Shown here: one piece after another, positions 1 to 64,000 of the stretch | How positions within the stretch are numbered: the stretch's first letter is position 1 | How the letters are laid out: each line of letters begins with the position of its first letter | Origin: Candidatus Manganitrophus sp. | GTDB taxonomy: Bacteria > Nitrospirota > Nitrospiria > SBBL01 > Manganitrophaceae | Reading direction: 5' to 3' | Length of the DNA: 64,000 nucleotides | Assembly (NCBI GenBank): GCA_028865235.1 | Contig: CP114561.1 | Span: 702,001 to 766,000 of the forward strand | Program-made: the position numbers and the translations under genes | Notes under the pieces: model-generated | What the model was told of the DNA's origin: nothing | The model's input: the letters and a program-made list of their open reading frames with translations, nothing else | Databases searched by the model: none

Positions 1-85
1 TGAGATCGAAACGATCTGCTTCCGGGTTTTTATTTTAAGCCCATACCGGCCCCCCTTCTTCAGCCTTAAAATCAGTTGAAAATTG

Positions 86-117
86 TTGATGCCAAAGGGG
101 GTCTCTCTGTGTATAAT
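86..117 (+). promoter_or_regulatory. Putative sigma-70 promoter
   Basis: A perfect TATAAT lies at 112-117, about 30 bases before the first gene. A weak TTGATG at 86-91 is the best -35 candidate, but the 20-base spacer is longer than usual. The -10 match is the main evidence. Confidence 0.4.
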
Positions 118-148
118 GGCAGATACAAACAGGTTAAGGAGACCCAAA

Positions 149-352
149 ATGGCTGAAGAAAAGGGAAAATCCGAAAAGAAACAGGACGAGACGCAAGACA
201 AGAAAAAGGAAGAGAAAAAGAAAGAAACCACCCACATCCCCCTTCGCTTTATCCGAAACGACAACGACGAACTCGAGGAAGATATGAAAGAAATCTTCGA
301 TGAGGATAAGGTGACCCACCGCCAGGGATCGAGCGAACCCGAAGCCGATTAA
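149..352 (+). CDS. Small highly charged hypothetical protein
   Basis: This encodes a 67-residue protein of unknown function. The ATG at 149 is chosen over the upstream in-frame ATG at 83 because it follows a clear Shine-Dalgarno (aaggaga, 136-142), and because the protein from there has uniform composition. The first 33 residues are almost all Lys, Glu, Asp and Gln; the rest is acidic (for example DNDELEEDMKEIFDED). There are no membrane segments or cysteines. It is likely a soluble, partly disordered protein. A TATAAT promoter sits just upstream, so it is probably monocistronic. I do not recognise a family. Confidence 0.6.
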   Translation: MAEEKGKSEKKQDETQDKKKEEKKKETTHIPLRFIRNDNDELEEDMKEIFDEDKVTHRQGSSEPEAD

Positions 353-577
353 ACCACCTTTCCTTCCCACCAGAACTCCCGAAGAGATATCCATCCTCAC
401 CTATAAACTCAGCAACGTATACTACTGTCTGAATATCCTACTCTCCCCTCCCCCTTGTTTGCCTTGAGCCTTATTTGCTACGATTAAATTATAAATAATT
501 AAAGCAGATCTTGAATTTCAAGAGTGTTCGCATTCCTTCAGGCATAACTTTTCTGGAATTCCCGAAGGGTGTGGTGA

Positions 578-590
578 ACGCTGAAAGCGT
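578..590 (+). other. Small hairpin just upstream of an RBS
   Basis: ACGCT-gaa-AGCGT forms a 5-bp stem directly before the gagagg ribosome-binding site (591-596) of the next gene. It could modulate translation, but it is short and may be chance. Confidence 0.2.
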
Positions 591-602
591 GAGAGGTAGA
601 AA

Positions 603-992
603 ATGATGGTAGAGAGATCCTCTAATCGCTCAATGAAAGCCCTGGTATCGTTTCTGCTCTTTTTACTGCTGTTTTGGACGACGGCGGCCTTAGCGCAGAG
701 TGCCAATCCCCCGCCGACACAAACCCCACCCACTACTCTGGAAAACAGCACCCCGGGAGAAGGGATGGAAGGAGGCGCCTCCGCTGAACCTCCCCAGAGA
801 AGCCGGGCCGACGGCTGGTTTAATCGTTCCGGTTCCGGACTTTTCATTTCACTGACCCCCTTTGCCACGGCGGTCACCCTGTTGGTTCTTTTGCTGATTA
901 TTTTACTCCCCTTTTTCATCCGGGCGGCATACAAAAGAGGGACGAGAGGCTATTTTAAAACCGTCCAGACAGGACAGAGGAGGGTCGCATGA
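603..992 (+). CDS. Hypothetical secreted/membrane protein, signal peptide plus C-terminal TM
   Basis: This is a 129-residue protein of unknown function. Residues 10-31 form a signal peptide (hydrophobic LVSFLLFLLLFW core, A-L-A-Q cleavage site). A Pro/Thr/Gly-rich linker follows (about 32-75). A second hydrophobic helix at about 87-108 ends in a basic tail (RAAYKRGTRG), so most of the chain should be periplasmic with a short cytoplasmic C terminus. The stop overlaps the start of the PRC-barrel gene by four bases (ATGA), indicating translational coupling in one operon. No family is recognised. Whether the first or second ATG is used is uncertain. Confidence 0.65.
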   Translation: MMVERSSNRSMKALVSFLLFLLLFWTTAALAQSANPPPTQTPPTTLENSTPGEGMEGGASAEPPQRSRADGWFNRSGSGLFISLTPFATAVTLLVLLLIILLPFFIRAAYKRGTRGYFKTVQTGQRRVA

Positions 993-2086
993 TCTCAGGG
1001 AGAGAGTTCATTGGAATGCCGATTTTTTCCTTGGATCGCGGAGAAAAGATCGGGGAGGTCGAAAATCTGATCTTCGATCCGGACCAGAAAAAGGTGGTCG
1101 GGTTTGTTCTGGAAGAGGGGGGTCTTTTCCGATCCCCCGAGGTGATCCCTTTTGAAAGCGTCGAGAGCATCGGCCCCGATGTGATCGTATTAAAACGAGG
1201 CGAGTCCTTAAAAACGTTCTCTGATGAGATCGATCCGAAACAGGTCAAAAAAGAGGGGTTTAATTTGACGGGACGAAAGGTGATTTCCGACCGCGGTCAC
1301 GAGATCGGAACGGTGTACGATTTGGAGATCAATGAGCCGACCGGCGCCGTAACCGGAATTGAAGTGAGGCGCGGCCTCTTCCAAGATACGGCCGAAGGAA
1401 AGAAACGGATCGATTTCGAATACATTCAGCAGATCGGAAAAGACGCCGTCATCGTATCGGAGACGGCGTTGGAAGCCCTTGCCGCCCAGAAAGGGGGGCT
1501 TTCTGCAACCTATCAGAGCGTCAAAGAGTCCGGGGCCGCAACATACCAAAGTGTGAAAGAGTCGAGTGTTGAATCTTTGGAAAGAGTCCGAGGGAAATCA
1601 GGAACTCTCGGCGCCACGGCGCGAGAGAAGAAGGAGTCGTGGGGGAAAACCGCTCAGCAGCGGATGGAAGAAATGCGGGAGCGGAGTCGATCCGGCCTCG
1701 ATCGGGGGAGAAGCGAAGCTTCGCGCTTCTGGGAAGACCTCCGGACCGGTTTCGAGCGCTTCCGGAGAAGAGCAGAGGACTATTTCGACTGGCTTCACAG
1801 CCGGCTCCTGCAACGCCGCATCGAGCAGTCGGTCGGGCGCCGGGTCAGCCGAACGATTTTGGATCCCTCTGACGATGTGATCCTCAACCAAGGGGAGATG
1901 ATCACATACATTGCAATACGACGAGCGAAGGAAGCAGGCGTTTTGGAAATTCTGCTCGATTCGGTCGTGAAAGAAAACATTTTCGCGCTCCGCCGTAAAG
2001 AGACCCAATCGGCCGCCGAGGAGATCTTCGCAAAGCGGCCTCCGCCGCCGGCGCAGACGGACGAAAGGCTTCAGAAGAGCGCTTAA
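989..2086 (+). CDS. PRC-barrel domain protein
   Basis: This 365-residue protein has two tandem PRC-barrel-like domains. The first (about 1-80) carries ISGREFIGMPIFSLDRG and GEVENLIFDPDQKKVVGFVL; the second (about 88-165) carries GRKVISDRGHEIGTVYDLEI. PRC barrels occur in RimM, in photosynthetic reaction-centre H subunits and in many stress-related proteins, and usually mediate protein contacts. A degenerate repeat YQSVKES (about 175-192) and a charged helical tail rich in Arg/Glu follow, possibly a coiled coil. The start overlaps the preceding membrane-protein gene, so the two products may act together at the envelope. Function beyond the domain is unknown. Confidence 0.75.
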   Translation: MISGREFIGMPIFSLDRGEKIGEVENLIFDPDQKKVVGFVLEEGGLFRSPEVIPFESVESIGPDVIVLKRGESLKTFSDEIDPKQVKKEGFNLTGRKVISDRGHEIGTVYDLEINEPTGAVTGIEVRRGLFQDTAEGKKRIDFEYIQQIGKDAVIVSETALEALAAQKGGLSATYQSVKESGAATYQSVKESSVESLERVRGKSGTLGATAREKKESWGKTAQQRMEEMRERSRSGLDRGRSEASRFWEDLRTGFERFRRRAEDYFDWLHSRLLQRRIEQSVGRRVSRTILDPSDDVILNQGEMITYIAIRRAKEAGVLEILLDSVVKENIFALRRKETQSAAEEIFAKRPPPPAQTDERLQKSA

Positions 2087-2104
2087 TCAAGGAAGGAGTC
2101 ACAG

Positions 2105-2185
2105 ATGGTATACGTATTGGCTTGGTTATTAGGAGTTCCGTTGAGCCTGATCCTGATTTGGATGCTGCTGGCAAACGTATTCTAA
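2105..2185 (+). CDS. 26-residue single-helix membrane peptide
   Basis: A short gene encodes MVYVLAWLLGVPLSLILIWM followed by LLANVF, which is almost entirely one hydrophobic helix. It starts 18 bases after the PRC-barrel stop, is preceded by a strong Shine-Dalgarno (aaggaggag-like, 2091-2098), and ends just before the operon terminator. Those signals argue that it is translated. Similar tiny membrane proteins are common at operon ends, but I cannot assign a family. Confidence 0.55.
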   Translation: MVYVLAWLLGVPLSLILIWMLLANVF

Positions 2186-2204
2186 AGAACTCGACCCTGA
2201 AACG

Positions 2205-2237
2205 AAAGAGGCGGGCCGCGGCCCGCCTCTTTTTTTG
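2205..2237. terminator. Bidirectional Rho-independent terminator
   Basis: A perfect 28-base palindrome (2205-2232, arms AAAGAGGCGGGCCG / CGGCCCGCCTCTTT) is followed by a T run to 2237 on the + strand and preceded by an A run for the - strand. It separates the convergent + strand PRC operon and the - strand M50 protease gene. Confidence 0.9.
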
Positions 2238-2247
2238 CCGAGCCATT

Positions 2248-2952
2248 CTATATCACCCATTCTCCGAAAATATATCCGGTGAAGACCGAAACAATCGGCC
2301 AGAAAAATCGTTGCATGATGCCGAACGGATCGATAAAAACGAGGACGATCAAAAGCAACATCCCATACGGCTCGATTTGACCGATCAGTCGCGATTGACG
2401 CTCCGGCAGGATGCCGACCAAAACACGCCCGCCATCCAGAGGCGGGATCGGAATCAGATTGAACACCATCAGAAGGATATTGATCGTGACCGAAAACCGA
2501 AGCATCAGAAGAAGGGGAACAAAAAACGCCGAGAGAAGTCCGTCTGAACTCCCGAAGTTTCCAATCCCGCCGAAGGTGGAAAGTTGGGGATAGATCAGAA
2601 GGATGGCCCGGTACAACACGCCGCTGATAACGGCCAGCAGGAGGTTCATTCCCGGACCGGCCGCCGCCACCCAGGCCATGTCTTGCTTCGGACGGCGGAG
2701 ATGAAAGGGGTTGACCGGGACCGGCTTGGCATAGCCGAAGATAAAACCGGTGGTCGTAAAAAGAAGAAGCGGAATGATGATGGTCCCGAAGAGGTCGGTG
2801 TGGACCCAGGGATTCAAGGTAATCCGCCCTAGCATCCGGGCGGTCGAATCCCCTTTCTTATCGGCCACCCACGCATGCGCCGCCTCATGCAACGTCACCG
2901 CGAAGAGAAGGGGCAAAACCATAATCGCAATTTGCTGAATCGTTTGATTCAA
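2248..2952 (-). CDS. Site-2 protease family (M50) membrane metalloprotease
   Basis: This 234-residue polytopic protein is an intramembrane zinc protease of the small, PDZ-less M50 class. The zinc-binding HEAAH is at about residues 22-26 in the first hydrophobic helix. The second metal motif, in the form PLDGGR, is at about 173-178. Four to five further hydrophobic segments are visible, with GYAKPVPVNP between them, which is typical of this family. It lies four bases downstream of pycB on the same strand. Substrate cannot be inferred; relatives include uncharacterised house-keeping proteases common in many phyla. Confidence 0.88.
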   Translation of the reverse strand: MNQTIQQIAIMVLPLLFAVTLHEAAHAWVADKKGDSTARMLGRITLNPWVHTDLFGTIIIPLLLFTTTGFIFGYAKPVPVNPFHLRRPKQDMAWVAAAGPGMNLLLAVISGVLYRAILLIYPQLSTFGGIGNFGSSDGLLSAFFVPLLLMLRFSVTINILLMVFNLIPIPPLDGGRVLVGILPERQSRLIGQIEPYGMLLLIVLVFIDPFGIMQRFFWPIVSVFTGYIFGEWVI

Positions 2953-2956
2953 ACTT

Positions 2957-4834
2957 TTAATCCTTTTCAGTCCGCACTTCGACGAGCACCTCGTCCGGAT
3001 TCACCCGATCTCCTTCTGACACGTAGATCTCCTTGACCACCCCTGCAATCGAGGTGTGAACTTCGCTCTGCATCTTCATCGCTTCCACAATCAGAACCGT
3101 CTGCCCCGCTTTGACCTTCTCACCCAACTGAACTTTGATGCCGACCACCGCGCCCGGCATCGGCGTGGTCACATCCCCTTCATGGGCGGCCTTGGGGCGG
3201 GTCGATCGCCCCCCCGCTTTTGCATCGATCCTTCCCTCGGCGCTGGGGACCACCTCCAGGAGCGACTCGACCATCACCTCCTCAAGCTGTCCATCGACAT
3301 AAAGGAAATAGGGCCGCCCTCCCTCCCCCGGATGTCCCATCCCGCCAACCTTCACATGAAACGTCTCGCCATGGACCTTGACATTGAATTCGCTGGGGGC
3401 GAGGAGAGGGGAAGGGGGAGACAGGGTCGATTCGGTTTCCTTCTCATTGGAAGGAATTTCAGGCTTATTAATAGGATCGTTCTTCTTCGCAAAAAAGTCA
3501 AGCGCGACTTTAGGGAAGAGGGTATAGGTGATGAGATCTTCGACACTTTCAGAGATATCCTTGAGCTCCGCTTGGCATCGGCTCAGCTCCGGCTCGATCA
3601 GGTCGGCGGGACGTTGCGTCACCACCTCTTCATCGCCGATCGCCCGTTTGCGAACCTGCTCGTTGATGGCGGCCGAAGGCTCCCCATAGAGTCCCTTTAG
3701 ATAATTTTTGGTCTCGGTGGTAATAACTTTATAACGCTCCCCGGTCAGGATATTCAATGTCGCCTGCGTCCCGACAATTTGGCTAGTCGGCGTCACCAGT
3801 GGCGGATAGCCGAAATCTTCCCTGACCTTGGGAACTTCTTCCAAGACCTCTCTCATTCGATGGAGCGCCTTCTGCTCGGAGAGCTGGAGGGCCAAATTGG
3901 ACAACATCCCGCCCGGAACTTGGTAGATCATCACGTGCGGATCGACGCTGGTGTAATCCGATTCGAACTCCTTGTACTTCTTCCGGACCTCTCTGAAATA
4001 ATCGGCGATTTCGGCCAGAAGGTTGAGATCCAGTTTGGGATCGTACTCGCTCCCTTGCAACACATTGACAATCGTCTCCACCGGCGGCTGAGACGTGCCG
4101 GAAGCCATCGACGAGATCGCCGTATCGATGACGTCGACCCCCGCCTCAATCGCCTTCACATAGGTGGAAAGGGCCATCGCGCTGGTATCGTGGCTGTGAA
4201 GATGAATCGGGACACTGACCGCCCGCTTCATCTTGCCGATCAAGTCATACGCGGCATAGGGGGAGAGAAGTCCCGCCATATCTTTGATGCAGATCGAATC
4301 CGATCCCATGTCTTCAAGCCGTTTCGACAGCTCGACAAAAAGATCATTGTTATGAACGGGACTGATCGTATAACAGAAGGTCCCCTCGACCTTTCCGCCG
4401 TACTTGAGGGTCGCCTTAAACGCCATCTTCAGGTTGCGGAGGTCATTGAGGGCATCGAAGATCCGGAGGATATTGATCCCGTTGCCGATCGCCCGTTCGA
4501 TAAACCGCTCCACTACATCGTCGGCGTAATGGCGATAGCCGACCAGATTCTGACCGCGAAGGAGCATCTGGAAGGGGGTCCGCGGCATCAGCGTTTTGAG
4601 CTGCCTGATCCGCTCCCAAGGATCTTCCTTCAGATACCGGATGGCGCTGTCGAACGTCGCCCCTCCCCACATCTCCACGGCGGCATAGCCGACCTGGTCG
4701 ATCTTTGAGGCGATCGGGAGCATGTCTTCCGTCCGCAGACGCGTTGCGATGAGCGATTGATGACCGTCGCGAAGGGTCGTGTCCATAATCCGGATCGGCT
4801 TCGGTTTCTGCTTCGGCTTGGAATTCGGCGCCAT
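2957..4834 (-). CDS. pycB: Pyruvate carboxylase subunit B (carboxyltransferase + biotinyl domain)
   Basis: This 625-residue protein transfers CO2 from carboxybiotin to pyruvate to make oxaloacetate, the anaplerotic entry to the TCA cycle. The carboxyltransferase core begins with DTTLRDGHQS (about 18-27). Metal-site motifs follow, including HLHSHD (about 212-217). A Pro/Ser-rich linker (about 465-485) joins it to a C-terminal biotinyl domain whose lysine in EAMKM is residue 587. It is followed upstream on the same strand by the biotin carboxylase gene nine bases away. Family members can also be oxaloacetate decarboxylase alpha. The soluble partner BC subunit and the lack of OadB/OadG here favour pyruvate carboxylase. 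Confidence 0.88.
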   Translation of the reverse strand: MAPNSKPKQKPKPIRIMDTTLRDGHQSLIATRLRTEDMLPIASKIDQVGYAAVEMWGGATFDSAIRYLKEDPWERIRQLKTLMPRTPFQMLLRGQNLVGYRHYADDVVERFIERAIGNGINILRIFDALNDLRNLKMAFKATLKYGGKVEGTFCYTISPVHNNDLFVELSKRLEDMGSDSICIKDMAGLLSPYAAYDLIGKMKRAVSVPIHLHSHDTSAMALSTYVKAIEAGVDVIDTAISSMASGTSQPPVETIVNVLQGSEYDPKLDLNLLAEIADYFREVRKKYKEFESDYTSVDPHVMIYQVPGGMLSNLALQLSEQKALHRMREVLEEVPKVREDFGYPPLVTPTSQIVGTQATLNILTGERYKVITTETKNYLKGLYGEPSAAINEQVRKRAIGDEEVVTQRPADLIEPELSRCQAELKDISESVEDLITYTLFPKVALDFFAKKNDPINKPEIPSNEKETESTLSPPSPLLAPSEFNVKVHGETFHVKVGGMGHPGEGGRPYFLYVDGQLEEVMVESLLEVVPSAEGRIDAKAGGRSTRPKAAHEGDVTTPMPGAVVGIKVQLGEKVKAGQTVLIVEAMKMQSEVHTSIAGVVKEIYVSEGDRVNPDEVLVEVRTEKD

Positions 4835-4842
4835 GGGTCTCC

Positions 4843-6261
4843 TTATCTTTTCGAATGGGCGGCGATCGCCGCGGCGATGGCGACCATTTTATCCATTCGA
4901 AAATAATCGGCTGCAACGTTCAACTTGTCGAGGTGCGAATCGATATAGGTCGTATCAAAGTGGCCAGTCTGGAAATCGGGATCTTCCATGATCCGTTTGT
5001 AGAAAGGAATGGTGGTCTTCACCCCCCGGATGACATATTCATCGAGGGCCCGGCGCATCCGCTGCACGGCGCCGTCCCAGGTGCGGGCCCGGACGGTCAG
5101 CTTGGCTAAAAGCGAATCGTAATACGGGGGGACGACATATCCCGCATAGACGTTTCCGTCGATTCGAACGCCGATCCCCCCCGGGGAATAATAGGCGGTG
5201 ATTTTTCCCGGCGTCGGGATGAAATTTTTCTGCGGATCTTCGGCGTTGATCCGGCACTCAATCGCATGGCCTCTGAGAAAGACTTGCTCTTGAGGGATGG
5301 AGATCGGCTGCCCGGCGGCGATCCGGATCATCTCCTTCACCAGATCGACCCCCGTAATCTCCTCGGTCACCGTATGCTCCACCTGGATCCGGGTGTTCAT
5401 CTCGAGAAAATAATAACGCCGGCTCGAATCGACCAGAAATTCGATCGTCCCGGCGCTGGTGTAGCCGACCGAGCGCGCCGCCGCGACCGCCGCCTCCCCC
5501 ATCTCCCGGCGCAGCCGCTCGTCTAACAACAACGACGGGGCGATTTCAATCAGCTTTTGATGTCTTCTCTGGATGGAGCAATCGCGCTCTCCCAGATGAA
5601 TCACATTTCCTTGTTTGTCGGCAAGGATCTGAAATTCAATATGATGAGGGGCATGGATATATTTTTCAAGGTAGACCGCCTCTTTCCCGAACGAAGCCTT
5701 CGCCTCCGCTTGTGCGATCGGGAAGAGCTTTTTCAGCTCTTCTCGCTCTTTGCAAATCCGAAGACCGCGTCCCCCTCCGCCGGCGGAGGCCTTCAGCATG
5801 ACCGGATAACCGATCTCGTCGGCAAAAGAGGCCGCGTCATGGAGGGAAGCAATCGGCTCGACTAAGCCGGGAACGATCGGAACGCCGATCTCCTTCATCT
5901 TTTGGCGGGCGGAGACCTTGTCCCCCATCGCCCGAATGGCGGCGGCCGGAGGTCCGATAAAGGTCAGCCCGCTCTCTTGGCAGGCCTGGGCGAACTCCGG
6001 ATTCTCGGCAAGGAAGCCGTAACCGGGATGAATCGCATCGACCCCCTTCTGCTTGGCCAGATCGATGATCCGGTAAATATTAAGATACCCTTCAATCGGT
6101 CCCGGTCCGATCAGGCAGGCTTCGTCGGCCTTCTTAACATAGAGGGTGGTCGCGTCTGCTTCCGAGTGGATCGCAACCGTGGGAATGGAAAGCTCCTTGC
6201 ACGCCCGAATAATTCGAAGCGCGATCTCACCCCGATTGGCAATCAGGACTTTTTTGAACAT
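4843..6261 (-). CDS. pycA: Biotin carboxylase subunit (pyruvate carboxylase subunit A)
   Basis: This 472-residue ATP-grasp enzyme carboxylates biotin with bicarbonate and ATP. Visible features are the N-terminal KVLIANRGEIALRIIRA, the glycine-rich ATP loop KASAGGGGRGLRI (about 159-171), MNTRIQVEHTVTE with the catalytic Arg/Glu pair (about 288-300), and the C-terminal BC domain. Length matches AccC (about 450) plus a short tail. I choose the ATG at 6261, five residues inside a longer GTG-initiated frame, because homologues begin with MFKKVLIANRGE. It is transcribed ahead of pycB. Pairing with pycB rather than accB suggests pyruvate carboxylase rather than acetyl-CoA carboxylase. Confidence 0.85.
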   Translation of the reverse strand: MFKKVLIANRGEIALRIIRACKELSIPTVAIHSEADATTLYVKKADEACLIGPGPIEGYLNIYRIIDLAKQKGVDAIHPGYGFLAENPEFAQACQESGLTFIGPPAAAIRAMGDKVSARQKMKEIGVPIVPGLVEPIASLHDAASFADEIGYPVMLKASAGGGGRGLRICKEREELKKLFPIAQAEAKASFGKEAVYLEKYIHAPHHIEFQILADKQGNVIHLGERDCSIQRRHQKLIEIAPSLLLDERLRREMGEAAVAAARSVGYTSAGTIEFLVDSSRRYYFLEMNTRIQVEHTVTEEITGVDLVKEMIRIAAGQPISIPQEQVFLRGHAIECRINAEDPQKNFIPTPGKITAYYSPGGIGVRIDGNVYAGYVVPPYYDSLLAKLTVRARTWDGAVQRMRRALDEYVIRGVKTTIPFYKRIMEDPDFQTGHFDTTYIDSHLDKLNVAADYFRMDKMVAIAAAIAAHSKR

Positions 6262-6276
6262 GGAATCCGATCCCAC

Positions 6277-6339
6277 GTAGGGGCGATCCTCGTGATCGCC
6301 CGATCCATGACATGGGGCGAATACAAGATTCGCCCCTAC
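6277..6339. repeat. REP-like palindromic element
   Basis: A 63-base element is bounded by the 10-base inverted repeat GTAGGGGCGA / TCGCCCCTAC. Inside it are two nested hairpins, GGGCGATC..GATCGCCC (6281-6301) and GGGGCGAAT..ATTCGCCCC (6314-6336). It fills the gap between the LpoA-like gene and pycA. This two-hairpin design is that of REP/BIME elements mobilised by REP-associated transposases. A copy count in the genome would confirm it. Confidence 0.7.
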
Positions 6340-6345
6340 ATTTCT

Positions 6346-8283
6346 CTAATTCACCTGCACCAGCTTTCCCCTTTGTACCTGGATCAAGATCGGCTTCTTG
6401 AGGACCTCGCCGTCCCGGATTTCGGAAACAAGTCCGGAGACCCCCTGGAAATCTTTTGTATTTGCGAGCGCCGCCTTCACATCCCGCGACGTCAGCGCCC
6501 CTCCTTCCAACGCCGCCAAAACCAAACGGGCGGCATCGAAGGCCTGGGCTGCGAATAAATCGGGTTCCTGTTGGAATTTCGCGCGATACTGTCCGACGAA
6601 CTTGCGAACCATCGGATCGGGGCTTCCCACGAAAAAACCGTCGATAAAGGTCGCTCCCTCCGCATAAGGACCGACCAACTTCAGGAACTCGGGCGTGTTC
6701 CAACCGCTGGTTCCCAGCAAAGGAATGTCTTTGATGTTGTGAAAAGCCAACTGAGGAATCATCAATCCCGCCTTGCCCGCATCCCCCGGCAAGAAGATCG
6801 CATCAAAACCGGGCGTATAGGAGACCTCCTTCTTTCTCTTTCCCTCCTGCACAATCTCCACGATTCCGTCTTTCTTTAAATCGGCTTCTTTCAACTGTCG
6901 GATCGTCGCGGTAAAATCGGTCGCATCGATGGGATAGGGTTCGGCATGAACGATTTCGCCGCCGAGCCGGCTCACCGCTTCGGAGAAGCACCGGACCCAC
7001 TCGGCCCCCAGCCCCTCCTTGGGAAAGAGAACGGCGAACCGCCTCAGGTTCATTTGGGTGACCGCATACTCCGCGATGGAATGGCATTGGAAGCGGGCGG
7101 TGATCGCGTTTCGGAAAACCGATTTGCCGAGGGAGGGAAGCCGCGCCGCCGTGGCGGCGGGGGTGATCAAGACCAGATCGGCCTTCTCCGCCACCGGCGC
7201 AATCCGATCGACCTCTTTGCTCAAAAGGGGTCCGACCAGGGCGATCGGACGGAATTCATCAATCCATTCCGCCAGGCTCGGCTGAGATCGGCTCCCATCT
7301 TCGTCGAGATCGCGGACAACGAGACCGACCGAGGCCCCCGGCAACGCTTCCTTGAATTGCTGCAACGCCAATTGAACGCCGTTCAACGCATTGTTCCCAA
7401 ACGGGGCCAGCCGGCCGGAGAGAGGAAGCGCCACGCCAAGCAGAAAACGGTGCGCCTTGATTTTCTCCCGAATCTGGCCGATCAGCCGTCCGGCCTCCCC
7501 GGCAAAGAGGTGATTCGGGAATGCGGAAAGGAACCGTTTAATCTCCCGCTCCTCGCGGTAGTAGTCTCCCCGGCTATCATAGATCCCGATGAGCCGAACC
7601 ATCGCCTCATCGGACGGAAAAGCGGACCCGTATTCTTTCAAGATCGTCTGAAGTTCTTTCTCAGGAAGCTTTTCCTTCAGAATCGAAATGATCGCTTCCC
7701 GCACCGCACTACTCGCAATCGGATCGACGATCAGTTCTTTTTTCTTCATCAAGACCCGAAGCGCCTCCAAGAATTCATTCCGATCAAGATAAGCCTGGGC
7801 GACCTGCTCGTAAATCAACATCTTGGAGGATTCGCGTTCAGGAAGATCGACCCAGAGGTCCATCGTTTCCCTCAAATCACCGAGCATTAGATAGAAATCG
7901 CTTAACTGGAGACGGGCCGTATCGGCCCGAGGGTGTTTCGGGAATCGATCGAGGATCGTCTTCAAAGCATCGATCGCGCGCTTCATCTCCCCCCGTTTGG
8001 AATAGAGTTGTCCCAGGGCGAGATAGACATCGGGGAGAAGCACGCTGTCCGGAAATCTCAGAACGAACTGTTCGAAAGAAGGAAGCGCCGCCTCTGCATT
8101 GCCTGAGGCGGCGGCCGACGCCGCCTGATCAAAAAGCGCTTTTTCTTCGGGGGAGATGGGAGGGGCGGCGCCATTGTTCAATACGCCTGGCGGCGGATCG
8201 GCGCGGGAAGAACCTTGCCCCATCCCGGCGGGAGGGAACAAAAGAAGGAAAACCAAACTCAAAAAAAAACTTCCTTTTAACAA
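6346..8283 (-). CDS. LpoA-like penicillin-binding protein activator / periplasmic binding protein with TPRs
   Basis: This is a 645-residue exported protein. A signal peptide covers residues 1-22. Tetratricopeptide-like repeats (about 45-260, for example LALGQLYSKRGEMKRAIDAL) are followed by a type-I periplasmic binding fold (about 275-640) starting LLGVALPLSGRLAPFGNNAL, as in leucine-binding proteins. The TPR + PBP-I arrangement is that of the LpoA/penicillin-binding-protein-activator family, which stimulates peptidoglycan synthases. A solitary branched-chain amino-acid receptor is the alternative, but no permease genes are nearby. A lipobox is not evident, so lipid anchoring is doubtful. Confidence 0.75.
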   Translation of the reverse strand: MLKGSFFLSLVFLLLFPPAGMGQGSSRADPPPGVLNNGAAPPISPEEKALFDQAASAAASGNAEAALPSFEQFVLRFPDSVLLPDVYLALGQLYSKRGEMKRAIDALKTILDRFPKHPRADTARLQLSDFYLMLGDLRETMDLWVDLPERESSKMLIYEQVAQAYLDRNEFLEALRVLMKKKELIVDPIASSAVREAIISILKEKLPEKELQTILKEYGSAFPSDEAMVRLIGIYDSRGDYYREEREIKRFLSAFPNHLFAGEAGRLIGQIREKIKAHRFLLGVALPLSGRLAPFGNNALNGVQLALQQFKEALPGASVGLVVRDLDEDGSRSQPSLAEWIDEFRPIALVGPLLSKEVDRIAPVAEKADLVLITPAATAARLPSLGKSVFRNAITARFQCHSIAEYAVTQMNLRRFAVLFPKEGLGAEWVRCFSEAVSRLGGEIVHAEPYPIDATDFTATIRQLKEADLKKDGIVEIVQEGKRKKEVSYTPGFDAIFLPGDAGKAGLMIPQLAFHNIKDIPLLGTSGWNTPEFLKLVGPYAEGATFIDGFFVGSPDPMVRKFVGQYRAKFQQEPDLFAAQAFDAARLVLAALEGGALTSRDVKAALANTKDFQGVSGLVSEIRDGEVLKKPILIQVQRGKLVQVN

Positions 8284-8395
8284 TCAGACTCGCTCCTTAA
8301 ACAGGAGAGGGACATCCCCTCCGGGGAAATTTCTTGATGATAAAAGAATTGATTCACCTTGTCAAGAATCTGAATTTCCGATAGAATCTCCGCAA

Positions 8396-9281
8396 ATGGA
8401 TACGCTGATCGATCGATTTATCAATCACCTCTCCGTAGAAAAGGGACTCTCTCCCAATACCCTCTCCGCCTATGCCCAGGACCTTCAAAAACTGACTGAA
8501 TTCATCGACCAAAAAGGGATTTCCGGACCGGATCGAATCGAGCGGAAGGAGATCCTTCTTTTCCTGTCAGACCTGAAGCGCCGCGCCCTCGCAGCTTCTT
8601 CGACCGCGCGCATCCTCTCGACCCTCCGGACCTTTTCCAATTCTTGATCACGGAGGGGGTCCTCCAACAGGATCCTTTCGCGCATATTCACTCGCCACGC
8701 CAGGCGTTCCGCCTGCCGAAGGTGCTCCATCCAACCGAGGTGGAAGCGCTCCTGAACTTCCCTAAGGGAGACAATCCGATCGGACTCCGGAACGATGCGA
8801 TGATCGAGCTTCTCTATGCCACCGGACTGCGGGTCTCCGAACTGGTCTCACTGCCGATGGGAGCGGTCAATCTGGAGAGCGGTTATTTGATCGCTCATGG
8901 AAAAGGGTCCAAGGAACGATTGGTCCCGATCGGAAAATGCGCTCGGGAGAAACTCTCGCGTTACTTGACCTTCGCGCGGCCGCTTCTCCTTAAAACAAAG
9001 ATAGCGACCCTTCTTTTTATCAACCGGTCCGGAAAGGGAATCAGCCGGCAGGCCTTCTGGATGCAGTTAAAAAAGACGGCGCGAAAAGCCGGCATCCGAA
9101 GATCGATCACGCCGCATATGCTTCGCCACTCGTTCGCCAGCCATCTGTTGGAAGGGGGGCCGATCTTCGATCGGTGCAGATGCTTTTAGGACATACTGAT
9201 ATCTCGACCACGCAGATCTATACCCATGTGGCGCGGGAGCAATTGAAAAGGACACATCAGAAAACGCATCCCAGAGGTTAG
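8396..9281 (+). CDS. xerD: Tyrosine recombinase XerD, frameshifted twice
   Basis: This is a site-specific recombinase of the XerC/D type for chromosome-dimer resolution. The N-terminal SAM-like domain ([20 protein letters not shown]) lies in frame 1, and the catalytic core ([21 protein letters not shown]) in frame 2. The end of the core ([18 protein letters not shown], with nucleophile Tyr) is in frame 3. Adding one T to the T4 run at 8633-8636 and one G to the G6 run at 9154-9159 restores a single ordinary Xer protein of about 295 residues. All catalytic residues are present, so homopolymer consensus errors are more likely than real decay. Assignment as D rather than C is by overall resemblance. 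Confidence 0.8.
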
Positions 9282-9306
9282 TCAACGAGAGGGCTGAAAC
9301 GTCACT

Positions 9307-9684
9307 TTATTTAGGCAGGCACTGAGAGATGTGAAAGAGAAGTTCTTCGGGGGGCAATGACTTATCGATGAATCCCGCCCCGCCGAGTTTTTTGATTTCA
9401 TGCACCGCATCAAGATCCTTGTGAGTGCCGGTGATCACCAGGATCGGCGCATCCTTTGCGAGGTTTCCCGCTTCGATGATTCGAAGAAGCTCGAAGCCGT
9501 TCAGCCCCGGCATTTCCAGATCCATGAGGACCAGATCAAACCGTTCCTGACCGAGCCGTTTGAGGGCTTCGGTCCCGTTGGTCGCTTCAATCACTTCATA
9601 ACCGTCTTTTACAAGAATCTCGGAGAGATTCTTCCGGACGGTCTGTGAATCATCGACAACCAACACCCGCTTCCTGGGGATCAT
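9307..9684 (-). CDS. Single-domain response regulator (CheY-like)
   Basis: This 125-residue receiver domain has no output domain. Visible residues are the acidic pocket VVDDSQ (Asp-Asp at about 10-11), the phospho-acceptor Asp in LVLMDLEMPG (about 55), the Thr switch in LVITGTHKD (about 84) and the Lys in GFIDKSLPPEE (about 109). It would relay phosphate or bind a partner protein. No histidine kinase is adjacent, so its partner is unknown. It lies 12 bases upstream in coordinate of the lipoprotein gene on the same strand and may be co-transcribed with it. Confidence 0.88.
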   Translation of the reverse strand: MIPRKRVLVVDDSQTVRKNLSEILVKDGYEVIEATNGTEALKRLGQERFDLVLMDLEMPGLNGFELLRIIEAGNLAKDAPILVITGTHKDLDAVHEIKKLGGAGFIDKSLPPEELLFHISQCLPK

Positions 9685-9696
9685 TTCATCCTCGCC

Positions 9697-10117
9697 TTAC
9701 TGCAAAGTGATATTTAATCCCAACAGACCTACGCTGGAGGTTCCCTGAGTACAGGTTCCACCTCCGTCATTTGTAATGTTAACAGGAGTAGAGGAATCCT
9801 GAACAACAATTTCGCAGGTCACGGTTATTTGAGGAGTAATACCTTGTTGAGGGATTGGTTGCTCCGCTCTTACCGTATGACTTCCAACTGGTACATTACT
9901 AATCGAATATTCCCCCGCATCGGTAATAATAACATCATCAGAGCCCTCTCCAACGACGGTTACGCGTACATCAGTAGCAACACCCGGATTTCCTTGCTGT
10001 ATGCCTTGAAAAACAGTCCCGGTTAGTGTCACTGTGACCGTCCCGTCATCCCGTCCTCCGCCGCCGCAACCTGAGAGGATCACTGATAAAAAATAAAAAA
10101 AAGCCCAATCTTTTCAT
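9697..10117 (-). CDS. Lipoprotein with carboxypeptidase-regulatory-like domain, frameshifted at its start
   Basis: The mature part (lipobox LSGC then GGGGRDDG) is open from 10083 to 9697 and contains a beta-sandwich-like segment (GEYSISNVPVGSHTVRAEQP) typical of carboxypeptidase-regulatory-like repeats. The natural start is the ATG at 10117, with a purine-rich RBS before it. It is one base out of frame. Removing one base from the A8 run at 10095-10102 (T8 in the mRNA sense) gives MKRLGFFYFLSVILSGCGGG, a textbook lipoprotein signal. The four C-terminal hydrophobic positions are unremarkable. Function is unknown. Confidence 0.65.
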
Positions 10118-10231
10118 GATACTTCCCCCTTTCCGGTTAAAGAATAGCACAAAAGCGTAAATATGCAAGGGATTAAGAGCGAGCGGAACTCTGGATTGCG
10201 GAATAAAAGCAAACAGGATTTCGCGGAATGA

Positions 10232-10747
10232 TTAATCGTAGGAGATAAGCGCGGTGATCGGAATTCCCTTCAACTTGTCCCGACCTTTTAATCCTAACAG
10301 CTCGATGACAAAGGCCACCCCTTCAATATCTCCCTCGAGTTGGCGAACCAGATTCACCGTGGTAAGGATCGTCCCGCCTGTTGCCAACAGATCGTCGACG
10401 ATGAGGACCCGTTCCCCCGGAGAGATGGCGTCCCGGTGGATCGCCAGACCGTCCGAACCGTACTCTAGTTTATACTTCTCTTCTATTTTATCGGAGGGAA
10501 GTTTTCCAGGTTTTCGGACCGGGATCAGGCCAGCCCCCAGCCGCTCGGCGAGCGGCGCGCCGAAGATAAACCCGCGCGACTCGATCGCCACGACTTTATC
10601 GATCTTTTTGCCGATGAAGGGGGCCGCCAACCGGCGGAGCACCTCTTGATAAGCGACCGGCTCCTTCAAGAGGGTCGTGATATCGTAGAAAAGAATCCCC
10701 TCTTTCGGAAAGTTCGGAACCTCACGAATTTTTGATTTTAAATCCAA
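10232..10747 (-). CDS. apt: Adenine phosphoribosyltransferase
   Basis: This 171-residue salvage enzyme makes AMP from adenine and PRPP. The PRPP-binding motif VLIVDDLLATGGTI is at about 119-132; the N-terminal IREVPNFPKEGILFYDITTLL and AIESRGFIFGAPLAERLG are diagnostic of Apt. Length equals that of the E. coli-type enzyme. It is 18 bases downstream of the sigma-factor gene on the same strand, so it may be read from the same transcript. Confidence 0.95.
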   Translation of the reverse strand: MDLKSKIREVPNFPKEGILFYDITTLLKEPVAYQEVLRRLAAPFIGKKIDKVVAIESRGFIFGAPLAERLGAGLIPVRKPGKLPSDKIEEKYKLEYGSDGLAIHRDAISPGERVLIVDDLLATGGTILTTVNLVRQLEGDIEGVAFVIELLGLKGRDKLKGIPITALISYD

Positions 10748-10765
10748 TGTCCTCTCCTCGATTCT

Positions 10766-11743
10766 TCAGAGAATTTCATCCGGTCCGATCGTCTTCTCGG
10801 TGATGATGGTTCGGAGCTTCCGAAGCGCGCTCGACTCGATCTGCCGGACCCGCTCGCGCGTCAGCCCGAAGACCTTTCCGATCTCTTCGAGGGTGTGCGG
10901 CTCATCTCCTTCCAACCCGAACCGAAGAACGATCACCTGCCGCTCATTGTCCTTCAGCAACGACATCCATCGCAGAATGTCCTCTCGTCTCCGGACCCCC
11001 TCCGCCTTGGTGATCGGAGAAATTTGGCTGGTATCTTCGATGACATCCCGAAGGGCCGTTTCCTTGTTCGCGGCGATGGGGCTGTCGAGAGAGTAGGTCT
11101 TCCGGAGCAGCTGCTGGATGTGATCGACATCTTCCGGATGGATCTTCATCTTCTTCGAGATCTCATCCGTTTGGGGCTCCCGGCCGAGCTCTTGGACGAG
11201 ATCTTCAACGTGCGAGAGATAGTGATTGACCCGCTCCACCACGTGGACCGGAAGGCGGATCAGCTTGCTCTGATTGATGATCGCCCGCTCGATCGACTGG
11301 CGAATCCACCAGGAAGCATAGGTCGAGAAGCGGAAACCTTTTCGATGATTGTATTTTTCAACCGCCTTGATCAGGCCGATGTTCCCTTCTTCGATAATGT
11401 CCGAGAAGGGAAGGCCCCGATTCATATACCGCTTGCCGATACTCACCACCAGCCGAAGGTTCGACTCGATCATCCGCTGCCGGGCCGCCTCATCCCCCTT
11501 GGCGATTTTTTTGGCGAGCATGACCTCTTCCTTAAAGGTCAGCAGCGTCGAGCGGCGAATGTCTCGGAGATAGGTCTTGACCGCATCGGCCGGCGGGGCA
11601 TAACGATCTTCTTCCTCTTCAAATTCGGCCGCGGGAGATTCTTCCGTCTCGGAAAATCCCTCCCCGTCGGAATCCTCGGAATCTTCCTCTAATTCCTCGC
11701 CGTCGATGTTCTCTTTCTCCTGCTCTACCCACTCTTCGCTCAT
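10766..11743 (-). CDS. RpoS-like RNA polymerase sigma factor (sigma-70 group 2)
   Basis: This 325-residue sigma factor has an acidic N-terminal extension (residues 5-45, mostly Glu/Asp). Region 1.2 follows ([16 protein letters not shown]), then region 2 ([30 protein letters not shown] and [16 protein letters not shown]), region 3 ([14 protein letters not shown]) and region 4.2 ([19 protein letters not shown]). The full group-1 N-terminal domain of RpoD is missing, and the length plus the PVHVVERVN segment resemble RpoS. It is probably a general stress or stationary-phase sigma factor. The acidic leader is unusual. Confidence 0.85.
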
Positions 11744-11772
11744 GGCCTATCCTCGTCGAAGTTTTTCTTTCA

Positions 11773-12086
11773 TTATAGTAGAAACAAAGGAGAAGACAAG
11801 CAGAATTTAATATCGAATGGAGAACGCGTGAAATCGGCTGGAGGGGGGCCCCAGGAGACGTCGACCGCAGTGACCTTCGATCGCGGCGGACCTTGCCGGA
11901 GGAATTGAACAAGCTCCTCAATCTTGGCCCTCTCCCCTTCGACCTCGATCTCCACCCGGCCGTCCGCCAGGTTTCGGGCATACCCCTTTAGCTGAAGGTC
12001 CGAGGCGCGCCGTTGTGCGAAATCTCGATATCCGACTCCTGGACCTTTCCGCTCACATAAATGTGATTTGAAACGAGTTCCGACAT
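11773..12086 (-). CDS. Acylphosphatase, frameshifted
   Basis: This is a small enzyme (about 100 residues) that hydrolyses carboxyl-phosphate bonds. The start ([16 protein letters not shown]) and the rest ([32 protein letters not shown]) are in different frames. Adding one G to the GG pair at 12038-12039 yields [20 protein letters not shown], the acylphosphatase active-site segment with its catalytic Arg. The natural end is near FDIKF; the annotated stop is a few codons later. A single-base consensus error is the likely reason for the break. Confidence 0.75.
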
Positions 12087-12096
12087 AGGGAAAAGG

Positions 12097-12126
12097 AGGG
12101 GGACAATCGATGTCGATCGTCCCCCT
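12097..12126 (-). terminator. Hairpin terminator after tRNA-Pro
   Basis: A long stem (GGGGGAC / GTCCCCC with an inner ATCGA / TCGAT) begins five bases after the tRNA 3' end. On the - strand it is followed by a CCTTTTCCC tract, so it likely ends the tRNA transcript just before the acylphosphatase start. Confidence 0.6.
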
Positions 12127-12130
12127 GGAA

Positions 12131-12207
<77 letters not shown>

Positions 12208-12217
12208 ATACTACCTG

Positions 12218-12295
12218 AAAACTATTTGCCATTTATCATTTTCCATTGATCATTTGTCATTTCAATTTCTCAAATGGAAAATGGCAAATCTTACT
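12218..12295. repeat. AT-rich inverted repeat
   Basis: The stretch between tRNA-Pro and ald begins ATTTGCCATTTATCATTTTCCATT and ends with a near-complementary AAATGGAAAATGGCAAAT, with short CATTT iterations between. It may act as a terminator for ald or be a dispersed intergenic repeat. No coding potential is seen. Confidence 0.4.
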
Positions 12296-13392
12296 TTATC
12301 TTTTCGGCCTTCATCCCGAAGACCTTCGCCACACCCGGATGGACCACCTTCCCGTCGTGGGTGTTGACGCCGGCCGCCAGGGCCGGGTCGGCTTCGATCG
12401 CCCGCTTGAAACCGAGTTGCGCCAATGCTTCAAGATAGTTGAACGTCACTCCGGTCAACGCGAAGGTCGAGCTCCTCGGCACCGCTCCCGGCATATTCGT
12501 CACACAGTAGTGCAGGACGCCGTCGACCTCGTAAACCGGCTCCGAGTGGCTCGTCGGGCGGGAGGTTTCGAAACAGCCCCCTTGATCGATCGAGACGTCG
12601 ACCACCACAGACCCTTTTTTCATCTTGGAGACCATCTCTCGTGTCACCAGATGAGGGGCCTTGTCGGCCGATCGGGCCACTGCTCCGATCACCAGATCAC
12701 TCGCCGCAACCTGCTCCGCAATGACATCATGGTAAGGAGGGAGGGTCACCACCTGTCCTCGAAAGAAATCGTCGAGATAGACCCGCCGCATGGCGTTTTC
12801 ATCGATCACAGTGACCGATGCTCCAAGTGCGAGGGCGACCTGCGCCGCATTTTTCCCGACGACACCCCCCGATCACGGTCACCCGTCCCTTTTCCACCCC
12901 GGGCACGCCGGAGAGGAGCAGTCCCATCCCGCCCGCTTGCTTTTGCAGATACTGGACGCCGACCAGGACCGACATCCGTCCCGCGACTTCACTCATCGGC
13001 CGGAGAAGAGGACGGCTGCCGTCGGCCGACTCGATCGTCTCATAAGCGATCGACGTGACCTTTCCTTTGAGCAATGCCTCCAACAGCGCAGGGTTGGCCG
13101 CCATATGGAGATAGGTAAAAAGAAGTTGGCCGGGATGAAAGAGCCCATATTCATTGGGAAGCGGCTCTTTCACCTTGACAATCAGGTCGGCCTGATCGAA
13201 GAGCGACGCTTTCGATGTAACGATCTCGGCCCCCGCGCTCCGATACGCGGCGTCGGGTATTCCGCTCCCCTCTCCGGCCCCGGCCTCCACCAGGAGCCGA
13301 TGGCCTTCTCGGTAAAGGGTGCTGACGCCGGCGGGGGTAACGCTGACGCGATACTCGTGATCTTTAATCTCTCTTGGTACGCCGACTTTCAT
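12291..13392 (-). CDS. ald: Alanine dehydrogenase, frameshifted
   Basis: This NAD-dependent enzyme interconverts L-alanine and pyruvate plus ammonia. The N-terminal half ([42 protein letters not shown]) runs to [11 protein letters not shown], where the frame breaks. The C-terminal half resumes with [16 protein letters not shown] and ends in [20 protein letters not shown]. Adding one base to the C6 run at 12865-12870 restores [22 protein letters not shown], the NAD-binding glycine-rich loop, and a normal length of about 367 residues. I chose the ATG at 13392 because family members begin [11 protein letters not shown] homopolymer consensus error is likely. Confidence 0.85.
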
Positions 13393-13514
13393 CTTCTGGA
13401 CGCGTACCCTAACAGTTTTGCTCAAAAAAGTCAATCAATTCGAGAGGAAATCATAATGCCGACGATGAACACGCAGACGCGCGAATGTGAAGATGTATAT
13501 AGATCGCGAAGCCT

Positions 13515-13541
13515 CCGCCCACATCGTTCGCGGAGGCGAAC
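13515..13541. other. Intergenic hairpin
   Basis: GCCTCCGC and GCGGAGGC form an 8-bp stem around a loop of about 11 bases in the gap between ald and bolA. It may be a terminator for bolA or part of the neighbouring repeat. Confidence 0.35.
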
Positions 13542-13572
13542 CATACAAATAGAGATCTTCTCCTCTCGGGTC

Positions 13573-13605
13573 GAAGATTCCCCGCTGCTTGCTGCGGGGA
13601 GCTTC
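13573..13605. repeat. REP-like palindrome (CCCCGCTGCTTGCTGCGGGG type)
   Basis: TCCCCGC (13579-13585) pairs with GCGGGGA (13594-13600), flanked by GAAG / CTTC. This kind of CCCCGC-tgcttgct-GCGGGG palindrome is a frequent dispersed intergenic repeat in several environmental bacteria. Another short palindrome, TCCCCG-a-CGGGGA, follows at 13615-13627. Confidence 0.5.
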
Positions 13606-13636
13606 AATATTTTGTCCCCGACGGGGAGATGGCCGA

Positions 13637-13930
13637 TTAGGTCGCCCCCTTCCACTCGCGCGGAGTCGCGGCCTTGATCGTAAGCGCATGGATCTCTTTT
13701 CCCATCTCGTCCTGCAAAGCGGAGAAGACCAACCGGTTCCGATTGAGAAGGGAGATTCCATCAAAACGGTCGGAGACGACCTGCAAAATGAAATGCCCTC
13801 CTCCCGCGGCCGCTCCCGCATGGCCGGCATGCTTCCAACTCTCATCAATGACCTCGACGAAAACCGCCCCCAACGATTCCTTCATCTTCCGTTCAATCTT
13901 TTGCCGTGTTGCCTCACTGGCGTCGCTCAT
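13637..13930 (-). CDS. BolA family protein
   Basis: This 97-residue BolA/IbaG-like protein belongs to a family that works with monothiol glutaredoxins in Fe-S handling and with envelope stress. The fold is recognisable: QKIERKMKESL at the N terminus, the conserved HAGHAGAAAGGGHFILQVVS in the middle, and the helix RLVFSALQDEMGKEIHALTI at the end. The ATG at 13930 (MSDASEATRQK) is chosen over longer in-frame starts because it fits the family length and follows a GGGGGAAG ribosome-binding site. Confidence 0.85.
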   Translation of the reverse strand: MSDASEATRQKIERKMKESLGAVFVEVIDESWKHAGHAGAAAGGGHFILQVVSDRFDGISLLNRNRLVFSALQDEMGKEIHALTIKAATPREWKGAT

Positions 13931-14150
13931 TGCGCTTCCCCCATCCGACTGAGATTTGATCGCCGGCATCATAACACATCGACCTTCTCTTCCTCTACCC
14001 CGGTTCGGCAAGGATATTTCGCTTGACCCTGGTTGAAAACCACGTTATCTTTGACCAGGATCATCAAGGGGATTGACGCGGATCACCTTCGCAATTCGGT
14101 AAGGCAGGGGTCGTTCAGTCCCTTCGTTTAATCATCAATAAAGGACCGGC

Positions 14151-14582
14151 ATGAAAAAAATTTTGTTTCTTTGTGCGAGCAATGCCACACGAAGCCAGAT
14201 GGCGGAAGGGATGGCGCGCAAGGCGCTCGCCGACCGTTTTGAAATTTACAGCGCGGGAATTCAACCGATCGCAATGCACCCGTTGGCGGTCAAAATCATG
14301 AATGAGATCGGGATCGATATTTCCGGGCAAAAAAGCAAATCAATCAATGACGTTCCCTGGAAAGAGATGGACATGATCGTCACCCTTTGCGGCACCTCTT
14401 CCAAAAGCCTACCCTCTCTTCCCCCCACGATTCAGCGCTTACACTGGCCCGTTCCCGATCCGGTCACAATGACCTCCCATTACGGCTTCAAGAGTTCGGC
14501 GGAAGGAAAACAGATCGCCTTCAAAGAAGTTCGCGACATGCTTCAGAAGCGGATGGAAGAATTCGTGCAAGAGCATAAATAA
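14151..14582 (+). CDS. arsC: Arsenate reductase / low-molecular-weight phosphatase family
   Basis: This 143-residue enzyme of the thioredoxin-linked ArsC or LMW protein-tyrosine phosphatase fold reduces arsenate to arsenite. The P-loop CASNATRSQMAEG (Cys at residue 8) matches the CX5R(S) signature. HWPVPDPVTM carries the conserved Asp-Pro general acid. The second redox cysteine could be the one in VTLCGTSS (about 83). It stands alone on the + strand between divergent and convergent genes, and no arsB or arsR is nearby, so an ordinary phosphatase role cannot be excluded. Confidence 0.8.
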   Translation: MKKILFLCASNATRSQMAEGMARKALADRFEIYSAGIQPIAMHPLAVKIMNEIGIDISGQKSKSINDVPWKEMDMIVTLCGTSSKSLPSLPPTIQRLHWPVPDPVTMTSHYGFKSSAEGKQIAFKEVRDMLQKRMEEFVQEHK

Positions 14583-14583
14583 C

Positions 14584-14709
14584 GAGGGGGCAGGGTGTAG
14601 GGTGTAGGAGAAGACAAGGCAAGAAGAGAGTAGCGATCGGTTCTTAATTTTATCCTATATTCTATCCTATCACCCTACCCCCCTACACCCTATACCCTAC
14701 ACCCTCCCC
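14584..14709. repeat. Long imperfect inverted repeat (GGGTGTAGGGTGTAGG type)
   Basis: GAGGGGGCAGGGTGTAGGGT (from 14584) on the left is nearly complementary to CCTACACCCTATACCCTACA (from 14682) on the right, with about 70 bases between. The element fills the gap between arsC and a convergent gene, and may be a MITE-like or terminator-like repeat. Purine or pyrimidine iterations of GGTGTAG are the visible unit. Confidence 0.55.
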
Positions 14710-14728
14710 GCCACTCCCCCTCCCGTCC

Positions 14729-15792
14729 TTAATATAACGAAAGCGGCGTATATCGCATCGGTATTCCGGTCAGGCGCTGCAGCCACTCCTCCATCCGTTC
14801 CTCCGGAAGGGGCGCCCGATTGAGACGGATTTCTATCTTATATCCCGATTGGCCCCCGACCACACCGACCACAGCATACGCCTCTTCCCCTTCCGGCAAG
14901 AGCTGCCCGGTCCGGAATTCGCACAGATTCGCCAAGACCCTGGCCGTCGGTCCGATCGCCTCGACCATCTTCGGAAGATCCTTTAACGGCGCCTGGATAT
15001 AACCGCGATAAAGAAGGCGGGACAACGGCTGAAGGCGGTGAAACGATTCCAATGCTTCGGGGGTAAAACCGGAGAAGAAGGTGCGGATGGTGGCCGGACG
15101 CACCCCCTTTTTGAGATCAACCGCGCCGCCGGCACCAGCAACTGATAGGGATCGGCGACAATCTGCTCGAATTGGCACGGTCCGAACGCATCGGGCCAGG
15201 AGCAGGAAACGGGCCAAGCCGGATCTTCGGAAGAGAGGGAGAGGCTCCCCTTCTCCCACTCCACGAAGAGGGGGAGATCCAACACCTCCACCGCCGCCGC
15301 AAAGAGGGAGGCCCGCTCGCTCAACCAAGAGAACCGCCGCTGATCGCCTCGCCGCTCTCCGGGGGTGATGATCTCGTTGGGGGTCAGGCGAACGCGGATG
15401 AAGCCGTGATCCTGGCGGAAGCCGATCCAGAACATCGCCTCATGCTGGTGCAGCCGTACCTTCAGCTCGGGCGGAATCGACCAGGGGTGACTGAGGGAGA
15501 GATAAGCCTCCATCGACAGATGCCGGCGAAAGAGATCATAATGGCTTCCCGCCAGAACGAAAAAATCCCCTTCCCATCGATCGTTGACCTGGACCAAGGT
15601 AACCTCATCCACCGGCCACGCCTCCAACCGGTTGATCTCATCAAGGCTCTTGATCCAGAACTCCTCAAAGTAGCAAGAAACCTCTTTATCGATCCCTTTT
15701 ACGTCGAGTCCCCGTTCCGAGAGAGACCGGGAAAGGGCGACCACCGCATCAAAATCGATCGTCTCCTGGGATTCCCATCGACGTTCGCGCAT
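14729..15792 (-). CDS. Hypothetical protein downstream of treY, frameshifted
   Basis: I do not recognise a family. The protein would be about 354 residues and soluble. It starts MRERRWESQETIDFDAVVAL and includes VDEVTLVQVNDRWEGDFFVL and FVEWEKGSLSLSS. It then breaks near 15110-15125, where PYQLLVPAAR continues in another frame as VDLKKGVRPATIRTF to the end (LTGIPMRYTPLSLY). One missing base in the GC-rich GGCGGCGC stretch would join the halves. It starts four bases after the stop of the next upstream gene, so the two are one operon. Two clear halves suggest that it is a real gene. Confidence 0.6.
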
Positions 15793-15796
15793 CAAT

Positions 15797-16486
15797 TTAC
15801 TCTTTAAGATAAACGTGGAAGAGCGATTCGAGGGCTCCGACGGAATCTTCCGTCGACTCGTGGAGGGTAAAGGCGAAAACATCGAGATTGGCCAGGGCAT
15901 TGAGATTGGCGTCCTCATTCGAGGCCGTTTGGAGGCGACGCAGCAAGCCGATATTCACCCGATTGATCTCTCGGTAAATTTTCGAGAGGCCTTCAAAAGC
16001 GAACTCGGCGGAAAACCCCTTTTTCTTCCGAAAATACTGCGCCAGAAGATACATCCCGGCCGATCGGAAAACCGTCTCGTCGATCGAAGCGAAGGGGAGA
16101 TGAAAACGGACCATCGGGCGAAGCCGGTCGAGCACGGGACAACCGCTCGTCACCATGTAGATTCCAAGAATGGAGTAGAGGCCGTTCTGCGCCGCGGTCC
16201 GCTTGAAGACGATCCGATCTTCGGTCGTCACCACGATATCGGCCTCATGATACGAGATCACATTCTTGAACGAATCGACCAGGCCGGCGATGTTCACCGC
16301 CACTGGACAAAAGTCGGTCCGGGTTCGATCAAGCGGGCAATTCTCACAGGGGGCATAGTCGAGGCGGGCCCAATCGGGATAGGTCGGAGCGGGGTTCTGC
16401 ATCGCCAACGATTCCGGATCGAGTGCGATATCAAACGTTTTCATCGTCCCGTCGGCAAAGGCAAAGGCGTACCGATACGTGATCAT
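15797..16486 (-). CDS. Hypothetical protein with CxxC..C motif
   Basis: This encodes a 229-residue soluble protein. I chose the ATG at 16486 (MITYRYAFAFADGTMKTFDI) because the longer frame upstream overlaps treY and is low-complexity. A cysteine cluster CENCPLDRTRTDFCPVA (about 43-59) and the later SGCPVLDRLRPM could bind a metal or cluster. A charged helix (FRKKKGFSAEFAFEGLSKIYREIN) and an acidic C terminus follow. The gene lies between treY and the gene at 14729-15792, on the same strand and tightly spaced. Function is unknown; co-transcription with treY hints at a link to trehalose or glycogen metabolism. Confidence 0.65.
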   Translation of the reverse strand: MITYRYAFAFADGTMKTFDIALDPESLAMQNPAPTYPDWARLDYAPCENCPLDRTRTDFCPVAVNIAGLVDSFKNVISYHEADIVVTTEDRIVFKRTAAQNGLYSILGIYMVTSGCPVLDRLRPMVRFHLPFASIDETVFRSAGMYLLAQYFRKKKGFSAEFAFEGLSKIYREINRVNIGLLRRLQTASNEDANLNALANLDVFAFTLHESTEDSVGALESLFHVYLKE

Positions 16487-16563
16487 CCCTCTCTCCGAGT
16501 CATTCCGAAAATGGTACTGGGATTTCAAAACGAAGTCAAGGAAACTCGTCGAAGCGTTTTCAA

Positions 16564-19500
16564 TTATGCTTTTGTCTGATTGATCAGAAGACCGAGAGGG
16601 AATGTCTTGAAGATCGAATGAAAAGGGAGGACGGTTTTCCCGTTCTTCTCCTCCGCCTCTATTCGCTCCCCGGTCAGCACATTCAGATAGGCCGCGCCGG
16701 GCTCTTCCCCTTCGAGAAGAAGATCGACCCCCTCCCACACCGCCCCGATCGGATCATCCAAACGTCCATCCATCCATACGGAGAGAAATCGCGGGGCGGC
16801 GACGACCACCCGTTCCTGATTCAACTTCCTGGAAAAGGCGATCAGATGCTCCTTGCCCAGCCCGATCACCTCATGCGGAATGTAGGCTCCGTTTAAAAAC
16901 AGCCGGCGGTGCGCGCGGCGGCAATTCATCGCCCGCCAGGTGACAAAAAGTTTAATCGTCCCTTCCTCTTTTTCCCGAAGAAGGCGCTGGATCAACAAAG
17001 GGGAAGGCCGATCGGACAGGACCTCCTTCTTAAGACCTTCCAAGCGCCGCATTCGGGAAGGATAGTCGACCGGCCGCCGGTTGTCGGGATCGACCAGGCT
17101 CAAATCGAACAGCTCGCCGCCTTGATAGAGATCGGGAACCCCAGGGGAGGTGATCTTCAGCAAGAGTTGCGAGAGGCTGTTGAAGATCCCGAAATGGGCC
17201 ACCTTTTTTTGAAACGCCCTCAAGTCGTCCAGGAAAGGGCCCGATCGACCGGGATCTAAAATCGCCTCGATGAAGGCCGTCAGGGCTTGATCATACGCTT
17301 CGTTGGGGCTGATCCAGCTGGTATTCACCTTCGCCTCTTTCGAGGCTTTCATCATATACGCCTGAATCCGCTTCACGAATTCTTGATATTCACCGGGAGA
17401 AGGCTCCCCGAACGGCCAGGCCCCGAGCAGCGTTTGATAGAGAAGATACTCCTCGTTGGCATCGGGCGCCGGGTCCCCCTCCAATTCCGACTTTTTTGAA
17501 CGATTGAGATCGGCCCATCGCGTCGCCGCCGCTTGCCACGCATCCGGCATTTCGGAGAGAACATTGATCCGGGCGCGAACATCTTCGCTCCGTTTCGTAT
17601 CGTGCGTCGATGTGGCGAGCATCGAATAGGGCCACCTCTCCAGCCGCTCCGCATTCTGCGCGTGAAAATCGTTCATCGAAATGCCGAAGGTCTGCGGATC
17701 TCCTCCCACCTCGTTCAGCGAGACCAGCCGGTTGTAGACATAAAAGGCGGTATCTTCCAATCCCTTGGCCATGATCGGGCCGGTGCACTGTTGGAATTTT
17801 TGGACGAAGGCGAGTTGCTCCATCCGATCTTCCTCGGTGAAGTATTCGGGATGCTGCATGAGGAGGATCCGCTTCACGTAATCGAAGATGGAGATGTCGG
17901 TCGCCGGGCTTCGCTGTTTGGCCTTCGTCACCGCCATTTCGATGAATTTCCGGTCGTGCTCTTCGAGTCTCTCGAATTTTGTAATATAGGTTCGGTAGAT
18001 CGGAAAAGAGGCGATCACCTCGCGAATCGCGTCCCGCAGACTGTAGAGGGTGAAGTCGCGCGAAAGCCGGTCTTTTTCGGAGAGGCGATTCAATTGGTGG
18101 GATAGGACGTTGATCTCGCTCGCCATCGTGGTGTTCATAATGAACTTCTTCCGTTCGTAGACAATATCGAAGAAGCGACCCTTCCTTCCGTTGAAGTTGG
18201 CGTAGATCTCGTCGAACCGCTTGGCATGGCGGCTGTCGACGAAGAGGGCATTCACGGCGTTGAGAAATTCATACCCGACCGTCCCGTGCACCGGCCATCG
18301 CTCCGGCAGCCGCTCCCCTTTGCTGAGGATTTTCTCGACGATCACATAATACGGCAGCCGCACCCCCGGCCGGGTCCGGCTCTCCAAAAAGCGATCGGCC
18401 GCCTCGGCCAGACGCTCCTCGATCCTTTTTCTCTCCTCTTCCGGCATTTCCTCCGGGATCTGCCTCACTCCGCGAAGGACAAAACAACGCTTTTGAAGCC
18501 GCCGAAAATAATCGACCGGATCGTACAAACCGTCGGGGTGATCGACCCGAAGTCCGTCGAGCTTCCCCTCTCGAATGAATTGAAAGATCAACCGGTGCGT
18601 CTCCTCGAAAACCTCCTTCCGCTCCATCGCGATGGAGGCGAGCTCGTTCACATCGAAGAAGCGCCGGTAGTTGATCTCGTCCGAAGCGACCCGCCAGTAG
18701 GAGAGACGGTAGGACTGATCGTTGAGAAGCTGATCGAGCAGGTCGAAGCTCCGCGGGTCCCCCTTCCTTCCGTTGAAGAGCGCCACATTCGCGTCGATAA
18801 ACTTCCGAATTTTCCCCTCGGCCTGATAGAGTTTCGCCAACCGTCGCTTGATCCAGTCGATCTGGCGGCGCTCTTCCGCGATCCGCTGGGGATCGGACTG
18901 GATTTCAGCGGGAAGATGGAGCAGGGCAAGCGTGATCCCGTGATACTCCTGGAGGTTCTCCGGATCATCGCCCATCTCCGTCTCCAATGCCTCCAATCGA
19001 TGTCTCAAGAGTCTCGGATAGGTCCGGGGGAAATCGGGAAGCGGTTTTCGTAATAGGTCACCCAGAACGCCCCCTCGGAGAAAACCAGCTTCAGCTCTTG
19101 ATTCTCCAGAACCTTGCCGTACTGATCGCCCAACACGGGAAGGAGGACCTTTCCGCTCAGCTCTTTTTTGATCGGATGCCAGTCGATATCGAAATAGCGG
19201 GCGAAGGGAGAGTTTTGCCCGTTTTCCAAAACATCGAGCCACCATTGGTTTTCCGTCACCCCCATATGGTTCGGCACGATGTCGAGGATGTGCCCGAGAT
19301 CATGCCGCCGCAGCGCGTCGACCATGCCGGCATGATCGGCCTCGCTCCCGATTTCCGGATTCAGCGCATTATGATTACAGATGTCATATCCGTGAAGGCT
19401 CTTCGGCCGCGCCTGTAGATAGGGAGAGGCATAGAGGTGGGTGATGCCGAGATCGTTCAGGTACGGGATGATCTGCGCGGCATCCGAAAATCGAAACTGG

Positions 19501-19619
19501 TGATTGAATTGCACCCGATAGGTTGCGGCGGGGGCGATCTCAATGTCCGAAAACCGGGCGATGAAACCCTGAATGAAAGCATCGATCCGATCTTTCCCAA
19601 ACGGCGGAGTCTGCGACAT
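16564..19619 (-). CDS. treY: Malto-oligosyltrehalose synthase TreY, frameshifted
   Basis: This GH13 enzyme converts the reducing end of maltodextrins to a trehalosyl unit. The N-terminal part carries TYRVQFNHQFRFSDAAQIIP, ASPYLQARPKSLHGYDICNH and LDIVPNHMGV. After YYENRFPI the frame breaks; adding one base in the CCCCCGG/TTT stretch near 19026-19033 restores DPRTYPRLLRHRLEALETEM. The rest includes LDGLRVDHPDGLYDP (catalytic Asp), GYEFLNAVNALF and STHDTKRSEDVRARI. Total length of about 1018 residues matches TreY. The start is ATG 19619 or 19625. TreZ, its usual partner, is not in this window. Confidence 0.88.
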
Positions 19620-19755
19620 CGTCATCCCGGCTAAGAAGAGAGAAACGGCTGAAGACAAACCTCAGGAGAGAAGATTCCTCGCTTCTATGATCGCATATTT
19701 AAAGGAGGCGGAACAAGGGAGAGGAAAGATAATCGGGTGAGTGGGGGGCCGGCCC

Positions 19756-21340
19756 CTACTCCCACTCGATCGTGCCCGGCGGCTTGGAGGAGATGTCGTA
19801 GACGACGCGGTTGATGCCGTGGACCTCGTTGATGATCCGGCTGGAGATCCGTTCGAGAACGTCGTGCGGGATGTCGGCCCAGTCGGCGGTCATGCCGTCC
19901 TGGCTGGTGACGGCGCGCAGCGCGAAGACATGATCGTAGGTGCGGCCGTCGCCCATCACGCCCACGGTCTGCACGGGCAGGAGCACCGCGAAGGCCTGCC
20001 AGATCTTGTCGTAGAGGCCGGCCTTCCGGATCTCTTCATCGAGATAGATCGCGTCGGCCTTGCGCAGGATCGTCGAGCTTGTCCTTCGTGATCTCGCCCG
20101 AGCACGCGGATGGCGAGGCCCGGCCCCGGGAAGGGATGGCGGTCGACGAAGCGCCTCCGGCAGGCCGAGTTCGACGCCCAAGGGCGCGCACCTCGTCCTT
20201 GAACAGATCCGCGCAAGCGGCTCGACCAGCTTCATGTTCATGCGCTCCGGCAGGCCGCCCACGTTGTGGTGCGACTTGATCGTCGCGGAGGGCCCGCCGG
20301 TGAACGAAACGCTTTCGATCACGTCCGGATAGAGCGTGCCCTGCGCCAGGAAATCGGCGCCGCCGATCTTTTTCGCCTCGGCCTCGAAGACACGTCGATG
20401 AAGGGGCCTGGCCGATGATCTTGCGCTTCCGCTCCGGGTCGCTGACGCCCGCGAGCTGGTCGAGGAAGCGTTCTTCCGCCTCCACATGCACGAGCGGGAT
20501 GTTCAGCTGAGATTGGCCGCGAAAGAGCGAGACGACTCCGCTTCGGCCTCGCCCTCGCGCATCAGGCCGTTGTCGACGAAGACGCAGGTGAGCTGATCGC
20601 CGATGGCCTCGTGCGCCAGCACCGCCGCCACCGCGGTGTCGACGCCGCCGGAGAGGCCGCAGATGACGCCTGGCCCGCGCCGACCTGCGCGCGGATGTTG
20701 TCGATCTCGGCTTCTCTGCGGAAGGCGCGCATCGTCCAGTCGGCTTGCAGCCCAGCGATGTTGTGCACGAAAGTTCGGGAGGATCTGGGCGCCGCGCGCG
20801 GTGTGCACGACCTCCGGGTGAAACTGCACGCCGTAGAAATTGCGCGCGGGTCTTTCATCCACGATAGCGGCGACGGGCGCGCCATCGGCGGTCCGGGCGA
20901 TCGCTTGAAAGCCGGGCGGGATGGCGTACGATGCGGTCGCCGTGGCTCATCCACACGGAGGTTCGGTTCGGCGATCCTTTAGAAGAGGTCGGAAGAGTCA
21001 TCGATCAGCAGCTCGGCGCGGCCGAACTCGCGCTTTGCCGCCCGGGCCACCTTGCCGCCGAGCAGCTGGGCCATCAACTGCATCCCGTAGCAGATCCCCA
21101 GGACCGGCACGGAAAGCTCGAAAAGGCCCGGATCGCAGCGGGGGCCTTCTTATCGTAGACGCTGGACGGGCCGCCCGAGAGGATGATGCCGCTGGGTTGC
21201 GCCGCTTCAATTTCTTTCAGCGGAAGATGATACGGCACGATCTCGCAGTAGACCTTGCTCTCGCGCACGCGGCGGGCGATGAGCTGGGTATACTGCGATC
21301 CGAAGTCGAGAATAAGAATTTTAGGTGTGGACGATGACAT
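19756..21340 (-). pseudogene. guaA: GMP synthase (glutamine-hydrolysing), broken by many frameshifts
   Basis: Every domain of GuaA is recognisable across three frames. The glutaminase start is [20 protein letters not shown] and [15 protein letters not shown]. The Cys loop [18 protein letters not shown] follows, then [11 protein letters not shown]. The ATP pyrophosphatase P-loop is [18 protein letters not shown]. Further on come [40 protein letters not shown] and [18 protein letters not shown]. The dimerisation domain ends KPPGTIEWE. About nine indels occur in 1.6 kb, not all in homopolymers, plus an in-frame TAA near 20980. Codon use is far GC-richer than in the neighbours. Either the consensus is poor here or the gene is dead. 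guaB upstream is intact. Confidence 0.85.
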
Positions 21341-21370
21341 CAGACCTGTGCGGCGGAAAATCGAGCGCTG

Positions 21371-22873
<1,503 letters not shown>

Positions 22874-22875
22874 TT

Positions 22876-22905
22876 ATTATTATCATAACTGGGTATCGAG
22901 GTCAA
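22876..22905 (-). promoter_or_regulatory. Sigma-70 promoter for guaBA
   Basis: Reading the - strand, TTGACC (22905-22900), an 18-base spacer and AATAAT (22881-22876, five of six matches to TATAAT) precede guaB by about 36 bases. No other start site is as close to consensus here. Confidence 0.55.
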
Positions 22906-22923
22906 GGGAAGGAGTTAAAATAA

Positions 22924-22957
22924 AAGAGCCCCGCAGGAAGGCTCCTGCGGGGCTCTT
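22924..22957 (-). terminator. Rho-independent terminator of the cold-shock gene
   Basis: A perfect 15-bp stem AAGAGCCCCGCAGGA / TCCTGCGGGGCTCTT with a 4-base loop follows the csp stop. On the - strand it is continued by TTTTATTTTAA. It insulates csp from guaB. Confidence 0.92.
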
Positions 22958-22973
22958 CGGTGTTGTTCGTCCG

Positions 22974-23177
22974 CTACGCAGCCAGACTGACGTTGATCGC
23001 CTGCGGGCCCTTTTTTCCCTGTTCAACTTCGAATTGAACCTTTTGGCCCTCTTCAAGCTTGCGATAACCCTCCCCCTGAATCGCTGTGTAGTGAACAAAC
23101 ACGTCGCCGCCATCATCGCGAGTGATAAACCCAAACCCTTTGTTGGCGTCGAACCATTTGACGCGCCCTTTAATCAT
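22974..23177 (-). CDS. Cold-shock domain protein (CspA family)
   Basis: This 67-residue single-stranded nucleic-acid-binding protein and RNA chaperone has the RNP1 motif [10 protein letters not shown] and the RNP2 motif DVFVHYTAI. It starts [18 protein letters not shown]. The ATG at 23177 follows a strong GAGGAGGAAGG ribosome-binding site. The longer in-frame ORF is untranslated leader. The mRNA leader is about 170 bases if the promoter at 23353-23382 is used, as in csp genes whose leaders control translation by temperature. Confidence 0.95.
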
Positions 23178-23303
23178 GGAGCCTTCCTCCTCAGTTCTCT
23201 CTTGATTGACCTTGTTCTTTGGCAGAAAGAACACTGCCGCTTGTTTGAAACGAATCTCTATTACCAGCGCCGATTTCCGTCGGCGACTTCGGACAGAAGC
23301 CGG

Positions 23304-23323
23304 GAGGCTGTCCGAACAGCCTC
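23304..23323 (-). other. Hairpin in the cold-shock mRNA leader
   Basis: GAGGCTGT and ACAGCCTC form a perfect 8-bp stem with a 4-base loop about 130 bases before the csp start codon. It may be part of a temperature-responsive leader. Confidence 0.4.
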
Positions 23324-23352
23324 TAGAAAGCTTCCTCAAACAAGATCAATTT

Positions 23353-23382
23353 ACCGTAGCATAAGGCAAAAATGGAAGTCAA
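23353..23382 (-). promoter_or_regulatory. Putative sigma-70 promoter of csp
   Basis: TTGACT (23382-23377) and TACGGT (23358-23353), read on the - strand, are spaced by 18 bases. The -35 is good and the -10 weak. This would give a csp leader of about 170 bases. Confidence 0.4.
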
Positions 23383-23431
23383 CGCGCTCGAAAGGATGGA
23401 AAGGAAGATCACATTGGATGGCTAAAAAGAA

Positions 23432-24832
23432 TCAGTCGCGATGATCTTTGTCGCCGTTTGGATGATCATGGTCGTCTACATGCGGCTTCTTTTTTGGGGA
23501 GTCGCTCATCTTGGAAGGGGCCGGCTTGGCCGGCGCCGGATCGTGGGGGTGATCCTCTTCCTCTCCGTCGTGGTGGTCGGCCTCCTCCGGATGATCGTGA
23601 TCGTCCACATGAGGCTTCCTTTCAGAGGGGCTCCCCATCTGAGAGGCACCCCCCTCTGGTGCGGCGGGATCGTGGGAATGATCCTCCTCCTCATGGGGAT
23701 GATCGCCTTCGTCGTGGTGGTCCCCCTCCTCTCCCATGACCGCTCCCTCCTCCTCATGGGTATGCCCTTCATGCTCCTGCGCGGGCACGGCCCATCCGTA
23801 GATAGTGAGAGCAATCAAGGAGAGGCCGAAGAGGGCGCCGAGGCTCAAGATTCCTTTGCGGGCTCCCAAGCGCCGTTCCTGCCCGCGATCCAACAAGGGA
23901 ACCAACGCCAAGAAGCCGAAGAGAATCATCGTGATGTAGAGAACGGCGCCGACCCCCCAGATATTCTCGAACAGATACATCCAGAGGAACGGCCAGGGGG
24001 GCTTGACCGGATCTCCATGCCCGGAGGGGGCCTCTCCGAGCGGCGCGCGAACAAAAACGGCCATCAGCGCCAGGAACCCGTAATAAGCGACGGAGAGAAG
24101 AAGGATGCTCCGAGCGTGATCGCTGAACCGGCCTTTGACCTCCTGCGCCGGCACTTCCGGCGCATTCGACCATTTCCCCCAGGGGGTGGGGGCCAGGTTG
24201 AAAATGTGGATCAGGTAGAAATGCCCCATCAAAAGAAGAACGATCAGGACCGGGTAGACGGCGATATGCGACACATAAATCCGCAGGTTCATCGGGCTGC
24301 TTCCGGGCCAATCGGTCATCACCGCGCCGACCGGACCGAGCATCCGCAACAGGCCCTTCAAATGACTCAGCGCATCGGCTCCCTCCTGATCCCATTTCAG
24401 GACCGTTCCGGAGAAGTACGAGCCCATCAACATGACCCCGAGAAGGGCGACGCCGATCCACCAGGTGACCTGGCGCGGATGTTTGTAGGCGCCGGTGATG
24501 AAGACCCGGGTGGTATGAAGGATGAGAGCGAAGATCACCCCCTGCGCAAACCAATAATGAAGCGCGCGAAGATAACTCGCCCAGTTGATCCGTTGAATTT
24601 GCTCTAAGCTCTTGTAGGCTTGTTGAGGAAGGGGGTTATAGAGCTGCGCCAGGGTGAAACCGGTGAGGACCATCAGAACAAAGCCGATAAAGGCGACCCC
24701 GCCGAAAGTATAAAGCGCGGAGCGGCCATGCTCGGGGACGGGAAAATCGAGATGCCTTAGTCCGAGCCAGGTGTCGAGCCGTCCCCACCGAGAGGGCTCC
24801 GTCGCTGATTTTCCCGAGGCTGGCGAGGAGAT
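23432..24832 (-). CDS. b6-type cytochrome b with long His-rich C-terminal tail; start codon apparently ATC
   Basis: This is the membrane quinol-oxidising subunit of a bc/b6f-type complex, 466 residues. Two haem-ligand pairs are visible: LRALHYWFAQG with ALILHTTRV in helix B, and VSHIAVYPV with LMGHFYLIHIF in helix D. The N-terminal TM is GGVAFIGFVLMVLTGF. A subunit-IV-like part follows (about 240-350). The last 114 residues (353-466) are hydrophilic with 20 His and two copies of KPHVDDHDHP. The frame has no ATG, GTG or TTG before VLMVLTGF. The best start is ATC at 24832, seven bases after GGAGG; otherwise an ATG was misread. A [2Fe-2S] ferredoxin gene precedes it. Confidence 0.8.
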   Translation of the reverse strand: MSSPASGKSATEPSRWGRLDTWLGLRHLDFPVPEHGRSALYTFGGVAFIGFVLMVLTGFTLAQLYNPLPQQAYKSLEQIQRINWASYLRALHYWFAQGVIFALILHTTRVFITGAYKHPRQVTWWIGVALLGVMLMGSYFSGTVLKWDQEGADALSHLKGLLRMLGPVGAVMTDWPGSSPMNLRIYVSHIAVYPVLIVLLLMGHFYLIHIFNLAPTPWGKWSNAPEVPAQEVKGRFSDHARSILLLSVAYYGFLALMAVFVRAPLGEAPSGHGDPVKPPWPFLWMYLFENIWGVGAVLYITMILFGFLALVPLLDRGQERRLGARKGILSLGALFGLSLIALTIYGWAVPAQEHEGHTHEEEGAVMGEEGDHHDEGDHPHEEEDHSHDPAAPEGGASQMGSPSERKPHVDDHDHPEEADHHDGEEEDHPHDPAPAKPAPSKMSDSPKKKPHVDDHDHPNGDKDHRD

Positions 24833-24885
24833 GACTTTTCCTCCAAATAGAGAGTGGGAATAAGGGATCGGATGATGACGAATTT

Positions 24886-25401
24886 TTATTCTGCTTCAAA
24901 GATCCGCTTCACCAGAGCGGCGAGTTGATCAGGATCGCTTGCGACCGCCTCAACCTCTTTCTTTGCATCCGCCACAAAAGGAATCGCCGTATCGGGGAGG
25001 ATCGCGGAGAGCCCTTGCAGCCTGGCCCGCTTCTCCACCATCATTCGGATGATTTCTCGTACAGCGGGGTCGAGCGCATCCAGCTCCCGGAGGGCCCCGC
25101 GGCTCCACTCCATCTCCTGATCCGGAACACGGACGACAACGTCCCCCCTAATCTTCGCCTGGCAGGAGAGCCGAAACGGCGCGGTCAGTTGGGCCTCCTC
25201 GAGCATATTCTCTTCATCCAGATCGATCTCCGTCAGATTCGTCATCCCCTCCACCACCCAAATCCGGCAGGTGCTGCAGGTCGCAAAACCGCCGCAGTCG
25301 TGCCGCATCTGAAGACCGAGCTTTTCAGCTGCGTCGAGGAGGCTGGTTCCGTCCGGAATCTCTCCACTTTTCCCGTATGGATAAAAGGTAACCTTAGACA
25401 T
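24886..25401 (-). CDS. [2Fe-2S] ferredoxin with C-terminal PCP_red-like domain
   Basis: This 171-residue protein has an N-terminal plant-type or adrenodoxin-like ferredoxin domain with the cluster ligands in HDCGGFATCSTC and the later RLSCQAKI. The C-terminal part (about 100-150: ALRELDALDPAVREIIRMMV and EKRARLQGLSAIL) resembles the PCP_red helix domain found at the end of protochlorophyllide-reductase B subunits and in some ferredoxins. The last 20 residues are acidic. It is encoded immediately upstream of the cytochrome b gene and could carry electrons to or from it. Confidence 0.8.
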   Translation of the reverse strand: MSKVTFYPYGKSGEIPDGTSLLDAAEKLGLQMRHDCGGFATCSTCRIWVVEGMTNLTEIDLDEENMLEEAQLTAPFRLSCQAKIRGDVVVRVPDQEMEWSRGALRELDALDPAVREIIRMMVEKRARLQGLSAILPDTAIPFVADAKKEVEAVASDPDQLAALVKRIFEAE

Positions 25402-25496
25402 GTCCTGTTTTTGAAGGGTTCGGCGAAGAATAAGGGGGATTATAACGTATCAGGGTATTGAAATCAATGGGAATGGCCTCGTTGCGGGCCGTCCTG

Positions 25497-25736
25497 TCAT
25501 GCGGGAGATTTTCCGTTGCCCCCTTCATTTGGACGCTTACTTGAATGAGCGTCCTCCCCTTCGGAGGGCTCGGGACCTTCTTTTTCCTCTTCATCGTCGG
25601 GCAGCGCCGGAATTCGATAGTCCCCGCTGGCCCATCGGCCCAGGTCGATCAGTTTGCATCTCTCCGAACAGAAAGGACGATAACGGCTCTCCTTCCAATC
25701 GATCTCTTTTTGACAGGTAGGACAGACTGCTTTCAT
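25497..25736 (-). CDS. yacG: DNA gyrase inhibitor YacG-like zinc protein
   Basis: This 79-residue zinc-binding protein has cysteines in [10 protein letters not shown] and [19 protein letters not shown], the complete YacG signature (C-x2-C-x15-C-x3-C). It inhibits DNA gyrase in E. coli. An acidic tail rich in Glu/Ser, longer than usual, follows the domain. It lies between the ferredoxin gene and the DUF3108 gene on the same strand. Confidence 0.9.
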
Positions 25737-25802
25737 ATCGGAATCTCTCAGATGCTGCTGATCGGGAAAGGTGTTTGGAGGAATTCGACGTCCCAGACGG
25801 AT

Positions 25803-26642
25803 CTATTCAGGACGGTTGGTAAGGCTTGTCTCCCTTCTTGAGAGGATCGCATTCGACAAGCGATTCCCCTCCCTCCTGGAGGAGAGGACGGCGGTGATGG
25901 TGCCGATCTTAATTTTCGACTGCATCATCACCGGGATCCGTTTCTCATCCTCGGTAAACCAGATGAAGACATCCCCTTTATCCATGAAGAGCCCCTCATA
26001 TTGGACTTTCGCCTGGACCTTAATCGTATTGAAGGTTCCAACCGGCGTCGTCACCCTCTCCCTCGCCAACCCGCGAATCTCCAACAACCAGTTTTTCTCG
26101 CTTTCATGGACATCGATGAAAACCGAACGCCCCACGTCGATCGTGTTCTTCACCCTGAAAAAATAAAGGGAGCTCAATGAATCCTGAACCTGAGGAGGAA
26201 CCTCGAAGACCTTTTCCTTGTTGTTTTTAAACTGCACCGCCCGATGCTGAGTCTGATCAAATGAAATCACTTTTTCTCTTCTTCGCTTTCCTTGATGTTG
26301 CTTGACCTTGATGAAGTGCGAGTAGAATCCTTCGACATCGATATACGATTCGACCCGATCATCCACCGGGTAAAAAAGAGAGACAAAATCATTCGATTGT
26401 GCGGTGGAGACGATGTGGTAGACCTCGCGGCCTTTCAGCTTTGTTTTCTCCATCACCTCCATGACGGCGATTCCCGCTTTCGCGCCGAAATAGGTAATAT
26501 CGTAGGTGAGGCGCTCACCCGGTCCGAAAGAGGAGTTGGCGAGATGATGCGATGAAGGGGGAACGGAAATCGGCTCTGTCGCCTCTATGGGAGAAATAAA
26601 CAGCAAGCAGGCAAAGAAAATCAGTGTGACCCAAAACTTCAT
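25803..26642 (-). CDS. DUF3108 domain protein, exported
   Basis: This is a 279-residue protein with a signal peptide (residues 1-21, FWVTLIFFACLLFIS). The rest is a single DUF3108 beta-rich domain that begins GERLTYDITYFGAKAGIAVM and contains DSLSSLYFFRVK and VGTFNTIKVQAKV, both typical of the family. Members sit in the periplasm and resemble outer-membrane-lipid carrier folds, but their role is not known. No lipobox is seen. Confidence 0.85.
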   Translation of the reverse strand: MKFWVTLIFFACLLFISPIEATEPISVPPSSHHLANSSFGPGERLTYDITYFGAKAGIAVMEVMEKTKLKGREVYHIVSTAQSNDFVSLFYPVDDRVESYIDVEGFYSHFIKVKQHQGKRRREKVISFDQTQHRAVQFKNNKEKVFEVPPQVQDSLSSLYFFRVKNTIDVGRSVFIDVHESEKNWLLEIRGLARERVTTPVGTFNTIKVQAKVQYEGLFMDKGDVFIWFTEDEKRIPVMMQSKIKIGTITAVLSSRREGNRLSNAILSRRETSLTNRPE

Positions 26643-26852
26643 CGCGTCCTTTGTGATCGGGGTTTATTAACGTGTCCCTGCGGGACTGAATAAACGGACC
26701 GTTTGGTAACCTGCCTTCGGCAACATCCAATGATCACTGCCGACACCGGATGCTCCGGGAGAATGCACGTTTTGCCCGTCATCTCCTTGAGATCCCAGAA
26801 AAGATGAAATCCCCGGGAATCTTATAAAAATACCAGACGTTCCGGAAAAAGG

Positions 26853-27449
26853 TCAAGACGAAAGTGACCCCGGATGGGTACCCGCTTGTAGTAGAATCCC
26901 AGCAATCCCTCCGACCCAATTAAAGAAGATATCTCGAAGGTCGAAGATCCGATTTGGCAGGATCCATTGGATGATTTCATCCCCGACCCCGACGGTGAAG
27001 ACAAACCCCAGGGCTACCCCGATTCCCCCTTGAAACAACCGGCCCCACCGGCCCGGTCGATTCTCTCCCGTCTGGAAAGGATCTAAAGCAGGAGAGTGAG
27101 CCGATGAGTGATATCTCGAGTGTCGAAGCGGTTGTGCGGCACGGAGGACCAAGTACCCCAAACCGGCATACTGAATGAGGTGAATCCGCTCCTCGGGCAT
27201 TGCGATCGGACTGACGACGAGCATTAAAGCAATGCCGATAATCATGAGAACCGATTTTCGAGCAGGTTCGGTTTTCTCCCGCCCGATTGAGGCAAGAAGG
27301 GTCACGGCGATTCCGGCCAGGATCAGATTCATCGAGAGGCTGAAAGAGGACCCAAGCACCCCTTTGACCAGATTCAGCAGGGGTCGCCCCAATGGAAGCG
27401 TTGCATAAAGAAGGAGCGTATAAACGGCGACGCCGATCCATCGGTTCAT
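26853..27449 (-). CDS. VanZ-like family membrane protein
   Basis: This 198-residue protein has about five hydrophobic segments. Its two VanZ signatures are RIHLIQYAGLGYLVLRA (about 92-108) and GDEIIQWILPNRIFDLRDIF (about 157-176, with the conserved Asp-Glu and RxxDxxD-type residues). VanZ in enterococci lowers teicoplanin sensitivity. In Gram-negative loci such proteins often sit at the edges of exopolysaccharide clusters, as here. The start overlaps the stop of the ComEC-type fragment by four bases. Confidence 0.75.
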   Translation of the reverse strand: MNRWIGVAVYTLLLYATLPLGRPLLNLVKGVLGSSFSLSMNLILAGIAVTLLASIGREKTEPARKSVLMIIGIALMLVVSPIAMPEERIHLIQYAGLGYLVLRAAQPLRHSRYHSSAHSPALDPFQTGENRPGRWGRLFQGGIGVALGFVFTVGVGDEIIQWILPNRIFDLRDIFFNWVGGIAGILLQAGTHPGSLSS

Positions 27450-27822
27450 CGCGGCCGCTCCGTTCGAACGCGGACCGATCGGCCGTCGCTGGTGATCGTA
27501 ATGGTCCCTTCCAAATCGGTCCGGTGGAGGTGCGCTCCCGTTCGTCGATACATCTCAAGCACTTCTTCTTTCGGGAGGCCGTAGGGATTCGGGCCGACGC
27601 TTAAAATCGCCCGCTCCGGACGAATCGCCTGAACGAAAGGTTCTATCGACTCTCCCCCATGATGCGGAATTTTGGCCACATTGGCTTTTAACTTCGGACC
27701 ATAAATCGCCAAGAGCTCCCGCTGCACCTCGGGATCGATATCAGCCATGAAGCAGCACGATCGCCTCTCCGTATCCCACATCGAGGAGCGAATCTCTAAA
27801 AGAGATGATGACTCGGCGTGAA
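27446..27822 (-). pseudogene. ComEC/Rec2-type metallo-beta-lactamase C-terminal remnant, truncated and frameshifted
   Basis: Only the end of the DNA-uptake-channel hydrolase domain is left. The downstream part (DPEVQRELLAIYGPKLKANV; KIPHHGGESI; PERAILSVGPNPYGLPKEEV; LHRTDLEGTITITSDG) follows the ComEC C-terminal pattern well. Just upstream, in another frame, is SLLDVGYGEAIVLLHG. Removing one T there would give LLHGDIDPEV, the family's LLTGDIE block. Above this there is a stop and a TC-rich stretch up to the glycosylphosphotransferase gene. It lacks the channel and the N-terminal metal motif, so it is almost surely non-functional. Confidence 0.65.
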
Positions 27823-27907
27823 CGGAATCAATATAGAAAAAGAAGAAGAGATAATAGAAGAAGAGAGAAATGCGGTTGAAGCGCGACTGTTGGAAGGAAG
27901 GGTCCTC

Positions 27908-29329
27908 CTACGAGGCTCCGCGGCCGGCCAAGACGACGAAGATGGTTTTGATGAAAATTTTCAGGTCGAGCTTTAAAGACCAGTTGTCGATGTAGTGGAG
28001 GTCGAGCTCCATCCATTTTTTGAAATCGGTAATCTTGTTCCGGCCATTGATCTGCCAAAGACAGGTCAACCCCGGCTTCATCGAAAGCCGCCGCCGCTGC
28101 CACCGCTCGTATTTCGCAACTTCTTCAGGCAAGGGAGGGCGCGGGCCGACGATGCTCATATCGCCGCGAAGGACGTTGTAGAGCTGTGGGAATTCGTCGA
28201 GGCTGGTTCTACGGAGAAGGCGGCCGACCCAGGTGGTGCGGGGGTCTTTGAGAATCTTAAATGCTGGCCCCTTCATCTCGTTCAGATGCTCAACGTCATT
28301 TCTCATCCCTTCCGCATTCTCCAGCATGGACCGGAACTTGTAGAGGATGAAATGCCTCCCGTTCAAACCAATTCGGGTCTGTCGGAAAAGAACCGGGCCA
28401 GGCGATGTCAATTTAATCATCGAAGCGATGAGCAATGAGAGGGGAAAAAGCGCGAGCAGTACAACCGAAGCGATGATGAGATCAAAGACCCGCTTCGCCG
28501 CCAAGAGCACTTCGTCATGCGGGGTGGTCGTGAAAGTCAATAGCGGCACTCCGTGAAGATCTTCGAGGTGAACCTTCGCGATCATATGGGGGAAAAAGTT
28601 GACCGCCACGCGGGTCCGAATTCCCTGCTCTTCGCAGAGGAGGAAGATTTCTTCGAGTTCTTCCAGTCTTTTCCGAGAAACGGCAAAGATTAATTCGTCG
28701 ACGACATTATTCTGAAGCATTGATGGAAGGTCCCCAATATTTCCTAGAATCGGAGCTTTTCCTACCCGCCCGATCTTCATCTCCGGATTATCAGAAACAA
28801 AACCGATCAGCTTTAATCCCCATTGTTTGTTTTTTGAGATGATCTCCGCCACCTCCCGAGCCCGTCTTCCAGTACCAACAACCAGGATGTTTCGAAAATT
28901 GTAGCCTCGCTTTCTAGCGGCTCGGAGGAAGGTTCGTAGGATCAATCTTTCTACGAAAATAAAAAAGAAACTAAGACATCCGAACAAAACAATAAAAAAC
29001 CGACTGATGTAGTCGGCTTTGGCGACAAAGACAATCGCCATAAGGAGGAGCGTTCCACAGAAAGAAATTTGTGTCAGCTTCCAAGCCTCTTTCCAAAATG
29101 TTTTTGTTCGTTGGGATTCATATAAATTAAAATAATAAAAGAGAACTGACCAGAGAGGAAGGATAACATTAACCAACCACAAATAATTCGAAAATGGGTT
29201 TAGAGGCCCATACTTTTCTAAAAGATAAAGGTGCCTAAACCAATAGGCACTAAGGAATGCTAGCAACAGCAGAACAATTTCGGTTAGGTAAACCGCGAAG
29301 GCGACAAACTTGGCTTTTTGTTTAAGCAT
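27908..29329 (-). CDS. Polyprenyl-phosphate sugar-1-phosphate transferase (WbaP/WcaJ type)
   Basis: This 473-residue priming enzyme loads the first sugar phosphate onto undecaprenyl phosphate. Four N-terminal TM helices (about 8-130) precede a CoA-binding-like domain (ILVVGTGRRAREVAEII). Then comes the catalytic bacterial sugar-transferase domain (about 285-473), with its reentrant helix KRVFDLIIASVVLL, catalytic LYKFRSM, SLDEFPQLYNVLRGDMSIVG and LKPGLTCLWQ-like SMKPGLTCLW. It is the last gene of the long polysaccharide operon in coordinate terms, and is downstream of two glycosyltransferases. Confidence 0.9.
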   Translation of the reverse strand: MLKQKAKFVAFAVYLTEIVLLLLAFLSAYWFRHLYLLEKYGPLNPFSNYLWLVNVILPLWSVLFYYFNLYESQRTKTFWKEAWKLTQISFCGTLLLMAIVFVAKADYISRFFIVLFGCLSFFFIFVERLILRTFLRAARKRGYNFRNILVVGTGRRAREVAEIISKNKQWGLKLIGFVSDNPEMKIGRVGKAPILGNIGDLPSMLQNNVVDELIFAVSRKRLEELEEIFLLCEEQGIRTRVAVNFFPHMIAKVHLEDLHGVPLLTFTTTPHDEVLLAAKRVFDLIIASVVLLALFPLSLLIASMIKLTSPGPVLFRQTRIGLNGRHFILYKFRSMLENAEGMRNDVEHLNEMKGPAFKILKDPRTTWVGRLLRRTSLDEFPQLYNVLRGDMSIVGPRPPLPEEVAKYERWQRRRLSMKPGLTCLWQINGRNKITDFKKWMELDLHYIDNWSLKLDLKIFIKTIFVVLAGRGAS

Positions 29330-29346
29330 ATTGTCTACAAGAATGA

Positions 29347-30441
29347 CTAATTCCTCAAGACACTCTCAAAAGCGTCGAGATATTGTTCACTCACCTTTTC
29401 CCAATTATAGGCCGTTTTAATTTTCTCACGATTATTTTTTATAAATTGATCTCTGAAACGTTCCGTATAGGAATTAATTAGATCGGATATCTCTTCAGAA
29501 TTCCTAAAATAAAACGCATCCTGCTGGACTACGTTTTTGTTAAACGGATTATCGTGAGCTGCGATGTATGCGTTACATGCCATGGCCTCGAGCAAAGAAG
29601 GGTTCGTTCCTCCCACGGAATGACCATGAAAATAGAGCTTGCTGAACCATCTCAAGGAATTTAAGGTATTATCCTGGTAGATCCCTCCCAAAAACTTTAT
29701 ATTCGTATGATCTCTATACTTGTTTTTCAGATAGATCCCATATTTCGTCGTATGGTTTCCAATGACAGCAAAGGGCTCGCTACTTTTTGAACCTACATAG
29801 CCATCCAAAATCATCTCAATGTTATTCTCCGGCTCCAGTCGTGCTACAATCATATAATATTTGTATACTTCCAAGTCAAATTTCTTTAAGAATTCTTCTT
29901 TAGGGCTATAGAATAATTCTGCTCCATAGGGAATAAACCGGCTGCTTTTATTATAATTTTCGATAATATATTTCTTGATCCCTAAATTATCTGAAATCAT
30001 AAGATCGCTCAGCTTTACCGCTCTCATTTCACAGAATTTCGTGAATTTTCTTAAAGCATAATTCCATTTACTCCTTTTCCAATCTAATCCATCCATATTC
30101 GTGACGAGTTTGGTCCCGCTCCGCTTTTTTAAACCGAAAAATAGGGCGCCTGGAACATACCCCATTTCCAGAATAATGTCATAATCTTCTTTTGCAGCCT
30201 CTTTCAAGCATAAATAATCATAGATCAATGTTCCCCAAATACCCAAGTTGGTTTCTTTTGAAAAGATATGCTTTATTCTTACTTGATTCCACTCCGAGCT
30301 ATGATAAGGGTGTTCATCCGGATTATATACGGTCACTTCATGACCTTTCTGCACAAAATGTAGCGATAAATTTTCCGCAATTTGCTCAAAACCACCATAA
30401 TTATTCGGAATCCCCCTTGTTCCCAATATCGCGATTTTCAT
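29347..30441 (-). CDS. Glycosyltransferase family 1/4 with DUF1972 N-terminal domain
   Basis: This 364-residue GT-B enzyme starts MKIAILGTRGIPNNYGGFEQ, the DUF1972 signature seen in rhamnosyl- and other lipopolysaccharide glycosyltransferases. The donor half contains YYMIVARLEPENNIEMILDG and the EX7E-like HGHSVGGTNPSLLEAMACN. It is noticeably AT-richer than the genes further downstream on the operon, which suggests separate acquisition. It follows a gap of 266 bases after the GT2 gene at 30708. Confidence 0.88.
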   Translation of the reverse strand: MKIAILGTRGIPNNYGGFEQIAENLSLHFVQKGHEVTVYNPDEHPYHSSEWNQVRIKHIFSKETNLGIWGTLIYDYLCLKEAAKEDYDIILEMGYVPGALFFGLKKRSGTKLVTNMDGLDWKRSKWNYALRKFTKFCEMRAVKLSDLMISDNLGIKKYIIENYNKSSRFIPYGAELFYSPKEEFLKKFDLEVYKYYMIVARLEPENNIEMILDGYVGSKSSEPFAVIGNHTTKYGIYLKNKYRDHTNIKFLGGIYQDNTLNSLRWFSKLYFHGHSVGGTNPSLLEAMACNAYIAAHDNPFNKNVVQQDAFYFRNSEEISDLINSYTERFRDQFIKNNREKIKTAYNWEKVSEQYLDAFESVLRN

Positions 30442-30707
30442 CTATAAGCTTTACTCTCCGCTCTCCAATAGCTCAGTCTGTCCCATGAGACCCCAAAACG
30501 GTCAGGCAAAAAAATACTCTTAAACATACACAAAAAGAACAATGAAAAACAATAACTTTATAGATGTGAACTTAAGGCGGGCAGATAGAAAACAGGATTA
30601 AGAATAACATGAATAGTTTGTAGGACTATTTATCAAGAAAATTTAACCGATGTTACTGTATTACGACCGGATTTTACTGATACCCTTTGAAGCATCGTTC
30701 TGATGGA

Positions 30708-31652
30708 TCAGTAAAACAAAATTTCCGCAAAGGTCCTTGGGAGATCTCCAAAAAGCAATTTATTATTTAGTATAAACATTTTCCTCTCAAAGAAGCTCAT
30801 TTTATCCATCTCCGAATACATTCCTACAAGAGATAGCTTTTTAGCATCTTCTATCGGTTGACTTTGATAATTTCTATAAAAAGACAGGGCTTGAATTTGC
30901 GTTTTATATTTTAGCTCCTTTATTTTATTTATGGAGGTTTCAAATGTTATTGACTTTTTCAATGCTTCTCGAAGCCCTCGTTTCCTTGCGCCGACATCAT
31001 TCTGACCGTGCTGCCGATACAGCACCATTGGCACACTGTTATAATCTGTATGTCCAAAGACAGATGCGACCAAAGCTATCCACCAATCGTGAATAATTGC
31101 TTCAGGAGGAACAGGAACAGATAAGCTTTTAAGTTTTTTATTTATTATACTTGTACATCCAGTAACTACATTTTGTACAAGTAACCTGTTAACAGTCGTA
31201 TTATCTGGATTTATTTTCTCATAACCCCAAAATGATTTAGCCATTACCGTCAGATCTTTATCCACGACTGTCAAATCAGTAAATAATAGCAATGGCTTCT
31301 CTTTGCCGTACTTGTCTTCTAAATGCAGTATTCCGTTAAAACTCACCTTTATTTTCTCAGGCAGCCAAATATCATCTTGATCACAGAACATGACATAATC
31401 AGCCGTTGAATGTTTCAATAATTCACCAAAATTTAAACATGCCCCCAGGTGTTCTTTACTCTCTAAAATGGATATTTTATCTGGGAATTGTTTCTTATAT
31501 GTCTTCAATATGTAAACTGTTTGATCTATTGAACCATCATCTCTCACCATGAGATGCCAATTCTGATAAGTTTGATTGAGTAATGAGTCTATTTGAGCCT
31601 CAATAAACTTCTCCCCATTATAGGTAGCCATTATTATATCTATTTGTGACAA
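30708..31652 (-). CDS. Glycosyltransferase family 2
   Basis: This 314-residue GT-A enzyme has N-terminal MSQIDIIMATYNGEKFIEAQ, the donor/metal motif YVMFCDQDDIWLPEKI (DxD-like, about 87-102) and the acceptor region with HDWWIALVASVFG. This subtype (DxDD..W.P.K) is common for rhamnosyltransferases such as RfbN/WcaA relatives. It is AT-rich like its neighbour at 29347. Gaps of about 160 bases before and 265 after hold no gene. Confidence 0.88.
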   Translation of the reverse strand: MSQIDIIMATYNGEKFIEAQIDSLLNQTYQNWHLMVRDDGSIDQTVYILKTYKKQFPDKISILESKEHLGACLNFGELLKHSTADYVMFCDQDDIWLPEKIKVSFNGILHLEDKYGKEKPLLLFTDLTVVDKDLTVMAKSFWGYEKINPDNTTVNRLLVQNVVTGCTSIINKKLKSLSVPVPPEAIIHDWWIALVASVFGHTDYNSVPMVLYRQHGQNDVGARKRGLREALKKSITFETSINKIKELKYKTQIQALSFYRNYQSQPIEDAKKLSLVGMYSEMDKMSFFERKMFILNNKLLFGDLPRTFAEILFY

Positions 31653-31815
31653 TATATCGTCCCTCTGGACTGAGTCATCACTTCAAAAGTGAATTCACCA
31701 AGTCTTCATTAAGATTTATATTTGTTCTATACTTGAGTTAGTACTAACTTCTTTATTAAGAGACTATCCTAATAGTTTTCCTGCTATCTTTGGTATATTT
31801 CGTTTCCAACAGATA

Positions 31816-32223
31816 TCATCTAAAGGTCAACAAGCGATGGCCAAAGTAGCTTGTCAGGACCGGCACCAGCACTCCTGCTAAATGCCCTACCGCTTCGGCA
31901 TTTTCAATGACCCCGGCCGCCGGCAATACCCACCGGGCCAAGATGACACTTACGGTCAAAGTTTGCAATACCGCTAAAAAATTAATGAGAATAAACTTGG
32001 CAATCTGCGGTCCTAATGCCTTTCCTCTCGCCTCAAAAACATGCCCACGCATCAGGACAAAAGCCACAACCATTCCGACGAAGTAGGCTAAGACAACGGC
32101 AAACTCATATCTTGCCCAAAGGCTAAATATAAATCGAGATCCGTAGTTGGCGGCCGCCGCGATACCACCGGCGAGGAGGAAAAGGACGAGCTGCGGGGTC
32201 AGTATCGATGCCATGGTGTTCAT
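31816..32223 (-). CDS. GtrA family membrane protein (possible polyprenyl-phosphate-sugar flippase)
   Basis: This 135-residue protein has four TM helices. The GtrA hallmarks are FLLAGGIAAAANYGSRFIFS, FVGMVVAFVLMRGHVFEA and the C-terminal TSYFGHRLLTF. GtrA proteins help move polyprenyl-phosphate-linked sugars across the membrane. The mycobacterial homologue Rv3789 is encoded next to dprE1/dprE2, and here the dprE1/dprE2-like genes are 2.4 kb away in the same operon. I infer that it handles the polyprenyl-phosphate pentose donor. Confidence 0.85.
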   Translation of the reverse strand: MNTMASILTPQLVLFLLAGGIAAAANYGSRFIFSLWARYEFAVVLAYFVGMVVAFVLMRGHVFEARGKALGPQIAKFILINFLAVLQTLTVSVILARWVLPAAGVIENAEAVGHLAGVLVPVLTSYFGHRLLTFR

Positions 32224-32224
32224 G

Positions 32225-33523
32225 TCAAATCGCTACTTGCTTTGTAGCCATCTCAGCCATCTTTCGCCCAAATGCGATACTCTCTGAAATGCCTCTATCA
32301 TCCGGATAATAGTAGGAAGTGTCTGCCACCCACAAACCAGCCACGGGTAAGGCAACGGCGGGTAGCTTATTCAAATAGCCAGGTTCGCAAATAGGTTGGG
32401 CATACCGATAGCGGCTGGCGCGCAAATCGAGGAAATCTTCATCCCGAAGTGTTGAATTGATTTTCTTCAAATACCGTCGAACTTTGTCGAGAAATACCTG
32501 GTCTGGCTCGCTGAATTTCGGATGATCTCCAGGAATATAGAAGGGCACATACACCACATGATAATCAAGCGGACGCAGATTACTATACTCTACTAACCCT
32601 GGAATATCCATTTCAGGGTCATTCGTATTCAGCCAGAAATTCTCGGTCACAGATTTGCGCAATTTAACGATCACACACACCACCGCAATGCTCTTAACTG
32701 CCTTAAAAACTGCTAGTACTTCCGGAGGCAGGTCGGGCATCAGCCTAGGCACATATAACAACGGCACGGTGCTCACCACTTTATCAAAGGCTTCAAATCC
32801 GCCGGAGACTTCAACGCCTTTGACTCTACCGGCTTCAATTATGACTTTTAAAACGGCAGATTTAAGTCGCACATCTCCTCCACCTGCCTCGATAGCGGCC
32901 TTCATGGCTTGCAGAAGCGTTTCGGAGCCCCCTTCCAAATAACCCAGTTTTTCCCGGAATAGGTCATAACGGGAGGTCCCGATCCGTCGGATTCTGCTCC
33001 AAATCCAGGCTGCCGACAAATTATCGGCATAGTTGTAAAATTTATAGTCGAATAAACGGCGCCACAAAACTTCATAAGCCTCCGCTCCGACCCAGCGTTT
33101 AATCCAGCCTGTAGCCTCCATGTTATCAAGAGGACGCCAGTCTTTCCGCTTCGTTGCAAGAAATGCATGCAAACCATAGCGTAACTTTGCAAGTGGGCTC
33201 AACCCTTGGAACTTCAATAAAGCGATCGGGTTACCCCACGGCTGAAGTCTGTTTTGATACCAGTAGCCCATCTTGGTTTCGACCCAATGCATCTTTTTTT
33301 CCAAACCCAATTCTTCCAGCACCTTAAGAAAGGCGATGTCTGAAATACAATGAAAATGATAATAGCGCTCAATCGTGAGCCCATTGAAGTCAAATGAAGC
33401 AGTCATGCCACCAACACGATCATCTGCCTCGAAGATCACAGGTCTATGACCATCAAGAGCTAATTGGTAAGCCACAGCCAACCCCATAGGACCAGCGCCA
33501 AGTACTGCAATACGTTCCTTCAT
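32225..33523 (-). CDS. FAD-dependent oxidoreductase (protoporphyrinogen-oxidase / UDP-galactopyranose-mutase-like)
   Basis: This 432-residue flavoprotein has an N-terminal Rossmann FAD site RIAVLGAGPMGLAVAYQLAL followed by VIFEADDRVGGMTASFDFNG, as in amine-oxidase-like enzymes. Family resemblance is to NAD(P)/FAD-dependent oxidoreductases of saccharide clusters; a true UDP-galactopyranose mutase is less likely. It is adjacent by one base to GtrA and to an NAD-dependent epimerase, so it probably acts in the same sugar-donor pathway. Substrate is unknown. Confidence 0.75.
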   Translation of the reverse strand: MKERIAVLGAGPMGLAVAYQLALDGHRPVIFEADDRVGGMTASFDFNGLTIERYYHFHCISDIAFLKVLEELGLEKKMHWVETKMGYWYQNRLQPWGNPIALLKFQGLSPLAKLRYGLHAFLATKRKDWRPLDNMEATGWIKRWVGAEAYEVLWRRLFDYKFYNYADNLSAAWIWSRIRRIGTSRYDLFREKLGYLEGGSETLLQAMKAAIEAGGGDVRLKSAVLKVIIEAGRVKGVEVSGGFEAFDKVVSTVPLLYVPRLMPDLPPEVLAVFKAVKSIAVVCVIVKLRKSVTENFWLNTNDPEMDIPGLVEYSNLRPLDYHVVYVPFYIPGDHPKFSEPDQVFLDKVRRYLKKINSTLRDEDFLDLRASRYRYAQPICEPGYLNKLPAVALPVAGLWVADTSYYYPDDRGISESIAFGRKMAEMATKQVAI

Positions 33524-33524
33524 T

Positions 33525-34460
33525 TTAAAATTCCAGGATCACTTTACTATAATTAGAATCGTTAAAAGTCTCGTCAATCGCATGGGCGAACGGCGTGTAA
33601 GGAACCCCGAAAATACTCGGCCAGTCAATTACCTCAAATTCATCTTTTGCCACCAGTGCGGCGAGCTGCTGTGTGGTAAAAGGCGGATTTCGATCAAATA
33701 AAGCCCAGATCCAAAGCATCGAGTAAAATAGACTGTAGGGAATCTTTAAAATCACTGCGCGTGCTTTCGTGACCCGCTTAATCTCGCGAATGATGTCAAT
33801 ATAATCGATAGACTCGTGACCAGAAATATTGTAAATTCCATCCCGAATTCGTTTTTCAATACAGCTAATAATAATGTTGCAGAAGTCGCCCACATAGAGC
33901 GGTTGCCGTATGTAACGGCCGTGACCGGGTATCGGGAATACCGGCACTTTATTCATAAATCTCGAAAGCCACCCTAAGTGCTTCCTATCGAACCAGCCAA
34001 ACATCAGGGTAGGACGTAGCACCGGACAGACGATGCCACTCTCCAGCACGATCCGTTCCTGTTCTTTCTTTGTATTGGTATAGAAATCATCAGCTACCGA
34101 CTCAACCACCGAAGAGCTAATGTGCACAAAATAAGGAACTCCGTGCGCTTTGATCTCAGCTAATATAAGTCGGGTTGAATCAATGTTGTTCCGATAAAAT
34201 TCCTTTGGGTCATTCCCGCCAATTTGTGCTTGCAACATCACCACGATATCCGCATCCACAAAGTGACGGTGCCATTCACCAGGCTTAGCCAAATCAGCGT
34301 ACTCAACAATTACATCGGGCTGCATCCGCTTCAAAATGGCAAGGTTAGGGCGATGCTTGTCTAGAACAACAATATTAGAATAACCTTTAGCCTTAAGCCG
34401 GGCAACAAGGTTTTGGCCAACAAGGCCCGCGCCGCCAGGCAGCAATACTTTCCTGTTCAT
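33525..34460 (-). CDS. NAD-dependent epimerase/dehydratase
   Basis: This 311-residue extended short-chain dehydrogenase has the glycine-rich KVLLPGGAGLVGQNLVARLK at the N terminus, HISSSVVESVADDFYTNTKK (Ser and YxxxK-like) in the middle, and the sugar-binding YNISGHESIDYIDIIREIKR. It would act on a nucleotide- or lipid-linked sugar. It is directly followed by the FAD oxidoreductase on the same strand. The gene is AT-richer than dprE1 and others upstream in the operon. Product cannot be named. Confidence 0.8.
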   Translation of the reverse strand: MNRKVLLPGGAGLVGQNLVARLKAKGYSNIVVLDKHRPNLAILKRMQPDVIVEYADLAKPGEWHRHFVDADIVVMLQAQIGGNDPKEFYRNNIDSTRLILAEIKAHGVPYFVHISSSVVESVADDFYTNTKKEQERIVLESGIVCPVLRPTLMFGWFDRKHLGWLSRFMNKVPVFPIPGHGRYIRQPLYVGDFCNIIISCIEKRIRDGIYNISGHESIDYIDIIREIKRVTKARAVILKIPYSLFYSMLWIWALFDRNPPFTTQQLAALVAKDEFEVIDWPSIFGVPYTPFAHAIDETFNDSNYSKVILEF

Positions 34461-34601
34461 CGTTTTCTTCTTTAATTTTTACCGCTATCGCAGATTACTC
34501 GCCCCGCCCTCATTCTGGTTTTAACCTTCAACAGTAACTTACCCGTAATTTAGCAAATGGAATATTCAACCTCCTGTCCCAGTAGCGGAGAGCCCATGAA
34601 T

Positions 34602-35345
34602 TCAAAATCTCATACGTTTGAAAACCACCTCCGGCATCCAACGGATAATCAGCATAATCAGAATCCAAAACCGGGGCGTGTAAAGGACATCGCATCGTTT
34701 CGAGATAGCCCGTCGAATGTCTCGCGCTACAAATTCCGCGCTGGCCGTCAAACGCTCAGGCAATTTGAGTTGAGCTGTCATTGCAGTCATCACAAATCCC
34801 GGCTTAACGGTTAGCACATGAACACCTGTCTTGAACAACCTTGCGCGAAGACCGGACGCGTAAGCATCGATTGAAGCCTTGGCAGCGCCATAAAGATAGT
34901 TGCTCGCCCTTCCCCGATCGCCAGCGACCGAACCCATCACCGTGATCACTCCCTTTCCCTGCAGTTTGAAACGTACAGCAAGTCCAGCAAGACAGGCGAT
35001 AACGCTTTCGGCATTGGTGCGAAACTCAGCAATCGCATAGGGAATATCGATCTCGGTTCGCTGCTGATCAGGCAGACTTCCATGTGCAATCAGTGCAATA
35101 TCAATTGCACCAAAGGCATTCCATGCAGAATCCAGCATTTTGTTAATGATATTGGTATCGTTGGCATCCATCACAAAAGTTTGGACTTCCTTTGCGCCGC
35201 GAGCGGTCAGATCCGTGGACAGCACCTGAAGTTTTTTGCTGTTCCTCGCCACCAGAAAAAACCGCGAGCCCTGCTCCGCGTAGCACCTCGCAACAGCTTC
35301 AGCAATACCTGAAGAAGCTCCGATGATAATGATCGTTTCACTCAT
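34602..35345 (-). CDS. DprE2-like short-chain dehydrogenase (keto-pentose reductase)
   Basis: This 247-residue SDR has the cofactor motif IIIIGASSGIAEAVARCYAE and the catalytic Ser/Tyr/Lys in MGSVAGDRGRASNYLYGAAK. A hydrophobic C-terminal helix ends the protein. It starts at the stop of the DprE1-like gene (four-base overlap), exactly the order seen in mycobacteria. In that pathway it would reduce decaprenylphosphoryl-2-keto-erythro-pentofuranose to the arabinose epimer with NADH. Function here is inferred from context plus resemblance. Confidence 0.8.
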   Translation of the reverse strand: MSETIIIIGASSGIAEAVARCYAEQGSRFFLVARNSKKLQVLSTDLTARGAKEVQTFVMDANDTNIINKMLDSAWNAFGAIDIALIAHGSLPDQQRTEIDIPYAIAEFRTNAESVIACLAGLAVRFKLQGKGVITVMGSVAGDRGRASNYLYGAAKASIDAYASGLRARLFKTGVHVLTVKPGFVMTAMTAQLKLPERLTASAEFVARDIRRAISKRCDVLYTPRFWILIMLIIRWMPEVVFKRMRF

Positions 35346-36658
35346 TGGGTCACTCGCTTCCAGAAGCGTGACATGAGTTGGGGATCACGCAAGGCTTCAA
35401 CCCTATTCCACTCCGGGTAGGCGTTTTTAAAATGTATTGCACTCATATGCGCATCCTTTGCTGGGTATAATCTTCCTCCGGCCTCGTGCACCAAGGCATC
35501 TAGCTTGGCAAACAGACGGTCATTCAGTTGATCGCGCTGTGGAAAATCAAGAGCCAAGGTAACGCCATGCAGCGGAAACGACAACAATCCGGGCGAGGCG
35601 AGTTCTCCACATTGCTTAAGCACCGCCAGGAATGAACCAGTGCCGCTGCGGGCGATCTCTTGCATAATGGCTCGAATGACTTCCCGCCCGTGTCGTTGAG
35701 GCACGACGCATTGAAATTGCTGAAACCCTCTCCGACCGTACATACGATTCCATCGCAGCAGGCGATCAAGCGGGTAGAAAAATGGATCATATCCAACACG
35801 GCAGGCTACTTCCTTTTTGCGTTGCCGATGATAATAAAGGGTGTTGAACACTCGCAGACTAAACCCATTCACTAGCGAGAACGGTAGCGCGATCGGCATG
35901 ATCAATTGGCCTGGTGGCGACAGACCAAGAGGGCCCTCCTTCGCGTGGTTTCCTACAATATAATGGCCCCGCCCCGCCTGTTTGCCGCTGGCCAGGCAAT
36001 CGATCCAAGCGACGGTATATTCATGGGAGGCATCATACGCCTGTGAGATTTCAAAAAACTCATCGAGTCCTCCAAATCGGATATTTCGGTGCTCGATCTC
36101 GCTGGAAGAAATGCGGCGCAGCTGAAGCTCAACAACCAGAATGATGCCGGTCAGGCCTAGACCTCCGATGGTGGCAGCAAAAAGGTCAGCACGCCGGGAG
36201 GGCGAACACTCAACCACCCCTTCGTCGCTGCGGTACATCACCAACCTCTTCACGTGGCGACCAAATGTGCCCATGACGTGATGGTTTTTTCCGTGCACGT
36301 CATTAGCGACCGCTCCCCCCAAAGTTACAAATTTAGTGCCGGGCGTAACAGGCAAAAACCATCCTCGCGGCAAAGCAATGCGAATGAGTTCAGCCAGAGT
36401 TATGCCGGACTGGGCTAGGATTACCCCCGTTTCCCAGGCGGCGGCAACAACGCGGTCCATACCCTTCATTGCGAGCACATGGTCTGATTCTGCCAGACAG
36501 GAATCTCCATAACTTCTTCCACAGCCGAAGGCAAGCGCATTATGATACCCAAGCTCTGAAATATTGGCCATAACCCGTGGTACATCCTCCGGCCAATGAA
36601 CCAAGTGAGGCGTTTGCGGATGGCGGGGATAATTCCCCCAAGAAAACAAAGGCGCCAT
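35342..36658 (-). CDS. DprE1-like FAD-linked polyprenylphosphoryl-ribose oxidase
   Basis: This is a 438-residue FAD oxidase of the VAO/PCMH type. The FAD motifs are FGCGRSYGDSCLA and GGAVANDVHGKNHHVMGTFGR, and TIGGLGLTGIILVVELQL follows. The C-terminal block YDPFFYPLDRLLRWNRMYGR / RGFQQFQCVVP is diagnostic of DprE1, as is the catalytic-Lys segment GRLYPAKDAHM. The Cys equivalent to mycobacterial Cys387 (NICVDFP) is Ala here (TLALDFP). It oxidises the C2-hydroxyl of polyprenylphosphoryl ribose. Its start abuts the stop of the UbiA fusion, and its stop overlaps DprE2. Confidence 0.85.
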   Translation of the reverse strand: MAPLFSWGNYPRHPQTPHLVHWPEDVPRVMANISELGYHNALAFGCGRSYGDSCLAESDHVLAMKGMDRVVAAAWETGVILAQSGITLAELIRIALPRGWFLPVTPGTKFVTLGGAVANDVHGKNHHVMGTFGRHVKRLVMYRSDEGVVECSPSRRADLFAATIGGLGLTGIILVVELQLRRISSSEIEHRNIRFGGLDEFFEISQAYDASHEYTVAWIDCLASGKQAGRGHYIVGNHAKEGPLGLSPPGQLIMPIALPFSLVNGFSLRVFNTLYYHRQRKKEVACRVGYDPFFYPLDRLLRWNRMYGRRGFQQFQCVVPQRHGREVIRAIMQEIARSGTGSFLAVLKQCGELASPGLLSFPLHGVTLALDFPQRDQLNDRLFAKLDALVHEAGGRLYPAKDAHMSAIHFKNAYPEWNRVEALRDPQLMSRFWKRVTQ

Positions 36659-38136
36659 TAGAAGGTTGCCAATGCAAAAACAATTACGAATGCAATCCCC
36701 ACCCAGCGACTGACCCCATCACGTAAGGCAAACACAATCGGGTCGTCATGCATTTCGCCTCGGTGTGCCAACAACCATACTCGACTGAGCCAAAAAAGAA
36801 GCAATGGACAAGCGGCCCACATCCATTCCTGGGAGCGATATAAGGTGCCGGAAGCCGTCTCACGGATATAAAGAGCCAGTACCAGGACCGATATATACCC
36901 AGAAGCGCCCCCCAGGGACGCCAAAAGTTCAAAGTCCGCTGGGTAGTACCCCCGACCGGATGACTCTTCTTTTTTGCCTTTTTGCCTGGCATCACGAAGC
37001 TCCGTATATCGCTTCAAGAACGCCAAGCTCAAAAAGATGAACATGCAAAATGCCAGTATCCAAAAGGTCGCCATCAGGAACATTGCCGCTGCACCTGCAA
37101 CAACACGGACAGTGTACAGCATAGCCAAAGTAACTACATCAAGCATTACAACACGCTTAAGCCAAAACGAATAGGCAAGCGTCAATATATAATAGACGGT
37201 AAGCACTCCAGCAAACCGGATAGGCAATAGCAATAACGCTACGATAAAAGCACCGAACAGAAGGACAGGTATCAGGAAAAGCGCATGAAGTATCGGTAAA
37301 GTACCAGCTGCTAAAGGCCGGCTGCGCTTGGTAGAATGCAATCTATCTTCCTGCAAGTCAAGCAGGTCGTTCAAAAGATAAACGCTCGATGCGCAGGCCC
37401 CGAAAGCAAGGAAAGCCAGCAGTCCGCTCTGAAGGAGTGGCATTTCCATGATACGGTGTGACGCAAGCAGGGGGACAAACACAAGCAGGTTCTTCGCCCA
37501 CTGATGGATGCGCAACGCCCTGATCAAAGTTCGGAGGTAGGGAAGGCGGCTCTCAAAAATTGTCTGAACCTGTCCGATCCTTCTGGCGGCAGCAAGCACT
37601 CCTCTATCCGGGTTCGCAACATGGATAACGGATGCCGATTTCCAAACAGCTAGATCATCAGAAGAGTTGCCCACATATTCGTACCCCTTCTCCCCATACC
37701 TTTGCACGAGCGCCTCACGCTTGTTGTCGGAAGAGAGATTGTTGCTTTCGGTGCCAAGCACCTCATCAAAGATGTTGAGGTGCTCAGCGATTTTTTTTGC
37801 AATACGCATATCGGTTGCTGTCGCAAGAATAAGGCTCGCTCCCTCGTTGCGCCGATTCTTCAGCCAGGCTACAAGGTCTTTGTTGTACGGCAATTGGCTA
37901 ACATCCGGAACCACGGCGTCCGCAAGACGACGTTTAAAATAGGCCTTGCCATTGAACAGCCAAGCGATCATCTCAAAAATGCGCAGGGGATAAAGACGGA
38001 GAAAAAGAAACAAGTTTTCGACCAGCATATCGGAGAGAAACAGTGTACCATCAAGATCAACTACGACGATGCCTTTCAGGGCGCGGGTCGCACCCTCCCG
38101 TTCTTCATTTACTTTGGAAGCGCTCCTTTCCATCAT
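36658..38136 (-). CDS. HAD phosphatase-UbiA prenyltransferase fusion (polyprenyl-phosphate phosphoribosyltransferase-like)
   Basis: This is a 492-residue two-part enzyme. The N-terminal HAD domain (about 20-190) has IVVVDLDGTLFLSD (DxDGT nucleophile), ILATATD and NSSDDLAVW. The C-terminal UbiA domain (about 205-490) has eight to nine TM helices with the first Asp motif NDLLDLQEDRLHSTKRSRPLAAG-type and a second motif around YTVRVVAGAA. UbiA enzymes such as Rv3806c transfer PRPP to a polyprenyl phosphate, and the HAD half could remove the 5-phosphate. It sits beside DprE1 and DprE2, supporting this reading. Start overlaps the stop of the preceding gene. Confidence 0.82.
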   Translation of the reverse strand: MMERSASKVNEEREGATRALKGIVVVDLDGTLFLSDMLVENLFLFLRLYPLRIFEMIAWLFNGKAYFKRRLADAVVPDVSQLPYNKDLVAWLKNRRNEGASLILATATDMRIAKKIAEHLNIFDEVLGTESNNLSSDNKREALVQRYGEKGYEYVGNSSDDLAVWKSASVIHVANPDRGVLAAARRIGQVQTIFESRLPYLRTLIRALRIHQWAKNLLVFVPLLASHRIMEMPLLQSGLLAFLAFGACASSVYLLNDLLDLQEDRLHSTKRSRPLAAGTLPILHALFLIPVLLFGAFIVALLLLPIRFAGVLTVYYILTLAYSFWLKRVVMLDVVTLAMLYTVRVVAGAAAMFLMATFWILAFCMFIFLSLAFLKRYTELRDARQKGKKEESSGRGYYPADFELLASLGGASGYISVLVLALYIRETASGTLYRSQEWMWAACPLLLFWLSRVWLLAHRGEMHDDPIVFALRDGVSRWVGIAFVIVFALATF

Positions 38137-40910
38137 CGTTCTTCACTTTCCTGCAGAGCCGCGGGCGCCTCTTTCGTTAGGCTTGAATTCTTCGGCAGTA
38201 ATAACCGGCATCCCTGCACTTCTGTCTGCAGCCATTCATCGGTCCCGAAACGCTGATCGATCTGTTCATTCGGCCCCTTCTCAAGACGGCAGATCACTAC
38301 CGCCCCCAAAGAAAGATTACCGAGAAAGCGGGCAGGCTCAGCAAGAACCCGATCGAACTGACTAAACCAAACGGGAACCGTAAAGGACTTTCTTTGGGAG
38401 TAAAAGGCGATGTCGCTGTCCCAATCGTTTCCGAAAACAACAATGCCGGAGTCGGGCGACGTCGATCGACGGACCGCTTCTCCCACGGCCAGCGCACGCT
38501 CATGCGGCGACGTCGACGACGCGTCGATCTGCCTGCGTGCGACGGTTCCGTATCCCCTGCTGAACATAAATAAATTGCAAATCACCAGTAGTGTCGTGAC
38601 GGCGGGAACCACAGCAGGGTGAGCAAAAACACTCGGCAACCAGCCCGCAACCGCGACGGCCAGAGTACCGAGGAGAAATAACATACACCCGGCCTGGTAA
38701 TAGTTGTGAACCACATGAAGATTCGTGAATATCAAAATCGGCAGCGCAAACAAGACCATCCCGCCGGCGATGATCATTCGCAAACGGGCGGTGCCCGCCA
38801 CAAGAGCCCCGGCGATCAGAACGAACCCTAAAGGTCCGCTTGCGTTGAGCACGAAACCCCGATCCCAGAAGACTTCTTTGTACGTGGAAAACGCCAGTTT
38901 TTGCTGAAGGGTGCCGAAGTTCCATTGACTGAGTTTCGCCGAAGTAAGCTGAGCGCCAAAAAGATTTTCCATCTTCACCGCATCGGAATATTGGACCCAG
39001 CCGTAAGCCGCCAGCATCGGGAGACCGAACGCGACGATTACCGACAGAACCGTCTTCCACGACGGAAGGCGCAGGCCGCCGCCCCGCCACCAAGCGATAA
39101 GCCAGATGCAGCCCAGAACTATAATCACCGGCCCCCCGGTCGTGATTTTCTGAAGCGCCGCCAGCGTCGCAAATAGGGAACAGAGCATCACCGATTGCCA
39201 GCGAGGATTAGACTCACGGAGATCAAGCGCATAGGGCACCGCTGCAAAAGCAAAGAACAACGCTGCCGTTTCAATCATGAAGGTCCTACCCCAGAATAAA
39301 TAGATCGGACTGGACCACAACAGAGCACAGAAAACCCATGCCACTTGCTTCGGCAATGCCAGACGGCGGACGACTCCAAACGCAGGCCAGGCGCAGGCTA
39401 AGAGAAATGCAAAACTTACAAGGCGTCCTACAGGTTCAAGACGAAGACGACTGACCCGAACAACCAACGCCACTATGGATTGATAAAATGGGAATTCGAA
39501 AGGGATGGCCCAAGGGTATCCGGCCACCGGCGTTTGGTACGCAAGCTGCCATCCCTCGCGTACCATCCAAAACGCGCTTAACGCAGTCTGGGTTTGACGG
39601 AATCCGTAGGACTCCAATATTGGCTGGCCTGCGTACCGGATCGCGATCCATGCCGCGAAAACGGCGACCCCACAGGCGAGCAGCTTGACCATCCGGTCCC
39701 GACTCAGCCACTCCATTCGATCGCTACAATGACGTATCCAATGAATGGTCCGCTCCGATGAAAATTTTCCGCCGAAAGGGAGTCCTGACTCAAACTTTTT
39801 ACCGATACGGATCGAAGGTTTTTCGATGCAACGATGAAAGATCTCTGCGATCGACAGAACGCTCACCATGGCAACCGCCATCGATATAAAAAACGAAGGA
39901 GTGGAACCGAAACCCTGAGCGTAAATCCAGCCATAGACCGGCGTCAACCGCCACACGATCACCGCATGAACCAGATAAATGCTGTAACTGCGAAGGCCGC
40001 ACCAGATGAGGGGACGTCTTGCAAAAATCCCCTTGGGCCAGAGGGCCAACCAAACGGTCAGGAAGCAAAAAGTGACGGCAAGGTAAATCCCATCCGCTTG
40101 CTTCGACTGCAGCCAGCCACCCAGTGGGGTGGCGTGAGGCGTAACAAACAGCAAGACCGCTATGACAGGTGCATAAATAATAAACCCACGCGCTTCGGAC
40201 AAAAATCGGAAGGATTTAAAAATCCAATATGCAAGGATGCCGGCAGCGAAATAAGCAATATTGGCAATAAAGCTGATGTGCTCATAACCGGGTGGACTCC
40301 CGGCTTTGAGAATTAATACCCGCCCGACTATCAATGAGATCGCACTGAGTACGAAAAACAAGAATGCTCTATTGAGCGAATTAACCAGCAACATCAGCAT
40401 TGGGAAAAACGCGTAGAAAATTACTTCGACGCCAATTGTCCAGCCGGCCATAACAGAGCTTTCATGCTTCCCCGGCAAAAAATTGAATATCATAAGAAAA
40501 TTCGCGAGAAATGTCTTATCAAAAAATGGCAATCCCCAGGTGTAATGATTATGAACGGTGAAAAACAGGAGTACGACCCAGAATGGTGGCGCAATCCTGA
40601 AAAACCGTCTCCAAAAATACTTATCGATCCATCCGGCCGCGCCGACATATCGGCTCGTAGTGTAGCAGAGGGAAAATGCGCTCAATACGAAAAAGAGCTG
40701 GACACTGTTGCCAAAATAATTCTGGATAAATGACGCCCCCTCCGGAAATTTTACGTTCGGAAGAAAGTGGAACAATGTGATGGCCAGCGCTGCCAGACCT
40801 CGAAGACCATATAACGAATCCAGAACAGCTGTTTCTTCTTCCTGCGTGGGAAGATCGGTCACCTTATGAGCCTGTCTTTCCACCTCTTTTTTGGCTTCTG
40901 CCAGCATCAC
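38133..40910 (-). CDS. Acyltransferase 3-GT-C membrane glycosyltransferase fusion
   Basis: This encodes a 925-residue polytopic protein. Residues about 30-390 are an acyltransferase-3 (OafA/NodX-like) domain with LYGLRGLAALAITLFHFLPN (invariant H), FWRRFFRIAPPFWVVLLFF and YSIYLVHAVIVW. Residues about 420-925 are a GT-C-type membrane domain of the PMT/ArnT style (IRYAGQPILESYGFRQTQTA, about 11 TM helices) with a C-terminal periplasmic part. It could acylate and glycosylate the same glycan. The fusion is not one I can recall, and no frameshift is apparent. It lies directly before the UbiA fusion in the operon. Confidence 0.75.
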   Translation of the reverse strand: MMLAEAKKEVERQAHKVTDLPTQEEETAVLDSLYGLRGLAALAITLFHFLPNVKFPEGASFIQNYFGNSVQLFFVLSAFSLCYTTSRYVGAAGWIDKYFWRRFFRIAPPFWVVLLFFTVHNHYTWGLPFFDKTFLANFLMIFNFLPGKHESSVMAGWTIGVEVIFYAFFPMLMLLVNSLNRAFLFFVLSAISLIVGRVLILKAGSPPGYEHISFIANIAYFAAGILAYWIFKSFRFLSEARGFIIYAPVIAVLLFVTPHATPLGGWLQSKQADGIYLAVTFCFLTVWLALWPKGIFARRPLIWCGLRSYSIYLVHAVIVWRLTPVYGWIYAQGFGSTPSFFISMAVAMVSVLSIAEIFHRCIEKPSIRIGKKFESGLPFGGKFSSERTIHWIRHCSDRMEWLSRDRMVKLLACGVAVFAAWIAIRYAGQPILESYGFRQTQTALSAFWMVREGWQLAYQTPVAGYPWAIPFEFPFYQSIVALVVRVSRLRLEPVGRLVSFAFLLACAWPAFGVVRRLALPKQVAWVFCALLWSSPIYLFWGRTFMIETAALFFAFAAVPYALDLRESNPRWQSVMLCSLFATLAALQKITTGGPVIIVLGCIWLIAWWRGGGLRLPSWKTVLSVIVAFGLPMLAAYGWVQYSDAVKMENLFGAQLTSAKLSQWNFGTLQQKLAFSTYKEVFWDRGFVLNASGPLGFVLIAGALVAGTARLRMIIAGGMVLFALPILIFTNLHVVHNYYQAGCMLFLLGTLAVAVAGWLPSVFAHPAVVPAVTTLLVICNLFMFSRGYGTVARRQIDASSTSPHERALAVGEAVRRSTSPDSGIVVFGNDWDSDIAFYSQRKSFTVPVWFSQFDRVLAEPARFLGNLSLGAVVICRLEKGPNEQIDQRFGTDEWLQTEVQGCRLLLPKNSSLTKEAPAALQESEER

Positions 40911-41029
40911 TATCCTTATAAATTCATACAGCGGGCTGCGTTCTTCTTCAGTTTTGGGAGCAGCAGGAGCTCGCGGTAGATCTCAGATTGGAAAGCCAAA
41001 GGGCCGTATCAAGCTAGCTTCCCTGCGAT

Positions 41030-42028
41030 TCATACTTTGGCATAGACCACCTCGCCCTTCAAGGTGCGCCCGCCAAAAACCAAAACCGCTCCACCGAGTG
41101 CAACCGCAAACCATAATGTGGCCAATCGAATAATCATCGTCGCCGCGACCGCCCGGGCCTCCGGCATGCCTGACCACAAAAGCAGCCCGACCATCACCGC
41201 TTCCGCACTTCCCAAACCGCCCGGTAAAAAACTAAGTCCACCGGCCAACATGGCCAGTGCATACACAGAAAACGCAAAAGAAAGGCTCACCTCAAACCCC
41301 ATCCAATGCAAGATCAGATGAAAGGCGTAAGCCTCCGCCGACCACGCAACCAGGCTTAACACGGTAGCGGAGAGCAATAAGGTTGGCGTCAGGCAACGGC
41401 TCGCCTCTATCAGCAACAACATTAACTGATGGATAACTCGGGCTGGCCGCCCGACGCGCTCAGAAGTTCGCTCCCCAAGCGCTATCAGCCATTTTTTTTG
41501 CGATAATAAGAGGAGTCCTGTGCCGACTACAGCGATACCGATCAACACGGTGATGCCTCCTTGCGGATAGAGCGTACCCCCCAGCATGGCTAACAGGACA
41601 ACGGCCACAAGGTCGGAGAGTCGCTCACTGAGAAAAGCCGCAGTACTCTGTTTGTATGGCATGCCTCGCGTCTTTAAGAATATCCCACGCAGCAATTCTC
41701 CCGCCTTTCCAGGTGTCGTCGTTAACGCAAAGCCTGAGATATAGATGAGGCCGCTGGGCACTGCAGGCACGGGATAACCCAAAGCGCTGAGATAAAACTG
41801 CCAACGCACAAACCGCAAGCTGTAATTGACGAGAGATAAAACCAAGACGATTAACAGCCCTGCCGTACCCACAGCGTCGAACGCCGCGAGCACCTCCCGC
41901 CAGCCACCCCACAGAGAAAAGGCCAAATATCCAAAGGCAGCCGCCGCAATAGAACCCATCAGCGTATACAGCTTGCGGCCTTGCAGCACCTCTGCGATCA
42001 TATCGATCTCATCATAGTAACAGTCCAT
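41030..42028 (-). CDS. Lysylphosphatidylglycerol-synthase-TM / UPF0104 flippase-like protein
   Basis: This 332-residue protein has about seven to eight TM helices. Segments diagnostic of the family include SLVNYSLRFVRWQFYLSALG, TPGKAGELLRGIFL and LPGGLGSAEAVMVGLLL. Related proteins (UPF0104, AglD) are membrane components of glycan pathways and may flip or transfer polyprenyl-linked sugars. Start is either the ATG at 42028 or the internal ATG at 42001. It sits between the AftB-like GT-C and the AT3-GT-C fusion. Confidence 0.8.
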   Translation of the reverse strand: MDCYYDEIDMIAEVLQGRKLYTLMGSIAAAAFGYLAFSLWGGWREVLAAFDAVGTAGLLIVLVLSLVNYSLRFVRWQFYLSALGYPVPAVPSGLIYISGFALTTTPGKAGELLRGIFLKTRGMPYKQSTAAFLSERLSDLVAVVLLAMLGGTLYPQGGITVLIGIAVVGTGLLLLSQKKWLIALGERTSERVGRPARVIHQLMLLLIEASRCLTPTLLLSATVLSLVAWSAEAYAFHLILHWMGFEVSLSFAFSVYALAMLAGGLSFLPGGLGSAEAVMVGLLLWSGMPEARAVAATMIIRLATLWFAVALGGAVLVFGGRTLKGEVVYAKV

Positions 42029-42107
42029 TCAGACAGTGACGAAGGGAAAAGTGATATCTGGAATTTCGAAAAAAATGACCTAGGTTCAATGCAACCAGAT
42101 CTTCTTT

Positions 42108-44084
42108 TCATTTTTCCCCAGGCAATTCCACACCAAATACCAACCAATCGTAGGCAGGACTTCCGTTGTTATTTACATAGACTATTACGACGCTGCTGTC
42201 AGTGCGTAAAAAAACCCGATCCATTGGCGTCCCCTGCCTGACCTCATTTTGAAATAAGACGGTATTCCTGCTGTCAACAATCTTCACAATGACATTTCCT
42301 GTTTCATGGGGTGCCTCTTTCGGTAAATCAGCGATATGCGCCCAATAATTTCCGGAACAGTCGCTCTGACATTGAACTTCCAAAACCGTATCGGTTGTTT
42401 CGCCCGGATGGATAAACCACTCGGACGTCGCAGCAATCCGATCAACCTTCCCCCACTTATCTCCAAGACTGACGGCCCGAACCAGCGTTCTATTTTTAGG
42501 CGGCATTCCGTTTTGAATTTTTTGATATAGGCGCGCTCCCGTTCCGATCAAGGGCTTCCAGAAGTCGACATTAAACTCTCCAACCAGTTCGTACTGTTCG
42601 TTTATCAACTGTTTTGAACATTCGCTGTATGAACCCTTCCAGCTACAGACCAGATATTTTGGTTTGTAGGTGCGCATCGCGTAGTCGCTGTCTCCCCGCA
42701 GCAATGCCTTCGCAACACCCGGTGTTATTAATCCCAGTTCATCAATGATTGTAAATTTAGGTCCTAACCTAAAACCAAATGAACCCGGTTCGAACATCTG
42801 AATAACGGCCCCATCCGGTTCTACGCGCCGCAGGTAATCCGCAATTTCGCTGTAGGCATAAATATGTTCGTTGATGTTTTTGCTTCGGGACCACTGAACG
42901 AATTTCCCCGATGCGCCGAGCGCCAGAAGCGCGATAACAACGATTGGGGCAGCCCGTAAAAAATCAGCTAATCCCTTTTCCTGCGCCAGACGCTTTGAAG
43001 CGATGGTGAATTGATCAAGAATAACCCGCCAACCGACAAAGCTTGCGACCCCGAGAGAAAACAGCACAGGGATACCATACCAACGCCAAAAAGTGACATT
43101 GAAAGAAAAGTAAGCAGAGGCGCTGCCGAAGCCGAAGAGTAACCATGCAATGGCGATAAAGAGTCCGCGATCATGTAATAACGTACTTAGAACCCGTGTT
43201 CGAGCAGCCATCCAAATACATGCAAGAAGTCCCATTCCTATCACAGACAATGCGGCGGCGCCGGGGGTATCGATTACATATTTAAATAAATTAAGAGGAT
43301 TGTAAAGAGGCCAGTATCCCAGCGCAACTTGCGCCTTCTTGGCATCCATCGTCCCCGGGGTGGGTTGTCCGAAGTGCACCCATAGATAGACGAGCCACGG
43401 CACGATGACGGCTAAAAATCCAGTGGAGAAGCGCCAGAAATTTCTGCTTGTAAGATAATTCCGCCACCCCAACCGGCTCTTTGCCCAGTCCAGAAACACC
43501 AGGATCGGAGCAAAGAGTACCGTGTCCGGCCTGAATGTGGCGGCAATGGCCAGAGTACATCCCGCTATGGCAGCTTGTGCATTACTCGCGAGAACTGTGG
43601 CCAGGAAAGCAACGGCCAAAAACGTGTAGGTCTCATGGCCTGCCACTTCGTTGAATGGAAATCCAACAAAGAGATAGATGGCAAAAATAGAGCTCACAAG
43701 CCATCGCGACGCACTCTTTCCAGTTTCAAAGACATACGGCAGACAAACTGCAATCATGGCGAGCGACAGGGCTGAAAGAGCGACAGAAACGCTCTGAACG
43801 GCCGGCGGCCTCCCCCTCTGGAAGATCAGATCACATACGCCTGACAGCATCGCCAGGATCACCGCATAGCCGGCGGCCGTCGTTCCATAATATCTTTCGC
43901 CGACATTGAAGACAAGACCAAATCCCTCCTTCAAATGATAAGCGTATCGGTAGGTGATAAATGAGTCGTCGACGGAATAGCCTTTGTTTCTTTGGTAATA
44001 AACGATCCCAAGAAAAAGGGTTCCAAAAATATAAATGATTCGTAAATACTTTGTCGGATGCCGTATATTTTCGAAAATATTCAT
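42108..44084 (-). CDS. GT-C membrane glycosyltransferase, AftB/TfpW-like
   Basis: This 658-residue enzyme has about ten TM helices (to about residue 400) and a periplasmic C-terminal part of 250 residues. The N-terminal loop YSVDDSFITYRYAYHLKEGF / GLVFNVGERYYGTT has the double-Asp and RYA motif of arabinofuranosyltransferases such as mycobacterial AftB and of pilin-modifying TfpW. Such enzymes use polyprenyl-phosphate furanose donors. The ATG at 44084 follows a GGAAG ribosome-binding site, so it is preferred over the longer 26-residue extension. Its donor is plausibly the product of the UbiA-DprE module. Confidence 0.8.
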   Translation of the reverse strand: MNIFENIRHPTKYLRIIYIFGTLFLGIVYYQRNKGYSVDDSFITYRYAYHLKEGFGLVFNVGERYYGTTAAGYAVILAMLSGVCDLIFQRGRPPAVQSVSVALSALSLAMIAVCLPYVFETGKSASRWLVSSIFAIYLFVGFPFNEVAGHETYTFLAVAFLATVLASNAQAAIAGCTLAIAATFRPDTVLFAPILVFLDWAKSRLGWRNYLTSRNFWRFSTGFLAVIVPWLVYLWVHFGQPTPGTMDAKKAQVALGYWPLYNPLNLFKYVIDTPGAAALSVIGMGLLACIWMAARTRVLSTLLHDRGLFIAIAWLLFGFGSASAYFSFNVTFWRWYGIPVLFSLGVASFVGWRVILDQFTIASKRLAQEKGLADFLRAAPIVVIALLALGASGKFVQWSRSKNINEHIYAYSEIADYLRRVEPDGAVIQMFEPGSFGFRLGPKFTIIDELGLITPGVAKALLRGDSDYAMRTYKPKYLVCSWKGSYSECSKQLINEQYELVGEFNVDFWKPLIGTGARLYQKIQNGMPPKNRTLVRAVSLGDKWGKVDRIAATSEWFIHPGETTDTVLEVQCQSDCSGNYWAHIADLPKEAPHETGNVIVKIVDSRNTVLFQNEVRQGTPMDRVFLRTDSSVVIVYVNNNGSPAYDWLVFGVELPGEK

Positions 44085-44210
44085 TACAACTTCCAATAAA
44101 ACCTTGAAATAACCATAAAGTCCCGCAAGGTCTAACTGGTCAAATTGCCTGCCGCACACATCGTGGGCTGCTACAGGGAATATCTTGCAAGAGACCCAAG
44201 AAAAGGAAAA

Positions 44211-45155
44211 TCAAGATCTGAGCTTCCCATGGGCTTCTACCCAGCTTTTCATCCTCGTCAATCCTTCCTGCATGCCGACTTTCGGAGCCCAGCCTAACTC
44301 CCCCATCGCGCGGCGGATATCCAAGCTATTCACAGGAACATCAAAAGTTCGAGACGGCTTAAATTCGAGATCAACCTTCCTTCCGGCAACTGACTCAATG
44401 ACCTCGATCAGTTCAAGGAGCGTTCTTGCCACGCCTGATCCGACATTGAAAATTCGCTCTTTCCCGAAGTAGTTCATGACCGCGATCAAACTATCGATAA
44501 CATCGGCGATATAAATGTAATCTCTTGCTACCGAACCGTCTCCCCAGATCGTTACCTTCTCTCCTTTCAGAGCCTTTCCCAAAAATACGGCTGCTGCACC
44601 CTGTGCGGCGATCAATCGCTGCCGTTCTCCATAGAGGTTCGAGATCCGGAGCACGACATAATCAATCCCATAAAGTAGTCGATACAGATCCAGATATTTT
44701 TCTATCGTTAATTTGGAAATACCATAAGAGCAAAGCGGGTCGGTCGGGTGTAATTCGTCGATGGGTAAATATTTTGGAATTCCATAAACCGTACCGCCCG
44801 AAGACAAAAACACGATTTTTTTCAGGCCGGTCCCCCGTACCTGTTCAAGCAAATTGATCGTGCTTAAAACATTGCTTTGCAAGTCATAAGCGGGCGACTC
44901 ATTCGAGGTTTTCGGGATGCTGGTCGATATCAAATGGAAGCAGATGTCGCACCCTTTCAGCGCGACGGCAACGGAGATGGGATCGGCAAAATCTCCTTCA
45001 ATAAATTCAACTTTGCTGCATCTTTCAGGAGCGATCAAAGTTTCTGCGTCTGCCCGATCAAACACGCGAACCGAGAATCCGGAAGAAAGGAGGGCTTCGA
45101 CCAAATGAGAGCCAACGAACCCCTTCCCTCCTAAAATCAGGCAGCGTTTATACAT
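44211..45155 (-). CDS. NAD-dependent epimerase (UDP-glucose 4-epimerase-like)
   Basis: This 314-residue extended SDR has CLILGGKGFVGSHLVEALLS at the N terminus, a catalytic Ser/Tyr/Lys in FLSSGGTVYGIP and CSYGISKLTIEKY, then ISNLYGERQRLIAAQG and the substrate loop KVTIWGDGSVARDYIYIADV. This is the GalE/WbpP-like pattern. It would epimerise a UDP-sugar for the polysaccharide. It is the next gene after the methyltransferase on the operon, with 93 bases between. Confidence 0.85.
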   Translation of the reverse strand: MYKRCLILGGKGFVGSHLVEALLSSGFSVRVFDRADAETLIAPERCSKVEFIEGDFADPISVAVALKGCDICFHLISTSIPKTSNESPAYDLQSNVLSTINLLEQVRGTGLKKIVFLSSGGTVYGIPKYLPIDELHPTDPLCSYGISKLTIEKYLDLYRLLYGIDYVVLRISNLYGERQRLIAAQGAAAVFLGKALKGEKVTIWGDGSVARDYIYIADVIDSLIAVMNYFGKERIFNVGSGVARTLLELIEVIESVAGRKVDLEFKPSRTFDVPVNSLDIRRAMGELGWAPKVGMQEGLTRMKSWVEAHGKLRS

Positions 45156-45248
45156 AACTTGGCAATAACTTTAGATATAAAGCATCATGAAACAGGCCAC
45201 TATTCCGTCTCATCATAACACTCACCATATTTTCTCCTATAAATAAAA

Positions 45249-46136
45249 TCACTTTTTACGAAAAAACATAATCGGATGAGATTGATAGCTCGGGTCGAAC
45301 ATAAACTTCTCCAAATCGAAGAATGGCGCATAAGCACGGCGGGCATACGCTTCGGGAATAAATGTTTCGCCATAGAAAGTAGTATTCAGAGCTCCCCCGC
45401 CCCCCACCCCTTCCACATTTGAATGAACAAATTCACCCCGATCATATCTGGCTCGCGCCGCATCGAAATCCTCGAACAGCTCCCCCAGCGCTTCCAAATA
45501 CCCAGAGGGCTTTTTTTTATTCAAAAAATTTCGCAAGGTCAGATACAACCCCTCTTTCTTTTTCTTTTGATTTTCACAGAAGTCAAAAAATGGCCTCCCG
45601 CGTGTCGTTAAGGCAACGATGCCACCGGGCACAAGAATCCGGCTAAACTCCTTCATCCATGCCATACAGGCGCCCTCCGACAAATGCGAAAAAACGCTGT
45701 ATCCGACAATAAAATCAAAATACTTTTCTGGCAAGCTAGTCGGTGGATGCGGTTGGCAGGTTAAAAAATTCTCGCTCTGAAAGGTTTTCCCGCAAATTTC
45801 AGTGAATTCTCGTGTGACGTCCACTCCATAGATATTATCGAGCGGCAGGTCTCGCAAAAAAAATCTAGCAATCCTGCCCCAACCAACTCCGAAATCGAGG
45901 ATTCGGCTGCTTTCCAGAACAGGCTTACCAAATGCTTCAAAGGCCTCGACGCTGTCTTTATAAAATATGAACGCCTCTTTCAGAGTCGCGACCCCGCTCT
46001 GCCCCGTCGTATTTGCCTGGATGATGTCCGATGGAAACGCCGGAAGCGTTTTTCCTTTATGGCTCACCGGTGGCGCGAGATAGCTTTGACTGACAAGTTC
46101 AAACCACTCATCCAAACCAATTTTATCCTGGTTCAT
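45249..46136 (-). CDS. Class I SAM-dependent methyltransferase
   Basis: This 295-residue soluble methyltransferase has the SAM motif I SRILDFGVGWGRIARFF (about 82-98), then VDVTREFTEICGKTF and post-I SRILVPGGIVALTTRGRPF. It probably methylates a sugar or terminates the chain, as cytosolic methyltransferases of O-antigen loci do. I chose the ATG at 46136 (MNQDKIGLDEW) since a GGGAG ribosome-binding site lies 8-9 bases before it; the longer frame overlaps the giant glycosyltransferase gene. It is followed by a GalE-like gene. Confidence 0.82.
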   Translation of the reverse strand: MNQDKIGLDEWFELVSQSYLAPPVSHKGKTLPAFPSDIIQANTTGQSGVATLKEAFIFYKDSVEAFEAFGKPVLESSRILDFGVGWGRIARFFLRDLPLDNIYGVDVTREFTEICGKTFQSENFLTCQPHPPTSLPEKYFDFIVGYSVFSHLSEGACMAWMKEFSRILVPGGIVALTTRGRPFFDFCENQKKKKEGLYLTLRNFLNKKKPSGYLEALGELFEDFDAARARYDRGEFVHSNVEGVGGGGALNTTFYGETFIPEAYARRAYAPFFDLEKFMFDPSYQSHPIMFFRKK

Positions 46137-46184
46137 TCTTACCACTCCCTTTACAGTGATCGTCACCGAACCACGCTGCGTCAC

Positions 46185-49100
46185 TCATTCTTGCAACGTT
46201 CTCCGGAAAACCATCGCCTTCTGCTGTACATCAATGCTGATACCTATCTCACTCGCGATAGTTTGCTGGATTTTAATGATCTCTTGCAAAAGACCTTGCC
46301 TTCCGCTTCCGCCGATCACGCTTCCTTCATGCCGTCTATGCCGATTGGCAGCTCGTGGCGTGAATGCAATATTCCCCAAAAACAGAGTTCGAAAATAGAC
46401 GACCCAGTCTCCCGCTTTCTGAAAAGATGCAATCTCATCAAAGTGTTTGGTAAAGACGGCGCTAATGGCGTCCCGTTTAAAGACCACCGCGCTCACATTC
46501 GGGATCGTATTTATAACTGCCAGGGATGTTTTGTTTTCTTGAATTCCGCTCGCGATGAAGGCGCTCTTCCAGCGCTCTTTAGACACCGCGCTTAGATAGG
46601 CCTGGTAGTTTTTCGCCAGGACGACTCCATCGGAATTGATTTGCTGCGATTCGCAATAACTGAGCACGGCATCGCCTGATATGAGTGGTGGCAGAACCGC
46701 CTCAAGAAAGTCCGGATCACTTAGATCATCTGCCTCCGCGATCCAAATATAATCACCCGATGCCAGTGAAATGCCTTGTCGCCACTGCACAAATACATTG
46801 CCAGAATTGGTTCGGTTGACAATGATCCTTGCATCGGTATGCGTCACCGACAACCAGCGAGAGATCCTTTGAAAGCTATCGTCTGTCGACGCGTCATCCA
46901 AGATGATGAGTTCGAAGATAGGAATAGATTGGTTACAAATGCTGGCGAGACGTTCCTCGATGTACCGCGCATAATTATAGTTCGGGACAATGACCGAAAT
47001 CCTTGGCAGCTTCATCCCGAGCATGTCACATAAATCAAACAAATACGGGCGGAAGGCGAAATATTGATCTACATGATTCTGCGCGGCGTCACCGAGCCTG
47101 GACGACAGTTCGGGGGCATCCAGCAATTGACAGATGGCCGCTGAGAATGCCGCAGTATCTATCATCGGCACAACGATCCCGCCAACTTCTTCCACAAGAC
47201 AGGCGCCTCCTCCCGAAGAGGCAAACGCAACGACCGGTACGCCCGCATCGAAAGATTCCAAAACGACATTGGGGAAGGGATCTTCCCGAGAAGTGAGCGC
47301 ATAAACATCGGAGGCGGCGTGAAACAGCGCGGTATCGGAATCATACCCAACGAAGTGAATTCTATTCTTATATTGGCTTCGATCGAGTTCAGCCTCGATC
47401 TTCCTTTGCATCTCCTGATCCCAATGCCCGACCCATATAAAATCGACATCGGTTCGCTTCGCCAGAATATGAATGGCACACGTCACAAAGAGATCGACTC
47501 CTTTTCTGTGGTCAGCATAGCCCACCGCAAGGACGATCTTGGTCTCCGCATGTAATCCAAGTTGCTTCCGCAACTTCACCCTTGCAGCCTGTTTCTCAAG
47601 GCGCCATCTATTTCTCCGATACAACCCCTGCGGACGGATGAACTGCTTCTCACGATCGATCAATGCAAACTGTGAGAATCCATCGGCGACGATCTGTGCA
47701 GGAAACACGACCGCCTTCGCCGACCTGGCGATCTGCTTGACTTGATTTTCGAGCCGATGACGATGGATGACGCCAGGTAATTCATGTACCAGACAGATGC
47801 TTTCAATCCCTGCCTCGCTGAATAAAGGGATCACCCCACCGGAGGCGGTTGTGTTGACAATGGCTCGCGTAAATCCCCGCTGGGCGAGCGCTCTCGCCAG
47901 ATTGCCGGCGGCCACGCTTTCAAGAGGGACATCGCTTAAATCATGAACAGGGGCAAGCGAAGAAAAATCAGTTTTCAATCGTCCCCCGTCCAGGAGAACG
48001 ACTTCCACTTCCAAATGCAAATCCTGCGTGAGGGACCGAACCATTCCCAGCGCCAGAAATTGCGCCCCGTGCGGATGCGCATCGTGTGAAACGACAATGA
48101 CTCGCTTTGGCGCAGTCATCTCCTCCCCAAGCAGAGCTTTACGGGTGGCATCCAGATAGGCATATCCGAAGCGTTGGTCCGGTTCAAGATGCGCCCCTTC
48201 CGCCCATTCGTTCCAAGCATTTACGAAGATGAGCCGCTCGTCGGGGTTGCTGATTCTGAAACAGGTTTCAGCGACGGCATTCGAGAGCCACTCATGATAT
48301 CCTCCCGGCGAGCTATTTAAAAAAACCGTCCCTCTGTTTTTCCTTCGCGCCGTATTATCCCAGGAAGGGTTAACACCTCTGAATAATTTATAGTTCGGCT
48401 TTTGGTAGTTTCGCGACCGTTCGACGAAGACCTGCCAGTCATAAACGGTGCAGCCGAAGCGTTCGCTCAATGCCTTGACTTTCCCGGTAATATTGCGCGG
48501 AGAAGAATTGTTCGGCGGAAACTCGACGGCCGCATCGAAACCATATTTGCTCGGGTTGCCCGTATCAAACGACTGGGTATACGCCAGGAAAATATCGCCG
48601 ATGCCATTTTGACGGCACCAATCTCTCCAACGCTTGGCCGTTTCCTTGGCAGAGGGGAGCAGGCTGGGCCGGTAGACCAAGAACAGCGGCCTGCCGTCAA
48701 TCCGGATATACCGATCATCCCGCATATATTTTGCGGCATAGGCAATGAATCCCAAATCGTCTTCAGGAGAATGCTTCTGCGCGATCAAGATTTCGCTGTC
48801 CAATCCATCCCAGCGCCGGCTCCAGTTTTCATTAGCCCAGCAAAGACAAAATGGAAAATCGAGGTTCCGATCGTTCAGATAATTCTCAAGTGGTTTTTCC
48901 AGCAAAAGTTTGCCGCCAAACCAATAGGAATAGAAACAGAATCCGCCAACGCCATAGAGTTTTGCCAATTCAATTTGCCTGCGTTGTATCGCTGGATCAA
49001 GCAAATTGTAATAGCCCAATTCGTCCGGAATATGCGGTTGATAATGTCCTTCAAACTGAGGTTGTGCCGGTTTGATATTCGTCCATTCCGTGAATCCGTC

Positions 49101-51080
49101 CCCCCACCATAAATTATTTTCCGGAATGGCATGAAACTGAGGCAGGTAAAACGCAATGAGCCTGACCGGAACACTCTTAGGGGGAAGCGCATGGAGCAGG
49201 GGCACATAGGCTCCCGGCGATGGTTCAAACACAGGCTGAGAAGTTTTGTCAATCGATAAGCCGTTCATTTCATCGCTTGGCGCGTTCAGGGCTTCCCAGC
49301 TGCGATAAGCCGTACTCCACCGAAAAATGTAAGGCAAACGGCTGAATAGCTTATATTTTAGAACCTGCTTGCGCCGCGCCGAAAGAGGAACGTTCAGCCA
49401 TATTCGACGAGCCATGCCTGAAACGATGCAACGGATGAAGTGATAGAGTCGATTCAATAGATGAAAACGAAAATCCCTCAGAGGCTTCGTGAGTCTCCAG
49501 CTTCTCGAATGGACGATCCGATCCCGTTCTGCGATAATGTTTATGATCTGCCCATCCCGTTCGGCAACCACTTCATTCAGACGGGCAATCTGCCCATCCC
49601 GTTCGGCAACTACTTCATTCAGACGGGCAATCTGCCCATCCCGTTCGGCAACTACTTCATTCAGACGGGCAATCTGCCCATCCCGTTCGGCAACCGCTTG
49701 GATGAGGTTGGGATTATGGTTATATATTTGGTCGAGATATATTTGAAGGCTCTCTGGAAAGTAAGGTCTTAACGGGGGAGGCGTTAAAAAGTGATTGCAC
49801 TCTGTAATGCCGATGACCGATCTGAGTCTATCAGGGGTGTGGTATTGTTCGTAATGTCTTCTTGCATAAACAGACTGGGCTGCAAGTGTCTCAGCGGTAA
49901 GTCTCTGAACATATTCATAAAGCTCACCCGGTTCCTTCCAGGAGAGCGCTTCAGGGTAGACAAGGTCTGCGCCTCCATGGAACCGAGACCGATAACTCCG
50001 GTGTACCGCAAGTGGGGTTCCAGACCCCATCACTTCAATCCCTGCAAGTCCTCCACCGAGTGGAAACGATGTTAAATAAAGATCCACCCGATTTTGGATC
50101 ATTGCGGCCCACAAGCTTTTGACCCATGGAACCACGACAAACCGACTCGGATCAATATCTCGCATCTCCAGACTGCGACGAATTTTTTGAAGGTAGCCGT
50201 CCGAGAGTCCTCCGATATGAATGTGAACCCCTTTTGTTATACCAAGAAGCGTCGGGATCACCTCTTCATAGGGGTACAAGTACGGTTGCTCGAATTTTCC
50301 CGGAGAGCCGGACGAACAGGTCCTTAATTGGCCCTCAGTTAAAAAAGGAGCGTGGACGGGCCTGCCCCCTAGATCAGTTGTCACCAAGGGCCAATACGTA
50401 TTTTGAATGCCTAGCGCTTCCCGGCAATTAAAGAAGCCCATACTATGAGGATCAACATGAAGCGCGTGTGAAAGAAACAGCCCAAGACATAAATGATGAT
50501 CGCAGTGATGGTAAAAGACGAACTGACCAGCCAAATTCGGCTGAGCGGCCGCAATGGCGACTGCGTCTTGATGATGATTAAAGAGAAACGCACGCCCCGG
50601 AGCAATCTCACGGAGTTTTCCTTGGAGCCAATCGACTTTTGCTGAAAGGGAGAAACTCAGGGGGGCCGGCTCGACACAAATTCCATCAAAGCGGCTTTGA
50701 AGAATAGAGATATCCAGTCGGGCGAATAAATCCGTAAGTAAAATAAAAAATTCTTTCTCAGGCTGTGCTTTAATAATTTGTTCGATTACAGCCGTGTGTC
50801 CGCCCGTATTGTAAAGCTCCGTTGCGACGATAACAACGCGATCGCTCTTATTGTTGCCGGATGCCGCGTTGGTCGCCCCGTGTCTCTTGGCAATTTCCAA
50901 TCCGATGCGTTGGCATAGTGAATCGAGACGGGCCGAACCGAAAACGCGCGCAATGGAAGCGCTGTCTTGTATTACCTCAGATACCAGATCTTCAATCGTC
51001 TGAAGCGCTTCGTCAAGATTTCCCGCGTCGATGCTGCGCTCTATATTCCTCTCGAATTCTGGCAAAGAGTTATACATCAT
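46185..51080 (-). CDS. Giant multi-domain glycosyltransferase (GT4-like, coiled coil, WbsX, GT4, GT2)
   Basis: This 1631-residue protein builds the polysaccharide. It reads N to C: a GT-B domain (about 1-455: [34 protein letters not shown]); a coiled coil of 14-residue repeats [14 protein letters not shown] (about 463-515); and a WbsX/GH99-like domain (about 640-965: [35 protein letters not shown]). A second GT-B domain follows (about 990-1355: [37 protein letters not shown]). A GT-A family-2 domain ends it (about 1358-1631: [36 protein letters not shown]). Similar long proteins assemble O-antigen repeats. Confidence 0.85.
49548..49694 (-). repeat. Coding 42-bp tandem repeat (14-residue heptad units)
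   Basis: Three and a half almost identical 42-base units (CTGCCCATCCCGTTCGGCAA... at 49548, 49590, 49632, partial at 49674) encode [14 protein letters not shown]. This is the coiled-coil spacer of the giant glycosyltransferase. Such identical repeats imply recent slipped-strand or recombination expansion, so the coil length could vary between strains. Confidence 0.9.
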
Positions 51081-52176
51081 GAAAAAATTCCCATATCGAA
51101 TCTGTCACATGGTCGACGGCCCCTTCGCTCATGTGCGGTCCTATCGGCAAACTTAAAACTTCCCGGCAGATGGATTCCGTAATCGGAAAGTCCCCCCGCT
51201 TCCATTTTGCGTCCGCGTATGCATCGGCTAAGTGCGGCGGTACGGGATAATGGATCAGGGTCTCGATTCCCGACCGTCGAAGATATTCCTGAAATTCTTC
51301 ACGTCTCGGCACACGGATGACGAATAAATGCCAAACCGGATCGACCCACTCCGGAACAAAAGGCAAAAAGCAACTCCCTTCCGATAACCTCATAAGGTAG
51401 AACTCGGCAATACGCTCACGATGTGTATTCCAATGATCGAGTTTCAACAGTTTAACCCTTAAGAATGCAGCCTGTACTTCATCCAGTCGGGCATTGAACC
51501 CTCGAATGCCGCTGAAATACTTGGTCCGAAAACCATAGTTCCTCAGGAAGGCCACTTTTTTGGCAAACTCAGGATCATTCGTTACCACCGCTCCACCGTC
51601 TCCCAAGGCTCCTAGATTTTTCCCGGGGTAAAAGCTAAAAGCGGCGGCATCACCGAGTCCTCCTACACGCCGGCCATTGTATAACGCGCCGTGCGCCTGG
51701 GCCGCATCTTCGATGACCTTCAGCCCATAGCGAGCCGCAATGGAATTAATCGGATCCATGTCGGCCGGTTGACCGTATAAATGTACAACGATAATCGCGC
51801 GGGAACGGGGTGTAATAGCTTCTTCAATTCTTTTAGGATCGATGTTATACGTTCTTGGATCCGGCTCAACCGGAACCGGCCGCGCACCGGCATAAGAGAC
51901 CGCCAACCATGTCGCGATGAAGGTATGCGCCGGCACGATTACTTCATCGTGCTCTCCAATATTCATAGCCCTTAAAATTAAATGTAACGCATCCAAACCG
52001 TTCGAAACGCCGACACAATGCCGTGCTTGACAGTAAGCCGCAAACTCCCCCTCAAAGGCTTCCAATTCCGGTCCGAGGACATACCTGCCCGATTCTTTAA
52101 CACGCCGGAAAGCGGAGTCGAGCTCGGCATCCACCTCCCGATGCGCTGCCTTAAGATCTAAGAATGGAACTTTCAC
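51070..52176 (-). CDS. DegT/DnrJ/EryC1 sugar aminotransferase (FdtB-like)
   Basis: This 368-residue PLP enzyme has the start [20 protein letters not shown], the PLP-binding [20 protein letters not shown] (Schiff-base Lys about 188), and [20 protein letters not shown]. Family members aminate keto sugars on dTDP or UDP. It overlaps by four bases the FdtA-like ketoisomerase gene, so I infer dTDP-3-keto-6-deoxyhexose amination to dTDP-3-amino-3,6-dideoxyhexose. Confidence 0.9.
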
Positions 52177-52586
52177 CGAACGCCTCTGGCGACCGCCACA
52201 AATTGATCATAACTTCGATAATAATCGGACTCATTATAAAATTCCGATGCCAGCGCGAGACAGACCGCGCCAGATGAGAAGTTCTCAATCTCGCGCCAAA
52301 TCATCGGGGCTATATACAAGCCCTGATAAGAGCGATTCAAATGAAACTTTATTTTTTTAAAACCGTCATCCAACAGTACATCAAAACTACCCGATACTGC
52401 GATGAGAACCTGCTGTAACGCCTGATGACCATGGCCGGCGCGGGCGGCCCCGCCGGCAATATCATACAAATAATAGACTCGCTTGATATCGAATGGAATG
52501 TGTCGATGATTCTCAATAAATGAAAGGGCACCGCGGCTGTCCGTAATTTTCGGGAACTCGACTATTTTGCATGCATCAATACTCAT
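52173..52586 (-). CDS. dTDP-4-keto-6-deoxyhexose 3,4-ketoisomerase (FdtA/QdtA-like cupin)
   Basis: This 137-residue cupin of the WxcM/FdtA family begins [20 protein letters not shown] and has [20 protein letters not shown] (His-rich cupin motif), [19 protein letters not shown] and [12 protein letters not shown], all typical of FdtA. It would shift the keto group of dTDP-4-keto-6-deoxyglucose from C4 to C3. The aminotransferase gene overlaps by four bases, and a GNAT-like gene lies upstream by overlap. RmlA/RmlB in the same locus supply its substrate. Confidence 0.87.
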
Positions 52587-53548
52587 CTAAGATGTCGCGC
52601 CAATTGCACTGAATAAAATTCATGAACCACTCCCCCCCCCCCGAATTGACGTTTAAAGCTGTAAAGGTTGTTATTGAGATGTTCGCCCTCTTTCTCTGTA
52701 CTAATACCGAAATCAAAATAACATTTTCCTTGGGAAGCGGCCTGAGCGATGCAGTGATCAAATACGGCGTCCAACGCGCAGGCTTCAAGACCTGCTTTAT
52801 TTGATGCAATATATTGGGCATGCACAACGCGCGAGGTCGTGAATAAAATAGTTCCCGCCACAACTTTAGAACCGATGAGACCCACAATCAGCCGGATGTT
52901 ATCAGGGAACAACGAAAAGAGGGTCGATATTTCATCAAAAGAATGAGTAGGTGCCGCGTTATACTTTTGAGCAAGATTTTCTTCAAGAATTTTCCAGAAA
53001 TCTCGAATGAAGTCGAGCCTCTCCACAATCACCACCCCTTGGCTTATCGCGGTTGCAAGCCCTCGACGGCGACGCTGGCTTGAAACAACCGGGATGGAGA
53101 GATCAATCGCGGTTGAAAGGTCGCAACGCTCCCGGGTAGCCGACAGCCGAAATAGCGCATAAAGATCATCTCCACTTGGAGTTTCGTGATAAATATAAGG
53201 GACTGCCTTGTATCGGAGGCTTTCAAATCCAAGCGCAGAAAAATGAATGGCGATCGCGCGAAGCGCCTCAACCATCAATTCGCCAAAAAGTTTTCCGCGG
53301 TGAAGCACGCCGCCATAAGTAATACCGGGATGACTCACAATTCTTCTCCCGTCGATTGGATCGGGTGCCGCGGGGAAGAGCCCAACCAATCGATCGGTCC
53401 CATCCAGGATCAGCAACGAGCAATCTCTGAACCGCGACCCATGGTAAGACAAAAACCGCCGCGTATGGAGAAAGGTTGCCATCGGAGATCTACCGACAAA
53501 TTCATCCCATCTGGAAGCATCCTCTCTTTTATAAGCAGCGATCCGCAT
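52583..53548 (-). CDS. FemAB/GNAT-like acyltransferase
   Basis: This is a 321-residue soluble protein with the double-GNAT layout of FemAB-like (BioF2-like) proteins: GRSPMATFLHTRRFLSYHG at the start and LVGLFPAAPDP in the first half. The second half has YIASNKAGLEACALDAVFDH and FDFGISTEKEGEHLNNNLYS with FKRQFGGGG. By place, it may acylate the 3-amino sugar made by the FdtA and DegT pair. A run of 11 C at 52632-52642 (G11 in the coding sense) near its 3' end is a slippage hazard. The stop overlaps the FdtA start. Confidence 0.72.
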   Translation of the reverse strand: MRIAAYKREDASRWDEFVGRSPMATFLHTRRFLSYHGSRFRDCSLLILDGTDRLVGLFPAAPDPIDGRRIVSHPGITYGGVLHRGKLFGELMVEALRAIAIHFSALGFESLRYKAVPYIYHETPSGDDLYALFRLSATRERCDLSTAIDLSIPVVSSQRRRRGLATAISQGVVIVERLDFIRDFWKILEENLAQKYNAAPTHSFDEISTLFSLFPDNIRLIVGLIGSKVVAGTILFTTSRVVHAQYIASNKAGLEACALDAVFDHCIAQAASQGKCYFDFGISTEKEGEHLNNNLYSFKRQFGGGGVVHEFYSVQLARHLR

Positions 53549-53562
53549 AAACTCAAATCACA

Positions 53563-54480
53563 CTATGAGGAACTGAGAAGCGCCACGCCAAAACCTGTTT
53601 CACCGTAATTGTTTCCGTTATAAAACATATACGTCCCGTAACGGGTCTTCTGAATAGAGGCGAAACAGATCATTTCCGAGTCCCAGCCATCGCTCGAGAC
53701 GTCAATGCCCACTTCTCCATCCTTCCGCAGCCAATTGATGCCATCGTTCGATTCGGCATAACCGAGCCGGTATCCTTTGCTTCTTGTTCGAATGGAATAC
53801 CACATCCGATAGAGACCTTCTTCTTTTATTACAAATGGGCGCCCGAAGCCGAACTCATCATTGTTTTCAAATTCCATACAAATTCGGCCGACGTCACCCC
53901 ACTTCATCAGAGCGTCGGATTCGAGATAACGCAACTGGTATGTAGGAACCCGTTTGCCCTCCAGATCGATCCACTCCCCGCCCCCCGCATACCACATCTT
54001 CCAGGAACCTTCATCTCTTAATACATGCGCTGCACTTCGAATAGAACGCTCCTGTTCACTCGGACTTAATACAGGATTCGAATCATATCTGTTAAAGGTT
54101 TCACCTTCGTCGTTACTAATGGCAAGTCCGAGGAATAACCGATAGCGAAATTCCTCGCTCAACTGCCATCCGACATAGTATAAATAAAAGCAATCCTGGT
54201 CAGGGATAATACAAATCGGTGTGACACCATGATCATCAAAGGTCCCCGGTCGGCCAACATCCAGAACAGGGCTTTTGGAAACACGAAGAACCCGCAATGG
54301 ATTTTTGGCGTCGACATCTACATATCCAACCCGACCGACTTTATCACGATCCAAGAAAGCCACATAGACCCGGATACGATCATCGTTCACCAGGAGCGCT
54401 GTCGGAATATAGGCATGTGAGTAAGTCCATTTCGCTCTGCCATCCGCGACATACACTCGGCCTAATTTCTTCCAAGTCAT
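53563..54480 (-). CDS. Glycosidase-like beta-propeller protein of the saccharide locus
   Basis: This 305-residue protein has blade-like repeats typical of five-bladed glycosidase propellers (GH43/GH32/GH130 folds): YSHAYIPTALLVNDDRIRVY, HGVTPICIIPDQDCFYLYYV, SWKMWYAGGGEW, LYRMWYSIRTRSKGYRLGYA and GTYMFYNGNNYGETGFGVAL. Conserved acidic residues cannot be assigned. It may trim or modify sugar chains, or be a non-catalytic glycan-binding propeller. The ATG at 54480 (MTWKKLGRVY) is preferred because the longer frame overlaps the NeuD-like gene. Placement in a biosynthesis locus is odd. Confidence 0.65.
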   Translation of the reverse strand: MTWKKLGRVYVADGRAKWTYSHAYIPTALLVNDDRIRVYVAFLDRDKVGRVGYVDVDAKNPLRVLRVSKSPVLDVGRPGTFDDHGVTPICIIPDQDCFYLYYVGWQLSEEFRYRLFLGLAISNDEGETFNRYDSNPVLSPSEQERSIRSAAHVLRDEGSWKMWYAGGGEWIDLEGKRVPTYQLRYLESDALMKWGDVGRICMEFENNDEFGFGRPFVIKEEGLYRMWYSIRTRSKGYRLGYAESNDGINWLRKDGEVGIDVSSDGWDSEMICFASIQKTRYGTYMFYNGNNYGETGFGVALLSSS

Positions 54481-54481
54481 A

Positions 54482-55162
54482 CTATTGCACCTTGAAAAAA
54501 CGAAGCGTATCAACTTTTGACGGATCCGGGTGGGTCGGTCGGTATAACTCGGCCGGCTTTGTATCTTTGATAATTGTAATTCCGGGTCCGACCCAACAAT
54601 CCCTGGCGACCTTGGTGTTATTGCTCACTGCTGCGTTGACCCCCAGGAAAGAGTTCTCTCCAATTTCAGAAAAACCGGCTATAACAACGTGTGAGCTGAT
54701 AAAAACATTATCTTTAATCACGGAATGATGCCCGATGTGATTACCGCTCCAAAGAATCACATTATTGCCGATCTGGACGAAAGGTTGAATCACATTTCCT
54801 TCGAAAATGAAACAGTGTTCTCCAATTGAAGCGCTTTTGGATAGGAACGCCCGGTTGCTAACGTACCTGGCAAGTTCATACCCCTTATCCTTAGCAAGCA
54901 GATACAGCCGTGTCCTCAAACGATTGAGCTGCGTATAGGCTGTAGCAACAAAGAGATGATGTTCAGAGGGGGGAAAGACCTCTTGGACAGTCTCAAAAGG
55001 AACGACGGGCAGCCCCATCAAATCTCGGCGGTGCAAATATGGAGATTCGACGCTGAAGCCGACTACTTGATAACTTGAGTCATTTTCGAAATATTCGTGA
55101 GCTACTTGAGCAAATGCGCTGTCTCCAACGATGACCAGCTTAACGCTCTTACCTGAAACCAT
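54482..55162 (-). CDS. NeuD-family sugar O/N-acetyltransferase
   Basis: This 226-residue enzyme has an N-terminal nucleotide-fold (KLVIVGDSAFAQVAHEYFEN) and a C-terminal left-handed beta-helix of hexapeptide repeats (SIGEHCFIFEGNVIQPFVQI, WSGNHIGHHSVIKDN, SEIGENSFLGVNAAVSNNTK). This is the NeuD/PglD plan, with the catalytic His in GNHIGHHS. It probably acetylates the amino sugar. A gap of 125 bases after the Wzt gene separates it from the transporter genes. Confidence 0.87.
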   Translation of the reverse strand: MVSGKSVKLVIVGDSAFAQVAHEYFENDSSYQVVGFSVESPYLHRRDLMGLPVVPFETVQEVFPPSEHHLFVATAYTQLNRLRTRLYLLAKDKGYELARYVSNRAFLSKSASIGEHCFIFEGNVIQPFVQIGNNVILWSGNHIGHHSVIKDNVFISSHVVIAGFSEIGENSFLGVNAAVSNNTKVARDCWVGPGITIIKDTKPAELYRPTHPDPSKVDTLRFFKVQ

Positions 55163-55287
55163 ATCAATCCTATGTTAATCCTATGTTAATTTCTTCTATT
55201 TCTTGAGAAGACCTCTTGGTGATAGCGAAGATCATTAGATGCGCTCTAAAATCTCAAACACAAAACCGAAATTTTATCTTACGGCGA

Positions 55288-56631
55288 TTAGAGTTTCGTA
55301 TATGTAAACTCCGCCGGGACGAGAACCATTGCAGGAAACCAGCGGCGAGGATCGGCAGGCAAGATGCTTCGGAATATGACGGCGTTTTCCAATATATCCA
55401 GAAAGATATGTTTTTCATTGGTAAAAATGGGGAGTTCGACCCCAATTGAGATCATGTAAACACCTTGAGTCAGAGTATTCTCGCTTTTTATTTCAAAAAC
55501 ATAAATCTCTCCGGCTCGAACAGAAGGTAAATCGATGTCCATACCCGAAGTAACCATGCCGACGAGCATAAGTCCTTTGAGATCACGGATAGAATATCCC
55601 ACTGCAAAGGTTGGAAAATCTTTTTCAAAAACGATAGAAACCTGTATGAAAAAGTTTTCCCTTAATTCAATCTGCTCAGCCGGGCGGCGCTGGCTATTTA
55701 GCAACTTGATATCCAGGATCTTGACGCCACCCTCTCCATAACGATTTGCCGTTTTAGCAAACACTTCTTCATGATCCGTCGAAACAAAAATCTCCGAGCT
55801 GCTCCGATCGCCTTGAAATATAGGCCGGGCAACACTCGAAAAAGCCCCAGGTTTGTCTGTTTTCTCCTTTTGAGAAGAGTCTTCCGTGAGTTCCTTATTT
55901 CCTCGAAGATTCATGTTGGCGATGTATCGGTCGACAACATCCGAGGCTTTTCCAAAGTGAATCATTTTCCCTTGTTCAAGATATACGCAGTTTTTGCAAA
56001 ATGCTTTCATGACACCCATATCGTGGCTGACAAACAGGATGGTCACATCCTTTTCGATCATTTTCTTAATCCGAACCATACACTTCGCCTGAAAATACAT
56101 GTCGCCGACGGAAAGGGCCTCGTCAATCACCAAAATATCCGGATCTACATTGATCGCCACAGCAAATGCCAGTCTCACAAACATCCCGCTGGAATAGGTT
56201 TTCACAGGCTGGTCTATAAATTCTCCGATCTCCGCGAACGATTCAATATCCGGAAAGCGGAGTTCGATCTCCCTCCGCGTAAAACCCATCAGGGCACCGT
56301 TCATATAGACGTTCTCGCGGCCTGTAAACTCGTGATTAAAACCTGCCCCAAGTTCGAGCAATGCCGCGACACGACCCTTTACTTGAGCCGAACCGCTCGT
56401 CGGCTGAAGCACTCCGCAAATAATCTGGAGGAGCGTGCTTTTTCCGCTCCCGTTCTGACCAATAATACCAACGGTTTGTCCTTTTTCGACCTGAAAGGAA
56501 ACATCTTTCAACGCATAAAACTCATGATGATACTTTTTCCCTCGAAGGCTTAACAGCTCTCTCAATCGATCCTTTGGAGAATTATATAATCGATAAATCT
56601 TAGTTAAATTGTTAACTTCAATCGCATTCAT
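55288..56631 (-). CDS. wzt: ABC transporter ATP-binding protein Wzt with sugar-binding C-terminal domain
   Basis: This is the 447-residue ATPase of an O-antigen/capsule exporter. Walker A is GQNGSGKST (about 58-66). The signature-like SSGMFVRLAFAVA, Walker B ILVIDEALSVGD and the H-loop VSHDMG follow. A C-terminal beta-sandwich (about 280-447) is typical of Wzt proteins that recognise the modified chain end before export. It abuts the permease gene: the permease stop and this start are adjacent. The presence of this domain implies a terminally capped glycan. Confidence 0.93.
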   Translation of the reverse strand: MNAIEVNNLTKIYRLYNSPKDRLRELLSLRGKKYHHEFYALKDVSFQVEKGQTVGIIGQNGSGKSTLLQIICGVLQPTSGSAQVKGRVAALLELGAGFNHEFTGRENVYMNGALMGFTRREIELRFPDIESFAEIGEFIDQPVKTYSSGMFVRLAFAVAINVDPDILVIDEALSVGDMYFQAKCMVRIKKMIEKDVTILFVSHDMGVMKAFCKNCVYLEQGKMIHFGKASDVVDRYIANMNLRGNKELTEDSSQKEKTDKPGAFSSVARPIFQGDRSSSEIFVSTDHEEVFAKTANRYGEGGVKILDIKLLNSQRRPAEQIELRENFFIQVSIVFEKDFPTFAVGYSIRDLKGLMLVGMVTSGMDIDLPSVRAGEIYVFEIKSENTLTQGVYMISIGVELPIFTNEKHIFLDILENAVIFRSILPADPRRWFPAMVLVPAEFTYTKL

Positions 56632-57444
56632 CTACAGCACATCCGCGAACGCCGGCTTTAATTGTTTGAATACTAAACCGCCGACCCCAAAGAGACATAA
56701 TCCTATCGAGAAGAGATATATGAGGCTCCATGGCTCCGGAGTTGTTTGTCCCAATAAGGCCATCCGGTATCCCTCCACTGCATGGGACATCGGATTCAAC
56801 CAGAGTAAGTCCTGGAACTTTTCCGGAATAAGATCCCTCGGATAAATAATTGGGGTAAAGTAAAACCAAACGTTGATAAAAAGACCGATGACTTGGCCGA
56901 TGTCCCTCAAGAAGACATTAAAAGCAGATAAGATCCATGAGATTCCCATGGCAAGTATTCCGATGGCGACAAGATAAGGGATTACCAAGATCGCTCTCAA
57001 TGAAAGGCCCACGTCAAATGCACCGATAAAAATTAACAGGATACCTAAGGCAATAAAATGGTTCACCATGGCGGCGGCCAGATGACTAAAAGGTAGGACC
57101 TCGGAGGGAAAAATAGTTTTCTTGATTAAATTGGCCTGCTCCAGAACCGCACCGGGCGCACGGAGTACAACCTCAGAAAAGAGCATCCAAGGAAGTAAAC
57201 CGACAATCAGCCAAATCGCAAAATGTGTTCCGCCGTATTCAGGACCTAGTTTTACTTTTAATATAAGAGAAAATACAAAGTAATAAATCAATAATTGTGA
57301 TAAAGGATGAACCACCGACCAGAAAATACCAAGAGAGGACCCGACATATCTAGCCCGGATATCACGAACGACCAGGCTTCGTATCATGTAGCGATTCTGA
57401 ATAATTCTGCGTAGGAAATTAAGAAGTGGTTTTAAAAATACCAA
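56632..57444 (-). CDS. wzm: ABC transporter permease Wzm
   Basis: This 270-residue ABC-2-type exporter permease has six TM helices. Segments such as VVRDIRARYVGSSLGIFWSV and NVFLRDIGQVIGLFINVWFYF / TPIIYPRDLIPEKFQDLLWL are typical of Wzm/KpsM/RfbA permeases, and the six-helix length fits. It moves undecaprenyl-linked glycan to the periplasm with Wzt, whose gene follows immediately. Confidence 0.93.
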   Translation of the reverse strand: MVFLKPLLNFLRRIIQNRYMIRSLVVRDIRARYVGSSLGIFWSVVHPLSQLLIYYFVFSLILKVKLGPEYGGTHFAIWLIVGLLPWMLFSEVVLRAPGAVLEQANLIKKTIFPSEVLPFSHLAAAMVNHFIALGILLIFIGAFDVGLSLRAILVIPYLVAIGILAMGISWILSAFNVFLRDIGQVIGLFINVWFYFTPIIYPRDLIPEKFQDLLWLNPMSHAVEGYRMALLGQTTPEPWSLIYLFSIGLCLFGVGGLVFKQLKPAFADVL

Positions 57445-57488
57445 TTCCCCAACCTATCTGTTGATATTGTCTGCCTCTCACAAATAAA

Positions 57489-57977
57489 CTAACGCGCTGG
57501 AAGAAGATCAATCACAAAGGGTGACTGCCGATCATCTTCATGTCGAATTTCGTCGATCTTCTCTTTCTTCCCCCGCCCCATAAAAAGCCGGTTCGGGCAA
57601 TTGATGACGACACCATCCTTCGCACCAACATTCTGGTAAGCATGCACGACGCCTTCAGGGACAATGACGACGGCAGGAGAATCTTCACCCACTACACACT
57701 GCATCTTATTTTGAAAAGTCGAACTTTTCTCTCGGTTATCCCAAAGAGTGACTTTGAAATTAGAAGGACCGATGAAGCAAAAATAATCGGTCTGGTCAAC
57801 ATGTTCATGAGGCCCTCTGGTCACGCCTGCTCGGGTTAAGGAAATGTAAGACATGACCGGCAGAATCGATTTTTCAAGCTCGTCCTCTCGAAAGAGTTCA
57901 GAGAGCCATCCCCGCTCATCAACATATTTCTTCAAGGGACGAATCTCAACCCCATTAATTTTCCCTTTTTTAAACAT
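57489..57977 (-). CDS. RmlC-like cupin (dTDP-4-dehydrorhamnose 3,5-epimerase family)
   Basis: This 162-residue cupin resembles dTDP-sugar epimerases: NGVEIRPLKKYVDERGWLSE, LTRAGVTRGPHEHVDQTDYF (RmlC has RGLHYQ here) and VVIVPEGVVHAYQNVG. Length is shorter than RmlC (about 180), and the catalytic His/Tyr pattern differs, so exact substrate is uncertain. It lies between rmlD and wzm, completing an RmlABD-plus-cupin set. It may also be a 3- or 5-epimerase for another deoxyhexose. Confidence 0.75.
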   Translation of the reverse strand: MFKKGKINGVEIRPLKKYVDERGWLSELFREDELEKSILPVMSYISLTRAGVTRGPHEHVDQTDYFCFIGPSNFKVTLWDNREKSSTFQNKMQCVVGEDSPAVVIVPEGVVHAYQNVGAKDGVVINCPNRLFMGRGKKEKIDEIRHEDDRQSPFVIDLLPAR

Positions 57978-57987
57978 TACTGGCCCT

Positions 57988-58824
57988 CTAAACCGATCTC
58001 ATAAATCTTTTTAAAGCGACTTCCCAGTGAGGGAGCCCCCGTCCTAACACTCTTTTTGCTTTGTCGGTGGAAAGAACAGAATAAGCGGGCCGTTTTGCGG
58101 GTCGTGGAAACTCTGCCGTCGTGCAAGGAATCACTTTCGTTGGAAGAGCGGCTTCTTTAATAATCCGGCTTGCAAACTGATACCAACTGCAATGTCCGTC
58201 ATTGACCAAATGATACTCTCCGGTCGCTCTGCGCTCAACCAAGGCAAGGGTCCCCTCGGAAAGATCCTCCGTCCATGTCGGGGAACCGACCTGATCGTCC
58301 ACAACCTTGAGAACCTCTTGTTTTTTAGCAAGGCCCAGAATGGCATTTACAAAGTGCGTTCCTCCCCGTCCATAAAGCCATTGGGTTCGAATGATCAGAT
58401 AATCTTTAAGATGTTTTCTGATCCGGCACTCCCCTTCCCATTTCGAGGCGCCATAGACGCTGATCGGACAGGGCATATCCTCTTCACGGTAGGGCTGGTT
58501 CCCACTTCCATCAAAAATGTAATCAGTGCTGAAGTGTACAAAGTACGCCCCCGTCTGAGAAGCCGCCTCCGCCAGATGGCCAACACCGGCGGCATTGACT
58601 GCAAAGGCGAGTTCCTTTTTCTCTTCGCACTCGTCCACACGGGTAAAAGCGGCGCAGTTAATCATCATCGCCGGCTCGAATCTCAAAATCATCTCCTGAA
58701 CCGCCGCGCGATCCGTAATGTCCAGCTCCTCAATATCAACGGCTCTCAAGTCCCATTCCCGCGGTTTTTTATTTAATATTGCTCCCGCGAGCATCCCTTT
58801 GGCCCCTGTAAGCAACACCTTCAC
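57988..58824 (-). CDS. rmlD: dTDP-4-dehydrorhamnose reductase
   Basis: This 278-residue SDR has the cofactor motif KVLLTGAKGMLAGAIL, the active site VHFSTDYIFDGSGNQPYREE and SVYGASKWEGECRIR (YxxxK), and then IIRTQWLYGRGGTHFVNAIL. This is the RmlD pattern. It reduces dTDP-4-keto-L-rhamnose to dTDP-L-rhamnose, or a related 4-keto sugar if the cupin partner has another specificity. It overlaps the rmlB stop by four bases. Confidence 0.93.
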   Translation of the reverse strand: MKVLLTGAKGMLAGAILNKKPREWDLRAVDIEELDITDRAAVQEMILRFEPAMMINCAAFTRVDECEEKKELAFAVNAAGVGHLAEAASQTGAYFVHFSTDYIFDGSGNQPYREEDMPCPISVYGASKWEGECRIRKHLKDYLIIRTQWLYGRGGTHFVNAILGLAKKQEVLKVVDDQVGSPTWTEDLSEGTLALVERRATGEYHLVNDGHCSWYQFASRIIKEAALPTKVIPCTTAEFPRPAKRPAYSVLSTDKAKRVLGRGLPHWEVALKRFMRSV

Positions 58825-59825
58825 AGTGGAACCCCATATATCTTCTCGTACATCTTCAGGTATTCACCTGATTTAATCCGCTTCCACCAATCCATCTGGG
58901 TCTGATACCAGTGAACCGTTTCTTCCAGACTCTTCTCAAACGAATATGCCGGCTTCCAACCGAGTTCGCTTTCAATCTTATTCGGATCAATCGCATATCG
59001 GCGGTCATGTCCCGGCCTGTCTTTGACATATTGAATGAGAGACTTCGGTTTCTTCAGGATTTCCAGGATAAGATGCACCACCTCGATATTTTTCTTATCC
59101 CCTTGGCCTCCGATGTTATAAACTTCCCCGGGCTTGCCAAGGTGAAAGATCCGGTCGATTGCTTCACAGTGATCCAGCACATAAAGCCAATCGCGTACAT
59201 AGAGGCCATCTCCATATACCGGGAGCGGCTTGTCTTCAAGGGCATTGGTAATGATCAATGGAATTAATTTTTCAGGGAATTGATAGGGGCCGAAGTTGTT
59301 TGAGCAACGGGTGATGATCGCCGGAAGACCATACGTTTTGTGATAAGAAGAAACCAACAGGTCCGAACCGGCTTTGCTCGCGGAATAAGGGCTCGTCGGA
59401 GAAAGCGGATCCTCTTCCTTGAAAAAACCCTCCAGCCGGCTTCCATACACCTCGTCGGTGGAAATATGAACAAACCGCTGATGCTGATATCGCCGTGAAG
59501 CCTCCAACAGAACATACGTCCCATAAACGTTGGTCCGGACGAACGCGTCTGCACTAACGATTGACCGATCGACATGGGTCTCCGCGGCGAAGTGGATGAT
59601 CGCTTCAACCTCCTGAGCGAGGCTGTCCACGAAGGCGGCATCGGTGATATCGCCTCGGACAAACCGGTAACGCGGATTCGCTTCAAGATCGATGAGGTTT
59701 TCGAGGTTTCCGGCGTAGGTGAGTTTATCAACGTTAATGATCGATGCGGAAGGGTGCTGCTGAAGAAAATATCGAACGAAATTGCTCCCAATGAACCCGG
59801 CTCCGCCTGTCACCAAAATCTTCAT
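58821..59825 (-). CDS. rmlB: dTDP-glucose 4,6-dehydratase
   Basis: This 334-residue SDR has KILVTGGAGFIGSNFVRYFL, VDKLTYAGNLENL, FAAETHVDRSIVSADAFV and the catalytic STDEVYGSRLEG and YSASKAGSDLLV (YxxxK). These identify RmlB. Its product, dTDP-4-keto-6-deoxyglucose, feeds both RmlD and the FdtA-like ketoisomerase of the locus. It sits between rmlA and rmlD. Confidence 0.96.
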   Translation of the reverse strand: MKILVTGGAGFIGSNFVRYFLQQHPSASIINVDKLTYAGNLENLIDLEANPRYRFVRGDITDAAFVDSLAQEVEAIIHFAAETHVDRSIVSADAFVRTNVYGTYVLLEASRRYQHQRFVHISTDEVYGSRLEGFFKEEDPLSPTSPYSASKAGSDLLVSSYHKTYGLPAIITRCSNNFGPYQFPEKLIPLIITNALEDKPLPVYGDGLYVRDWLYVLDHCEAIDRIFHLGKPGEVYNIGGQGDKKNIEVVHLILEILKKPKSLIQYVKDRPGHDRRYAIDPNKIESELGWKPAYSFEKSLEETVHWYQTQMDWWKRIKSGEYLKMYEKIYGVPL

Positions 59826-59839
59826 ACTTCCTTCCCAAG

Positions 59840-60922
59840 CTAGCTTAGCTCAATCCGGCTCTGATCGCCGATGACAAACTTTTGGGTCCGAGGTCTGGCC
59901 ATCCCGCGAAAAAGTTCCACCTCTCTTCCGAGAAGGCTCTTTTCGATTCGAACATCGATGTCCGTAATCCGGCATCGCTCCAAAACGATGCTGTATTCCA
60001 ATTCGCTGTTCTTTATCTCACAGTCATGGTAGATGGAAGTATAAGGACCGATATAGCTATTCTCAATCCGCGTTCCGGCTCCAATAATGGCAGGCCCGCG
60101 GACCTGACTCTGAACAACTTTGGCTCCCTTTTCAATAATCACCTTCCCCCGCAGCTCACTCTTCGCGTCCACCTCTCCGTCAATCGAGATGCCGTCGGGA
60201 CTTTCAGCGATCTGGTCAAGTACAAAACGGTTTGCTTCAAGGAGATCTTCCGGCTGACCCGTATCTTTCCACCAGCCGGTGATCTCTGAATAGCTGATGC
60301 CAAATCCATTTTCAATCAGATATTGATGTGCATCGCTGATTTCAAGCTCTCCCCGCTTGCTCGGCCCGATTTTATTGACCGCTTCAAAGATATGGTGATC
60401 GTAGATATAGATGCCGGTCACCGCATAGGGGCTCTTCGGCCGCTTCGGCTTCTCCTCGATTCCGATAATCCGTCCATTCCTTAATTCAGGGACACCGAAC
60501 CGCTGGGGATCTTTCACTTTGGAGAGAACAAGATGGCAATGGGCTTTATCCGCTACGAAAGTCTTCACAAAATGGCCGATTCCACCGACAATCACATTGT
60601 CACCGAGGTAGAAAACAAACGGTTCCTTCTTGATAAAATCTTCTGAAATTTTTATCACATGGGCAAGCCCGGCCGGTGTTTCCTGAGAAATGTAGGTAAT
60701 TTTTGCCCCCCATGGAGCGCCGCCGCCAAGGGCCTCCCTCAACTCCGCTTCTGTTTCCGGATTAACAACGATTCCGATCTCCTGAATGCCGGCAGCGACC
60801 ACAGCCTCGATGGCGTAATGGATCATCGGCTTATTCGCAATCGGGATCAGATGTTTATTGCTGGTATGGGTAATGGGGCGCAGCCGCGTCCCTCTTCCCC
60901 CTGCCGTAATGAGTGCTTTCAT
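59840..60922 (-). CDS. rmlA: Glucose-1-phosphate thymidylyltransferase, long form
   Basis: This 360-residue enzyme has the nucleotidyl motif KALITAGGRGTRLRPITHTS and KHLIPIANKPM. Catalytic FYLGDNVIVGG and GIEEKPKRPKSPYAVTGIYI follow. The C-terminal part carries hexapeptide repeats (about 245-350: GPAIIGAGTRIENSYIGPYT), as in the long StrD/RmlA-like class of about 355 residues. It makes dTDP-glucose from TTP and glucose-1-P. It is the first dTDP-sugar gene in the operon. Confidence 0.93.
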   Translation of the reverse strand: MKALITAGGRGTRLRPITHTSNKHLIPIANKPMIHYAIEAVVAAGIQEIGIVVNPETEAELREALGGGAPWGAKITYISQETPAGLAHVIKISEDFIKKEPFVFYLGDNVIVGGIGHFVKTFVADKAHCHLVLSKVKDPQRFGVPELRNGRIIGIEEKPKRPKSPYAVTGIYIYDHHIFEAVNKIGPSKRGELEISDAHQYLIENGFGISYSEITGWWKDTGQPEDLLEANRFVLDQIAESPDGISIDGEVDAKSELRGKVIIEKGAKVVQSQVRGPAIIGAGTRIENSYIGPYTSIYHDCEIKNSELEYSIVLERCRITDIDVRIEKSLLGREVELFRGMARPRTQKFVIGDQSRIELS

Positions 60923-60994
60923 CTTTTCACAAAGGAGTTATAGAATATCATCTGTCCAACCGGATCTTTCTACTCGGAATATCGGTCCACGACA

Positions 60995-62335
60995 TCAATC
61001 TATCTTCGTTAGAACTTCACTGATCTCTTTCTGCATTTCTGTCAGCCGCTCTGGCGAGTTTGCCTCGAACCGGAGGACCAACGCCGGCTGGGTATTCGAA
61101 GCCCGGATGAGACCCCATCCATCCTCGAACAAGATCCGGATACCATCAATATCGACAGTTTTATATTTTCCCGAAAAATACTCACGGCACTTCTCGACCA
61201 CTGCAAATTTCCGTTCATCCGAACAATCGACGCGGATCTCCGGGGTGACATAGGTCATTGGCAGGTCGGTAAAAAAAGACGAGAGCGGCCGATTCTCCTT
61301 CACAAGAATCTCCACCAATCGACAGCCCGCATAAATCGCATCATCATACCCAAAATAGCGATCCGCAAAAAAGAGATGGCCACTCATCTCCCCGGCCAGC
61401 AGCGCCCCTGTCTCCTTCATTTTGGATTTGATCAAAGAGTGCCCGGTCTTCCACATGATCCCGTTTCCGCCGAGCCGCGCAATTTCATCATAGAGGACTT
61501 GAGAAGCCTTGACTTCGGAGATAATGGTCGCGCCCGGATTTCGTTTGAGAATATCTGTCGCGAAAAGAAGCGTAAGCTTATCCCCCCAGATAATCTCCCC
61601 CTTCTCATCGACCGCACCCAACCGGTCGCCGTCTCCATCAAACGCAATCCCGACATCCGCCCGTTCCTTTCGAACGCATGCAATAAGATCGGCAATGTTC
61701 TCGGGAACGGTTGGATCGGGATGATGGTTCGGGAATCGACCATCCGGCTCGCAATAGAGCGGAATAACTTCACATCCCAACTTTTCCATAATTTGAGGAG
61801 CGATAAGGGCGGCGGCGGCGTTTCCGCAATCAATCACCACTTTTTTTGATCGGAGGGAACCGAAGTGCTTCACAAAATAGCCGAGATAGACGGAGAGGAA
61901 GTCGCGCTCGAAGGTCAGTTCTCCCTTCCCCCGGTCGAAATCACCGCTCTCCGCCATTATGCGGACCTGCTGGATCTCAGCGCCGAAGAGGGTCCCTTTC
62001 CCGCGGCAGAGTTTGAATCCGTTAAATTCGGCTGGATTGTGGCTGGCGGTGATCATGACCCCGCCGTCGACTTGCAAGTTGAAGAGAGAAAAATAGAGGA
62101 CCGGTGTCGGGCAGGCGCCGATATCGACGACATCGATACCGGTCGAGAGGAGTCCCGCCAATAATGCTTCCCGAAGCGAAGGGCTGCTGAGCCGGATATC
62201 ATAACCGAGCGAGATCTTATTTCCGCCGGATCGGCGAATCAGCGTGCCGAAGGCTTTCCCGATCTCTTCGGCCACCTTCTCGGTCAGGACAGTTCCGTAA
62301 ACCCCTCGGATGTCATACTCTCTAAAGATCGACAT
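60995..62335 (-). CDS. Phosphomannomutase/phosphoglucomutase
   Basis: This 446-residue alpha-D-phosphohexomutase has IFREYDIRGVYGTVLTEKVA, the phospho-Ser loop GGVMITASHNPAEFNGFKL, the metal loop IAFDGDGDRLGAVD and sugar-binding GEMSGHLFF. It is the AlgC/ManB type with mixed mannose/glucose specificity. It supplies mannose-1-P for ManC and glucose-1-P for RmlA in the same locus. Three bases separate it from manC. Confidence 0.94.
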   Translation of the reverse strand: MSIFREYDIRGVYGTVLTEKVAEEIGKAFGTLIRRSGGNKISLGYDIRLSSPSLREALLAGLLSTGIDVVDIGACPTPVLYFSLFNLQVDGGVMITASHNPAEFNGFKLCRGKGTLFGAEIQQVRIMAESGDFDRGKGELTFERDFLSVYLGYFVKHFGSLRSKKVVIDCGNAAAALIAPQIMEKLGCEVIPLYCEPDGRFPNHHPDPTVPENIADLIACVRKERADVGIAFDGDGDRLGAVDEKGEIIWGDKLTLLFATDILKRNPGATIISEVKASQVLYDEIARLGGNGIMWKTGHSLIKSKMKETGALLAGEMSGHLFFADRYFGYDDAIYAGCRLVEILVKENRPLSSFFTDLPMTYVTPEIRVDCSDERKFAVVEKCREYFSGKYKTVDIDGIRILFEDGWGLIRASNTQPALVLRFEANSPERLTEMQKEISEVLTKID

Positions 62336-62337
62336 GG

Positions 62338-63759
62338 TCAGCCCTTTTTGGCCTCCACCCGCCCGTAATCATCCTGATACCGGACAATGTCGTCTTCTCC
62401 GAGATAATTCCCGCTCTGCACTTCGATGATCTGGAGCGGCTCATCGCCCGGATTCTCCAGCCGATGCTTCACCCCCATCGGGACAAAGGTGCTCTGGTTG
62501 GCCTGAATGGTATAAACACTCTCCCCGCAGGTGACCCGCGCCGTTCCCGCGACCACGACCCAATGCTCGCTCCGCTTATGATGCATTTGAAGGGAAAGAC
62601 GCGCCCGAGGATTGACCAGAATCCGCTTGATTTTGTAATCGCGTCCCTCTTCCAAAACGGTGTAGCTCCCCCAGGCGCGGATGACCGTTCTGTGAACGCG
62701 GTGCTCATCGCCGTTCCGTCCCTTCAGCGCCTCAACGACCTTCTTGACCTCCTGCGCTTTATCCTTCGAACAGATGAGGGTTGCGTCCTCCGTATCGGCC
62801 ACGACGATGTCTTTCAGGCCGACCACCGCAATAACCCGCTTTTGTCCGTAGATGATGCTGTTGGAGCTGTCAATGTTGACGACATTTCCCGTGAGGATGT
62901 TCCCATTTTTATCCCGTTGGATTACTTCATCGAGCGCGCTCCAGGAGCCGACATCTTCCCACCCCATGTCGGTGGAGATCACGGCGAGGCGATCCGACTT
63001 CTCCAAAACAGCATAGTCGATCGAGATGGAGGGAAGCGTCGGATAAACGCGTGCAAGCGCTTCCGCTTCCTCCGCCGTTCCGATCTTCTGTTCAATTTCC
63101 TTCAAACCCTCCGACAGCTCCGGAACAAACTGCTTGATCTCCGCTAAAATCGTTGAGATCTTCCAGAGAAAGATGCCGGTATTCCAGAAATGATCTTCTC
63201 TCTTTAGATATTGTTCGGCGGTTTCACGGTTCGGTTTTTCAACGAAGCGCTGTACGGTCGATGCACCGGGATGATTCGGAAAAGGTTTTCCCTTTTGGAT
63301 ATAGCCATAGCCGGTCTCGGGGCGGGTCGGCTTGGCGCCCAAGGTCACGAGGTAGCCTTCGTTGGCAAGACCTTCTCCCAAACGAAGCGCCTCAACGAAA
63401 ATGTGCGGCTCCCTGATAAAGTGATCCGCGGAGAGGACCACCATGACGCCATCTTCAAAGCGTTTGCGTAAATAAGTGGCCGCCAGACCGATCGCCGCCG
63501 CCGTGTTCCTCCCCATCGGCTCATAGATAAAGTGAGGCCCCTCTTGGGAAGGGTTCAGCTGAAATTTGATCTGCTCCGCCTGGGAAGGGTTGGTGGCAAT
63601 ATAGGTCTGATTGGAAGGGATCAGGTCGGTAATCCGGGCCAGGGTGGCCTGAATAAGACTATGATTGCCGAAGATCTTTAAGAGCTGCTTTGGGTATTCT
63701 TCCCGGCTGAGCGGCCAAAAGCGCGTTCCACTACCCCCTGCCAGTATCACTCCGTACAT
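62338..63759 (-). CDS. manC: Mannose-1-phosphate guanylyltransferase (ManC type, with isomerase-like cupin)
   Basis: This 473-residue bifunctional-type enzyme has an N-terminal nucleotidyltransferase (GVILAGGSGTRFWPLSREEY, VLSADHFIREP, RFVEKPNRETAEQYL). A C-terminal cupin (about 355-470: SYTVLEEGRDYKIKRILVNP, MHHKRSEHWVVVAGTARVT) is the phosphomannose-isomerase type II domain. It makes GDP-mannose. As the most upstream gene of the - strand locus in this window, it lies at the operon's 5' end; about 240 bases of leader precede it. Confidence 0.95.
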   Translation of the reverse strand: MYGVILAGGSGTRFWPLSREEYPKQLLKIFGNHSLIQATLARITDLIPSNQTYIATNPSQAEQIKFQLNPSQEGPHFIYEPMGRNTAAAIGLAATYLRKRFEDGVMVVLSADHFIREPHIFVEALRLGEGLANEGYLVTLGAKPTRPETGYGYIQKGKPFPNHPGASTVQRFVEKPNRETAEQYLKREDHFWNTGIFLWKISTILAEIKQFVPELSEGLKEIEQKIGTAEEAEALARVYPTLPSISIDYAVLEKSDRLAVISTDMGWEDVGSWSALDEVIQRDKNGNILTGNVVNIDSSNSIIYGQKRVIAVVGLKDIVVADTEDATLICSKDKAQEVKKVVEALKGRNGDEHRVHRTVIRAWGSYTVLEEGRDYKIKRILVNPRARLSLQMHHKRSEHWVVVAGTARVTCGESVYTIQANQSTFVPMGVKHRLENPGDEPLQIIEVQSGNYLGEDDIVRYQDDYGRVEAKKG

Positions 63760-63921
63760 GTTGCCCTCAAACTAAAGGACCAATATCAGATGTTACCTAA
63801 TCTCGCCTTGCCGTTCTCAAATAAAATAAAGATATGTCTATGAAAAGAAAGGATCTCGTTGGTATTGAATCTAATTTATATGCCCTGGAGAAATAGATGG
63901 GGCTTTAGAGAAATCTAAGTC

Positions 63922-63933
63922 ATATACGTATAT
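63922..63933. promoter_or_regulatory. 12-bp perfect palindrome ATATACGTATAT in the operon leader
   Basis: The palindrome lies about 165 bases upstream of manC, in an AT-rich region with no gene. It could be an operator or part of a promoter for the polysaccharide operon; evidence is the symmetry alone. Confidence 0.25.
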
Positions 63934-64000
63934 CAAAATGAGACGAACAATGCAAGGATATCTTACAGTTCGGGATAAACTTTGACGGGCGTGGCCAGTC

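Follow-up and report, generated by a model that had tools for sequence, protein, structure and literature searches.

The window analysed here, a stretch of 64,000 nucleotides from a Candidatus Manganitrophus genome, carries on its minus strand a cytochrome b gene (23432..24832) that matches the Pfam families Cytochrome_B and Cytochrom_B_N_2 and whose product has seven transmembrane helices by both hydropathy and AF2 modelling. Foldseek matches the model to bc1 cytochrome b (probability 1.00, TM-score about 0.55), and solved cytochrome b6 is matched by sequence at an E-value of 6e-38. Past the last helix the protein continues into a His/Asp/Glu-rich C-terminal tail of 114 residues, 20 of them His (23435..23776, minus strand; residues 353-466), with a mean AF2 pLDDT of about 40, from which disorder is predicted. 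A short, strongly basic loop joins helices 6 and 7. Known cytochromes b have a cytoplasmic N-terminus; taken together with the seven helices and the charge pattern, this would place the tail on the periplasmic side, in agreement with an earlier note on this DNA that had put it on one membrane face.

The 5' end of the gene is less conventional. The minus-strand frame ending at 23432 is open as far as 24895 (487 codons), and within it no in-frame ATG, GTG or TTG lies upstream of 24673. The ATG listed there falls within helix 1, so the true start must be further upstream. DNA alignment of five congeners reveals a GGAGG ribosome-binding site in the window (24840..24844, minus strand) and GGAGG-like sites in the others, followed after 5 to 8 bases by ATC in two of the five and ATT in three (window 24830-24832, which has ATC; L031, L032, L033, L034); non-triplet differences directly upstream of these codons suggest that the DNA there is probably non-coding. 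The non-canonical ATC/ATT codon is thus probably the real start, giving a gene of 466 codons from 24832 to the stop at 23432. Alternative starts are also seen, namely an in-frame TTG overlapping the GGAGG in G003, which is in one genus group with the window's genome, and an upstream ATG in G004.

Directly upstream lies a gene for a 2Fe-2S ferredoxin of 171 aa with no sign of export (24886..25401, minus strand; Pfam Fer2, with ferredoxins and putidaredoxins as PDB matches). The pair is retained wherever the cytochrome b occurs in the order, and the ferredoxin is a possible partner of the cytochrome. An obligate partnership is ruled out, as the order's genomes carry the ferredoxin gene in 18/18 cases and about half of them have no cytochrome b; there its usual neighbour is a DUF3105-like gene. 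The ferredoxin, which has a conserved C-terminal extension, is present throughout the order (window 24886-25401, L107-L114), and a DUF3105-like gene often follows it, as checked with Pfam in L035. In G008 (L037:822-5905), two large genes that look by eye to encode ion-pumping subunits of NuoL/MrpD type precede the ferredoxin and cytochrome b. The window's remaining neighbours are a cold-shock protein gene and guaB, with metal genes absent, and most relatives in the class are likewise situated outside metal gene clusters.

Haem ligands, quinol site and Rieske genes

The four b-haem ligands H92, H106, H189 and H204 (span 24221..24559, minus strand) are found at the canonical spacings of 14 and 15. 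These H-x13-H and H-x14-H pairs, on helices B and D, are kept in all 24 family members and all 16 paralogues compared, a pattern by which the protein is assigned two bis-His b-haem sites. The quinol (Qo) side, by contrast with that of the paralogues, is altered. PPWP (23990..24001, minus strand) stands in place of the PEWY motif; P(P/L)W occurs in 24/24 family members, all of which have lost the PEWY Glu, whereas the aligned paralogues that span the region keep PEWY or PEWF. In the p-side cd region of the same site, His157 (24362..24364, minus strand) is present in 24/24 family members versus 0/16 paralogues, and the aligned residue in the solved cytochrome b6 is Ile. Its position corresponds to that of a bc1 residue in contact with Qo inhibitors. 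Further family-specific His residues are His239 and His35, the latter in 23/24 members. Judged by these alignments, the core defines a distinct cytochrome b family with an altered quinol site.

This family is readily set against its better-known counterparts. It resembles PetB/PetD (cytochrome b6/subunit IV) and bc1 cytochrome b (PF00033, PF13631) in fold, in the four haem ligands at 14/15, in the seven helices and in a WDQ motif, and it differs from them in lacking a Rieske partner and the PEWY Glu and in having the extra His157, His239 and His354 as well as a His-rich periplasmic tail. The best NCBIfam match for the core is to ExtP/ExtQ of the Geobacter selenite/tellurite reduction operon (NF040969, NF040970); the core scores 123 bits against the ExtP family (NF040969), under its cut-off of 290. 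The Ext cluster includes a Rieske protein, ExtO, together with multihaem cytochromes (PMC5877670), and its ExtP and ExtQ are split, unlike the window protein. Where cytochrome b6 has its haem c_i Cys (YCLGG), the family members at L038, L041, L042, L043, L045 and L059 also have Cys, and the protein encoded in the window has Thr.

In none of 17 genomes (the window's genome and 16 relatives) is a Rieske gene next to the tailed gene. A search of the window's genome found six Rieske domains, three of bc type and three of small soluble types, and each of the three bc-type genes sits beside one of the three other cytochromes b; in the relatives, bc-type Rieske genes are nearly all paired with other cytochromes b, three doubtful cases (G008, G020, G023) aside. 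The best reading of this gene arrangement is that the tailed cytochrome b is an orphan without a Rieske partner of its own. A family relative in G154 is untailed and has a Rieske gene beside it, yet carries both H157 and PPW, so these two features alone do not signify the absence of a Rieske protein. The G154 relative, the bc1/b6 fold and the Rieske proteins of other complexes within the same cells would all suit an ordinary bc/b6f-type quinol oxidase that uses a Rieske protein encoded elsewhere, with the tail as an accessory. Such an enzyme seems very unlikely to us given the changes at the Qo motif and its surroundings, the lack of an adjacent Rieske gene in 17/17 genomes and the commitment of all bc-type Rieske genes in the window's genome, and nearly all in relatives, to positions beside another cytochrome b.

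Composition, spread and conservation of the tail

Counts at 23435-23776 substantiate what the earlier note had described, a 114-residue tail with 20 His after the last helix. With the last residue of the final helix as the starting point, the segment comprises 118 aa with 37 Asp+Glu and neither Cys nor aromatic residues; assuming 3% His, the binomial chance of at least 20 His is about 4e-10. The duplication proposed in the same note also holds. Module 1 (47 aa, 23588..23728) and module 2 (42 aa, 23459..23584), both on the minus strand and both ending in KPHVDDHDHP, align with 27 identities and a score of 145, far above shuffled sequences (32 +/- 11, maximum 71 in 500 shuffles). Immediately past helix 7 is a P-x-Q-x-H-x-x-H motif (23762..23785, minus strand), the first His of which, H354, is retained in 24/24 family members, untailed ones included, and H357 is present in every tailed one. 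An apparent H354 in the paralogues, as output by the aligner, was rejected: it is the His of the paralogue CxxCH and no true match.

The family is present in 17 of 270 genomes of the Nitrospirota class and in 10 of 296 genomes drawn from the phylum, and a collection-wide scan, limited by its strict patterns, recovered only 11 loci. All 18 complete copies from the 17 genomes of the class bear a His-rich tail of 23-117 aa containing 15-25% His, versus 2.5-4% in the core (computed for nine copies). Ordinary cytochromes b do lack such a tail, as the earlier note had stated, but all close relatives carry one. We also considered a tail private to Mn oxidisers; this is ruled out by its occurrence across three groups of the class. 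In a tree of the core, obtained from a short tree search, all tailed copies form one clade (SH-aLRT 97). Untailed relatives, from Geoglobus, two further Nitrospirota and three plasmids of actinobacteria, end 0-3 residues past the His equivalent to H354. Most simply, then, the tail grew out of a conserved periplasmic His and was gained once.

Although length and sequence of the tail differ between genera, as would be expected of a neutral low-complexity extension, several observations oppose that explanation. Between G000, G005, G002 and G003, dN/dS is 0.10-0.22 for the tail versus 0.08-0.14 for the core, with synonymous change near saturation at the larger distances. His is found in all four genomes at 18 of the 23 tail columns that have His in any, and retention is much poorer for Ser, Ala, Gly and Pro. 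His retention stands out against seven other residue types pooled (Fisher p=4e-4) and against Asp/Glu (p=0.04), p values that are rough because tail columns are not independent. The tail is under purifying selection, and His is its best-kept residue type. With a tail in every copy as well, neutral extension is largely ruled out and we regard it as scarcely credible; the relatives do not present the neutral low-complexity sequence that the earlier note had named as grounds for dismissing its proposal.

A different role for the tail is that of a docking arm, in which an acidic, flexible segment recruits a cytochrome c, a multicopper oxidase or a Rieske protein electrostatically and the His are secondary. 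The strongly acidic composition and predicted disorder of the tail would agree with this, as would the Nitrospirota cytochromes b encoded as paralogues in the same genomes. These likewise have seven helices and an extra part at the same periplasmic end; in them it is a fused cytochrome c domain (CxxCH) rather than a His tail, and they keep PEWY and have an adjacent Rieske gene. A cytochrome c fused at this place past helix 7 marks that side as an exit or entry for electrons. Nevertheless, it is His and not Asp/Glu that is best conserved in the tail, and we consider docking as its main role decidedly unlikely.

Candidate metal chemistry at the periplasmic face

From its composition, we think it quite likely that the tail binds metal ions. 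Copper is the first candidate among these, and Met-rich stretches such as GMPGMKDM, found in several relatives, would suit it. The gene neighbourhoods of some relatives also feature copper. A second, shorter-tailed copy in G005 lies directly after a Csp1-like copper storage gene; this copper island (L047:6622-14260) holds the Csp1-like protein, the second cytochrome b, a CopA multicopper oxidase (854 bits) and CopB, and G003 has a fragment of this island too. Relatives on the Streptomyces plasmids pI and pFRL4 are located between heavy-metal P-type ATPases. The actinobacterial plasmid members (L084, L085, L086) are untailed and have a gene for a small membrane-anchored hypothetical protein just upstream. 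The copper-island copy has the shortest tail of all, 23 aa with 4 His, so that the link with copper attaches to the family and not to the tail. Such copper settings are few and do not include the longest tails.

The same short tail weakens the idea of copper storage, and metal storage by the tail, which the earlier note had offered beside metal binding, does not find support given the range of tail lengths. It would be central to a scheme in which the tail serves as a metal buffer only, chelating periplasmic metal for storage or protection with the cytochrome as a mere anchor and no electron transfer. Twenty His, 37 acidic residues, no Cys and a variable length are what one could expect of a generic chelator; however, the tail is confined to this one cytochrome b family, its point of origin is an invariant His next to the quinol pocket, and it is at its shortest in the very copy that sits among copper-resistance genes. 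A pure buffer is in our estimation unlikely. Rather, the separate family, the missing Rieske partner and the altered quinol site point to electron transfer with metal instead of storage.

We propose, tentatively and at somewhat less than even confidence, a Rieske-free cytochrome b that exchanges electrons with periplasmic metal gathered by its tail; redox coupling of the cytochrome to metal, taken by itself, we hold with the same reserve. The protein would be an inner-membrane orphan cytochrome b whose first four helices hold two b haems and whose three further helices bring the C-terminus into the periplasm. Its periplasmic quinol pocket would be remodelled by loss of the PEWY Glu, addition of H157 and placement of the invariant H354 just past the last helix, and in the Nitrospirota class this H354 anchor would have grown into a disordered, selected arm rich in His, Asp, Glu and in some cases Met. 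The arm may bind divalent or cuprous metal and so gather periplasmic ions beside haem bL, where electrons could be exchanged between the quinone pool or the cytoplasmic 2Fe-2S ferredoxin and the metal. The protein might then act as a metal reductase, with reduction of Cu(II) to Cu(I) the preferred case, or in the reverse direction. In a bolder variant, to which we give little prospect, H157, H354 and the tail together hold a metal ion that substitutes at the quinol pocket for the Rieske cluster, in a metal-dependent bc reaction; in Manganitrophus, electrons released by periplasmic metal oxidation could enter the quinone pool by this route.

Partial parallels to the proposed electron exchange exist. 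The CYBDOM/cytochrome b561 metalloreductase HYP1 uses trans-membrane b haems to reduce metal outside (PMC10784544), although such proteins are eukaryotic and of the unrelated b561 fold, making the analogy functional only. In an archaeal Geoglobus MAG (L059:154-2049), a DOMON protein gene lies directly ahead of the untailed family member. RcnA-type metal transporters are likewise membrane proteins with an enlarged His-rich stretch, as seen in the expanded His-rich loop of RcnA in cable bacteria (PMC11247825); RcnA is a transporter with a cytoplasmic loop, whereas the window protein would be a redox protein with a periplasmic tail. Nothing describing the family and its tail was found in the open-access literature, and the passages on cytochrome b, histidine and copper found in the Manganitrophus comparative genomics study (PMC9040806) do not discuss this protein. 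The cytochrome b fold itself is known. The finding bears on how Manganitrophus-type bacteria move electrons, and if the proposed reading is true, a Rieske-less cytochrome b with a metal-binding arm at its changed quinol side would represent a new coupling of the quinone pool to periplasmic metal.

Follow-up and report, generated by a model that had tools for sequence, protein, structure and literature searches.

The locus examined here raises the question of whether a single polypeptide carries out both the transfer of phosphoribose to a lipid carrier and the removal of its 5'-phosphate. The window, a 64,000-nucleotide stretch of a Candidatus Manganitrophus sp. genome, harbors a gene at positions 36658-38136 in which the original prediction had placed a UbiA prenyltransferase fused to a HAD phosphatase. 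Both the gene and the fusion proved real. The gene is one uninterrupted ORF of 492 codons with an ATG start on the minus strand, which the prediction had left unstated, and the plus strand of the same region is interrupted by many stops in the frame read. The gene and its two domains are as follows.

36658..38136, minus strand: HAD-UbiA fusion, predicted polyprenyl-phosphate phosphoribosyltransferase and phosphoribose 5'-phosphatase, 492 aa
37552..38073, minus strand: HAD (PRP-like) domain, residues ~22-195, with D27, D29, T106, K139, N157 and D161
36664..37539, minus strand: UbiA domain, residues ~200-491, with R209, K215, Y253, N256, D260, K270, R273, Y322 and K327 corresponding to the Rv3806c PRPP site

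The motifs VVDLDGTLF and NDLLDLQEDRL were located at residues 25-33 and 256-266, respectively. Pfam matched UbiA in the C-terminal half (E 1.8e-21) and HAD in the N-terminal half with 24.8 bits (E 3.4e-5), just missing the gathering score of 27. The fusion belongs to a family already catalogued in NCBIfam, PRK08238 (NF006088), whose model matched residues 23-491 with 628.7 bits at a cut-off of 351. A search of genome contigs gave 73 loci, and 74 sequences were aligned. Some 70 homologues keep the HAD motifs with little or no variation, so the fusion is not a chance observation.

The identity of the UbiA half was addressed by comparison with solved proteins. A single-sequence search returned Rv3806c as the sole match to the fusion, and the family profile (A1) matched the Rv3806c DPPR synthase (8j8j/8j8k) with an E value of 2.9e-48, the next UbiA protein following at 3.4e-9. 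Rv3806c was also the top fold match of the predicted fusion model (pLDDT 92.8, pTM 0.88). Nine Rv3806c residues (R22, K28, Y70, N73, D77, K87, R90, Y138 and K143), reported to bind PRPP or Mg2+, including the 5'-phosphate and pyrophosphate of PRPP, correspond to R209, K215, Y253, N256, D260, K270, R273, Y322 and K327 in the fusion, and these positions are invariant or nearly so across the 74 aligned sequences. The UbiA motifs comprise N256, D257, D260 and D264 (NDxxDxxxD) and R376 and E379 (KRxxE). The Rv3806c residue in contact with the ribose O3, Gln135, is replaced by Thr319 in the fusion; threonine stands at this position in 68/74 aligned sequences, making this a lineage-wide difference. 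The NCBIfam equivalogs for DPPR synthase (PRK12324) scored 157.5, 143.4 and 116 bits on the fusion, all under their cut-offs of 207, 234 and 474. The protein was originally labelled a DPPR synthase; the expected lipid would be undecaprenyl phosphate and not decaprenyl phosphate.

These residues also bear on an alternative in which the UbiA domain is an aromatic, quinone-type prenyltransferase and the substrate of the HAD domain is some unrelated metabolite. The general UbiA match in Pfam would fit such an enzyme, and the NDxxD motif is common to UbiA enzymes; however, the residues that bind the 5'-phosphate and pyrophosphate of PRPP in Rv3806c are kept in the fusion, and its matches to other UbiA structures are far weaker. 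The 4-hydroxybenzoate UbiA model TIGR01474 gave 21.9 bits on the fusion against a cut-off of 275.45. A separate UbiA in the genome exceeded the same cut-off with 306.5 bits and adjoins an ORF read as UbiD-like, so that the fusion would not be needed for ubiquinone. Taken with the DprE1/DprE2-like neighbors described below, this makes the aromatic alternative extremely improbable, and phosphoribosyl transfer from PRPP is the reading retained for the UbiA half.

The HAD half carries the residues of motifs I (D27/D29, DxD), II (T106), III (K139) and IV (D161), and these five residues are conserved. The first position of motif IV is Asn157, with asparagine found in 54/74 and aspartate in 19/74 of the aligned sequences. 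In the fold comparison, the HAD half of the predicted model resembles phosphoserine phosphatases. As a separate observation, HAD proteins related to the fused domain but encoded on their own adjoin serA-like genes at three loci (L118, L120 and L121); these were considered as SerB replacements and rejected, as the same genomes have their own serB.

Asn157 is the starting point of a second alternative, in which polyprenyl-P-ribose-5-phosphate is the product of the UbiA domain, its phosphate is removed by a different enzyme, and the HAD domain is inactive or serves a structural purpose. Many HADs carry aspartate at this position; on the other hand, the remaining catalytic HAD residues are kept in about 70 homologues. 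Further evidence on both sides comes from ORF15 (PRP-PPPRS, AWU66546.1) of Citrobacter youngae O1, as described by Kelly et al. 2024 (PMC11127046). ORF15 has the same domain order, an N-terminal HAD followed by UbiA, shares the NDxxD and KRxxE motifs and made farnesyl-P-ribofuranose from PRPP. It was assayed as membranes, together with the D18A mutant of the HAD nucleophile and UbiA-domain mutants. The ribose-5-phosphate product accumulated with D18A, which argues for dephosphorylation by the HAD domain, while some dephosphorylated product remained, and other phosphatases may thus contribute. The motif spacings of the two proteins are very similar: the nucleophile lies 229 residues from the asparagine of NDxxD and 349 from the arginine of KRxxE in the fusion, and 229 and 348 in ORF15 by the published numbering. 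The L091 protein, the sole match with the right motif spacing in an Enterobacterales sample, was tried as ORF15 and rejected, as DprE1 adjoins its gene and its nucleophile, judged from the ORF, is not at position 18.

Unfused relatives provide a different view of the phosphatase step. Nine unfused PRPP-type UbiA loci (L067, L071, L075 and L112-L117) were retrieved with wide flanks, and the neighbors were inspected at eight of them (all but L114). The surroundings differ from locus to locus, with a phosphatase candidate at some of them. At L115 and L117, a divergent PAP2 (DUF212) gene adjoins UbiA along with GtrA, DprE1 and DprE2, and a DUF212 match was also found at a further, short locus (L105). 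At L116, a stand-alone HAD-IB gene lies some 4 kb downstream of UbiA, separated from it by GtrA, DprE1, DprE2 and a PMT_2-type gene, and at L075, where neither a DprE1 nor a DprE2 match was found, a HAD-IB ORF overlaps the end of UbiA. At L067, which has DprE1 and DprE2, a metallophosphoesterase that may carry a signal sequence (12841-13779) follows DprE2, its relevance being uncertain. Inspection of the listed neighbors at L112, L113 and L071 revealed no clear phosphatase. The DUF212 and HAD-IB queries gave no matches at any of the window-type fused loci searched. The presence of separate phosphatase genes at some unfused UbiA loci and the lack of DUF212 and HAD-IB matches at the fused loci searched support a phosphatase role for the HAD domain, although the unfused loci are few.

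A phylogeny of HAD-UbiA fusions had been proposed as a check, and it pointed to more than one fusion event. The proteins encoded at L124:7961-9934 and L125:8040-9620 combine a PRPP-type UbiA with a different, HAD-IB, N-terminal domain and group with unfused UbiA in the tree. A tree uniting all fused proteins was rejected (p-AU 5.6e-6, to be read with caution because of long branches). These two proteins represent a second, independent HAD-IB-UbiA fusion. Together with the varied phosphatases beside unfused relatives, it provides comparative support for the phosphatase step, and an inactive HAD domain is considered very unlikely. The original prediction that both steps reside in one polypeptide is most likely correct, as sequence, structure prediction, gene context and the ORF15 precedent of the same architecture agree.

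The end product of the route was then considered from the surrounding genes, which include the dprE1/dprE2-like pair noted originally, directly downstream of the fusion and on the same strand.

35342..36658, minus strand: DprE1-like FAD oxidase (polyprenyl-P-ribose 2-oxidase), NF053785 348.9 bits, solved DprE1 E 2.5e-66
34602..35345, minus strand: DprE2-like SDR reductase, NF053786 178 bits, best solved match DprE2 E 4.8e-30
33525..34460, minus strand: extended SDR (NAD-dependent epimerase family)
32225..33523, minus strand: PRK07233 flavin amine-oxidase-like protein
31816..32223, minus strand: GtrA-family protein, a candidate for flipping the lipid-linked sugar
38133..40910, minus strand: acyltransferase-3 (residues 33-351) with a long hydrophobic C-terminal half
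41030..42028, minus strand: LPG-synthase-TM/flippase-like protein, candidate alternative flippase
42108..44159, minus strand: large hydrophobic protein, GT-C-like by inspection alone

The fusion shares 4 bases with the upstream gene and 1 base with DprE1, which in turn shares 4 bases with DprE2; these genes are therefore probably co-transcribed. The DprE1- and DprE2-like proteins fall under their NCBIfam equivalog cut-offs (348.9/500 and 178/250 bits); nonetheless, their best matches among solved proteins are DprE1 and DprE2. Pfam gave no match in the 42108..44159 product or in the C-terminal half of the 38133..40910 product, and this hydrophobic half might be a GT-C transferase. In the DprE1-like protein, the cysteine of VCVDFP in solved DprE1 (4aut), which we take to be the benzothiazinone-target cysteine, is replaced by alanine (LALDFP), and judging from the sequence this protein might be naturally benzothiazinone-insensitive.

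On the basis of its domain order, catalytic and PRPP-site residues, predicted fold and gene context, the fusion is very probably a bifunctional polyprenyl-phosphate ribofuranose synthase feeding a lipid-linked arabinofuranose route, both reactions having been shown for ORF15, a protein of like architecture. The UbiA domain would transfer ribose-5-phosphate from PRPP onto a polyprenyl-phosphate lipid carrier, and the cytosolic HAD domain would remove the 5'-phosphate via the Asp27 nucleophile to give polyprenyl-P-ribofuranose. The adjacent DprE1/DprE2 pair would convert this to the arabinofuranose epimer, which may be flipped by the GtrA or LPG-type protein and placed by a GT-C transferase onto a surface polysaccharide. 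For this copy we infer the activity, lipid, end sugar, flippase, transferase and acceptor glycan.

Arabinose as the end product rests on the local neighbors, as most fused loci are without a match to both DprE1 and DprE2. Scripted labelling of the 73 loci found both genes with the fused gene at 19 and DprE1 alone at 2 more, the loci without a DprE match including ones cut by contig ends. The Acidobacteria fused loci showed RND-efflux-like and pheST-like neighbors by inspection, which were uninformative. In one group of loci without DprE, among them Sneathiella and Methylococcales, the gene immediately after the fusion encodes an SMR-type transporter. Loci of this group favor an alternative end product, polyprenyl-P-ribofuranose or another pentofuranose, as does the extended SDR at 33525-34460, which could epimerize another position. 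Against this, the DprE1- and DprE2-like genes directly follow the fusion in the window, the lysine of the DprE1 AKD motif aligns in the DprE1-like protein, and homologs of this pair are reported in candidate systems for Araf-containing glycans in PMC11127046. A product other than arabinofuranose is thus unlikely at this locus, and arabinofuranose is retained.

The order HAD-UbiA, DprE1, DprE2, extended SDR, PRK07233 flavoprotein and GtrA is kept at seven loci (the window, L003, L008, L018, L030, L061 and L111), with an extra gene between DprE2 and the SDR at L111, and the extended SDR has a YxxxK-like pair at 7/7 of them. No description of the SDR, flavoprotein and GtrA trio downstream of DprE2 was found in the parts of PMC11127046 examined. 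The six-gene module could perform lipid-linked pentofuranose chemistry beyond arabinofuranose, for example with an oxidized or otherwise modified pentose, a suggestion that we consider quite unlikely. Closest to the fusion are relatives from a proteobacterial MAG (L003), at 76% across the alignment, and from Crenothrix (L004), and none of five same-genus genomes gave a match over the family cut-off, which suggests horizontal acquisition. L035, which bears the label Nitrospira, does not differ in the columns of the tree from a same-class genome, and the genome of the window therefore probably falls in the class of Nitrospira.

Several known systems share features with this locus. PRK08238 covers the full-length fusion under the name 'UbiA family prenyltransferase', which makes no mention of a phosphoribosyl function. 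Rv3806c of Mycobacterium tuberculosis shares the UbiA fold of the PRPP:polyprenyl-phosphate phosphoribosyltransferase and the nine PRPP-site residues, but it is without a HAD domain, and the phosphatase that goes with it is Rv3807c, a distinct and unrelated protein. Mycobacterial DprE1 and DprE2 are tuberculosis drug targets. The concept of transfer and dephosphorylation by one polypeptide was already published in 2024 (PMC11127046). That paper also describes gPRT-PRP dual-domain ribofuranosyltransferases, which follow the same two-step logic with a HAD phosphatase fused to a PRPP-using transferase; however, their transferase domain shows no relation to UbiA, and its acceptor is a glycan rather than a lipid phosphate. 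The Citrobacter O1 system, as described there, involves ribose (xylose via an epimerase in O2) and a MATE flippase, whereas the window locus carries DprE1/DprE2-like genes and GtrA. With the present locus, this recently described way of making lipid-linked pentofuranoses with a two-in-one enzyme is found in a further organism and linked to DprE1/DprE2-like genes.
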